Assembly: GCA_009781475.1 (NCBI GenBank)
Contig: WQYB01000020.1
Location: 1-38,345 of the forward strand
Length of the DNA stretch: 38,345 nucleotides
Direction: 5' to 3'
Source of the DNA: Treponema sp.
Lineage (GTDB): Bacteria > Spirochaetota > Spirochaetia > Treponematales > Breznakiellaceae
Position 1 is the stretch's first letter. Every line of letters starts with the position of its first letter. The notes beneath the pieces are model-generated. The model made no database searches and was not told the origin of the DNA. It was given only the letters and a program-made list of their open reading frames with translations. Positions 1 to 38,345 of the stretch are shown here, in pieces. The position numbers and the translations under genes are program-made.

Positions 1-315
1 GGTAATAATAATCAAGAATTTGAAAAAATAAATTTAGATTTTAATAATATATTATCAATAGGGTTAATTATTCTTGGAATATACTTGATAATAAGTTCAT
101 TACCTGTATTATTTTCTTATACATCAAATTATATTGTAAGTAAAACAAGATTTGTTAATAATGAATATTTTTTAAAAGAATATTCTATAAAAGATGTTAT
201 AGAAATTATTGGAATAATAATAAAGATTATTGTATCCTATATAATTATAAGATATAATAATAAAATTATTGATAAAATTAATTATTTGAAAAATAAACAG
301 TCAAACGTCACTTAA
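1..315 (+). CDS. Partial small membrane protein of cassette 1
   Basis: The reading frame is open from the first base of the window, so the true start lies to the left; an internal TTG at 85 is not a convincing start. The visible 104 residues contain two hydrophobic stretches, roughly residues 18-41 and 66-84, separated by a polar loop, and end in a lysine/asparagine-rich tail. This suggests a two-pass inner-membrane protein. The TAA stop (313-315) lies inside the R'' box of the following attC, a common packing in integron cassettes. I do not recognise the family. Base composition is extremely AT-rich, like the other cassettes. Confidence 0.6.
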   Translation, partial: GNNNQEFEKINLDFNNILSIGLIILGIYLIISSLPVLFSYTSNYIVSKTRFVNNEYFLKEYSIKDVIEIIGIIIKIIVSYIIIRYNNKIIDKINYLKNKQSNVT

Positions 316-422
316 CAGGATTGTTAGCGTACGCCGCTGGAGCGGCTAGGGTTTCAGTTGTCTAGGTCAGTCGCTACGCTCGCTCTCACGCAAAACCGCC
401 ATATACAACCAGAAAGTTATGC
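310..422 (+). repeat. attC site 1 (113 bp)
   Basis: R'' acttaac is at 310-316 and R' gttatgc at 416-422. Inside, gattgtta after R'' and atacaacc before R' form the L''/L' pair, and the centre carries the gctacgctcgctctcacgc module seen in the other sites. R' has T at the second R position, a departure from GTTRRRY shared by several sites here. The crossover is expected between 416 and 417. Confidence 0.82.
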
Positions 423-461
423 GCAATGTCTAAAATAATAAATAAAACGATAAATTAATAA

Positions 462-490
462 TTGACAGAATTAATAAATAATAATAAAAT
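462..490 (+). promoter_or_regulatory. Cassette 2 promoter, leaderless geometry
   Basis: An exact TTGACA (462-467), 17-nt spacer and TAAAAT (485-490) form a strong sigma-70 promoter. Only six bases separate the -10 box from the ATG at 497, so transcription should begin at or next to the start codon. No Shine-Dalgarno sequence is present. Confidence 0.75.
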
Positions 491-496
491 ATAAAT

Positions 497-877
497 ATGA
501 ATGAAATAATATCGGAAAATTTACAGAAAAAATGTGTATTTTTGTCGAATGATTTTGAAAAAGTAAATAATGTCGAAAAATTACTAAAGAATAATAATTA
601 TGAATATGAAAAAATTATTGAAAATAAAAATAAAAATGAAATAATTGAATATTCAATAATTGTAAATTCAAATAATTACAATGAAATATGTGACATCATA
701 GAAGGAAATATAAATATTATAAATGAAAAGGAGAATACAAAGGTTTCTTTTTTTGGTATGTTATATGATAAGGATTATTTTGATCTTAAAAAACCGTATA
801 ATGTTGCAACAATATTTTCCTTATTATCAATATATATCATTTTTTTATTATTAATAATATTAGCTACACGAAATTAA
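497..877 (+). CDS. Small tail-anchored protein, possibly DUF2007-like
   Basis: 126 residues. The N-terminal 80 or so residues are soluble with an alternating pattern: a strand around CVFLSNDF, a helix with VEKLLKNNNYEYE, then a strand around SIIVNSNN followed by NEICDIIE. This resembles the small DUF2007 'putative signal transducing' ferredoxin-like fold, but the resemblance is only in pattern. Residues about 102-123 form one C-terminal transmembrane helix, so the domain would face the cytoplasm on a C-terminal anchor. It is the sole gene of its cassette, starts directly at its own promoter without an SD sequence, and is followed by attC 2. Function unknown. Confidence 0.75.
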   Translation: MNEIISENLQKKCVFLSNDFEKVNNVEKLLKNNNYEYEKIIENKNKNEIIEYSIIVNSNNYNEICDIIEGNINIINEKENTKVSFFGMLYDKDYFDLKKPYNVATIFSLLSIYIIFLLLIILATRN

Positions 878-891
878 AAATTAGAAACTGC

Positions 892-1027
892 GCATAATAC
901 ACGATTAACGCTAAGAAGTTGCTTTCGCAACATCAAAATCCAGAGGGTGGCTCAGGATACGTTCGGTTAGGTCGATCGCTGGGCTCGCTCTCATGCAAAA
1001 CTGTCATATGCAACCAGAATGTTAAGT
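892..1027 (+). repeat. attC site 2 (136 bp)
   Basis: R'' is the variant gcataat (892-898) and R' is a perfect gttaagt (1021-1027). TGCGCATAA (889-897) is the exact reverse complement of the first nine bases of the cassette (417-425). The centre holds the hairpin module gaagttgctttcgcaac and the gctcgctctcatgc module. Crossover is expected between 1021 and 1022. Confidence 0.85.
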
Positions 1028-1053
1028 GCAATACCAATGTTTAAGATATAGTA

Positions 1054-1082
1054 TTGACATAATCGAAATATTAATATAAAAT
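1054..1082 (+). promoter_or_regulatory. Cassette 3 promoter
   Basis: TTGACA (1054-1059), 17-nt spacer and TAAAAT (1077-1082). The predicted leader to the ATG at 1104 is about 15 nt and shows no Shine-Dalgarno sequence. An ATG at 1087 near the predicted transcription start opens only a six-codon frame. Confidence 0.72.
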
Positions 1083-1103
1083 TAAAATGGTAGTAAATAT
1101 TTT

Positions 1104-1610
1104 ATGAAAAAAAGAATAATTTATGTATTTATAATATTATTATGTTTTAATAATTGTAAAAATGATCAAAGATTAATGGAATTTCATAATGATAAATATG
1201 TTATATATAAAATGAAATACCCTAAAAATTATAGAGAATATTATAAAACAGATGAATATAGGAATTTCTATTTAATTTCAACTTTTGGTATAAGGTTGGA
1301 TTCTAATTATAGAAAAAATTTGAAAAATATTTATTTGTATGATGGAATAAATGGAATTGAATATATTATTAAGAATATTAATGATTTTGAAAATATAATT
1401 AATAATAATATTCCATCTAGTATAACAATAAATTATTATGAATTTTGTATAACAGGAAGCGGAATTGAAAATGTACAGAATATATTAAATGATATTCAAG
1501 ATATATTATCAAAAAAATATATAATATTTGAATTTAGTGGTGGTAGACCTTTTCAATTCAGACATTCAGAACCACAAACTATAATTATGTGTACTTGTTT
1601 AGGAGGATAA
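1104..1610 (+). CDS. Putative lipoprotein of unknown function
   Basis: 168 residues. The N-terminus MKKRIIYVFIILLCFNNC is a charged start plus hydrophobic core ending at Cys18, which would fit the relaxed lipoboxes of spirochaetes, although Asn at -1 is unusual. The mature part is rich in Asn, Ile and Tyr, with no domain I recognise, and ends in a Cys-x-Cys-containing tail CTCLGG. Export to the periplasm or outer surface is likely. It is the first gene of a two-gene cassette, followed not by a whole attC but by a truncated one (1625-1681), so gene and downstream neighbour probably came from two cassettes that fused. Confidence 0.7.
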   Translation: MKKRIIYVFIILLCFNNCKNDQRLMEFHNDKYVIYKMKYPKNYREYYKTDEYRNFYLISTFGIRLDSNYRKNLKNIYLYDGINGIEYIIKNINDFENIINNNIPSSITINYYEFCITGSGIENVQNILNDIQDILSKKYIIFEFSGGRPFQFRHSEPQTIIMCTCLGG

Positions 1611-1624
1611 AATAAAAGTTATAT

Positions 1625-1681
1625 AAGCCGTACTGCACTTAACAAACGATTAGCGTAATAACCCTTGATTTAAATATATAT
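1625..1681 (+). repeat. Truncated attC, copy A of a 57-bp perfect repeat
   Basis: The 57 bases are identical to 5206-5262. They contain an R'' box acttaac (1637-1643) and the start of the L'' side, then break off after gattagcg and run into unrelated sequence without L' or R'. TGCACTTAA at 1634-1642 is the exact reverse complement of the cassette's first nine bases (1022-1030), which marks it as the original attC left arm. It should not be a recombination substrate. Confidence 0.8.
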
Positions 1682-1708
1682 TGACAATAATAGTATTTAT
1701 AATATAAT
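1681..1708 (+). promoter_or_regulatory. Perfect consensus promoter inside cassette 3
   Basis: TTGACA (1681-1686), 16-nt spacer and TATAAT (1703-1708), both hexamers exact. It begins where the 57-bp repeat ends and drives the ATG at 1731 with a leader of about 16 nt; aaagag just before the ATG is at best a weak SD. Confidence 0.75.
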
Positions 1709-1730
1709 GGATTAAAAGGTTTTAAAGAGT

Positions 1731-2402
1731 ATGAAAATAATATTAATAGTTATTATCACATTATTTGTAATTTCTTGTATTCCGAAAGATAATCATCCAA
1801 ATGATTGTGAAAATAAAAAAAATATTCCAGAATATATTCAAGATTATAAAGTTTATTTAGAAGAATTGGCTAATAATCAGAATATTTCTAGCTATTATTT
1901 TCCAAAAAATACATTTCATAATAATGATAGTATCGACGCTTTTACTCAAAATTGGTATGGTGAACATTTAGATATATTAGATAATGAAATAATTTATTTG
2001 TTAAATAATATAAATATTATAAGATTTACGTGTTTGAGAACATTTCATAAACCATTTTCAATAAAAATAGTTTGGAATAATAATGCAAAATTATATTTTA
2101 ATATGTCTAATGGAGCAGGAGGATATAATGCAGGTGAATTAATTATGCATTTCGAAAAGATATTAAATAATAGTCAAATTAATATTGTTTTAGATATTTT
2201 AAATAAATATGATTTTTTTAATCAAATGACCAATGAGGAATTAGACTTTATTGGTTTAGATGGTTCTAAATGGATAATTGAAGCAAATATAAATAATAAA
2301 TATAAAATAATACATAGGTGGACACCAGAAAGTGGTATAGCTTATGATATTGGAAAATATCTTATAGAATTATCTGGAGAAAGAATAGTAAATTTATATT
2401 AA
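1731..2402 (+). CDS. Lipoprotein with a GLDG..W..E / W.PE motif
   Basis: 223 residues. MKIILIVIITLFVISC is a good lipoprotein signal with Cys16 after VIS. The C-terminal half holds GLDGSKWIIEA (near residue 175), then Y-x4-HRWTPESG and a final helix GKYLIELSG. I have seen this arrangement in small uncharacterised proteins of many bacteria but cannot give a family name. The motif block looks intact, so this is a whole gene. It is the second gene of a cassette, with its own consensus promoter and a full attC after it. A lipid-anchored periplasmic or surface protein is the best inference. Confidence 0.75.
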   Translation: MKIILIVIITLFVISCIPKDNHPNDCENKKNIPEYIQDYKVYLEELANNQNISSYYFPKNTFHNNDSIDAFTQNWYGEHLDILDNEIIYLLNNINIIRFTCLRTFHKPFSIKIVWNNNAKLYFNMSNGAGGYNAGELIMHFEKILNNSQINIVLDILNKYDFFNQMTNEELDFIGLDGSKWIIEANINNKYKIIHRWTPESGIAYDIGKYLIELSGERIVNLY

Positions 2403-2422
2403 ATTATAAAAGGACTTACTGT

Positions 2423-2599
2423 ACTTAACAAGATTGTATGCACAAGCCGCTTTAGCGGCGTATATAATAAATTTCATAAAACACGCGACTGTAGGGAGGC
2501 ATATGCTTCACTGTTAGAGCGGCTAGGGTTACGTTCGGCTAGTTTGATCGCTACGCTCGCTCTCACGCAAAACTGTCATATACAATCAGAACGTTAGGC
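2423..2599 (+). repeat. attC site 3 (177 bp)
   Basis: R'' acttaac (2423-2429) and R' gttaggc (2593-2599). The outer arms gattgtat and atacaatc are exact complements (L''/L'). The centre contains a gccgctttagcggc hairpin, a gactgtagggagg module and the gctacgctcgctctcacgc module. Together with the promoter of the next cassette it fills the gene-free stretch 2403-2754; nothing else is seen there. Confidence 0.88.
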
Positions 2600-2720
2600 G
2601 AAATATCTGTTATAATTAATTATTGGATTTGTTAAAATGACTTAAAAGTTATAATAAAACTGGTTTTTTTGATAAATCTAAGGTATATTGTATTAAAAGT
2701 TAATTTTACAAACAACATTA

Positions 2721-2749
2721 TTGACAAAATAATTATTTCGGTATATTAT
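2721..2749 (+). promoter_or_regulatory. Cassette 4 promoter, leaderless geometry
   Basis: TTGACA (2721-2726), 17-nt spacer and TATTAT (2744-2749); TATATT at 2742-2747 is an alternative -10. The ATG at 2755 follows after five bases and there is no SD. Confidence 0.72.
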
Positions 2750-2754
2750 TTAAT

Positions 2755-3282
2755 ATGGCTTTTATTCCAATTGAAGATATTCAGTATAAAACAAATATTT
2801 CTCCAATTATGGTATTAGAAATATTATCTTCAAATACTGAAAAATATAATATATTAAAAACAATATTTTATAGTTATAATAAAATATTCATTGGAAAATT
2901 TGATAAAAATAATTTTAAATTGAAGTATAATTTTAATTTAAATAAAAAATTATTTATTTATTATAATACATTTGACCCAATAGCTTTTGGGAAAATATTT
3001 ACTAATAATAATGAAACAATAATTAATGTTTTTATGCGGATGAATATTTTTGATATTATATTTATGAGTATATGGCTAGGTGGATTTGTCTTTGGAATCA
3101 TATATTTTATTTTTTTAACTCAGATTGATTATAATTTTGAACGTTATTTTGCAATTTTAATTATATTTTTAGTCTTTGTAATAGGTTATATTTTTATGAC
3201 TGCTTTATTTAAGAGAAAAAGTAGTAAAATAATAAATAAACTATTAGAATTACTAAAATCTGAAATAATATATGAACTTTAA
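2755..3282 (+). CDS. Two-TM membrane protein of unknown function
   Basis: 175 residues. About 95 N-terminal residues are soluble (FIPIEDIQ..., with GKFDKNNFKLKY suggesting a beta-rich region), followed by two adjacent transmembrane helices at about 101-122 and 130-150, then a positively charged helix with RKSSKIINKLLELL. The VFMRMNIFD...WLGG segment entering the first helix recalls a common family of small bacterial membrane proteins of unknown function whose name I cannot give. It is the only gene of its cassette. The start is set by the promoter, whose -10 box lies just upstream; the mRNA is probably leaderless. Confidence 0.75.
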   Translation: MAFIPIEDIQYKTNISPIMVLEILSSNTEKYNILKTIFYSYNKIFIGKFDKNNFKLKYNFNLNKKLFIYYNTFDPIAFGKIFTNNNETIINVFMRMNIFDIIFMSIWLGGFVFGIIYFIFLTQIDYNFERYFAILIIFLVFVIGYIFMTALFKRKSSKIINKLLELLKSEIIYEL

Positions 3283-3300
3283 TAAAAAAGCAAATACTTC

Positions 3301-3516
3301 GCCTAACAGGATTGTATATGCTAAGAAGTTGCTTTTGCAACTTCAAAAGCCAGAGTGCGGCTCGGGCTACGAAAAAACGCAGTCGTCGGACTAAAGTCCG
3401 CCTTTGTGGTGTTTTTCTTCGCCACAGTTTGACAACCCTGCAAGACTCAAATCTTCGCATTGGCGATTTCGCTTATTCGGGTTGCCAAACTGTCATACAC
3501 AACTAAAACGTTATGT
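3301..3516 (+). repeat. attC site 4 (216 bp)
   Basis: R'' gcctaac (3301-3307) and R' gttatgt (3510-3516). TTCGCCTAA (3298-3306) is the exact reverse complement of the cassette's first nine bases (2594-2602). Central modules include an aagttgcttttgcaactt hairpin and a block cgcattggcgatttcgctta shared in near-identical form with attC site 6. It and the next promoter account for the whole 3283-3596 gap. Confidence 0.86.
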
Positions 3517-3562
3517 GCAATTATTGTAGGATGTAAAATATATAAAATAATTTAATACTTGC

Positions 3563-3590
3563 TTGACAAAAAAAATAAAAATGTTAGAAT
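3563..3590 (+). promoter_or_regulatory. Promoter of the mntA-hepT cassette, leaderless geometry
   Basis: TTGACA (3563-3568), 16-nt spacer and TAGAAT (3585-3590). Six bases separate it from the ATG of mntA at 3597, with no SD. Confidence 0.75.
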
Positions 3591-3596
3591 ATAGGT

Positions 3597-3893
3597 ATGT
3601 ATTCAATAGAAATTCCTGAAAAATATCAGGACGATATAAAAAAAGCCACTTTTTTGCTTAAAAATGAAGGTTGTAAGGATATTTTTCTATTTGGCTCATT
3701 AGTTACAGGAAAATTTCATCAGAATTCTGACATAGATATAGGTATAACTGGATTAAACCCAAAAAAATTTTTTAGAGTGTCGGCATCATTAGACAAAACA
3801 TTAATTAATAAAATAGATCTTGTAGATTTTGATTTAAATAATGATTTTTATAATCTTTTGGATAATTTGGGAGAAATAAAAAAAATTGGATAA
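3597..3893 (+). CDS. mntA: MntA-type minimal nucleotidyltransferase antitoxin
   Basis: 98 residues forming a minimal nucleotidyltransferase (MNT) domain. The signature GSX10DXD is complete: Gly33-Ser34, Asp45 and Asp47 (GSLVTGKFHQNSDIDI), and a third carboxylate is likely in KIDLVD near residue 74. In the characterised type VII MntA/HepT system, MntA neutralises its HEPN partner by adding AMP units to a tyrosine of the toxin's RX4HXY motif. The following gene carries exactly that motif, so the same mechanism is inferred. The stop overlaps the toxin start by eight bases, which fits coupled translation. The gene lies in an integron cassette with its own promoter. Confidence 0.88.
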   Translation: MYSIEIPEKYQDDIKKATFLLKNEGCKDIFLFGSLVTGKFHQNSDIDIGITGLNPKKFFRVSASLDKTLINKIDLVDFDLNNDFYNLLDNLGEIKKIG

Positions 3894-4347
3894 TAATATA
3901 AACTCAAAAATATTATATGAAATTTCTCAAATAGATAAGTTGATCAATGAGGCAGAACCATTAATAAAATTATGTAAATTAAAAGAACCTGATTTTATAG
4001 AATTATCAGCAGCGGCAATGGTGCTTCATTCATTTTATAATGGAATTGAAAATATACTAATATTAATAATTAAAAATTATGAAAAAAAATTACCGAATAG
4101 CAATAAATGGCATTTGGAATTATTAGAGAGAGCATTTGTTCCAATGGAAAATGGAAAGCAAGTATTTAAAAATGATTTACAAGAGACTATTGAAGAATAT
4201 TTAAAATTTAGACATTTTGTAAGGCATGCATATAGTTATAAATTTAAATGGGAACAAATGGAGCATTTAATTAATGATGTAGAAATATTTTGGAAGAATA
4301 TTAAAGATAATTTAAATTCATTTTTGGAAAATGATAAAAATATTTGA
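3886..4347 (+). CDS. hepT: HepT-type HEPN ribonuclease toxin
   Basis: 153 residues, mainly alpha-helical, HEPN domain. The catalytic RX4HXY motif is RHFVRHAY: Arg109, His114 and Tyr116, where Tyr116 matches the residue AMPylated by MntA in type VII systems. HEPN toxins of this type act as RNases on cellular RNA. The start is a TTG at 3886 overlapping the end of mntA by eight bases; no ATG occurs nearby in frame and the N-terminus is helical from there. Length agrees with usual HepT proteins. The motif is intact, so the toxin is probably active and the cassette self-maintaining. Confidence 0.87.
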   Translation: MDNNINSKILYEISQIDKLINEAEPLIKLCKLKEPDFIELSAAAMVLHSFYNGIENILILIIKNYEKKLPNSNKWHLELLERAFVPMENGKQVFKNDLQETIEEYLKFRHFVRHAYSYKFKWEQMEHLINDVEIFWKNIKDNLNSFLENDKNI

Positions 4348-4378
4348 AAAGAAACGTAATAAAAATAGAAAAACCAGC

Positions 4379-4529
4379 GCCTAACACACGATTAACGCTA
4401 AGAAGTTGCTTTCGCAACTTCAATAGCCATCGAACTTTTAGTTCGCGGGTGGTTCGGGATACGTTCGGCTAGGTCGGTCGCTGTGCTCGCTCTCATGCAA
4501 AGCCATCATATACAACCATAACGATAGGT
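4379..4529 (+). repeat. attC site 5 (151 bp)
   Basis: R'' gcctaac (4379-4385) and an altered R' gataggt (4523-4529), where T at position 2 of GTTRRRY has become A. Centre: the gaagttgctttcgcaacttc hairpin (8-bp stem), a cgaacttttagttcg hairpin and the gctcgctctcatgc module. The R' change may lower its recombination activity. Confidence 0.8.
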
Positions 4530-4557
4530 GAATTATAAGAAAATTAGTAAATAAAAC

Positions 4558-4585
4558 TTGACAAAATAATTTTAAATTATATAAT
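4558..4585 (+). promoter_or_regulatory. Cassette 6 promoter, perfect hexamers, leaderless geometry
   Basis: TTGACA (4558-4563), 16-nt spacer and TATAAT (4580-4585). Six bases separate it from the ATG at 4592. No SD is present. Confidence 0.78.
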
Positions 4586-4591
4586 AAAATA

Positions 4592-5197
4592 ATGAATAAA
4601 AAATATAAAATATTAATATGGATAATATGTATTTTTATAACACTAAATTCTTGTTTTATTAATAAAATTGAAGCTCAAGAAACATTTGACAATAGAATTG
4701 TAATCAAATATATTCACAGTAGAAGAATACCTCACAATCAAATTATTTGTACATTATATAGAACACATAATGGAATATATCTTATGCATATTGAAACAAT
4801 TGCCATGACTTATCGGGAAGAAAACTGGAATATGGAGGATGAAAATACTCGGAGATATGTTGAAAGTGAAGAATATATAAATAGTCAAATTCAATTAAGA
4901 AATAGAATGGAAGAATTTGCAAAAGAAAATATAAATATAATAATTGAAATTGATAAGGATTTTTTTGAAAGGATTTCCAATGAAATTTGGAACATTAATT
5001 TAATGAGAATTGTTCAAGAGAATAATAGCTCCACAGGAAGGGATGGATCATCTGTAATAATTGAATATGGTTCATTTCAATATTTTATGTCTATAAATGT
5101 TTGGAATCCAAGAAACACAAGAGGAGATGTAGAGAAAATAAATTCAATTGCTTTAGAAGTATTTAGAAAAGCAAATGTAGATCAATGGTATCATTAA
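4592..5197 (+). CDS. Exported protein or lipoprotein of unknown function
   Basis: 201 residues. The N-terminus has a positively charged start and a hydrophobic core ending in TLNSC, a fair lipobox with Cys21; a signal peptidase I site after EAQ would be the alternative. The mature part is hydrophilic, with a Glu/Asn-rich helical middle (residues about 80-125) and beta-like ends. I recognise no domain. It is the first of two genes in its cassette and, like the gene at 1104, is followed by the 57-bp truncated attC rather than a full one. Probably a periplasmic or surface protein. Confidence 0.72.
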   Translation: MNKKYKILIWIICIFITLNSCFINKIEAQETFDNRIVIKYIHSRRIPHNQIICTLYRTHNGIYLMHIETIAMTYREENWNMEDENTRRYVESEEYINSQIQLRNRMEEFAKENINIIIEIDKDFFERISNEIWNINLMRIVQENNSSTGRDGSSVIIEYGSFQYFMSINVWNPRNTRGDVEKINSIALEVFRKANVDQWYH

Positions 5198-5205
5198 AAT
5201 ATATA

Positions 5206-5262
5206 AAGCCGTACTGCACTTAACAAACGATTAGCGTAATAACCCTTGATTTAAATATATAT
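5206..5262 (+). repeat. Truncated attC, copy B of the 57-bp perfect repeat
   Basis: Identical over 57 bases to 1625-1681, with R'' acttaac at 5218-5224 and no L' or R'. Downstream sequence differs: copy A runs into a TTGACA promoter, copy B into atgtagattaaatt and the ATG at 5275. Perfect identity in two unrelated cassettes argues for recent copying or transfer of this junction. Confidence 0.82.
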
Positions 5263-5274
5263 GTAGATTAAATT

Positions 5275-6210
5275 ATGAAAAATATTTTTACTATAATAAC
5301 ATTTCTATTATTTTTTGGAACATGTGTAAATAATGAGTTAAAATCTGATAATTTTAATTATCAGATTCAATTTAGAAACAATGAAAATAGAAGACAATCA
5401 AATTATTACGAAGAAAGTAAAGTATTTTGGTTTTATAATCCAACAAATATTGACCATTTAAGTCGTACATTAGATATAGAAAATTTAATTATTTCATATT
5501 CACAAGATATTTTAAATTTAAATTTCTTAAAAGAAATTCCACAATTAACAGATTTAAAGAAACTTACTATTATATCAAAATACAATATCGAAAATATGGA
5601 GGCACTAAGATTTTTACATAATTTAGAAGAATTACATATTTCTGGTTCCAGGTCAACAATGGTTGATATTTCTCCAATTTTTTATTTAGATTCATTAAAA
5701 TATTTAGAATTATCAGAATTATATCATATTAATGATATATCATTAATTAGTAATTTAAACAATTTAAAACGTATTACAATTAGTAATTGTAACAATATTA
5801 GAGATATTAATCCAATATTTGATTTAATAGGGTTAGAATGGCTGCAAATACTATTAAATGAAGAAAAAGATTTGACAAATATTACAAATTTACAGCAATT
5901 AGAACTATTAAATATTCGAATAAATAGACAGGATAATATAGACAGTGTATCAAATCTTAATAATCTTAAAAGTTTAATAATTCAATTTGATATTATTCAT
6001 GATGTTACCCCATTATTAAATTTAAAATATTTGGAAGAAATAATATTCTTAGGTGATAAAGTTGATGTTATACCATTAGCAACGAGTAAATCATTGAAAC
6101 AAATTGTTGTAATGTTTAGTACATATGAAAAATATCAAGAATACATAAAAAATGGAGGAGATATATTTGAAAAAAATGGTATACAGTTTTATTATAGAGT
6201 TCCACATTGA
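5275..6210 (+). CDS. Leucine-rich-repeat lipoprotein
   Basis: 311 residues. MKNIFTIITFLLFFGTC gives a lipoprotein signal with Cys17. From about residue 65 to 285 there are roughly nine leucine-rich repeats of 20-24 residues of the form L..L..L.I......I.DI..I..L (for example LEELHISGS, LKYLELSEL, LKRITISNC, LKSLIIQFD), the SDS22/internalin-like type. Such proteins are solenoids that bind other proteins, and in spirochaetes several are surface-exposed. No ribosome-binding site is seen. A TTGATT (5246-5251) and TAAATT (5269-5274) upstream are a poor promoter, so transcription may come from 4558. A ligand cannot be inferred. Confidence 0.82.
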   Translation: MKNIFTIITFLLFFGTCVNNELKSDNFNYQIQFRNNENRRQSNYYEESKVFWFYNPTNIDHLSRTLDIENLIISYSQDILNLNFLKEIPQLTDLKKLTIISKYNIENMEALRFLHNLEELHISGSRSTMVDISPIFYLDSLKYLELSELYHINDISLISNLNNLKRITISNCNNIRDINPIFDLIGLEWLQILLNEEKDLTNITNLQQLELLNIRINRQDNIDSVSNLNNLKSLIIQFDIIHDVTPLLNLKYLEEIIFLGDKVDVIPLATSKSLKQIVVMFSTYEKYQEYIKNGGDIFEKNGIQFYYRVPH

Positions 6211-6234
6211 AAAAATAATAAGCACAAATACGTC

Positions 6235-6510
6235 GCTTAACAGGATTGTATGCACTAGCCGCTTTTACGGTGTATATGATAAATTTCATAAAGCACGCGA
6301 CTGTAGGGAGGTATATATTAAGAAGTTGCTTTCGTAACTTCAAAAGCCAGAGGGTGGCTAGGGTTTCGTTCAGCTAAGTTAGTCGCTTTCGGCTAGTTCC
6401 CACGCAAACTTCCACCAACAGTTTTGCAACCCTGTAAAACTCAAGGTTTCGCATTGGCGGTTTCGCTTATTCGGGTTGCCAAACCGTCATATACTACCAG
6501 AACGTTATGT
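6235..6510 (+). repeat. attC site 6 (276 bp), the longest here
   Basis: R'' gcttaac (6235-6241) and R' gttatgt (6504-6510). Outer arms gattgtat and atactacc are the L''/L' pair. It stacks nearly all modules found in the other sites: gccgcttttacggtg, gactgtagggagg, the aagttgctttcgtaactt hairpin and the cgcattggcggtttcgctta block. With the promoter at 6538 it accounts for the 6211-6591 gap. Confidence 0.84.
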
Positions 6511-6537
6511 GCCATTTAGATATAAGAGTAAAAAATA

Positions 6538-6566
6538 TTGACAAAAGATTATAAATATTATACATT
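6538..6566 (+). promoter_or_regulatory. Cassette 7 promoter
   Basis: TTGACA (6538-6543), 17-nt spacer and TACATT (6561-6566). Unlike the leaderless cassettes, this one has a leader of about 19 nt with a clear GGAGG (6582-6586) ahead of the ATG at 6592. Confidence 0.65.
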
Positions 6567-6591
6567 ATCATTAATATTTATGGAGGAAAAG

Positions 6592-7473
6592 ATGAAAAAG
6601 ATAATTATTTTGTTAGTTTTTTTAATTTCAACAGGTTTGTTTGCGCAAGATTTTTCAGTATTTCATGATGAAAATGAAAGAACAAGGCATACCAGCGGAG
6701 AATTAAGTATTTTGAGTTTTTATGAAGGCTCCATATTTGAATTTTCAAGTATTTTTTCCAGCAATGCTTTAAGGATATTACTTGGAGAAGTGGATATTCT
6801 GGCATCACGCTGGGTGCAATTAGATATTTTTTCACTAGCTCAATTAGATAACCGCAACCTGAGACTTTTAAGAAACATGATCTACGCAAGGCATGGATTA
6901 CGTTTTAATTCAGCGGATTTAACATCATATTTCAGGCAATTTGATTGGTATAACCCAAGGTTAAATAATGTAGATAATTTATTAACTGATGTTGATAAAT
7001 GGCATATAGGATATATTCAGGCATATGAAAGTAGAAATGAAAATTTACCTAACATAACTTTAAATAACCCTATTGGTTTTTGGCATGATTCACCTGCAGT
7101 TGCTGCCTCTTATGGAGAAAGATTTATATTTCATCCAAATAATAGGCTAGAATTCTACTTTTCTAATATGCAAAATATGCCAATTGCTTCTCGCCTTAAT
7201 GGAACTTATTTAATAAGGGGAAATGTATTAATTTATTCTGTTACTGAAATATATTTTGTTATGAATAATGCTGATATAAGAAGATATACATGGGGAAATA
7301 GCTGGGTTAATAGTACAGAAAACAAATTAACTCTTGAAAGACCCATAATTTATAAATTTCCTGTTTCGGGTATTACAACAAGTACATTTGGTACTGATCG
7401 AACTCTTGAAACATTAGAAATAGGTGGTAGAAAATATTTCAAATTTTCTAATAATGTAAATTATGGTAGGTAA
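6592..7473 (+). CDS. Secreted YARHG-domain protein
   Basis: 293 residues from the ATG at 6592. This start is chosen because GGAGG lies six bases upstream and because MKKIIILLVFLISTGLFAQ is a textbook signal peptide with cleavage after FAQ; in-frame TTG 6538 is the -35 box and ATG 6580 would put charges ahead of the signal. The middle holds IYARHGLRFNSADLTSYF, the signature of the YARHG domain, followed by W-Y-N-P and a helix. The C-terminal 120 residues look like beta strands (GFWHDSP, RLEFYFSN, LNGTYLIRGN). YARHG proteins are exported, of unknown function. It has a higher GC content and a better SD than the other cassette genes, suggesting a different donor. Confidence 0.83.
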   Translation: MKKIIILLVFLISTGLFAQDFSVFHDENERTRHTSGELSILSFYEGSIFEFSSIFSSNALRILLGEVDILASRWVQLDIFSLAQLDNRNLRLLRNMIYARHGLRFNSADLTSYFRQFDWYNPRLNNVDNLLTDVDKWHIGYIQAYESRNENLPNITLNNPIGFWHDSPAVAASYGERFIFHPNNRLEFYFSNMQNMPIASRLNGTYLIRGNVLIYSVTEIYFVMNNADIRRYTWGNSWVNSTENKLTLERPIIYKFPVSGITTSTFGTDRTLETLEIGGRKYFKFSNNVNYGR

Positions 7474-7504
7474 AATCGTGAAAATAAATGTACACCCACA
7501 CTTC

Positions 7505-7665
7505 GCTTAAAAAAAATGTATATATACATCGCTTTAGCGGTGTATATAATAAATATCATAAAGCATGCGACTGTAGGGAGGTATATATTAAGAAGTTGCT
7601 TTCGTAATTTCAAAAGCCAGAGGAAGGCTCGAGCAAAAAAGCGTCGCCAATTTAAAATGTTAGGC
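7505..7665 (+). repeat. attC site 7 (161 bp)
   Basis: R'' is the degraded gcttaaa (7505-7511) and R' a good gttaggc (7659-7665). The left half matches sites 3 and 6 (cgctttagcggtgtatata, gactgtagggagg, aagttgctttcgtaa). The right half is diverged, with no atacaacc L' box. It is the last recognisable attC of the array. Confidence 0.72.
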
Positions 7666-7691
7666 GGAATAGCAAAAAATAGGAATTTCTA

Positions 7692-7720
7692 TTGACATTT
7701 ATATTTTTTTATTGTAAAAT
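7692..7720 (+). promoter_or_regulatory. Cassette 8 promoter
   Basis: TTGACA (7692-7697), 17-nt spacer and TAAAAT (7715-7720). The leader to the ATG at 7738 is about 11 nt and includes TTGGAG as a modest SD. Confidence 0.73.
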
Positions 7721-7737
7721 GTTATTTGGAGAATATT

Positions 7738-8430
7738 ATGTATAAAAAGATTTTTTTTGTTGTTATTTTTATGGGATTTTATTTTAATTTAATAGCTCAA
7801 AACTTTGTTTTAATAGATACTAATGATAGGAGGTTGCAGCAATATAATAATAATTTAATGAATTATTTTATAAGTAAAAATGAAAATATAGTACATGAAA
7901 CAATAGATGTCTATAGAAGAGCTTATCGAAACAATATTTTGGATGAAATTGATGTGATTGTAATTCATTTCTTTTATGGAATTAAAATCCATGATCATGA
8001 AAAATATGATCGTTACTTTTCTATAATAAAGCAAAGCAATATACAAAGGCTTTTAGGTCTATTTGAAATAATTGAAACATATGATCTTGAGTTACATTTA
8101 TTAAATCATAATGTTGTACCTCAATTAAATGATATTTATTGGACACTATATTTTTCATCTGAAAATACAAAATATTTAGATAGAATAATTGATTTTATAA
8201 ATAATTATAATAATGAAACTGAAGATTTATTTTCATATTTAACTGCACGAGCAGCGTTATTTTCATTTATGGCAAATATTAAAGTATATCCAACTGTTTT
8301 GGATTATATACAAAACACTTCTAATTTATCAAATGATTTAAAATATTATATTATAAATCAAACAATTGATCATTTAAATATGGAAACTGTAAATTATTTG
8401 AGAATACAAAGAGAAAACGGAATATGGTAA
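7738..8430 (+). CDS. Exported protein of unknown function, mostly helical
   Basis: 230 residues from ATG 7738; TTG at 7726 is in frame but belongs to the ribosome-binding region. MYKKIFFVVIFMGFYFNLIAQ is a signal peptide, probably cleaved after IAQ. The mature protein is helical, with DIYWTLYFSSENTKYLDRII near residue 135, a motif I associate with exported bacterial proteins of the D.YW..YF.SG..+Y+..I type, followed by a helical repeat-like C-terminus. No catalytic motif is apparent. It is the first gene of the terminal cassette and lies 53 nt before a small membrane-protein gene, likely in the same transcript. Confidence 0.75.
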   Translation: MYKKIFFVVIFMGFYFNLIAQNFVLIDTNDRRLQQYNNNLMNYFISKNENIVHETIDVYRRAYRNNILDEIDVIVIHFFYGIKIHDHEKYDRYFSIIKQSNIQRLLGLFEIIETYDLELHLLNHNVVPQLNDIYWTLYFSSENTKYLDRIIDFINNYNNETEDLFSYLTARAALFSFMANIKVYPTVLDYIQNTSNLSNDLKYYIINQTIDHLNMETVNYLRIQRENGIW

Positions 8431-8483
8431 TAATACAGAAGAAATAAATGATATATTTGTATTTATTAGAGAAATAAAAAATA

Positions 8484-8921
8484 ATGGAAAATGAAAAAAG
8501 GTTTTACATAAAATATCCCTTTAGGAATTATTATATATATATATTTATATTGTTATGTCAGCCAATACTTGTTATTTTATTTGAAGTTTTAGTTGGTACT
8601 ACTATATTTATAATAATTTGGGTAAATTTGGTTGTTTTATTTTTTGGTTATAATTTATTTAAAATGTTATTGGTAAATAAATTTAATCATTCATATTTTC
8701 AATTTAATAAAGAGGGAATTATTGGAGTTAATCCTTTTAATAGAATTTATAAATATTATTGGAATGATTATAATGGATATATTTTAATTGATAACATATT
8801 AATGATACAATTTAAGAATAAGAATATAAAAATAATAAATGATTTCTTAAAAAATGGAAATATTAATGATATAATTAAAATAATAGAAGAATATAAAATA
8901 GATATAGAATATAATAACTAA
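8484..8921 (+). CDS. Two-TM protein with a PH-like C-terminal domain
   Basis: 145 residues. Two transmembrane helices at about 16-37 and 39-62 are followed by a strand-rich part (YFQFNKEGIIG, YKYYWNDYNGYILIDNILMIQFKNK) that has the look of a bacterial PH-like domain, then a short helix pair ending in EYNN. The assignment of the fold is only by pattern. The stop TAA (8919-8921) overlaps by four bases the stop of the convergent radical SAM gene, so no attC fits after it. This is the junction between array and chromosome backbone. Confidence 0.72.
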   Translation: MENEKRFYIKYPFRNYYIYIFILLCQPILVILFEVLVGTTIFIIIWVNLVVLFFGYNLFKMLLVNKFNHSYFQFNKEGIIGVNPFNRIYKYYWNDYNGYILIDNILMIQFKNKNIKIINDFLKNGNINDIIKIIEEYKIDIEYNN

Positions 8922-9859
8922 CTATTTCCTGACCAAACCGGCACTGATAATTTCGATGGAAAAGGGTTAATCCGCCTAAAATCCGGAAGCCATTCTTTAC
9001 CTGTTACAAGTTCCTGGCAAAAGCCGTCTTCTATTGCGAATTCTTCAAGCCAGTTCATTACAGTTTCATAATCATTTTTATTTACATACCGCATCGGCGC
9101 TTTTCCTTTAATTCCTGGTATTGGTGTATATTGAGTCATAATTGAAAGCAAAGCGCGGTCTTTTGCGTTTTTTGCAAACCATTGTATAACTGCTTTTGTA
9201 GATTCAAGGAAACCGGGTAAAATTAAATGGCGGATAATTACATTTTCACCTGCGTTTTCAGGATATTTTTCATACACGATATCGATCATTTTTTTTATTG
9301 CCGCTTTTGCAACATCGGGATAATCGGGAGCGTTGGAAAACTTTGCAGAAATTTTACTGTCCAGTGTTTTTAAGTCGGGAAGAAAAATATCGACATGATC
9401 CTTTAATAAATCCAGAGCTTCAAGACTGTCGTACCCGGATGAATTCCAAAGAATCGGTATATTTAAACCTTTCTTTTTAGCAGCGTTAAATCCTTCGATG
9501 ATCCCTGGGACAGCATGGCTTCCCGTTACAATATTGATATTTTCCGCTCCATTGTCGCGCAATGCTAAACAAATGTCTGCAAACTCTTCTGCACTAACGA
9601 TTTTCCCGATTGGCGCTTCTTTATTTACACCTTGCGAAACCTGGTAATTTTGGCAAAAAACACAGCCTAAGTTACAACCGCTTATAAAAATTGTCCCGGA
9701 ACCCCCCGTTCCTATAAGCGGCGGTTCTTCTCCGCGATGGATTACCGCAGTGCCGATTTTTAAAACAGCGGTTTCTCCGCAGAAACCTGTTTCTCCGTTA
9801 AGTCTGTCAACTGCGCAATTTCTCGGACATATTGTGCAGGATTTATAAATGTCTTTCAT
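8918..9859 (-). CDS. Radical SAM protein, PflA-like (COG1313/PflX type)
   Basis: 313 residues. Near the N-terminus CTICPRNC and GFCG give a cysteine cluster, followed at about residue 60 by CNLGCVFCQNYQ, the CX3CX2C motif that binds the radical-SAM [4Fe-4S] cluster. The rest is a TIM-barrel-like sequence with NIVTGSHAVPGI and an LPDLKTLDSKISAKFS segment. This matches the pyruvate formate-lyase-activase-like proteins, whose substrate is generally unknown. It stands alone on the - strand, tail-to-tail with the last cassette gene and divergent from the fab operon. No pflB-like partner is in the window. It is the first gene with backbone-like base composition. Confidence 0.87.
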   Translation of the reverse strand: MKDIYKSCTICPRNCAVDRLNGETGFCGETAVLKIGTAVIHRGEEPPLIGTGGSGTIFISGCNLGCVFCQNYQVSQGVNKEAPIGKIVSAEEFADICLALRDNGAENINIVTGSHAVPGIIEGFNAAKKKGLNIPILWNSSGYDSLEALDLLKDHVDIFLPDLKTLDSKISAKFSNAPDYPDVAKAAIKKMIDIVYEKYPENAGENVIIRHLILPGFLESTKAVIQWFAKNAKDRALLSIMTQYTPIPGIKGKAPMRYVNKNDYETVMNWLEEFAIEDGFCQELVTGKEWLPDFRRINPFPSKLSVPVWSGNS

Positions 9860-10013
9860 GATTACCTGAATTATATCAAAAAATAATGCATAATATCCTT
9901 CCGCAACTCTAAAAATTAAACCAGTGTCTAAAGGGTATCTTGAACTTCAAGTAAGCCCGCTGTGACCTCTTGACATAATCAAGAAAATTATAAATACTGG
10001 GAGAATGACAAGC

Positions 10014-10041
10014 GTGACATTTATTGCGTTTTTGTCATAAT
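10014..10041 (+). promoter_or_regulatory. Putative promoter of the fab-acc operon, leaderless geometry
   Basis: GTGACA (10014-10019), 16-nt spacer and CATAAT (10036-10041), each five of six to consensus, ending six bases before the ATG of fabH at 10048. A second TTGACA at 9970-9975 has no good -10 partner. The spacing equals that in several cassettes. Confidence 0.5.
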
Positions 10042-10047
10042 AAAGAC

Positions 10048-11076
10048 ATGGCTATTGAAATTATTGGAACAGGAAGAGCTGTACCACCCAAAAGGGTTAG
10101 CAACGATGATTTAGCGGCTCATATTGACACCAGCGATGAATGGATCAGGTCTCATACAGGGATTGGAAACCGCCATATCGCCGATGAATCGGTAGCTTGC
10201 AGCGATTTAGCAGCAGAAGCGGCAGAAAATGCCATTAAAATGACTGCCGAACGCAAAGGTGAGACAGTAGCTGCTGCCGCTGCTTCAATCGATATCATTA
10301 TTTTGGCGACAGCTACAGCCGATTTTTTCGGCACTCCGTCTACAGCTTGTGTTGTGCAAAGCAAGATTGGAGCGCTCAATGCGATGGCTATGGACATCAC
10401 GGCAGGCTGTACCGGTTTTGTTTACGGTCTTGAAACTGCATCAGGGCTTTTAAATGTAAACCCGCTGCGTAAAAGAGCGCTTGTAATCGGAGCCGAGGTT
10501 CTTAGCAAGATGACAAACTGGGACGACAGGGGAACTTGTGTTCTGTTTGGCGATGGCGCAGGAGCTGTTATAATAGAAAAGACTTTTGATAATTGTAAAA
10601 ACGGTTTACTTCATAGTCTTTTATATGCCGACGGCTCGGGTAATGAAAGCCTTGTGATGCGCCGCGGAGGAACGAGAAATCCCTTTAAAAAGGGTGAAGT
10701 AATTGATACCGGTATTTGCATCGAAATGAACGGGCAGGAAGTGTACAATTTTGCTGTAAAGGCAATTACTGATATACTTGATGCTTTAATGAAAACAAAA
10801 ATTGAGGGTTTGGGTGATATCAACATCGAGCGGATTGCAAAGATTATCCCTCATCAGGCAAATGCAAGGATAGTGCAAGCTGCTGCAAAAAGATTGCGTA
10901 TTCCGATTGAAAAGTTCTACTTGAACATCGAAGAATATGCCAATACATCATCGGCGACAATTCCGATTGCGTTGGATGAATTAAACCGAAGCGGTCAGCT
11001 TAATAAAGGTGATTTGATTTTAACTGTAGGATTTGGCGGAGGTCTTACCTACGGCGGTAATATTATAATATGGTAG
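10048..11076 (+). CDS. fabH: Beta-ketoacyl-ACP synthase III
   Basis: 342 residues from the ATG at 10048, chosen because MAIEIIGTGRAVP is the normal FabH start; in-frame TTG 10024 would add eight residues with no support. FabH condenses acetyl-CoA with malonyl-ACP to begin each fatty acid chain. The catalytic triad is complete: Cys121 in ITAGCTGF, His in IIPHQANARI and Asn in EEYANTSSATIP. GFGGGLTYG closes the fold. A run GETVAAAAAS around residue 75 is a small insertion relative to the E. coli enzyme. It is the first gene of the fatty acid operon, 23 nt before fabD. Confidence 0.95.
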   Translation: MAIEIIGTGRAVPPKRVSNDDLAAHIDTSDEWIRSHTGIGNRHIADESVACSDLAAEAAENAIKMTAERKGETVAAAAASIDIIILATATADFFGTPSTACVVQSKIGALNAMAMDITAGCTGFVYGLETASGLLNVNPLRKRALVIGAEVLSKMTNWDDRGTCVLFGDGAGAVIIEKTFDNCKNGLLHSLLYADGSGNESLVMRRGGTRNPFKKGEVIDTGICIEMNGQEVYNFAVKAITDILDALMKTKIEGLGDINIERIAKIIPHQANARIVQAAAKRLRIPIEKFYLNIEEYANTSSATIPIALDELNRSGQLNKGDLILTVGFGGGLTYGGNIIIW

Positions 11077-11099
11077 AATATAATAGAAAATGAGGATTT

Positions 11100-12047
11100 A
11101 TGTATAAAAAGATAGCGTATTTATTTCCGGGACAGGGAGCGCAGTATTCAGGTATGGCGATGGATTTATTATCATCCGCTGCTGTAAGCTCTCTTTTTGA
11201 TACAGCTTCTGAAATACTTGGAAAGGATGTAAAAGAACTTTTACAATCCGATGCTGACACACTTAAACGAACCGATGTTTCACAGCCTGCGATAACAGTT
11301 GCCAATTTAGCGGCGGCAATTTTTCTTGGCGAAAAAGGTTATACCCCTTCTGTTTGCGCAGGGTTCAGCCTTGGCGAATATGCCGCGCTTGTGTCCGCCG
11401 GAATTATCGATACCGTTGATTGTATACGTCTTGTAAAAATAAGAGGCGAAGTCATGCAAAAAACCGCTGACAAGTTGCGCGGCGATGGTGATATTTCTGC
11501 AGCTCCCGGCATGGCTGCAGTTGTAGGTCTTGAACCTGCGCAAGTAGAGGCTTTAATCAGGCAGTGGAATGCTGACGGCTTAAATGATCTGTATGCAGCT
11601 AACATCAATTCATCAAAGCAGGTTGTTGTAAGCGGAACAGCCGCTGCGTTAGATGAAGCTCAGAACCGTTTTAAAGATGCCGGAGCAAAACGTGTTATAC
11701 GATTGCAGGTAGCAGGTCCTTTTCATTCGCCTCTTATGGCAGATTCAATAACAGATTTTGTAAAAGTTCTTGAAACAGTAAACTTCCGCGATCCTGCGAT
11801 AACAATACTTTCCAATGTTACAGGTAAAAAGATTTGCTCAGGGGCAGAAGCAAAAAAACTTGCAGTACAGCAAATAACTTGTCCTGTCCGCTGGGTTGAT
11901 GAAGAAGCCGCAATCGCAGAATGCGCAGTAGATGTTTGTTTTGAAGTTGGTCCCGGTAAAGTTTTACAGGGTTTATGGAAAGACACAGGAAGTGAAATAC
12001 CGGTATTTGGAGCCGGAACAAAGGAAGAAATATTAAACTTGAATTAA
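11100..12047 (+). CDS. fabD: Malonyl-CoA:ACP transacylase
   Basis: 315 residues, full length. FabD moves malonyl from CoA to ACP to supply the elongation cycle. LFPGQGAQYSGM opens the protein, the nucleophile serine is in GFSLGEY, the catalytic histidine in GPFHSPLM, and the substrate arginine follows at VKIRGEVMQ. The usual GHSLGE motif is GFSLGE here, with Phe in place of the His before the serine; the rest is intact, so activity is likely. The gene has gagga about seven bases before the ATG. Confidence 0.94.
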   Translation: MYKKIAYLFPGQGAQYSGMAMDLLSSAAVSSLFDTASEILGKDVKELLQSDADTLKRTDVSQPAITVANLAAAIFLGEKGYTPSVCAGFSLGEYAALVSAGIIDTVDCIRLVKIRGEVMQKTADKLRGDGDISAAPGMAAVVGLEPAQVEALIRQWNADGLNDLYAANINSSKQVVVSGTAAALDEAQNRFKDAGAKRVIRLQVAGPFHSPLMADSITDFVKVLETVNFRDPAITILSNVTGKKICSGAEAKKLAVQQITCPVRWVDEEAAIAECAVDVCFEVGPGKVLQGLWKDTGSEIPVFGAGTKEEILNLN

Positions 12048-12068
12048 TAAAATGAACCATGTCTTTTC

Positions 12069-12092
12069 GTTCGTGTGCGAACTGAAGGTTCG
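12069..12092 (+). other. Tandem complementary pentamers between fabD and fabG
   Basis: GTTCG (12069-12073), CGAAC (12078-12082) and GTTCG (12088-12092) allow two mutually exclusive short hairpins that share the middle arm. It lies in the 85-nt gap fabD-fabG, the widest gap in the operon, ahead of the SD aaggag at 12121. It could be a processing or attenuation element, or chance. Confidence 0.3.
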
Positions 12093-12132
12093 AATTCGTG
12101 GTAAAAAAAATTGAAAATGTAAGGAGAAAGTT

Positions 12133-12867
12133 GTGAGACTGGAAGGAAAAAAAGTTTTAATTACAGGCGCATTAAGAGGAATCGGAAAAACAATTGCCGA
12201 TTTATTTATCGAAGAAGGCGCAGAAATTTGGGGATTAGATTACATGACCCCGGAAGATCTTAGCGCCAGAGTCGAAGCTGCAAAAGGAAAACTCCACTGG
12301 ATACAATTGGATCTTAGCGCTCTCGCTTCGATAGACGAAGTTATTGATAATGCTGTAAAAGATTCAGGCGGTTTTGATGTTCTTGTTAATAATGCAGGAA
12401 TCACAAAAGATAATCTTTCGTTTAGAATGTCCATTGATGAATGGCAAAAAGTTATCGACATAAATCTTTCTGCGGCGTTTTTTGTTGCGCGTTCTGTAGC
12501 AAGAGACATGATTAGAAAACGTTCAGGTTCGATAGTAAATATGGCAAGTGTTATCGGCATTCACGGTAACGGCGGACAGTCAAACTATGCTGCAAGTAAA
12601 GCAGGGTTAATTGCCGTAACAAAAAGTCTTGCAAACGAAGTAGCGTCACGCAGTGTACGTGTTAATGCGATTGCACCGGGTTATATCGAATCAGATATGA
12701 CAGCAGCAGTTCCGGAAGAAGCAAGAAAAAAAATGATGGATGTTATTCCTTTAAAACGTACAGGAAAGCAGGATGATGTTGCAAAAGCTGTGTTATTCTT
12801 TGCATCTGACGATTCTTCATATATTACAGGGCAGGTGCTTCCTGTAGACGGCGGAATGTTCTTCTAG
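12133..12867 (+). CDS. fabG: 3-oxoacyl-ACP reductase
   Basis: 244 residues, a short-chain dehydrogenase of the usual FabG length. It reduces 3-oxoacyl-ACP with NADPH. The nucleotide-binding glycine motif is TGALRGIG near residue 12, NNAG follows at about 87, and the active site is Ser in NMASVIG and Tyr/Lys in SNYAASKAG. PGYIESDM and the C-terminal GQVLPVDGGMFF are typical. The start is GTG at 12133, seven bases after aaggag; no ATG is nearby. It is ten bases before fabF. Confidence 0.95.
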   Translation: MRLEGKKVLITGALRGIGKTIADLFIEEGAEIWGLDYMTPEDLSARVEAAKGKLHWIQLDLSALASIDEVIDNAVKDSGGFDVLVNNAGITKDNLSFRMSIDEWQKVIDINLSAAFFVARSVARDMIRKRSGSIVNMASVIGIHGNGGQSNYAASKAGLIAVTKSLANEVASRSVRVNAIAPGYIESDMTAAVPEEARKKMMDVIPLKRTGKQDDVAKAVLFFASDDSSYITGQVLPVDGGMFF

Positions 12868-12876
12868 GGGAAAAAA

Positions 12877-14145
12877 ATGAAAAAGAAAGTGGTAGTAACA
12901 GGAATGGGAGTTATTTGTCCCATTGGCAATAATGTCGAAGATTTTTGCGCAGCGTTAAAAGAAGGAAAAAGCGGCATCGGACAAATCACATGTTTTGATA
13001 CCACTGGTTTTGACGTAACAATAGCCGGTGAAGTAAAAGATTTTGATCCAACCTTATGGATGGATAAAAAAGACGCAAGAAAAATGGCGCGTTTTACCCA
13101 GCTTGCCGCAGCCGCAACAGCGCAAGCGTTAACTGACGCAGGTCTAATGGGCGAAGTTGATGCCGAAGGCAAAAGACCTGTTAAATGCGATGCCGAAAAA
13201 ACCGGTATTGTGATAGGAAACGGCATAGGCGGATTTGAAGTCGTACAGGAATCCATGAAAAAATTATTTGATAATGGTCCTAAACGAATGCTGCCTCTTA
13301 CAGTTCCCATGATGATTCCAAACGAAGCTGCCGGAAACATTTCGATGATGTTCGGCACTAAAGGTCCTGCATACACTCAGGTTACAGCATGTGCAGCAGG
13401 TACTGATGCTTTGGGGCAGGCGCTTGATTTAATACGCAGCGGAAGATGCGATGTTGTAATTTCCGGCGGAACAGAAGCGGCAATTACAGGGTTCTCTATA
13501 GGCGGTTTCCAAATGTTAAAAGCGCTTTCTACCAAACGCTGCGGTGAACCTACAAAAGCGTCCCGCCCGTTTGACGCCGACAGAGACGGCTTTGTAATCG
13601 GAGAAGGCTCCGGTATTTTAATACTTGAAAGCGAAGAACATGCAAAGGCACGCGGAGCGAAAATTCATGCGGAGCTTGCAGGTTACGGCGGAACAGCAGA
13701 TGCGTTTCACATAACATCACCAGACCCTACGGGAAATGGCGGCGCAAACGCAGTAAGAAAAGCTCTTGCGGACGCGGACATCAAACCCGAAGAAGTACAG
13801 TATTATAATGCGCACGGCACTTCAACAGAAATAAATGATCCTACAGAAACAAAAATGTTAAAAATCGCATTCGGCGATCATGCTTATAAAATGAAAGTAT
13901 CAAGTACCAAAGGTATGCACGGTCATTGTATTGCGGCAGCAGGCGGCGTTGAAGCTATCGCATGTATACTTGCAATGCGTGACGGATTTTATCCGCCTAC
14001 GATCAATCTGGATAATCCCGATCCTGAATGTGATTTGGATTATGTGCCAAACAAAGTTCAATACGGCGAAATAAATGTAGCAGCTTCAGGTTCGCTTGGT
14101 TTCGGCGGCCATAACGGCGTAGTTATTCTTAAAAAATATAAATAA
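12877..14145 (+). CDS. fabF: Beta-ketoacyl-ACP synthase II
   Basis: 422 residues, slightly longer than E. coli FabF. It carries out the repeated condensation of malonyl-ACP with the growing acyl-ACP. Catalytic Cys is in VTACAAGTDA, the first His in YNAHGTSTEIND and the second in KGMHGHCIAAAGG, where the usual form is KSMTGH; both histidines are present. GSLGFGGHNGVVIL is the expected end. It follows fabG by nine bases and lies 17 before fabZ, in the same operon. Confidence 0.95.
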   Translation: MKKKVVVTGMGVICPIGNNVEDFCAALKEGKSGIGQITCFDTTGFDVTIAGEVKDFDPTLWMDKKDARKMARFTQLAAAATAQALTDAGLMGEVDAEGKRPVKCDAEKTGIVIGNGIGGFEVVQESMKKLFDNGPKRMLPLTVPMMIPNEAAGNISMMFGTKGPAYTQVTACAAGTDALGQALDLIRSGRCDVVISGGTEAAITGFSIGGFQMLKALSTKRCGEPTKASRPFDADRDGFVIGEGSGILILESEEHAKARGAKIHAELAGYGGTADAFHITSPDPTGNGGANAVRKALADADIKPEEVQYYNAHGTSTEINDPTETKMLKIAFGDHAYKMKVSSTKGMHGHCIAAAGGVEAIACILAMRDGFYPPTINLDNPDPECDLDYVPNKVQYGEINVAASGSLGFGGHNGVVILKKYK

Positions 14146-14162
14146 AATATTCGGAGGACAAA

Positions 14163-14576
14163 ATGAGTGAAATAGAAAAATTGTTACCGCACAGGGAACC
14201 TTTTTTATTTGTGGATGAAATTGTCGAGGCTTCAAACGAAAAAATCGTTGCAAAACATGTATTTACAGAAAGTGAATTTTTCTTTAAAGGGCATTTCCCG
14301 GAATACCCCGTAGTACCCGGTGTAATTTTAGTAGAAACAATGGCTCAATCCGGCGGAGCGGGGCTTCGCAAACTCGGCGTAATGGGTGACGGCTCGTTAT
14401 TTTTTTTGGCAACTGTCGACAAAGTAAAGTTTCGCCGCCAGGTTCGTCCCAACGACGAAGTACGCAGCGAAATAATAAACTTACGTGTTTCTCCAAAGAT
14501 GATCAAACAGCAGGGTAAGGCTTATGTTGGTGATGAACTTGCCGCCGAAGCCGAATGGATGTGCTTGGTAGGCTGA
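14163..14576 (+). CDS. fabZ: 3-hydroxyacyl-ACP dehydratase
   Basis: 137 residues, hot-dog fold. FabZ removes water from 3-hydroxyacyl-ACP to give trans-2-enoyl-ACP. The opening LPHREPFLFVDEI and the active-site stretch GHFPEYPVVPGV...ETMAQSGG contain the catalytic His and Glu. An SD ggagga lies just before the ATG. The next gene supplies the reductase for its product. No fabA-like isomerase is in the window. Confidence 0.95.
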   Translation: MSEIEKLLPHREPFLFVDEIVEASNEKIVAKHVFTESEFFFKGHFPEYPVVPGVILVETMAQSGGAGLRKLGVMGDGSLFFLATVDKVKFRRQVRPNDEVRSEIINLRVSPKMIKQQGKAYVGDELAAEAEWMCLVG

Positions 14577-14594
14577 TAATAAGGAGATATATTA

Positions 14595-15788
14595 ATGTCA
14601 ATAAAGCCAATGGTTAGAAATAACATTTGTTTAAACGCGCATCCAGCAGGCTGCGAACAAAATGTTAAAAACCAAATTGAATATGTAAAAAAGAATTTAA
14701 AAGCTGTTGATGGCGCACCCAAAATTGTTTTGGTTGTTGGCTGTTCAAACGGTTACGGGCTTGCAAGCCGTATTTGCGCAGGTTTTGGTTACAACGCCGC
14801 AACTGTCGGACTTTCATTTGAAAATGAACCGTCAGAAAAAAGGTCTGGCACACCCGGTTATTACAACAACAAAGCATTTGACGAAGAAGCGCAAAAAGCA
14901 GGACTTGTTTCCATTACTTTAAACGGAGACGCTTACTCCAACGAAACAAAAGCTGCAACAATACAGGCAGTAAAACAAGCAGCACAAAAGGCAGGAGTCC
15001 CTGCAAAGATCGATTTATTTGTTTATTCACTTGCTTCTCCTGTAAGAACAGATCCAAAAGACGGTGTTTTATATAAATCTGCGATTAAACCGATAGGTGG
15101 CTCTTTCTCCGGCAAAACATTAAATGTAATGGATGGAACATTCAGCGCGACCAATGTTGAACCCGCGACAGAAGAAGAAATTTTAAACACAGTTAAAGTT
15201 ATGGGCGGCGAAGATTGGGAATTGTGGATTGAAGCGCTCGAAAGCGAAGGATTACTTTCACCACAGACAAAAGCAGTCGCTTACACTTACATAGGTCCCG
15301 AATCTTCATGGGCGATTTATAAAAATGGTACAATCGGCAAAGCCAAAGAAGACCTTGAACGCGCCTGCCGTCAAATAAACGAAAACTTCACCGCTAAGGG
15401 AAAAATCGGCGGTTCTTGGGTTTCTGTGAACAAGGCTTTAGTTACAAGGTCAAGCGCGGTAATTCCAACCATTCCTTTGTATATAACCTGTCTTTTTAAA
15501 GTGATGAAAGACATGGGAATTCACGAAGGCTGCATCGAACAAATAACCCGCCTTTACCGTGAACGCCTTTATGCAGCCGATGGGGTAGTGCCGGTAGACA
15601 ATGAAAACCGCATTCGCATAGATGATTGGGAAATGCGAGACGATGTTCAAAAAGCGGTCGAAGATCGAATGAAAATCGTTACTCCTGAAAATGTATTTAC
15701 AGAAACAGACATTGAAGGATTTAAACATGACTTCCTTGAAGCGCATGGTTTTGATGTTGCAAATGTTGATTATAATCTGGATAATTAA
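14595..15788 (+). CDS. fabV: Trans-2-enoyl-ACP/CoA reductase, FabV family
   Basis: 397 residues, the length I recall for the T. denticola enzyme (Ter), which it resembles closely (MVRNNICLNAHP, GCSNGYGLASR, SLASPVRTDP, NRIRIDDWE). The FabV active-site spacing Tyr-x8-Lys is present as Tyr242 and Lys251 (YKNGTIGKAK). The NADH-binding loop is VVGCSNGYG near residue 48. The T. denticola homologue was characterised as a crotonyl-CoA reductase, but the position here between fabZ and accB, with no FabI or FabK in the operon, suggests it does the enoyl-ACP step of fatty acid synthesis. Confidence 0.95.
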   Translation: MSIKPMVRNNICLNAHPAGCEQNVKNQIEYVKKNLKAVDGAPKIVLVVGCSNGYGLASRICAGFGYNAATVGLSFENEPSEKRSGTPGYYNNKAFDEEAQKAGLVSITLNGDAYSNETKAATIQAVKQAAQKAGVPAKIDLFVYSLASPVRTDPKDGVLYKSAIKPIGGSFSGKTLNVMDGTFSATNVEPATEEEILNTVKVMGGEDWELWIEALESEGLLSPQTKAVAYTYIGPESSWAIYKNGTIGKAKEDLERACRQINENFTAKGKIGGSWVSVNKALVTRSSAVIPTIPLYITCLFKVMKDMGIHEGCIEQITRLYRERLYAADGVVPVDNENRIRIDDWEMRDDVQKAVEDRMKIVTPENVFTETDIEGFKHDFLEAHGFDVANVDYNLDN

Positions 15789-15807
15789 GTAAATAGTGAG
15801 GTAATTT

Positions 15808-16248
15808 ATGGATGATAAATTTTTTCTATCAATGGTAGATAAGTTCAACTCTTCAAATATTTCAGAGCTTGAATTTAACGATGGATCTGTACGTTTTGTA
15901 CTGCGAAAAGACATTGTTGGCGGTATCACGCAAGCGCCTGCCGCAAAAGCTTCGGCTGCACAAAGCGCAGATGAACATTCTGTGCGGCTTGGTATTTCTT
16001 CCGGTGACGGTGAAAAAATAAACAGTCCAATAGTGGCAACTTTTTATTCTTCTCCAAGCCCGGACGCTCCGTCTTTTGTTAAAATCGGAACGAAAATTAA
16101 AAAAGGACAAACGCTTTGTATTTTGAAAGCGATGAAAATGATGAATCACCTTGAAGCGGAATTTGACTGTGAAATTGTTGCAGTCCATGCATCAAGCGGA
16201 GAGCTTGTAGAATACGGACAGGAACTTTTTACAGTTAAAAGAAATTAG
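15808..16248 (+). CDS. accB: Biotin carboxyl carrier protein of acetyl-CoA carboxylase
   Basis: 146 residues. The C-terminal 75 form a biotinyl domain with AMKMMNHLEAEF; Lys110 is the biotin attachment site. The residue before AMKM is Lys where Glu is common (EAMKM). An Ala/Ser-rich linker (residues about 40-65) joins it to the N-terminal domain. It carries biotin between AccC and AccDA. The SD gtgagg lies before the ATG; it is 19 nt after fabV and nine before accC. Confidence 0.94.
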   Translation: MDDKFFLSMVDKFNSSNISELEFNDGSVRFVLRKDIVGGITQAPAAKASAAQSADEHSVRLGISSGDGEKINSPIVATFYSSPSPDAPSFVKIGTKIKKGQTLCILKAMKMMNHLEAEFDCEIVAVHASSGELVEYGQELFTVKRN

Positions 16249-16257
16249 GAGTTTAGT

Positions 16258-17616
16258 TTGTTGAACAAAAATAAACCGCAAGCAGGTGTAAAACGGATTT
16301 TAATTGCCAACCGCGGAGAAATTGCCGTACGTGTTATTCGTACCTGCCGCGAGATGGGTATAGAAACCGTAGCTGTATATTCCGAAGCGGATAAAGATAA
16401 TCTTCATGTACGAATGGCTGACAAGGCAGTCTGTATAGGACCTGCTCCTTCTTCAAAAAGTTATCTTGTTATGCAAAACATTGTTATGGCGGCGCTTAGT
16501 ACAAATAGCCAAGCGATTCATCCCGGTGTCGGATTCCTTTCCGAAAATGCCGCTTTCGCCCGTCTTGTTAAAGAAAATGGAATTATTTTTATTGGTCCCG
16601 ATCCTGATGTAATAGAACTTTTAGGCGATAAAGTAAAAGCAAGAGAGACTGCGCAAAAGTACGGTCTTCCCATTACACCCGGTACAGGAGCGGTAAACGC
16701 AAATGACGGTAAAGCTGTGGAAGCTGCAAAAAAACTTGGCTTTCCTGTAATTATAAAAGCTGCGGCAGGCGGCGGCGGTAAGGGAATGAGAATAGTCCGA
16801 AAGAGCGAAGAGCTTGCTGAAAATATCAGTATCGCAAGCCGTGAAGCGGAATCTAACTTTGCAGACGGAACTGTATTTATAGAAAAATATTTAGAAAACC
16901 CCCGCCATGTTGAATTGCAAATACTTGCAGACGGAAACGGAAATGTCGCGGTGTTAGGTGAAAGAGACTGCACGGTGCAGAAAAATCACCAGAAGTTAAT
17001 CGAAGAAAGCCCTTCGCCCGGTGTTACAGAAAAAATGCGCAAGGCAATGGCTGCAGGCGCTGTTCCAATGTTTAAAGAATTAAAATACCGCGGAGCCGGA
17101 ACTATCGAGTTTCTTGCAGACGGCAATGAATTTTATTTTATGGAAGTAAATGCCCGCGTTCAGGTAGAACATCCTGTAAGCGAATATGTCACTGGTGTAG
17201 ATATTATTCGTCAGCAAATCTTAGCCTGTACCGAAGGGCGTATGGAAATAAATCCGAACGCGATTTCGTTAAATGGCTGGTCAATTGAATGCAGGATAAA
17301 TGCACTTACTCCGGGTGCAATTACACGGCTTGAAATTCCTGGCGGCATCGGCGTGCGCTTCGATTCATTTTTATACAACGGTTGTTTTGTTCCGCCTCAT
17401 TATGATTCGATGGTTGCCAAACTTATTGTACATGGCACTGACAGAAATCATGCTCTGGCGCGTATGGACAGGGTTTTGCGTGAACTGGTTATCGAAGGAA
17501 TTAAGACCAATATAGAAAGACAGATATTTATTATAAATCATAATGTCTTTCGTTCCGGTGATTTTGGAACATCATGGTATGCACAAATAGAAAAGGAAGT
17601 TGAAAATGGCAGATAA
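16258..17616 (+). CDS. accC: Biotin carboxylase subunit of acetyl-CoA carboxylase
   Basis: 452 residues. It carboxylates the biotin of AccB using ATP and bicarbonate. RILIANRGEIAVRVIR at the start, the ATP-grasp glycine loop KAAAGGGGKGM at about residue 165, and the catalytic region MEVNARVQVEHPVSEY near 295 are clear. The usual MNTRIQVEHP reads VNARVQVEHP. The start is TTG at 16258 (or TTG at 16261), after aggag at 16248-16252; no ATG precedes the conserved N-terminus. The end overlaps accD by 11 bases. Confidence 0.95.
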   Translation: MLNKNKPQAGVKRILIANRGEIAVRVIRTCREMGIETVAVYSEADKDNLHVRMADKAVCIGPAPSSKSYLVMQNIVMAALSTNSQAIHPGVGFLSENAAFARLVKENGIIFIGPDPDVIELLGDKVKARETAQKYGLPITPGTGAVNANDGKAVEAAKKLGFPVIIKAAAGGGGKGMRIVRKSEELAENISIASREAESNFADGTVFIEKYLENPRHVELQILADGNGNVAVLGERDCTVQKNHQKLIEESPSPGVTEKMRKAMAAGAVPMFKELKYRGAGTIEFLADGNEFYFMEVNARVQVEHPVSEYVTGVDIIRQQILACTEGRMEINPNAISLNGWSIECRINALTPGAITRLEIPGGIGVRFDSFLYNGCFVPPHYDSMVAKLIVHGTDRNHALARMDRVLRELVIEGIKTNIERQIFIINHNVFRSGDFGTSWYAQIEKEVENGR

Positions 17617-18430
17617 AGAAAAAAAGGCAGAAAACGAAGTTTGCCCGCAGTGCGGTATCCCTTATAAAAAAGATGAAGTAAAAGCTGCTTTAAATACATG
17701 CACTGGATGCGGCTTTCATTACAAAATGGAACCGATGGAACGAATTGCTTACCTTGCCGACGAAGGCAGCTTTGTAGAGTTCTCCGGCAATTTACGTTCG
17801 CTCAATCCTATTGACCTTAGCGGTTACGAAGAAAAATTATCTGTAGCGGAAGCAAAAGCAAAAATGAAAGAAGCTGTTATTACAGGAAGCTGCACAATCG
17901 AAGGAAAACCTTTAATAATCGGAGCCATGTCATTTAATTTTATGGGCGGCTCAATGGGATCAGTTGTCGGTGAAAAAGTAGCCCGCGCTATTTTAAAAGG
18001 AGCTGAAGAAAAAAAACCTGTGTTAATTTTTACAACATCGGGCGGAGCGCGTATGCAGGAAGGAATTTTTTCGCTTTTGCAAATGGCAAAAACATCCAGC
18101 GCGGCAGCCGAACTTTCAAAAGCAGGTGTGCCGTATTTTGTCATGCTCTGCGATCCTACTACAGGAGGAGTTACCGCTTCTTTTGCAATGTTAGCTGATG
18201 TTATTATGGCAGAACCCGGCGCTTTAATCGGTTTTGCAGGTCCTCGTGTTATCGAAGGAACAATAAGGCAAAGCCTCCCCGAAGGATTCCAGAGGTCGGA
18301 GTTTCAGCTTGAAAAAGGTTTTGTTGATACTATTGTTAAACGAAGCGAACAGAGAAAAGTTATATCGGCGCTTATCGATCTTCATAAAAACGGCGGTTTT
18401 AACAGCGAAGCAGCAAGGAGTGTATCATGA
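17606..18430 (+). CDS. accD: Acetyl-CoA carboxylase carboxyltransferase beta subunit
   Basis: 274 residues from ATG 17606, seven bases after aaggaag; TTG 17600 is in frame but closer than usual to that SD. The N-terminal zinc finger is complete: CPQCGIPYKK then CTGCGFHY. The carboxyltransferase core has GSMGSVVGEK, FTTSGGARMQEG and DPTTGGVTASFA. With AccA it transfers the carboxyl group from biotin to acetyl-CoA. It overlaps accC by 11 and accA by four bases (ATGA), so translation is coupled. Confidence 0.95.
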   Translation: MADKEKKAENEVCPQCGIPYKKDEVKAALNTCTGCGFHYKMEPMERIAYLADEGSFVEFSGNLRSLNPIDLSGYEEKLSVAEAKAKMKEAVITGSCTIEGKPLIIGAMSFNFMGGSMGSVVGEKVARAILKGAEEKKPVLIFTTSGGARMQEGIFSLLQMAKTSSAAAELSKAGVPYFVMLCDPTTGGVTASFAMLADVIMAEPGALIGFAGPRVIEGTIRQSLPEGFQRSEFQLEKGFVDTIVKRSEQRKVISALIDLHKNGGFNSEAARSVS

Positions 18431-19353
18431 TCGATCTTAATAATAAAATAGAAGAATTAAAAAAATTAATAAAAGAATCCGGCATAGAAGCAGGGGATGA
18501 AATTTCAATACTGGAAGAAAAAATTAAATCCCAGTCAAAAACTGAATCGGTTTGGAGACAGGTTGAACTTGCACGCCATCCCGACAGACCCTATGCGATG
18601 GATTATATAACAAGAATTTTTGACAATTTTATCGAACTTCACGGCGACCGTTCGTTTGGTGATGATCCTGCAATAATCGGCGGAATAGCGTTTTTAAATT
18701 CAAGGCCTGTTACAATTATTGCAAATCAAAAAGGGCGCAGCTTAAAAGAAAATGTTTGGCGTAACCACGGCATGGCAAACCCCGAAGGCTACCGCAAAGC
18801 GCTTCGTCTTGCAAAACAAGCTGAAAAGTTTAATAGACCTGTAATTACTTTTATTGATACTGCAGGTGCGTATCCCGGTTTGGGTGCTGAAGAGCGCGGT
18901 ATAGGCGAAGCAATCGCAAGAAATCTTCGTGATTTTTCACAATTGCAAACGCCTGTTATTTGTTTTATTATCGGCGAAGGCGGCTCTGGCGGAGCATTGG
19001 GTCTTTGTGTCGGTGATAAAGTTTACATGCTGGAAAACGCAATTTATTCTGTTATAAGCCCTGAAGGCTGTGCTTCGATTTTACTTCGTGACGCGACAAA
19101 AGCAAAAGATGCCGCTGCAATGCTGCGCATTACTTCGAATGATCTTCTTGATTTTAAAGTTATAAACGGAATTATTCCCGAACCTAAAGACGGCGCTCAT
19201 ACCGATCCTGACGGAACCGCAAAAGTTATAAAAGACATTCTTGTAAAAGATTTGGATGATATTTGCGGCAGAACTCCGGAAGTATTGGTTCGTTACAGAA
19301 ATCAAAAAATCAGAAAGATCGGGCACTGGAACGAAACATCTGATAACGAATAA
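18427..19353 (+). CDS. accA: Acetyl-CoA carboxylase carboxyltransferase alpha subunit
   Basis: 308 residues. An N-terminal helix (residues 1-45) precedes the carboxyltransferase fold with ELHGDRSFGDDPAIIGG, FIDTAGAYPGLGAEERG, GEGGSGGALGL and VISPEGCASILLRD, the classical AccA signatures. It completes malonyl-CoA synthesis together with AccB, AccC and AccD. The ATG overlaps the accD stop. It is the last gene of the operon; a strong hairpin lies 15 bases after the stop. Confidence 0.95.
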   Translation: MIDLNNKIEELKKLIKESGIEAGDEISILEEKIKSQSKTESVWRQVELARHPDRPYAMDYITRIFDNFIELHGDRSFGDDPAIIGGIAFLNSRPVTIIANQKGRSLKENVWRNHGMANPEGYRKALRLAKQAEKFNRPVITFIDTAGAYPGLGAEERGIGEAIARNLRDFSQLQTPVICFIIGEGGSGGALGLCVGDKVYMLENAIYSVISPEGCASILLRDATKAKDAAAMLRITSNDLLDFKVINGIIPEPKDGAHTDPDGTAKVIKDILVKDLDDICGRTPEVLVRYRNQKIRKIGHWNETSDNE

Positions 19354-19367
19354 AAATAATGAAAAAT

Positions 19368-19398
19368 ACACGGATTATTTAAAACTTTTAATCCGTGT
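19368..19398. terminator. Bidirectional hairpin terminator between accA and the MFS gene
   Basis: A perfect 10-bp stem, acacggatta (19368-19377) with taatccgtgt (19389-19398), and an 11-base loop. On the - strand it is followed by tattttt, a U-tract suited to ending the MFS transcript. On the + strand the T-run is weak, so accA may be ended less sharply. Confidence 0.75.
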
Positions 19399-19418
19399 GT
19401 TAATCAAAAATGTTTAAA

Positions 19419-20669
19419 CTAAAAACCTCTTTCACGTTTTCTTAATACTTTTAAAATAGTCATCAGTATAATGGCGGCTACAGCGCAGCAAGATGCGATT
19501 AAAAAGGCGGGAAACATCAAATCGATATCGTTTTTTGCAATGTCTCTGTAGTAGCCGGCTATTTGTGACGAAATTATTGCTCCCAAACCGAAACCTAAAA
19601 GAACGAAGCCATAATTTGTTGACATATGTTTTGGACCAAAAAGATCAGCGGTTAATGACGGGAAATTACTTAAAAGTCCGCCGTAGAAAAAGCCGATCAA
19701 TGCAATTAATATATATATCCAAAAACCTGCCGCAAGATTTACAAATAACGCTAGGGTCGCCGTACCCGAAAGAAGTATGATGATTGTGTTTTTTCGTCCC
19801 AGTTTATCCGAAATCATTCCCCATAATAAACGCCCTAAAGAGTTAAACATTGATATCGCAAGAACTCCGATTATCGCTGTATCTTCAAGACCTTTCGCGA
19901 CAGCGATGGGTTTCGCAAAACCTATCATCATAAGTCCTCCCATACATGCTAAAAGGAACGCTCCTGTTAATAAATAAAACTTGGATGTTTTAAGCATTTC
20001 ACCCGGTGAATAATCTTTTATTTCTTTTACTGCGGCAGAAGCGGCAGTAATTTTATCTGCCATGTAGCCGTCAGGAGGATTTTTTAGGAATAAAGAACCG
20101 GTTGTACACACTGTAATAAAAACAATGCTTAATACCATGAATGTTTGAAACTCGCCGGCTCCTTGACCGCCGAATGTAAGAATTAATTTTTCTACTATTG
20201 GCGTAAAGACAACTCCGCCGAAACCAAGCGCTGATACAATGATACCTGTAACAAATCCTTTTTTATGCGGATACCATTTTTGAACGCAGGCGATTGTTGT
20301 TGAATATGTAAAACCCATGCCAATGCCGCCCATTGCTCCGTAAGTTACCCATAACAGCCATGGATTGCTGTCTGTAACAAATGAAGCCAGAAGAAATCCC
20401 ATGCTTAAAATGATACCGCCAATAAATACAACAATACGTGTTGAATATTTAACTGCCAGTTTTCCGCCGATAACGCTGCCTATGGTTAATGTTGCAAGTA
20501 ACAGCGAGAATGTAAGCGCCGCAGGAGCATTGTCTCCGTTAAAAAGACTTTCCGCAATTCCTGTTTGGAATACGCTCCAAATATATGCAATGCCAAGTGT
20601 TAGCTGAATTGTTATTGCCGCTAACAGAGCAAAGACCCTGTTGGTACGTAACCTGTGATTGTTTTCCAT
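19419..20669 (-). CDS. MFS transporter, oxalate/formate antiporter (OFA) type
   Basis: 416 residues with about 12 transmembrane helices. The first helix TIQLTLGIAYIWSVFQTG is the hallmark of the OFA group of the major facilitator superfamily, typified by the oxalate:formate exchanger; GGKLAVKYSTR after helix 2 and GMISDKLGRKNT after helix 8 are the MFS loops. A substrate is not certain; organic-acid or monocarboxylate exchange is the family expectation. It is transcribed toward accA and has ggag about ten bases before the ATG, and its own promoter. Confidence 0.88.
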   Translation of the reverse strand: MENNHRLRTNRVFALLAAITIQLTLGIAYIWSVFQTGIAESLFNGDNAPAALTFSLLLATLTIGSVIGGKLAVKYSTRIVVFIGGIILSMGFLLASFVTDSNPWLLWVTYGAMGGIGMGFTYSTTIACVQKWYPHKKGFVTGIIVSALGFGGVVFTPIVEKLILTFGGQGAGEFQTFMVLSIVFITVCTTGSLFLKNPPDGYMADKITAASAAVKEIKDYSPGEMLKTSKFYLLTGAFLLACMGGLMMIGFAKPIAVAKGLEDTAIIGVLAISMFNSLGRLLWGMISDKLGRKNTIIILLSGTATLALFVNLAAGFWIYILIALIGFFYGGLLSNFPSLTADLFGPKHMSTNYGFVLLGFGLGAIISSQIAGYYRDIAKNDIDLMFPAFLIASCCAVAAIILMTILKVLRKRERGF

Positions 20670-20689
20670 AATTTTATTCTCCGGGTTAA

Positions 20690-20718
20690 ACTATATCACA
20701 TAACAAATGCCGATACAA
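20690..20718 (-). promoter_or_regulatory. Promoter of the MFS gene
   Basis: On the - strand TTGTAT (20718-20713), 17-nt spacer and TATAGT (20695-20690), about 20 bases before the ATG at 20669. It means the transporter can be expressed apart from the long operon upstream. Confidence 0.55.
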
Positions 20719-20736
20719 TACAAATTTAATTTTTTT

Positions 20737-21282
20737 TTATATTTTTACTTTATTTATTGAACCTTGCGGACTGATGCCCCAAAACTCGGCTTTCAAAGGT
20801 TTATCTTCAGTACATTCAATTACTGCAAATGTAGCGCCTATTCTGCTGCGGGGCTGGCCGACGCTGCCCGGGTTTATAAGTAATATTCCGTCTGCATTTT
20901 TAATAAACGGAACATGAGTATGTCCGAAAAACACGGCATCTGCGTTATTGCTTTTTGCGGCAGCTAGAAGCCTGTGATGACTTTCATATATGCCGTACCG
21001 GTGACCGTGACATAAAAAAAAACAGTGCTCGTTTATTTCAAAAACAGCAGCTTCAGGAGCTTGAATGCCATAATCGTTATTTCCCCTAACAAACTTCCAG
21101 TCACTGAAAAAACCGGTTTCTTCCGACGCTCTTTGTAAATCAAAAAGACCGTCTCCGCAGCATACGGCGGCGCAAATAGTACCGTTAGGAGGGATATGAT
21201 CATTTGCCCAATTAAAGACAGACTTTAAAGTTTTAACGCTGCCGTGCGAATCGGAAAACACCAAAATTTTTTTGCTGTTCAT
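20737..21282 (-). CDS. YfcE/MJ0936-type metallophosphoesterase
   Basis: 181 residues, full length for the family. Metal ligands in order: FSDSHG (residue 9 on), CCGDG (42), RGNND (about 89), CHGHRYG, GHTHVP and NPGSVGQPR, the standard set for the binuclear phosphodiesterases of the YfcE group. These hydrolyse phosphodiesters in vitro; the true substrate is unclear. It is the last gene of the eleven-gene - strand run, 11 bases after the DUF58 gene. No clear terminator follows, only an A/T-rich stretch. Confidence 0.9.
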   Translation of the reverse strand: MNSKKILVFSDSHGSVKTLKSVFNWANDHIPPNGTICAAVCCGDGLFDLQRASEETGFFSDWKFVRGNNDYGIQAPEAAVFEINEHCFFLCHGHRYGIYESHHRLLAAAKSNNADAVFFGHTHVPFIKNADGILLINPGSVGQPRSRIGATFAVIECTEDKPLKAEFWGISPQGSINKVKI

Positions 21283-21293
21283 AATTAATAATA

Positions 21294-22736
21294 CTACAAT
21301 TTTCCTGATCTTTTTACAGTTAAATATTTATTAATAAGAGCGGATGTAATGCGTTCAGGGGATGTTTCCAGAACCAAAAGCCCTAAATGTTCCCACTTTC
21401 TGTAAAGGCGGCGGCGGTTTGCAAGGTATGAATAAGCAGCGGCAGTCTCAAGGATTTCTTCATCAGTTTTTGCAATGGTTTGTGTTTTGCGGAAAGCCAG
21501 TTTTTCCGCTTCGATTTCCCGGAAGCTGACCATTAATAATAAATGACGCTGATTAATACGCGGAAGTATCCAGGAAAGTGATTCTCCGTCTTCCTCGCGG
21601 AAATTACTTATAAGGACTATAAAACTCCGCCTGTTTAAATGCTTTAAAGCATTTTCCATTGCAGAAAAAGGAGACGAAGGAACAGGTTCGCTTTGAAGAT
21701 TATATAGGCTGTTCATAAGACTTGTGTATGCGCTAATTCCTTTCTTCGGCGGTATCCAAAGGTTATGAGCTCCAAAACTTGCAGCAGCTACTGCGTCTCC
21801 GTGTTTTAAAGCGACATAGGAAAGCATCAGCATTGCGTTAAGAGCGCTGTCAAATTGTGAATCCGGCAGACGGTAACCTGAATCAATTATAAAAAGAACC
21901 TGCTGATCCTGCTCTTCTTTATAATTTCTTACAATTAGTTTTGGTTTTCCGTCCAACTGGCGGTTACGGCTTGTCGCTCTCCAGTCTATCGAGCGGATTG
22001 AATCACCTTCCTGATAATCACGCAAACTTTCAAAATCCAAACCAAGACCCCGTTTTCTGATTTGTTTTAAATCTCCCAGTTCCGGGTTTCCTTTTATATC
22101 AATTCCGCGTGCCATTTGTTTGAAATTAGGATATGTTTTGCCGTAACTTATTACATCATGTGTTACACGCAAACGCCATAAGCCTAATAACGAACCCAGC
22201 ATAAACTCTGTTCCTGTAAAAAACCATGTCCCTCTTTTTTCTGGTATCAGATTGTATTCAAAAATTAATGTATCAGAATCGTTTAGTTCTTTTCTTTTAA
22301 GTTTTGAAGGAAAAGCAGCAGTTGAATTTAATTCACCGTTCATTGAATCTGGATATAAATCATATAAATGGATTGAATACGGCAGAAAAAGTCCTGTGCG
22401 CCGGATAAAAAGTTTTACATGTGCTATTTCGTTTTGCGCCAATGAAGATGAAATTTCTCTTTTTACCTGTAACCGATCTCCGAGTAAAAGGAGCAGCAGT
22501 AAATCAATTATAATAAAAGGAATTAAAATTAAGCCGGTTATAAACCAAATAAAAAAAACAGCGTTATAAAAAAAGGTAATACAGCTTAAAACAAAATAAA
22601 AAAGGGATGCGATAAAAAAAGTTCTGCCGGGTAATAAAAGAATTTTCTTTATTTTAGCTGTATCAGATGCTGCAGCCGCAGTGCCGGCAGCTGCTTTTGT
22701 ACCGTTTTTTTTATCCGGACTGTCAGTTTTCCGCAT
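21294..22736 (-). CDS. DUF58 membrane protein, MoxR partner
   Basis: 480 residues. After a low-complexity Ala/Lys N-terminus, two transmembrane helices at about 36-57 and 58-80 anchor a large domain. The DUF58 signature RGLGLDFESLRDYQEGDSIRSIDWRATSR is at about residues 230-258 (quoted in part: LRDYQEGDSIRSIDWRATS), followed by a von Willebrand A-like fold starting VLFIIDSG. DUF58 proteins are found next to MoxR ATPases and are thought to be their membrane-bound partners. Its start overlaps the MoxR gene by 14 bases. Confidence 0.9.
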   Translation of the reverse strand: MRKTDSPDKKNGTKAAAGTAAAASDTAKIKKILLLPGRTFFIASLFYFVLSCITFFYNAVFFIWFITGLILIPFIIIDLLLLLLLGDRLQVKREISSSLAQNEIAHVKLFIRRTGLFLPYSIHLYDLYPDSMNGELNSTAAFPSKLKRKELNDSDTLIFEYNLIPEKRGTWFFTGTEFMLGSLLGLWRLRVTHDVISYGKTYPNFKQMARGIDIKGNPELGDLKQIRKRGLGLDFESLRDYQEGDSIRSIDWRATSRNRQLDGKPKLIVRNYKEEQDQQVLFIIDSGYRLPDSQFDSALNAMLMLSYVALKHGDAVAAASFGAHNLWIPPKKGISAYTSLMNSLYNLQSEPVPSSPFSAMENALKHLNRRSFIVLISNFREEDGESLSWILPRINQRHLLLMVSFREIEAEKLAFRKTQTIAKTDEEILETAAAYSYLANRRRLYRKWEHLGLLVLETSPERITSALINKYLTVKRSGKL

Positions 22737-23718
22737 TTTCTGTTATTCCCTTGGGAGCTTCGATTTTTGATAATATATTTTCTACAAGGCGTTTTGTACT
22801 TAAACTTTCCAATTCGCTTTCGGCTGAAAGGGTTATGCGGTGTGCTAGAACTTCGGTTGCAAGAGCTTTAACATCGTCAGGTAAAACAAAATCTCTGCCT
22901 TGCAGTAAAGCGTTGGCTCTTGCACAGCGAATGAGCGCAAGACTGCCTCGCGGACCCGCTCCCGTTTCTACAGCCGGTGTTTCTCTGGTTGCTGTAATTA
23001 TGCGAACTGCATAATCAACGATTAAAGGATCAATGCGAAGAGAAGCGGCAAGGTTTCTTATGGAAATAAAATCTTCCGTTTTTAATACAGTATTAACAGC
23101 AGCAATCGAAAGTTCTGCGCCTGTATCTCCGGTTAAAACTTTTGTTACCATTGTCTTCTCTTCTTCCAAAGAGGTGTAACCGGCGATTGTTTTTATCAAA
23201 AAACGATCTTTTTGCGCATCAGGAAGGGGATATGTTCCTTCATGTTCAAACGGATTTTGAGTAGCCAAAACCATGAAGGGAGACGGCAGTTTGTGGCTTT
23301 CGCCGTCAAGAGTTACCTGAAACTCCTGCATTGCTTCAAATAAAGCGGCTTGCGTTTTTGCGGGAGCCCTGTTAATTTCGTCGGCAATAAAAAAGTTTGT
23401 AAAAATAGGACCTTTGCGTGTAACAAACTTTCCGGTAGAAGGATCAAGCATAATATTACCCGTGATGTCGGCAGGCATTAAATCGGGAGTAAATTGAACC
23501 CGTTTTGAATCACCGCCGATTGCCTTTGCCAAAGCACGTACCAATAAGGTTTTGCCAAGTCCCGGCACGCCTTCAACAAGTAAATGTCCGCCTGCGATCA
23601 TTGTAATTAAAGCATGTTCTACAAGCCGGTTTTGTCCGACAAAAGCTCTGCCTATTTCATTTTTTACCTGCTCTAATTGAATGGCAGCAGTTTCTGCATT
23701 AAAGTTTTGTTTTTCCAT
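22723..23718 (-). CDS. MoxR-family AAA+ ATPase
   Basis: 331 residues. Walker A GVPGLGKTLLVRA near residue 55, Walker B with FFIADEINRAP near 112, sensor 1 ATQNPFEHEGTYPLPDAQKDRF, and the helical lid at the C-terminus are all present. MoxR ATPases act as chaperone-like remodelling factors on membrane or exported proteins, usually with DUF58/VWA partners, as here. Overlaps of 20 bases with the DUF4350 gene and 14 with the DUF58 gene show tight coupling. The target is unknown. Confidence 0.94.
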   Translation of the reverse strand: MEKQNFNAETAAIQLEQVKNEIGRAFVGQNRLVEHALITMIAGGHLLVEGVPGLGKTLLVRALAKAIGGDSKRVQFTPDLMPADITGNIMLDPSTGKFVTRKGPIFTNFFIADEINRAPAKTQAALFEAMQEFQVTLDGESHKLPSPFMVLATQNPFEHEGTYPLPDAQKDRFLIKTIAGYTSLEEEKTMVTKVLTGDTGAELSIAAVNTVLKTEDFISIRNLAASLRIDPLIVDYAVRIITATRETPAVETGAGPRGSLALIRCARANALLQGRDFVLPDDVKALATEVLAHRITLSAESELESLSTKRLVENILSKIEAPKGITENAEN

Positions 23719-24889
23719 CTAATTCACTCCGATATTTATTTATTAGTTCTCCGTAATTATACATTTTTTCTTTTTTATTATTATCATCATCTGTTTTATG
23801 TTCACGCTTGTATACATCAAGATAATAATCCAATGCATTATATTTTTTTAAGAACCGGATTTCTGCATTAAACCGGTCTTTAATAGGTCTTGATGTTCTT
23901 TGTTTTTCTTCGGATACAAGACCAAACATCGGGATAACCATCCAAAATCCAAGTATTATTAAAAGTATTACAGAAATAATTACAGGATATAGATTTCCTC
24001 TTTCCATAATTGGTCCGAATAATGAGCTTCGTGTTTCTCTATACTGACCTCTAATAAACAGTATACCATTATTTTCATCGCTTGTACGTTCTGCCGTCAA
24101 TTTCCACGATAAAACCGCATTTGGTTCTCTTCCTATTGAATAGTTGTAAATAAAAAAAGGTCTGCCTGTGATGGTTAATGAACCGGCTCCGATTGGGATT
24201 TCTACAAGCCTTATTATACCGTTTTCGTCTTTCATTGAAATAATATTATTTGAATTGTAAAAATCTGAATCATCAATTGAAAACGATATATTGCTGTCAA
24301 AATACGGAAAAGGATTTTCTATAATAGTTTTTGGAATAAAATCACCGATTCTGTCGTACGGAGGTTTAAAATCTTCATTTTTCAGGTTTGTATCGGGTTT
24401 ATTTTCAGTTTCATAATATATATCGTACGGCGGTCTGGAAACTTCATCTTTTTTTTCCGGTTCATGCCGTATTTTTGAGAAAAATTCCAAAGTTATTCCA
24501 TAATTTAATAAATAATCAGTAAATTCATCTAAATTATTATATATATTAGTACCATATAAAAATATTGTTAAAAAACCGCCTTGTTCAATCCAATCTGTTA
24601 ATTTTTCATAATCATCAATCCAAGCGTATGAATAATAATTTTGTTCAATTAATATAACTTTTTCATCAATTTTATCCAAAATATTTGTATTAAAAAATTC
24701 ATCTTTGCGAATCGTGTGACCTGTATTGATTAACCATTGTTCCATTGCGTAATAGAAATTAGAACTTGCTTCACGGGACGGAGGTATCCATCTTTCTGAC
24801 GGGTATATTTCAAAAAAATTGTATGCCGTAAGTCCCAACATGGCAATAAAAAATATAATACCTGCGCAAATTAAAATTCGTTTACTCAT
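23699..24889 (-). CDS. DUF4350-domain membrane protein
   Basis: 396 residues. One N-terminal helix (about 5-24), a large exported domain beginning SNFYYAMEQWLINTGHTIRKDE and including WIDDYEKLTDWIEQGGFLTIF, then a second helix at about 320-342 and a cytoplasmic tail. The order matches DUF4350 proteins found in MoxR/DUF58/DUF4129 clusters. The exported domain resembles glutamine-amidotransferase-like folds by pattern. It overlaps the upstream gene by eight bases and MoxR by 20. Confidence 0.82.
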   Translation of the reverse strand: MSKRILICAGIIFFIAMLGLTAYNFFEIYPSERWIPPSREASSNFYYAMEQWLINTGHTIRKDEFFNTNILDKIDEKVILIEQNYYSYAWIDDYEKLTDWIEQGGFLTIFLYGTNIYNNLDEFTDYLLNYGITLEFFSKIRHEPEKKDEVSRPPYDIYYETENKPDTNLKNEDFKPPYDRIGDFIPKTIIENPFPYFDSNISFSIDDSDFYNSNNIISMKDENGIIRLVEIPIGAGSLTITGRPFFIYNYSIGREPNAVLSWKLTAERTSDENNGILFIRGQYRETRSSLFGPIMERGNLYPVIISVILLIILGFWMVIPMFGLVSEEKQRTSRPIKDRFNAEIRFLKKYNALDYYLDVYKREHKTDDDNNKKEKMYNYGELINKYRSELDGKTKL

Positions 24890-26315
24890 TTTCTGCCCTC
24901 AGCGAATAACAATGGGTTATCGCTTGTTCAAAACTACCATCCGGCGGAAGTCTTCCTGCATAAGCGAGGTGTATCCAATGTTTTATCAGTTTGGAAAATT
25001 CTTTGGCTTGCGCAGTATCGTTTTTTGAATTGACCAAAGCGGCACATTCATTTTCTGTAGTATTGGGATGAAATATAATATTTTGATAAGCTGACCATGA
25101 GTATATGGCAGCTGCAGTACAATAACCCCAGGCAAGCCGTATGTTTCCCATTTCATGGAATCGCAATGCGTTTTCCAATAATAATTTTGGTTCTAAAACT
25201 GTATTAATATCTTTAAGGAATGTAGCATTATAACTATTTTTGCTTTTTGTTCTGTAAGATTTATTTCTATAAAAATAAATAAACAGAAATATTGCAAAAC
25301 CGGTAAACAATATGATTAATAATATCATTAAAATTTTCGCAATTAATTCCCGTAAATGCCATGGAAAGTAATATTCCTTGCGGTTTTCATTTATTTCATC
25401 ATTTTGATTTTTAGGACGTACGCTCCAGATGTATTCTATTTCGCCGAAATCAGGAGAGTCAAGAATGGTTTGCAAAGCATCGATTGGAATATTGTTGTTC
25501 TCATGGACTTGATCGTCGGCATGACTTTTTACAGGAAAAAAAAGAAAAGTTAATAATAAAACAGCTAATACTGTATATTTACTTTTGTTTTTATAATTTT
25601 CAGCCAAATTCCGGAATGTAATTTCTAAATCCCAGCCTTCAATATCAATCCTGCTGTTTATATAAACGCTAAAGCCCATACAAACATATAAACTTTCAAT
25701 CAGCATATAATTAATACACCAGGCAGCATATACATAAATTTCCCTGTTTCCAACTTCCAAATGAATATTTCCGCCGAACATAATTTGATTTATCATAAGG
25801 AAAAATATGTATCCGCCGAATAATAAGGCTATTTCGACAGCAATTCCCCAGATTGTTAACAGGAAACAATAACCGATGCCGCCTTTTTTCAGATTGTTTT
25901 TTCTTTGCGCAAATCTTTTTCTTGATTTTATATTTTGTTCCAATACACGCACCGGCATCATAACACTGCGTATGGGGCTAAAACGCCGCCATGTTAGATC
26001 GCCCAATAATCCGCGAAGTAAAGTTTTCCACAATCCTTTTAAAAGGCGTTTAAAGTTTGCGTCTTTGTCGAAAAACCTGATGGAAATTATATGTAAAATG
26101 ATTCTGTCAAAAAGAGGTTTTAAAAACCAAATTATAAGCCATGATAAATATTGATAATTACCCGGCAGTATTATTCGCGGAATAAATGCACATATCCACA
26201 ATGGTATTGCGAAAAACGGCAGAAAGGTAACAAAATTCTGCCGCCAAAGCAGAATGCCGGAATCAGATGCTTCCCTGAAATCTTTGCGTCTAAAAGCAAC
26301 GGAATCGTTTATCAT
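24882..26315 (-). CDS. Multi-TM protein with a DUF4129-type C-terminus
   Basis: 477 residues. The N-terminal half has about five hydrophobic segments (near 28-60, 150-175, 200-215, 250-265) typical of membrane proteins of this cluster. After a helix at about 336-360 the C-terminus reads ALRFHEMGNIRLAWGYCTAAA ... HWIHLAYAGRLPPDGSFEQA, the pattern of DUF4129 (a transglutaminase-associated domain). No transglutaminase gene is in the window. It overlaps the SpoIIM-like gene by four bases (ATGA). Confidence 0.8.
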   Translation of the reverse strand: MINDSVAFRRKDFREASDSGILLWRQNFVTFLPFFAIPLWICAFIPRIILPGNYQYLSWLIIWFLKPLFDRIILHIISIRFFDKDANFKRLLKGLWKTLLRGLLGDLTWRRFSPIRSVMMPVRVLEQNIKSRKRFAQRKNNLKKGGIGYCFLLTIWGIAVEIALLFGGYIFFLMINQIMFGGNIHLEVGNREIYVYAAWCINYMLIESLYVCMGFSVYINSRIDIEGWDLEITFRNLAENYKNKSKYTVLAVLLLTFLFFPVKSHADDQVHENNNIPIDALQTILDSPDFGEIEYIWSVRPKNQNDEINENRKEYYFPWHLRELIAKILMILLIILFTGFAIFLFIYFYRNKSYRTKSKNSYNATFLKDINTVLEPKLLLENALRFHEMGNIRLAWGYCTAAAIYSWSAYQNIIFHPNTTENECAALVNSKNDTAQAKEFSKLIKHWIHLAYAGRLPPDGSFEQAITHCYSLRAENE

Positions 26316-27289
26316 TTTTCTCTCCGTTTATAAACACGCGCTTTTCCTGCGAAAAGAAAATAAACTAAAAGTAAAACCCAAAGTACAATTCCGGTTCCAA
26401 CTCTTAATTGAATCGGCAGCATATGTTTTGAAGACCAAAATGCTTCTATTGCTGCGGCAATTACAAGCATTAATGCGCTTCCTGCGATTATGGGAAGTGC
26501 ATCCTTTCCGGCTTTTTTTATCGATGCAGAGCGGCTTAAACCTTTTGTAACGAAAAATCTGTAACCCAAAAGAAGACCGGCATACGCACTGAAAACAATT
26601 GCAGTTAATTCAAAAGAGCCGTGTGCGATAACAAACGGAAAAAAAGTATTTGAATAACCTACATTGATTATATGTCCGCTTATTATTCCAAGGTATCCTG
26701 CGTTCAAGCAAAGAAAAAAAAGGCTTCCAATTCCTGCAAATATTCCTCCTGCAAATGTCCTGAATGCGATAGATATGTTGTTATAAATATAATACCCGAA
26801 CATATCCGCATCTCCTGTAACTTCACGCGGTCTTAAATATAAATTGTTTTCAGGATTATACATAGTTTCTATATTATGAAGATCCTCCGGTGAAATTAAT
26901 TCGCGGGGAAGGTCAGGAGAAGTAACGCAAAGTAATCCCAAAAAAAACGAAATGCCGTAAAACAGAAGAGTTGTCGCAAGTATTCAGCGCCAATGAAGAC
27001 GAATTTTCTGAGGAAATGTCTTTGATACAAAATGTAATAATGTTTTAAAAGTCCAGGCATGCTGTCCGTATAAAATCTGATTTCCTTCGTATACAAGCGC
27101 ATTAAGCCGTTCGATTATAACAGGATCAAAATTATTGGCTTTTGCCGTATTTAAATCCTGGGTAATTTCCCTGAAAAGGCTTATAAACTTAACAGCATTC
27201 TTTTTTAATTCTTTTCTGTTTCCTATTGTAAGTGCGGAAAATGTGTTCCATATTTGATTTCGTCTTTGTACGAAATTTTGTTCTGTCAT
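26312..27289 (-). pseudogene. SpoIIM-like membrane protein gene interrupted by one in-frame TGA
   Basis: Reading from ATG 27289, the frame codes 101 residues (FVQRRNQIWNTFSAL ... FPQKIRLHWR) and stops at TGA (26986-26984). The same frame continues at once with ILATTLLFYGISFFLGLL and runs without another stop to 26312. The rejoined product would be 325 residues, the usual size of the SpoIIM-like (COG1300/DUF95) proteins that accompany RDD and MoxR/DUF58 genes, with a hydrophilic N-terminal third and several C-terminal helices (FVIAHGSFELTAIVFSAYAG is the family core). Both sides look conserved. Cause may be a nonsense mutation (CGA or TGG to TGA), readthrough or a sequence error. TTG at 26941 could in principle restart the second half. 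Confidence 0.8.
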
Positions 27290-28023
27290 TACATTTCCCC
27301 TGATAATTTACGTGCAATTCCCATAAGATAAGAAGCGTTAGCTGAATCTGATATGTTGTCATTGTCTTTTTTTATAAACGGTACGTAAATACTTGCTATT
27401 TCATTGGCTCTTGCTTCACCTAACAGGGGATAACGCCTTGCGAAATTAAGTATTGCCTGTTTTTCTTCATTTGATAAAGGTATAACAGGGTTTACAGGTT
27501 CATATTTTTCCAAAAGCCGGCTTAATGAATGACGTATAGGATTTTTTACCGGTGATGAATAAACAACAAGTGTATTTCCAGCCCAGTCGCCGATTCGCCT
27601 GAATCCGCTGCTTGCGGCAATAGAAATAAAAGCAATATGATAAAGGTAAAAAAATGTATCTGCAAACCGAAGAAGATTTCGCAAAAAAGACGATGCCGGG
27701 TCTACAGGTGAGCCGTCACTTTTTACTACCCTGATTCCCAAAAAACGTTTTCCAGGACTTTGTCCCCTGAAAACAAGTTCGCAAATTACATGGTAAAACC
27801 AGTCAACAATAAAATATACAAGAAGAAACAGCCAAATACCGGGGTTAAAGTCAAACTGCATATATAATATCATCAGAATTATATCAATTATCCATTGAAT
27901 TATTACATCAATCGCGTAAGCTAATGTCCGCACAGGCAAACCTGCAGGAAAAAGAACGAACTTAATTCCTTCAGGTGTTAATGCATCAAGAGAAGGTTCA
28001 AAACCGGAAAATTTCTGCGGCAT
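27289..28023 (-). CDS. RDD-family membrane protein
   Basis: 244 residues. Two to four transmembrane helices lie between about 28 and 130 with the RDD-type signatures: R..AYAIDVIIQW early, FRGQSPGKRFLGIRVVKSDGSP in the middle and ASSFLRNLLRFADTF after it. The Asp of AYAID and the Arg/Lys in the PGKR segment are the family landmarks. The C-terminal third is soluble. RDD proteins often neighbour MoxR/DUF58/SpoIIM-like genes; some are proposed to act in ion transport. The stop shares one base with the start of the SpoIIM-like gene (TAATG). Confidence 0.88.
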   Translation of the reverse strand: MPQKFSGFEPSLDALTPEGIKFVLFPAGLPVRTLAYAIDVIIQWIIDIILMILYMQFDFNPGIWLFLLVYFIVDWFYHVICELVFRGQSPGKRFLGIRVVKSDGSPVDPASSFLRNLLRFADTFFYLYHIAFISIAASSGFRRIGDWAGNTLVVYSSPVKNPIRHSLSRLLEKYEPVNPVIPLSNEEKQAILNFARRYPLLGEARANEIASIYVPFIKKDNDNISDSANASYLMGIARKLSGEM

Positions 28024-28026
28024 TAG

Positions 28027-28530
28027 TTAGAAATACATTCCGGTTGTTGCCATAGCTACACCAACAATCATCAAAATAATAATCATCACAGGAATAAAAG
28101 CCAGGAATATAATGCTTAAAATGCCGTTAAACTTCCATAACGATTTATTATTTTTAAATGCATTTTCCAAATCTTCGTCAGAATTGCTGAACTTGTACTT
28201 GCGAATCTTTATTCCAAAATTGTAGGTAAAAAAAGCAGGAAAAAAACTAACTACTCCCATTACAAGGTATAAAGGAGATAGTAACCAAATTGGAAAATTG
28301 AATAGTTCATCCGATAAAAAAGCATAAGTTGCAAGTGATCCGATAATAGCAATAACAGAATAAAGTACGAGTACACCACATCCTATAAACCCTAGAACAC
28401 CCATAAATATTAACCAAGGCGAGGCATCTTTTAAATAACGCAGCATTGTTTCGGTAAGATTCCCTGCATTTTGTGACTTTTCCGGAACAATTGGAGCTTC
28501 CGGGCTGTTATATTGATTAAAATCAGACAT
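28027..28530 (-). CDS. Three- to four-TM protein, DUF5362-like
   Basis: 167 residues from the ATG at 28530, chosen because it follows aggagg by six bases; the in-frame ATG 33 bases upstream lacks an SD. After a 40-residue polar N-terminus (MSDFNQYNSPEAP...) there are hydrophobic segments at about 42-70, 80-100 and 138-162, with a charged loop holding DEDLENAFKNNKSLWKFNG. That arrangement matches small DUF5362-type proteins. Function unknown; it sits between the Crp-like regulator and the RDD gene. Confidence 0.75.
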   Translation of the reverse strand: MSDFNQYNSPEAPIVPEKSQNAGNLTETMLRYLKDASPWLIFMGVLGFIGCGVLVLYSVIAIIGSLATYAFLSDELFNFPIWLLSPLYLVMGVVSFFPAFFTYNFGIKIRKYKFSNSDEDLENAFKNNKSLWKFNGILSIIFLAFIPVMIIILMIVGVAMATTGMYF

Positions 28531-28555
28531 ATAATCCTCCTGAATACAGGAGTTA

Positions 28556-29206
28556 TTATACACCTCTGGAATTGTTTCGTCTAGAGCTTACAAAACGTGA
28601 AAAATCATTAATATTTTTAACTGTAATTCTGTCAGGGTATATTTCTACGCGCCGTTGGTTTACAAAATGTCCAAGCACATCTCTTACTTCATTGACACTC
28701 ATACCTGCCCAGTGAGCGACACCTTCAACAGTTGTTTTAAATTCACGCCGTTCGCTTGTTTTATCAATATCAGGCTGAGTTTCATCAAGCATAAGAAAAA
28801 CGTCGGCAATTTTTGCCTGCGGGTCGGGCAGAGTAAGGATCATGAACCTTCTTTTAGAATCATAAATGCGTTTACAAAACATTTTTAAAAGTTTTAAAGC
28901 GATTTGCGGATTTCCAAGCAAAAGAATTTCAAAGTTTTGTGAATTGAATTCCAGTACAGTAACTTCGTCTAAAGCGATGGCAGTAGCAGAACGCGGTGAT
29001 TGTTCCAAAATAGCCATTTCACCAAACATTTCGGAAGGATAGAGAATATCCAAAGTCCTTTCTAATTCTCCGACAAGTTTTACAAGCTGAACCCTGCCTG
29101 CTTGAATCAGGTAGAAGGTATCGTTTAACTCGAATTCGGAAAAAATTATTTCTCCCTTTTGAAATGTCCGGGAAAAACGGCCGAATGCCGCCATATCCAT
29201 AGCCAT
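28556..29206 (-). CDS. Crp/Fnr-family transcription regulator
   Basis: 216 residues. Residues about 10-125 form a cyclic-nucleotide-binding-type beta barrel (FSEFELNDTFYLIQAGRVQL, PSEMFGEMAILEQSPRSATAIA), where GEMAILE..PRSATA is the phosphate-binding cassette with the Arg and Ser/Thr that contact cNMP. After a long helix there is a winged helix-turn-helix (VEGVAHWAGMSVNEVRDVLGHF) for DNA binding. It is the second of two cNMP-domain genes in a row, two bases apart, so the pair may work as sensor and regulator. Confidence 0.88.
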   Translation of the reverse strand: MAMDMAAFGRFSRTFQKGEIIFSEFELNDTFYLIQAGRVQLVKLVGELERTLDILYPSEMFGEMAILEQSPRSATAIALDEVTVLEFNSQNFEILLLGNPQIALKLLKMFCKRIYDSKRRFMILTLPDPQAKIADVFLMLDETQPDIDKTSERREFKTTVEGVAHWAGMSVNEVRDVLGHFVNQRRVEIYPDRITVKNINDFSRFVSSRRNNSRGV

Positions 29207-29207
29207 T

Positions 29208-30227
29208 TTACGCTCCCAGGGCGCTTAACGCCCGTCTTACTTTTTCTATTGTAGCGTCGTCGCCGCCCATAGAAATTATTTTCTTGTAGAATGCGATTGC
29301 CTGTTCTTTTCTTCCGATTTTTTCGTTACATTGACCCATGATAAACATTGTTTCTCTTAATTCCGGGTGTTTTGGAAATTTAGTCAGCATATTGGTATAA
29401 TATTTTATACTGTCTTCGTATTTATTAAGCAGGAACATACAGCGGCCGATTTCAAATGATGCTTTCGCTGTCCATTCCGGATTTGCGTCTATATCTACAA
29501 TCGCCTTGAATGACATAAACGCTTCCTGATATTTTCCCTGGGAAACAAGACTTACAGAGTCATAATACATTTTTGTTACTTTTTCGATATCTTTTTGCGA
29601 AACTTGCGCAGGCGCAGCAGAATAATCTGCGGCAGGTGCAGGCGCAGGCGCTGATTTACTGAGTGAAACACCGGGACCTTTACCATCTCCGTACCGGGAC
29701 AGAGCGTCTTCGGCAATCTCCAAATTTTTTGATGCCTGTATTGCATTTTTACCTGAAGGATAAAATGTCAAATAACGTCCAAACACATGTCTTGCGTGGG
29801 TAAAACGTTTGTTTTTTAAATAAAACTCTCCTACATTAAATAAACCATCCGCAGGCGGTTGTTCTTCTCTTGCCATTACTTTAGAAACCTGTTTATGAAC
29901 ACGTCTCATTTGATTTGAGAAAACTTTTAACATCTTCATGATTATTCTTGAGTTTGCCATTGCGACAGCTTCAAATTCGGGAACTGTAAAAATCATTACT
30001 GTTGTGTCAGAAAGAGCTACTGCGTTTTCTTCGCGCGGATAACGTCCTAAAGCTGATTTTACTCCGAAGAACTCTCCGGGTTGTACCGGATCTTTTACGT
30101 CTATTCCTGTTTCAATATCCTGGTAAACAAGACTTATTTTTCCTGTTTGAAGTATATATATTTTATCTGCAGGATCACCCTGGAAATAAATAAGAGAACC
30201 TGAACGGTATTGAGCTGGTTTTGGCAT
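29208..30227 (-). CDS. Cyclic-nucleotide-binding domain fused to TPR repeats
   Basis: 339 residues. The N-terminal 120 residues are a cNMP-binding-type domain (LIYFQGDPADKIYILQTGKISLVYQ, PGEFFGVKSALGRYPREENAVA); the GE-x-SALGRYPREENA cassette keeps an Arg but differs from the consensus. A Pro/Ala-rich linker (about 190-210, APAPAPAADYSAAPA) leads to three TPR-like repeats from about 215 (YQEAFMSFKAIVD, YEDSIKYYTNMLTKFP, EQAIAFYKKIIS). There is no DNA-binding domain, so it probably signals through protein contacts. It overlaps the amidohydrolase stop by one base. Confidence 0.85.
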   Translation of the reverse strand: MPKPAQYRSGSLIYFQGDPADKIYILQTGKISLVYQDIETGIDVKDPVQPGEFFGVKSALGRYPREENAVALSDTTVMIFTVPEFEAVAMANSRIIMKMLKVFSNQMRRVHKQVSKVMAREEQPPADGLFNVGEFYLKNKRFTHARHVFGRYLTFYPSGKNAIQASKNLEIAEDALSRYGDGKGPGVSLSKSAPAPAPAADYSAAPAQVSQKDIEKVTKMYYDSVSLVSQGKYQEAFMSFKAIVDIDANPEWTAKASFEIGRCMFLLNKYEDSIKYYTNMLTKFPKHPELRETMFIMGQCNEKIGRKEQAIAFYKKIISMGGDDATIEKVRRALSALGA

Positions 30228-31516
30228 TATTTACCACCCTCGTTTTGATCAGGTTCACCAGCCGGTTCGAAAGGCAGATAATCCAGTTTCTTTTTAAAGC
30301 CGATTTTTTTTCTGATCTCTTTATAAAGACCTGCAGGATCTCCTTTAACAAACATTGCTTTGCTTCCTACCTTTATTTGCGTATATCCTTGCGGCAGCCC
30401 TGATTTTCCGAGGTTTCCCTGAAAGATATCTAAAAACCGCATTTCACCGTATATAGGTTTTCCAGCCAATACAAGTAATTCAATATCTTTCATGTTGGCA
30501 TTAACCAAGTTTTCGTAAGGATCATCATTTTTCGCCTTCATGACAAGTATATCACCTAATTTACCTTCATCCAGGCTTCCGATCCTGTCTTGCATCCATA
30601 ACGCTTTAGCTGAATTAATAGTTACCATTTCAAATATCTTTTCTGCCGAAAGGTCTTCCCCGTAAAGTTTGCGGTAAAGATCCCTGTCATATTTTAGCTC
30701 GGCAAGAAGATTTGCAGAGCCTGTGGCAGAAGAGTCTGTTCCTATTGTTAAATTAACCCCTGCATTGATCATCTTTCGGATTTTTGCGGTTACATTAAAC
30801 ATGAACATATTTGAAAAACCGCACCATGAAACACTGGCTCCGGCTTTGGCGACTTTATTTATATCTTCATCACTAAAAGCGATACAATGGACAAAAAGAC
30901 AATGATTATCAAGGATTTTTAATTTTTCCAGCATTTCAATACCGTGCATCGCTTCATCATCAAAACCTTCGGCAAGATGAGTTATAAACGGCCATTTATT
31001 TTTAACGGCTTTTTCATGTTCGATTTCTATGCCGTCTCCCCATTTTAAATCGTATGTTGAACATTCATGGGCTATGCAATAATCTTGAATAGCTCTTATT
31101 GGCAGAGTAGGTATTATTTGACAATTTAAATTATGCGGAAAATGATCGTTTACAGTTGTTACGCCGGAAAACAGGCATTTATATCCTGAAAGAGCGTAAA
31201 GATCTTCTCTTTCCAGTTTTGAACGTTCTTCATAAGTTTTTGATGCTTTAAAATCCTGGTCCCAGGGAAGCCATGTTAAATAATAACTTCCTTTTTTTGG
31301 ACCTACAGGCGGTCTGTAATTTCCCTGTAAATGATCATGGGTGTTTATTAATGAAGGATAAACAAAGGATTTTTTCTTTAGGCTGATTTTAACAGCGCCG
31401 CTATTTTTAGAATTGGCTGGAGAAACAATATTTTCTCCTTTGACAGACAAATTACCTGTATAAACTTCTTTGCCGGGTGAGACAATCACGCCATTTGCCA
31501 GGGTGTATTCAAACAC
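30227..31516 (-). CDS. Amidohydrolase of the ATZ/TRZ/deaminase type
   Basis: 429 residues, metal-dependent hydrolase. The HxH pair is in INTHDHLQGN near residue 60, further metal ligands are in THLAEG and FVHCIAFSD, and the catalytic Asp is in TIGTDSSATG. The C-terminal composite domain contains GSLDEGKLGDILVMK. The best match by pattern is with chlorohydrolase/S-adenosylhomocysteine- or guanine-deaminase-like members; the substrate is not evident. The start is GTG at 31516 with aagga about ten bases upstream. First gene of the eleven-gene run. Confidence 0.87.
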   Translation of the reverse strand: MFEYTLANGVIVSPGKEVYTGNLSVKGENIVSPANSKNSGAVKISLKKKSFVYPSLINTHDHLQGNYRPPVGPKKGSYYLTWLPWDQDFKASKTYEERSKLEREDLYALSGYKCLFSGVTTVNDHFPHNLNCQIIPTLPIRAIQDYCIAHECSTYDLKWGDGIEIEHEKAVKNKWPFITHLAEGFDDEAMHGIEMLEKLKILDNHCLFVHCIAFSDEDINKVAKAGASVSWCGFSNMFMFNVTAKIRKMINAGVNLTIGTDSSATGSANLLAELKYDRDLYRKLYGEDLSAEKIFEMVTINSAKALWMQDRIGSLDEGKLGDILVMKAKNDDPYENLVNANMKDIELLVLAGKPIYGEMRFLDIFQGNLGKSGLPQGYTQIKVGSKAMFVKGDPAGLYKEIRKKIGFKKKLDYLPFEPAGEPDQNEGGK

Positions 31517-31556
31517 TTAAAGACCGTCCTTAATTAAATAACTCTCAATTTTTTGC

Positions 31557-31584
31557 TATATCTGATATTTTTATGTCAGATATA
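31557..31584. other. 9-bp inverted repeat in the divergent intergenic region
   Basis: tatatctga (31557-31565) and tcagatata (31576-31584) are exact complements around a ten-base loop. A second pair, acccaaaaa (31603-31611) and tttttgggt (31619-31627), lies 19 bases on. Both sit between the divergent amidohydrolase and PHP genes and could be operators or RNA hairpins. Confidence 0.4.
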
Positions 31585-31673
31585 ATAATTTTAGGCTTTT
31601 TAACCCAAAAAATCAATATTTTTGGGTAACATCATATTATTATCGGTACATTATATAGAAATCGATAAAAATT

Positions 31674-31682
31674 TGATATACT
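31674..31682 (+). promoter_or_regulatory. Extended -10 promoter of the PHP gene, leaderless geometry
   Basis: TGATATACT is an extended -10 element (TG-n-TATACT) and no good -35 is seen. The ATG at 31690 comes seven bases later with no SD, so a leaderless or near-leaderless message is expected. Confidence 0.55.
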
Positions 31683-31689
31683 ATTCGGT

Positions 31690-32589
31690 ATGGTTGATCT
31701 TCATACGCATTCCAATTTCTCTGATGGGGATTTATCCCCTGTCATGCTTATTAGGGAGGCTGTCCGGCAGGGGATTCGTGCCATAGCTCTCACTGATCAT
31801 GATACCATAAGCGGGTTGGAAAGTGCAAAAACAGAGGCAAAACAACAATCTAATGCAAATAAATCCATACATTTTATACCCGGTATCGAAATTAATATAA
31901 ATTGGACAGGAATTAAATCAGGTATCAGTAATGGTGCACCCGGATTAGGACCCGGCGGAGAGTTTCATTTGCTCGGGTTGGGGATAAATTCACCGACTCC
32001 GGCATTTTTAGCCGCAGTTGAAGGTTTATCCCGCCGCCGTGAAGAGAGAAACCGTAAAATCCTGGATAAAATGCACGAACATAGTATTGATGTAACATGG
32101 GATGACCTTGTTTCGATGTCAGGAAGCGGTCAATCGCTTGGCCGTCCTCATTTTGCAGCGCTTTTAATCAAGCGAAAAATCGTTAAAAATGTAAATCAGG
32201 CATTTGCCAAGTATTTGGGTGTTGGAAAACTCTTTTATGAGCCAAAAGATGGGTTGTCTTTTGAAGAAGCAGTCGCTTTAATAAAAGAATCCGGCGGCAT
32301 ACCTGTTCTAGCTCATCCGATTTCGCTCTTTATTGCTTGGGGGCGGCTACCCGATTTAATAAAAACCCTTAAAAACATGGGTTTAATGGGTCTTGAAGCA
32401 TGGCATCCAACCGCAAAACAGGGCTCCTGCCGCCGCCTTGAAGCCTTAGCGCAGTCACTTGGGCTTTATGTCACAGAAGGCAGTGATTTTCACGGCTCGC
32501 TTCGCCCTGATCGCAGAATGGGGTATTCAAGCAAAGGCAGGAAGATAAACGATGCCATCCTCGAAGTTATCCCTGAATTGCAGCGTTAA
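31690..32589 (+). CDS. PHP-domain phosphoesterase (YciV/RNase AM-like)
   Basis: 299 residues. PHP motifs in order: VDLHTHSNFSDG at the start, ALTDHDT near residue 35, FIPGIEIN near 67, a His in LAHPIS near 211, and TEGSDFHG near 261. These bind the catalytic metal cluster. The best-known relative acts on 3',5'-nucleoside bisphosphates and as a 5'-3' exoribonuclease; that role is an inference here. It stands as a single gene, three bases from the convergent brnA stop. Confidence 0.9.
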   Translation: MVDLHTHSNFSDGDLSPVMLIREAVRQGIRAIALTDHDTISGLESAKTEAKQQSNANKSIHFIPGIEININWTGIKSGISNGAPGLGPGGEFHLLGLGINSPTPAFLAAVEGLSRRREERNRKILDKMHEHSIDVTWDDLVSMSGSGQSLGRPHFAALLIKRKIVKNVNQAFAKYLGVGKLFYEPKDGLSFEEAVALIKESGGIPVLAHPISLFIAWGRLPDLIKTLKNMGLMGLEAWHPTAKQGSCRRLEALAQSLGLYVTEGSDFHGSLRPDRRMGYSSKGRKINDAILEVIPELQR

Positions 32590-32592
32590 AGC

Positions 32593-32898
32593 CTAAAGAC
32601 ATTTTTTAATCCATTCCGGGTGTTTTCTAGCTTCGTCCAATAAGCGTGCCATTATTCCTGTATAACCGTCTCCAAGTGATTTCCACCAGTCAATAGTTGT
32701 TGTTTTTAACCGCAAAGAAAACATTTGTTTTTTTCGTTTTTCTATTGCCATAAGCCTCATTTCTTCCAGTTCTTCAGGAGTTGATTCCGGAATATCACTG
32801 TAATCAATTGGTCTGTCTTTTAAAGCAGCCATCCGCAAAAGAGATTCCTCTGAAGGCTGATAAGTTTCAAAATCAATTGTTTTTCGTACTATACCCAT
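32593..32898 (-). CDS. brnA: BrnA-family antitoxin
   Basis: 101 residues. The N-terminal 65 residues are polar, with PESTPEELEEMRLMAIEKRKK, and the C-terminus reads FSLRLKTTTIDWWKSLGDGYTGIMARLLDEA, a ribbon-helix-helix-like stretch as in BrnA. BrnA binds and neutralises BrnT and represses their operon. The gene overlaps brnT by 26 bases and has its own gaggag about nine bases before the ATG at 32898, within brnT. Confidence 0.85.
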   Translation of the reverse strand: MGIVRKTIDFETYQPSEESLLRMAALKDRPIDYSDIPESTPEELEEMRLMAIEKRKKQMFSLRLKTTTIDWWKSLGDGYTGIMARLLDEARKHPEWIKKCL

Positions 32899-33166
32899 AA
32901 AAATATTTCTCCTCTTCTTTTTTATCTGCTTTACGAACTGAAATTATTCTAATAGAACCATTCTTTTCCGTAAAACATACTCTAAGTACGGTAGTACTGT
33001 TCAAGCCAACCGCCGTCCATCGATCCTCAAAAAAGCTATGTTTTTTATCAAAAAATTCAAAGCGATTTGGATCGTTAAAAATTAATAATGCTTCGTCAAA
33101 AGAAACACCATGTTTCTCTTTGTTGGTGGTATTTTTCTTTTCGTCCCACTCAAACCTATATTCCAT
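32873..33166 (-). CDS. brnT: BrnT-family RNase toxin
   Basis: 97 residues from ATG 33166. The opening YRFEWDEKKNTTNKEKHGVSF followed by DEALLIFNDP is the hallmark of BrnT (FEWD..K...N..KHGVSF), a RelE-like ribonuclease of type II toxin-antitoxin systems; ISVRKADKKEEEKYF near the end is the usual second motif, with the catalytic Arg. The ATG is preceded by ggaggg by about eight bases; TTG 33181 would put the SD in the coding part. Toxin first, antitoxin second is the normal order in this family. Confidence 0.9.
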   Translation of the reverse strand: MEYRFEWDEKKNTTNKEKHGVSFDEALLIFNDPNRFEFFDKKHSFFEDRWTAVGLNSTTVLRVCFTEKNGSIRIISVRKADKKEEEKYFYGYSTKNN

Positions 33167-33187
33167 ATTATAACCCTCCAATTAAAG

Positions 33188-33213
33188 TTTGTCAATACAT
33201 TTGTATTGACAAA
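33188..33213. promoter_or_regulatory. 26-bp palindromic operator upstream of brnT
   Basis: tttgtcaataca (33188-33199) and tgtattgacaaa (33202-33213) are exact inverted arms around TT. It lies 22 bases before the brnT ATG and 15 bases after the comM stop. BrnTA systems are autoregulated, so this is the likely binding site. It overlaps a consensus -35 (TTGACA on the - strand, 33195-33190). Confidence 0.72.
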
Positions 33214-33228
33214 TTGTCTTTACACTAG

Positions 33229-34842
33229 TTAAATATCCACAGACAGAATGTCCCACGGGTCTTCACCCAGCCTGCGATGCTGGACTGCTTCCAGGATATG
33301 TTCAATTTCGATGGTTTCTTTTTCATCCAAATCTGCGATAGTTCTTGCAACACGTAAAATCCCGTGATATGCTCTGCCGGAAAGACCTAATTTTGAAATA
33401 GCGGTTTGGAAAGCGTTTTTTGCCTTTTCGTTCATCGGACACATAAGATTAACTTTGCCAGCCGGAATAAGAGCGTTGCGTCGTATATTTATTTCCTTAA
33501 ATCGATATTGTTGTATTTCAACTGCTTTTTTTACACGGGATAAAATTGTTTTACTTTCGGATATGTTGTTTTCATATTGTTTAATGGCAGCCATTTGTTC
33601 AATTTTAGGCGGCAAAACAGCAACTCTTATTTCTACGCGATCTAAAAGCGCGCCGCTAAACTTTCGCCAGTAACGGTTTATTTCTTCAGGGGAACAAAGG
33701 CATGAACTTCCGCTTTCGCGCAAACCAAGCCTGCCGCATCGGCAAGGATTTGCCGTCAATATTAGCTGAAATTCAGCAGGAAGCATAACAGGACCGTCTG
33801 CTCTTACAATGCTTATAACTCTGTCTTCCAGAGGTTCGCGTAACGCTTGCAATACATTAATTCTAAACTCCGGCGCTTCGTCTAAAAATAGTACTCCAAA
33901 GTGCGCAAGACTGATTTCTCCGGGGCGCAAAAACTTGCCGCCGCCAAGGATACCTTCCGCGCTTGCGCTATGATGCGGAGCGCGAAAAGGCGGAGTGGTA
34001 ATTAATTGATCGATATAACCTAATCCCAATCCATTTTCATTTTTGTTGGGACCTGCAAGACTATGAAGACGCGTAACCTTGATTGCTTCATTTGCAGATA
34101 ACGGCGTCATAATCGAAGGCATCCTGCGCGCGAGCATGGTTTTGCCTGCACCAGGCGGACCAAAAACCAAAACATTGTGACCTCCTGCAGCGGCTATTTC
34201 CAATGCTCTTTTGTAAATCCCCTGACCGCACACATCAGAAAAATCGCCGCATGTTATTTGCGGTTTTTGAGTTTTCGCCGCCTCCAGCGATACAGGAAGA
34301 GCTCCTTTTTCTTCTCTTATTAAAAGCGCATGAACTGCGTTTTGTAAATTTTCTACAGCAGTGAATAACGGCTTCATTTGGTTACTTGTACAATTTTCCG
34401 CGGATGCAAGAATTGCCGCTTCTCCGGCATTTTCCGCAGGTACTATAAACTCTGTAATTCCTTGCGCCATTGCTGCTGCGATTGCCGCAAGTACTCCTCG
34501 CACAGGGCGTATTTTACCTGAAAGTTCAAGTTCACCCATTACAAGCAAATTACCGCTAATCGGCGCGAGTCCTGCCGCCGCCATTATCGAAAGCGCGATA
34601 GGTAAATCAAGCGCGGCTCCGTCTTTTTTTAAACCCGCAGGAGCCAAGTTTATTAAAATCCTGTCAGCCGGAAAATTAAACCCCGAGTTTCTAAAAGCCG
34701 CACGCACACGATCCCGCGCTTCTCTTACAGCTCCCTCTGCAAGCCCTGAAATATCCACGCCGGGAATACCCCTGCGTATATCCGTTTCTACCCTGATAAT
34801 AATTCCGCCTGCCCCGTAAGGCATATAAGCCATGACACTCAT
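33229..34842 (-). CDS. comM: ComM/YifB-type Mg-chelatase-like AAA+ ATPase
   Basis: 537 residues. An N-terminal Lon-protease-like domain (about 1-170, with GIPGVDISGLAEGAVREARDRV) leads to an AAA+ module with Walker A GPPGAGKTMLARRMPS near 230 and Walker B VLFLDEAPEF near 325. ANPCRCGRLG...SCLC is the zinc-binding insert, and VARTIADLDEKETIE with HILEAVQHRR forms the C-terminus. ComM is a branch-migration helicase used in natural transformation, which is of interest next to an integron array. ATG at 34842 follows aggag. Confidence 0.94.
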   Translation of the reverse strand: MSVMAYMPYGAGGIIIRVETDIRRGIPGVDISGLAEGAVREARDRVRAAFRNSGFNFPADRILINLAPAGLKKDGAALDLPIALSIMAAAGLAPISGNLLVMGELELSGKIRPVRGVLAAIAAAMAQGITEFIVPAENAGEAAILASAENCTSNQMKPLFTAVENLQNAVHALLIREEKGALPVSLEAAKTQKPQITCGDFSDVCGQGIYKRALEIAAAGGHNVLVFGPPGAGKTMLARRMPSIMTPLSANEAIKVTRLHSLAGPNKNENGLGLGYIDQLITTPPFRAPHHSASAEGILGGGKFLRPGEISLAHFGVLFLDEAPEFRINVLQALREPLEDRVISIVRADGPVMLPAEFQLILTANPCRCGRLGLRESGSSCLCSPEEINRYWRKFSGALLDRVEIRVAVLPPKIEQMAAIKQYENNISESKTILSRVKKAVEIQQYRFKEINIRRNALIPAGKVNLMCPMNEKAKNAFQTAISKLGLSGRAYHGILRVARTIADLDEKETIEIEHILEAVQHRRLGEDPWDILSVDI

Positions 34843-34958
34843 AACACACTCCTAAAAATGGTTTAAGTGTTGCCGGCATTTTAATGCCGAAAACACATAC
34901 CTATATGGGTGCAGACATGCTGTTTTGCATGACCGAAAATGAGAAAAAGTTCCAGGGG

Positions 34959-34971
34959 GGTGACAGTCACC
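34959..34971 (+). repeat. Short palindrome ahead of the Maf-type gene
   Basis: ggtgac-a-gtcacc (34959-34971), preceded by a run of G. It lies 28 bases before the ATG at 35000. Such elements occur as REP-like units or as RNA hairpins; a single copy is seen in this window. Confidence 0.35.
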
Positions 34972-34999
34972 TTGAAATATTGTATTTTTATTCAAGAAC

Positions 35000-36910
35000 A
35001 TGTCTTTTATTGAAAAAAATAAAAAAATCCTTCTTGATATGTACCCGGGTCTTTGGGAAGAATTATCATCAGGTGATGAAACTCTTTTGGAAGACAATAA
35101 AATAAAAGACATTAAAATCGAGACAACACAAACAGGAGATCCCACTCTTTGCATTAACGGTATTTATATTCATTCGCCGCGTGATCCGTTACGCGAAGGA
35201 CAGCGCCTTGTGCAGGCTGCAAATTTTGAAAACGGTTATGTTGTCATTTTGGGATTTGGTCTTGGATACACAGCACTTGCGGCTGCCGGTTTGGGTTTAC
35301 CCATCATTATTATCGAAAAATATAAAAGTATTTTGTTAAAAGCGTTAGAACTGCGGGATTTTTGCGATTTTCTTTCCAATAATAAACTTATTTTTGTTGT
35401 CGGCGGCTTTGGGGAAGGAGTAACAGATGCTCTTGCGATTGCAAACGAGCTTATTTCTTCCAAAAATGATGAAGAACCTAAAAGCGGCGATAAAAAAAAT
35501 ATTGGGCAGCTTTCATTTGTAATTCGTAATAAGGCTTTAATTTCTTTGGATGAAATTTGGTATAAATCTGCAGAAGATAAAATCCGCACATGGACAATGA
35601 GAGACGATGTAAATGCTGCTACACACAAGCGCTTCGGACAAAGGTGGGTGCGCAATCTTTCGCGTAACATGAGCGCTATCCGTGATTTGCCCGGTGTTTC
35701 GCATCTGGCTGGGTTTGTTTCCAATGATTCAATACCTGTTTTTCTTGCGGCAGCAGGACCGAGCCTTGATAAAATAAAACCTTTGTTACCTGACATCCAA
35801 AAAAGGTGTATTATAGTCGCCGTAGATACATCATTTCGTTTTTTTGTTAAAAACGGAATACAACCCGATTTTGTTCTTGTAGTTGATCCGCAGTTCTGGA
35901 ATAGTAGACATCTGGACAGGTGCTTTAATGATAAAATCGGAGAAAAAACAACCGAAAAAACAGCGCTTATCGCTGAATCGGCAGTTTATCCGCCTGTATT
36001 AAATCTGCCTTTTAAAAATAAATTTCTTTGCGGCTCTCTTTTTCCGCTTGGGACATTTATCGAAAAACAAGTTGATCCCAAAGGCAGGCTTGGCGCGGGA
36101 GGATCGGTAGCAACTACTGCATGGGATTTTGCCAGGCTTCTTGGCGCTAAAGATATTTGGATTGCCGGTTTAGACCTTGCATACCCGGATTTAAAAACGC
36201 ATTTTAAAGGAGCGCGTTTTGAAGAACGCTCCAACAGCGAATCAAGCCGTTTTAATCCAGTCGAAAAATGGGTAGTGCGCCTGCTTCGTGACGGTTTTTC
36301 TTTTAAAGCAAAATCCGGCACTGGCGTTCAGGTTTTAACTGACAGAAGGCTTTCGCTTTATGCCGCATGGTTTGAAAATCAATTTAAGCAAAATACAGAT
36401 ATAAAAAATTATGCGCTTTTTCAGGAAGGATTGGCAATTAGCGGATTGCATTCGGCTGATATGCAAGACTTCCTGGCTCTGCCTTGCCGCCGTGAAGAAA
36501 TTGATTCGCTCATACAAAACTCGCGTCAAAAAATAGATAAAGTTTTTAACGAACAGCAGAAAAAAAAGGAAAGAGCTGCCCGTTATGAAAGCGCCGTTTC
36601 AAGTTTAAAACAAGGGCTTGATAAAATAAAAACCGCCGCAGAAGAGGGCGTAGAAATCGCAAGGCGGGCGTTAAGATATCCGTTAAATGAACAACAGCAA
36701 AGTAAGGTTTTAAGAGAACTGGATGGAGTTTTAAAGTCTGTTACCGAAAGCGATGTAAAGGAAGTTGCAGGGTTTTTATTTCCGCAAATGGATGAAGAAA
36801 ATATAATTAAAGAAAACGGCGAAAATGACCAGTTCCGGTCTTATTTAAAAACATTGTTAAAATTTCTGGATGGAGTCAGTCAAGCGGTTAAATTTGATAA
36901 AATTCGCTAA
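35000..36910 (+). CDS. Motility-associated Maf/DUF115-type protein
   Basis: 636 residues. The centre (about 225-420) is a DUF115/MptE-like fold: PVFLAAAGPSLDKIKPLLP, then AVDTSFRFFVKNGIQPDFVLVVDPQ, and later GGSVATTAWDFARLLGAKDIWIAGLDLAYPD. That order is typical of Maf-type 'motility-associated factor' proteins that modify flagellin with nonulosonic sugars in flagellated bacteria. The flanking parts are spirochaete-like; the C-terminal 110 residues are helical and Lys/Glu-rich. The start is ATG 35000; an SD is not seen. Role as flagellar glycosyl transfer is by family; no flagellar genes are visible in the window. Confidence 0.85.
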   Translation: MSFIEKNKKILLDMYPGLWEELSSGDETLLEDNKIKDIKIETTQTGDPTLCINGIYIHSPRDPLREGQRLVQAANFENGYVVILGFGLGYTALAAAGLGLPIIIIEKYKSILLKALELRDFCDFLSNNKLIFVVGGFGEGVTDALAIANELISSKNDEEPKSGDKKNIGQLSFVIRNKALISLDEIWYKSAEDKIRTWTMRDDVNAATHKRFGQRWVRNLSRNMSAIRDLPGVSHLAGFVSNDSIPVFLAAAGPSLDKIKPLLPDIQKRCIIVAVDTSFRFFVKNGIQPDFVLVVDPQFWNSRHLDRCFNDKIGEKTTEKTALIAESAVYPPVLNLPFKNKFLCGSLFPLGTFIEKQVDPKGRLGAGGSVATTAWDFARLLGAKDIWIAGLDLAYPDLKTHFKGARFEERSNSESSRFNPVEKWVVRLLRDGFSFKAKSGTGVQVLTDRRLSLYAAWFENQFKQNTDIKNYALFQEGLAISGLHSADMQDFLALPCRREEIDSLIQNSRQKIDKVFNEQQKKKERAARYESAVSSLKQGLDKIKTAAEEGVEIARRALRYPLNEQQQSKVLRELDGVLKSVTESDVKEVAGFLFPQMDEENIIKENGENDQFRSYLKTLLKFLDGVSQAVKFDKIR

Positions 36911-36983
36911 ATTAATGGCAATACCGCAAGGAAAGTATTATATTTAAAGTAGGAAAAATTTAATTAAAACATAAGGATATATA

Positions 36984-38345
36984 GTGACCAAGCATGATTT
37001 CCCCAAAATCCACTTCTATGATCAGGATTTTGTCGATATTTATGATAAAACATGGGCATGGATTCAGGATTGCTGGATAAACGGCGGCGAAAATAGCGGA
37101 ATAGAAGGCAAATTCTTCGCTTATCCCGAATCCCAGACAGTTACTCAAGCTGATGCCATACTTTCCTCATTTTTTTTGGTCTATTCCAATCGAATTTTCC
37201 AGGCTCATCCAACTTTGGATCTTTTCTACAGCCGCCAAGAGCCGAATGGAGCAATTCGCTGCACTTACGATATAAACACAGGTTCGCCTGTAGTAGATAA
37301 AGAAAATCCCGAAGGGCTCGGAATTCCTCTTTTTGCCTGGGCAGAGCATAATATCTACCATAAATCGGGGAACAAAAAACGCGTAAAAGATGTACTGCCG
37401 GCTTTGTGCAGGTATTCTTCCTGGATTGATTCTGTGTTTAAAAAATCCAACGGTCTTTACAAGACACCCCTTTGCGCTACAGGAATGATAAACGTTCCAA
37501 GAGGGGATGCGTGGTATGCGATGGATTTTAATACCATGATGGCGATTAATATGCTTTATATATCAGCTTTGGCGGATATTTTAAATGACAAGGAAACGAG
37601 TTTCCAGTACAAACGCCAGTATTTTTCCCTGAAAACAAGAATTAATTCACTTATGTATAATATAAACGACGGTTTTTATTACGATATAAATAAAAATGAA
37701 AAACAAATCCCTGTTAAAACCATTGCGGGTTTCTGGCCTCTGTTAGCTGAAATTCCAAACGGCGAAAGAGCGGAAAAAATTATAGAAAAACTTTCTAACC
37801 CCAAATATTTCGGCACACCTCATCCTTTTCCGTCTCTTGCAGTTTGTGAAAAGGATTTTGATGAAACAGGGCGCGGCTACCGCGGTTCTGTTTTTCCGTA
37901 TCTTACATTTATGGTAATTAAAGGACTTGAACGTTATCAAAGGTGGGATATGGCAAGAGAGTGCGCAATCAGGCATGTTTATTTTATGCTCGATTCCATG
38001 AACCCCGAACTTTCACCCGCTTCAAAAGGCGAATCACGTTCGGAAAATCATCAAAGGGGAAGTTTATGGGAAGCGTATATGCCGACAAAGGAAGGACCTG
38101 CAAAATGGTCAGGTAGATTAAATTTCCCGCGTCCGCAGTATCTTACATTTGACGCTCTTTCTACAATTTGTTTAACCATAGAAAATATTGTAGGACTTTC
38201 GATCTCTTTACCAAGAAAAACAGTAGATTGGGTTATCCCCAGTCTTGAAATTATGGGAGTAGAAAATCTTTCCCTTAAAAATAATATGATTACAATTCTT
38301 TCCAATAAAAGCGGCAGAGGCTGGGAAATCCAGATGGAAAGTGAA
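36984..38345 (+). CDS. Partial glycoside-hydrolase-like (alpha/alpha)6 protein
   Basis: The frame runs from GTG 36984 to the last base, 454 codons, so the end lies to the right. The start is supported by aagga nine bases before. Helical (alpha/alpha)6-barrel motifs are seen: FFAYPESQTVTQADAI, LFAWAEHNIYH, YAMDFNTMMAINMLY, TIAGFWPLLAEIPNG and GRGYRGSVFPYLTFMVIKGLE, as in trehalase/glucosidase-like MGH1-type hydrolases. Candidate acids occur in GDAWYAMDFN and DETGRGYRG, but I cannot fix the catalytic pair. Substrate unknown; probable sugar processing. It is 73 bases after the Maf-type gene and possibly in one transcript. Confidence 0.78.
   Translation, partial: MTKHDFPKIHFYDQDFVDIYDKTWAWIQDCWINGGENSGIEGKFFAYPESQTVTQADAILSSFFLVYSNRIFQAHPTLDLFYSRQEPNGAIRCTYDINTGSPVVDKENPEGLGIPLFAWAEHNIYHKSGNKKRVKDVLPALCRYSSWIDSVFKKSNGLYKTPLCATGMINVPRGDAWYAMDFNTMMAINMLYISALADILNDKETSFQYKRQYFSLKTRINSLMYNINDGFYYDINKNEKQIPVKTIAGFWPLLAEIPNGERAEKIIEKLSNPKYFGTPHPFPSLAVCEKDFDETGRGYRGSVFPYLTFMVIKGLERYQRWDMARECAIRHVYFMLDSMNPELSPASKGESRSENHQRGSLWEAYMPTKEGPAKWSGRLNFPRPQYLTFDALSTICLTIENIVGLSISLPRKTVDWVIPSLEIMGVENLSLKNNMITILSNKSGRGWEIQMESE

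Follow-up and report, generated by a model that had tools for sequence, protein, structure and literature searches.

A cassette array in a Treponema chromosome and its probable link to integron-like recombinases without the I2 region

The Cassette Array

The question raised by this locus is what kind of recombinase lies behind an integron-like cassette array whose own assembly shows no integrase. The window (the whole stretch of DNA analysed, 38,345 nucleotides) is the entire contig C20, and its left end already lies inside the array. Nucleotides 1–8921 consist of nine AT-rich cassettes on a single strand, and the array continues off the left end of the contig. All cassette genes are on the + strand, as the first-pass annotation had proposed. 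The shift from AT-rich cassettes to backbone that it placed at about 8922 is likewise seen in the GC content per 1-kb window, which is 0.20–0.32 up to 9000 and 0.31–0.47 from 9001 on. The following attC-like sites are recognized.

310..422, +, A1, R'' ACTTAAC, R' GTTATGC at 416, L'' GG[A]TTGT, L' ACAACC
892..1027, +, A2, R'' GCATAAT, R' GTTAAGT at 1021, L boxes unpaired
1625..1690, +, A3, truncated, R'' ACTTAAC at 1637, without L' and R'
2423..2599, +, A4, R'' ACTTAAC, R' GTTAGGC at 2593, L'' GATTGTAT, perfect pairing without extrahelical base
3301..3516, +, A5, R'' GCCTAAC, R' GTTATGT at 3510, L'' TTGTATATG, pairing with one mismatch
4379..4529, +, A6, R'' GCCTAAC, R' GATAGGT at 4523, L boxes unpaired
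5206..5271, +, A7, truncated, R'' at 5218, a copy of A3
6235..6510, +, A8, R'' GCTTAAC, R' GTTATGT at 6504
7505..7665, +, A9, degenerate, R'' ending in AAA, R' GTTAGGC at 7659, L boxes unpaired

Seven sites are full (113–276 bp, measured from R'' to R') and two are truncated. The earlier count of seven sites of these lengths thus holds for the full sites, but the units are nine when the truncated ones at 1637 and 5218 are added. A3 and A7 represent one truncated copy present twice (a 66-nt repeat, 94% identical). R'' and R' boxes are present, as previously described; they are of the type RYYYAAC ... GTTRRRY, with the cassette between the G^TT points. GTTRRRY is followed loosely in the window (GTTATGC, GTTATGT), and exceptions to the box consensus are the R'' of A2, ending in AAT, the R' of A6, GATAGGT, and the AAA end of R'' in A9. 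The L''/L' boxes claimed for all sites are clearly paired in only three or four of the seven full sites (A1, A4, A5, and weakly A8), and L-box pairing is absent from A2, A6, and A9 (3/7). The extrahelical candidate in A1 is only one base, two pairs away from the spacer. The array looks partly decayed.

If each cassette is considered as a circle, its own head and tail match, with an A/G pattern at position 10, in three of the six testable window cassettes; the other three show no head/tail match. The head of cassette 1, for example, matches the tail at A2. A model designated R1 was built from the 3' halves of four sites, because MAFFT aligned full sites poorly. It recovers parts of A5 and A8, neither of which is in the model, with E-values from 1.3e-4 to 6.1e-7. 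The recovery of left-out sites and the head/tail matches confirm that the array is genuine and not a chance similarity, and an integron-like cassette array in a spirochaete chromosome, as first annotated, is supported. The Rfam search gave zero matches at the attC-like sites of the window, and the initial settings of the site finder found only A4 among them, plus one false match at 29123. Plain DNA folding of whole sites was uninformative, since long internal hairpins mask the outer stem; it is further confounded because R' in arrays belongs to the next cassette.

Cassette Genes and Promoter-Like Sequences

The cassettes and the boundary of the array contain the following features.

1..315, +, cassette 0, partial, tail of a membrane-protein-like ORF, no family
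462..490, +, cassette 1, promoter-like TTGACA-17-TAAAAT, start codon 6 nt further
497..877, +, cassette 1 ORF, 126 aa, no family above cut-offs
1054..1082, +, cassette 2, promoter-like sequence
1104..1610, +, cassette 2 ORF, 168 aa, no family above cut-offs
1681..1708, +, cassette 3, promoter-like sequence, 12/12 consensus matches
1731..2402, +, cassette 3 ORF, 223 aa, N-terminus lipoprotein-like by eye
2721..2749, +, cassette 4, promoter-like sequence
2755..3282, +, cassette 4 ORF, 175 aa, membrane-protein-like by eye
3563..3590, +, cassette 5, promoter-like sequence
3597..3893, +, cassette 5 ORF a, minimal nucleotidyltransferase (PF18765)
3886..4347, +, cassette 5 ORF b, HepT-like (PF20797)
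4558..4585, +, cassette 6, promoter-like sequence, 12/12 consensus matches
4592..5197, +, cassette 6 ORF, 201 aa, no family
5275..6210, +, cassette 7 ORF, 311 aa, leucine-rich repeats below Pfam cut-offs
6538..6566, +, cassette 8, promoter-like sequence
6592..7473, +, cassette 8 ORF, YARHG-domain protein (PF13308)
7692..7720, +, cassette 9, promoter-like sequence
7738..8430, +, last cassette ORF a, no family, closing attC absent
8484..8921, +, last cassette ORF b, no family, array end
8918..9859, −, convergent ORF after the array end

Judged from its family matches, cassette 5 is a predicted MNT-HepT pair; PADLOC gives only weak nucleotidyltransferase-like matches. Promoter-like sequences are found in eight of the nine window cassettes, cassette 7 being the sole one without any by the scan rule. 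The promoter scan as a whole is little above shuffles (104 found versus a mean of 85.5, sd 10.4), so that the case for promoters rests on the placement of the best candidates. With predicted promoters of their own, most of the cassettes could be transcribed even at a distance from any integron promoter. Related DNA is found elsewhere: one genome (G024) contains a sequence 81% identical to cassette 6, and the similarity of a cassette homologue in another (G019) to the window begins within 5 nt of G^TT.

Two Types of Sites

A set of 60 sites of the window's type was compared with classical attC sites; the set leaves out the window's own sites and includes some from contig pieces without recombinase (L177, L181, and from the window's genome L165 and L167). 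Canonical extrahelical bases are missing from the L stem in 59 of these 60 sites, whereas 28 of 29 classical sites have them. The central spacers are unequal in 57/58 sites of the window's type versus 1/27 classical ones. From one site type to another the L''/L' arms differ in sequence yet remain paired (four genomes).

Classical arrays likewise match head to tail, but over 6–7 nt. In the window's type the pairing is longer, about 17 nt, and each cassette of four genomes has one constant mismatch, at position 10. The head has A and the reverse-complement tail has G at this position in 45 of 46 chosen cassettes; the choice excluded G215 and the three window cassettes without a head/tail match. 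Only the bottom strand therefore pairs here, by G.T, against A.C on the top strand, and the bottom R stem is favoured by a small average margin of about 0.7–2 kcal/mol. Cassettes of this A/G type are seen in 0/15 classical loci and are missing from all four long classical arrays.

These facts do not agree with a placement among integrons such as those known in T. denticola, which the first-pass annotation mentioned, and the window as a T. denticola-type array is rejected on site structure. Classical-IntI arrays of the order, one of whose genomes is presumably that of T. denticola ATCC 35405, mostly have short sites, extrahelical bases, and an I2-bearing integrase; the window sites are of the other type, which in its family lies downstream of recombinases without I2.

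Recombinases Without I2

The 216 contigs of the window genome yielded no integron integrase, whether I2-less or classical. The first-pass annotation placed the integrase and attI, for an active system, to the left; the present contig, with its left end inside the array, contains neither. Classical IntI is rare in the family (5/195 genomes), and none of 39 genomes of the genus scores above the TIGR02249 cut-off. Many family members encode an IntI-like recombinase of about 400 aa without the IntI-specific I2 region, about 42 residues short relative to VchIntI and with an N-terminal extension of about 120 residues. Its gene often precedes, in cis, cassettes of the window type. One genome with such an array is, we assume, T. 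primitia.

The top NCBIfam score of this recombinase is with the XerA/integron-integrase model (212.8 bits, cut-off 220). The XerA/XerC-like structures 4a8e and 5hxy are among its best structural and sequence scores, VIA-align 2 being a second look limited to Foldseek's list. The AlphaFold pLDDT is 77.4 from 24 rows and 36.6 from a single sequence. The view that these proteins are ordinary XerC/XerD was rejected. The genome itself encodes XerD-like and XerC-like proteins on contig C7; their best scores are with the Xer models (288 and 306 bits, each below the cut-off of the model), and the head/tail rule detects no cassette at their loci. A single clade of I2-less and classical integrases is not rejected by the tree (AU p 0.352), so that both an original absence and a later loss of I2 are compatible with it.

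In eight of 15 positive loci the first cassette found starts 113–199 nt past the recombinase stop codon, at a presumed attI. Cassette ORFs keep the array strand in 25 of 26 cases in G047, the remaining one being without ORF, and in 7/7 in G409. Similar loci are also seen in Bacillota, Bacteroidota, and Fibrobacterota. A same-strand A/G cassette is absent from 21/36 spirochaete loci and 50/60 others, partly owing to short flanks. Where the downstream sequence is 3 kb or longer (15 spirochaete loci), the site finder detected sites there in eight loci; it saw none in L259, L260, L272, and L273, which have more than 10 kb downstream. In G215 (L267), which combines an I2-less recombinase with six sites, the cassettes match over only 6 nt and lack the position-10 pattern.

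Scattering of the repeats elsewhere, which the first-pass annotation took as an argument against an array, is found in part. A minimum of six further contigs of the window genome carry attC-like sites (C38, C46, C50, C67, C111, C112), on five of these six near a contig end, and some of the sites are between cassette-like genes. R1 matches on C47 and C59 have no BLAST support; R1 counts are lower bounds, scoring having covered, for each genome, 110 of a first-look list of up to 757 candidates.

Origin of the Array

It is quite probable that the window represents the far end, in part decayed, of a cassette array in the chromosome that is driven by an integron-like tyrosine recombinase without I2, a sister type to classical integrons. 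Because its own assembly shows no integrase, the array is tied to this recombinase through the site type and through relatives. We infer from sequence that the predicted system is capable of recombination. Folding of the cassette attC would involve one strand, probably the bottom one, a reading based on the position-10 mismatch (G.T in the bottom strand, A.C in the top) and on the unequal spacers. The G.T/A.C mark and the unequal spacers might replace the role of the extrahelical bases and the I2 helix in classical integrons. The recombinase would cut at GTTA, most often after AAC or GAC, so that cassettes would enter in one orientation.

A classical integron remnant (CALIN), captured by an I2-bearing IntI since lost and with sites merely decayed, is improbable as the source. 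Decay would not yield L stems with perfect pairing, spacers of unequal length, and the constant mismatch at position 10, marks common to intact arrays adjoining I2-less recombinases, and the A/G cassettes are lacking in classical loci and long classical arrays. On the other side are the assembly without integrase, the decay and truncation of the window sites, and the classical IntI in five genomes of the family; CALINs are frequent, and overcounted in drafts, according to the excerpt of PMC9024848. Like a CALIN in that source (at least two attC without a nearby integrase), the window array has no integrase beside it in the assembly, but it is cut by the contig end and its sites are of a different type. 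The idea of a non-mobile intergenic repeat family, spread by ordinary duplication or gene conversion, accounts for the attC-like copies on other contigs and the near-identical A3 and A7. It is very hard to maintain given the head-tail matching located at the G^TT boundary, the constant ORF strand in G047 and G409, the recombinase in cis, and the homologue in G019 whose similarity starts within 5 nt of G^TT.

It can also be speculated that the I2-less recombinase acts on double-stranded sites as Xer does, the hairpin being a relic or an arrangement of binding sites. The XerA/integron-integrase score would fit this, and I2 is tied to single-strand capture in the excerpts of PMC7790495 and PMC4792948. 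R'' is about 95–280 bp from the crossover, yet the complementarity of head and tail over about 17 nt is kept cassette by cassette, and the covariation of heads and tails between cassettes is hard to explain unless one strand folds. Double-strand action is unlikely, though the most probable of the alternatives.

Comparison with Known Systems

The integrons of T. denticola and T. succinifaciens (Wu et al. 2013, PMC3607928; cited papers are represented by excerpts) likewise have one-strand cassettes and R-boxed attC-like sites, and their integrases likewise have an N-terminal extension; here the recombinase is transcribed towards the array in most loci. The classical Treponema integrases analysed here have I2, and their sites have extrahelical bases and equal spacers, unlike the window type. 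According to the excerpt of Wu et al., an integron is reported for neither T. primitia nor T. azotonutricium, both of them termite species. For T. primitia, this contrasts with the I2-less array in the genome presumed above to be of that species.

VCR-type attC, as excerpted from PMC2727003, shares the order R'' L'' L' R', the G^TT crossover, and the variable loop. The present sites differ in having no canonical extrahelical G/T, unequal central spacers, and an R stem lengthened to about 17 nt, in which one position is constantly G.T on the bottom strand or A.C on the top one. XerA/XerC-like recombinases (4a8e, 5hxy) likewise lack I2, but here cassettes follow the gene in many loci and the long N-terminal extension is present. 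The excerpt of PMC7790495 describes I2 in IntI alone. Together with those of PMC4792948 and PMC9668308, it presents the I2 helix as needed for cassette capture, as the innovation by which integrases came to use single-stranded DNA, and as defining IntI.

No description of an I2-less cassette system was found in the literature searched, a search whose reach excluded most subscription journals and preprints, and this integron type is apparently previously undescribed. A broader proposal is slightly favoured: a second widespread integron class in Spirochaetota, Bacillota, Bacteroidota, and Fibrobacterota, in which an I2-helix-free integrase captures cassettes via a folded bottom strand, the strand being chosen by the G.T/A.C asymmetry of the long R stem and the unequal spacers and not by extrahelical bases. 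Such an integrase may be similar to the ancestor from which integron integrases arose before I2 was acquired. If this is true, natural arrays beside I2-less recombinases, with sites lacking the I2-docked bases, would make the I2 story directly testable; capture would be independent of I2, or another strand mark would act in its place. Such loci would tend to escape surveys that rely on classical attC models or require I2 in the integrase. The excerpted survey of PMC9024848 describes integrons as extremely rare in Firmicutes and names one complete case in Bacteroidetes proper; both groups are among those yielding such loci here.

The array and its state

The window is the complete contig C20 of a draft genome in 216 contigs (completeness 93.3%, contamination 5.0%). 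AT-rich genes, all on one strand, alternate with repeats at its left end, which the first-pass annotation read as an integron cassette array.

1–8921: AT-rich genes, all on one strand, with repeats between them
8918–9859: backbone ORF, convergent to the array, directly after the array end

Seven repeats span 113–276 bp from R'' to R'. Two truncated repeats, at 1637 and 5218, are copies of one another. A cassette head (the 5' start after G^TT) that is reverse-complementary to the cassette's own R'' tail is a sign of a former circular cassette. This is seen in three of the six testable cassettes; the other three show no match. Clear L-box pairing is limited to three or four of the seven sites. 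The unmatched cassettes and the few paired L boxes give this end of the array an old, partly decayed appearance. Rfam models do not match the window sites.

The truncated sites (1625–1690 and 5206–5271) are near-identical and share the initial bases of the next cassette, yet the cassette genes differ. The site loops between 300 and 7674 are mosaics of few shared modules, combined differently from site to site, and two sites (A2 and A6) have the appearance of hybrids between two site types. More attC-like sites are seen on contigs C38, C46, C50, C67, C111, and C112 of the same genome, most of them close to contig ends. Some adjoin genes that, by eye, resemble PIN or methyltransferase genes.

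Recombinases lacking I2

No recombinase exceeds the curated integron-integrase cut-off in this genome or its 38 genus mates. Instead, a recombinase, mostly of ~400 aa, is found in 21 of the 39 genus genomes; it scores about 107–128 bits, and the match stops where the IntI-specific region (I2) starts. Neither type of integron integrase was found in the window's draft genome, where XerC and XerD score highest, followed by weaker relatives. Among 390 genomes of the order, classical IntI is present in 80, including 5 of the 195 in the window's family. The I2-less profile is matched at E ≤ 1e-60 by 75, of which 61 belong to that family, with the absence of I2 judged by profile and not protein by protein. 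Five genomes (G201, G227, G343, G391, and G395) match both profiles, at different places.

The I2-less proteins miss about 42 residues relative to VchIntI, and the predicted fold of one of them has no helix at the I2 position. They retain the catalytic R, K, H, R, H, and Y as invariant alignment columns. An N-terminal extension is common to I2-less proteins (L028, L201, and L202) and classical spirochaete IntI (L242 and L245); it has no Pfam match in the scanned I2-less recombinases.

In a 52-row tree, classical IntI forms a single clade (100/100). Brucepastera groups with 14 I2-less proteins of the window's family (96/91), and these, other I2-less proteins, and recombinases of other phyla are separate from classical IntI (96/83). 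The topology joining I2-less and classical proteins is not rejected (AU p 0.352), and the Xer outgroup has long branches. The tree is thus compatible with either of two histories: I2 was never present, or I2 was lost.

Cassettes next to the recombinase

In three single-contig genomes, cassettes come after the I2-less gene: G047 (4,646,109 bp; 26 sites over 20 + 19 kb), G179 (4,059,867 bp), and G409, Brucepastera parasyntrophica (3,239,032 bp). G179 agrees with T. primitia ZAS-2 in size; such isolates come from termites. The site finder detected downstream sites in the same orientation in 8 of 15 spirochaete I2-less loci with at least 3 kb downstream. At L270 and L079, sites are oriented differently or lie on the other side. 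As controls, the remaining 29 kb of the window gave one site, and 101 kb of other loci gave two. Genome G042 has four sites with window-like L boxes, GG[A]TTGTAT or near it.

Head-tail complementarity alone yielded 190 both-strand matches, or 95 cassettes, over 2.05 Mb of loci, and 10 matches in shuffled sequence. At position 10 after the G of G^TT, 85 of the 95 have A in the head and G in the reverse-complemented tail (A/G) in one orientation. A same-strand A/G cassette lies downstream of 15/36 spirochaete I2-less recombinases, 10/60 of other phyla, and 0/15 classical ones. On the recombinase strand, spirochaete loci gave 36 A/G, 4 G/A, and 4 A/T cassettes, those of other phyla 15 A/G and 5 A/A, and classical loci none; shuffles predict 0.00, 0.05, and 0.00 A/G, respectively. 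The array of L270 is reversed in direction, which can explain the G/A counts. Four long classical arrays contain no rule-fitting cassette on either strand, and many I2-less loci have no cassette within the flanks examined.

One A/G cassette each is found on contigs C46 and C67 of the window's genome. AttC-like sites also lie 3' of related recombinases of Saccharibacillus, Paenibacillus, and Flavobacteriaceae (L088, L093, L129, L154, and L155).

Site architecture and proposed strand choice

With the same finder, extrahelical bases in the L stem are seen in 28 of 29 classical sites (two or more in 20) and are absent from 59 of 60 I2-less-type sites, a set drawn from outside the window that also omits two Bacillota loci without finder matches and includes six sites on recombinase-free contig pieces (L177, L181, L165, and L167). 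The R'-side spacer is longer than the R''-side spacer in 57/58 I2-less-type sites; classical spacers are equal in 26/27. Head-tail pairing extends about 17 nt in I2-less arrays versus 6–7 in classical ones. The exception is G215, with a match of only 6 nt. There, the six sites downstream of an I2-less recombinase (L267) are nearly identical (ACATAAC...GTTATGT), and the position-10 pattern is missing from their cassettes.

Position 10 is unpaired in every cassette counted from four genomes (0/28, 0/7, 0/3, and 0/2 pair there). In a selected set of 46 cassettes, all have A in the head, and 45 have G in the reverse-complemented tail. The mismatch is A.C on the top strand and G.T on the bottom one. 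Of these 46 cassettes, 42 have the stabler R stem on the bottom strand, by a mean of about 0.7–2 kcal/mol, as does 1 of 19 classical cassettes. Three Flavobacteriaceae loci provide seven sites in which all 13 substitutions between L'' and L', counted manually, are A/G and point the same way, here too as G.T on the bottom strand.

Heads covary with tails and L'' with L' in I2-less arrays. Cassettes are oriented on one strand in G047 (25/26, the remaining one without an ORF) and G409 (7/7). The attC of this type probably folds as a single strand, and the bottom strand would be chosen through the G.T mark and the unequal spacers. Crossover probably occurs at G^TTA, preceded mostly by AAC or GAC, and the presumed attI would be positioned about 110–200 nt past the recombinase gene. 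A passage of PMC2727003 states that central-spacer orientation can still set polarity without extrahelical bases, which agrees with the proposed strand choice.

Promoter-like sequences and cargo

Eight of nine window cassettes carry TTGACA-16/17-TANNNT (10–12 of 12 matches) within 100 nt upstream of the start codon, as do 6 of 106 control windows within ORFs.

462–490, 1054–1082, 1681–1708, 2721–2749, 3563–3590, 4558–4585, 6538–6566, 7692–7720: near-consensus promoter-like sequences in cassette heads

The whole region has 104 promoter-like matches versus 85.5 (sd 10.4) in shuffles. In four cassettes the -10 ends only 5–6 nt upstream of ATG, so their transcripts would be leaderless. Under a slightly different, 150-nt rule, a promoter follows the site in 2/26 cases in G047, 1/8 in G409, 1/2 in G179, and 2/19 in classical arrays.

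One window cassette encodes an MNT-HepT pair, another a YARHG protein, and one has leucine-rich repeats scoring below Pfam cut-offs; the remaining cassettes match no family above its cut-off. Homologues of the MNT-HepT cassette (L278 and L277) suggest insertion outside arrays. In G019, similarity starts within 5 nt of G^TT, and no adjoining site was found. The G037 copy has a head that, judged by eye, matches its tail over about 17 nt.
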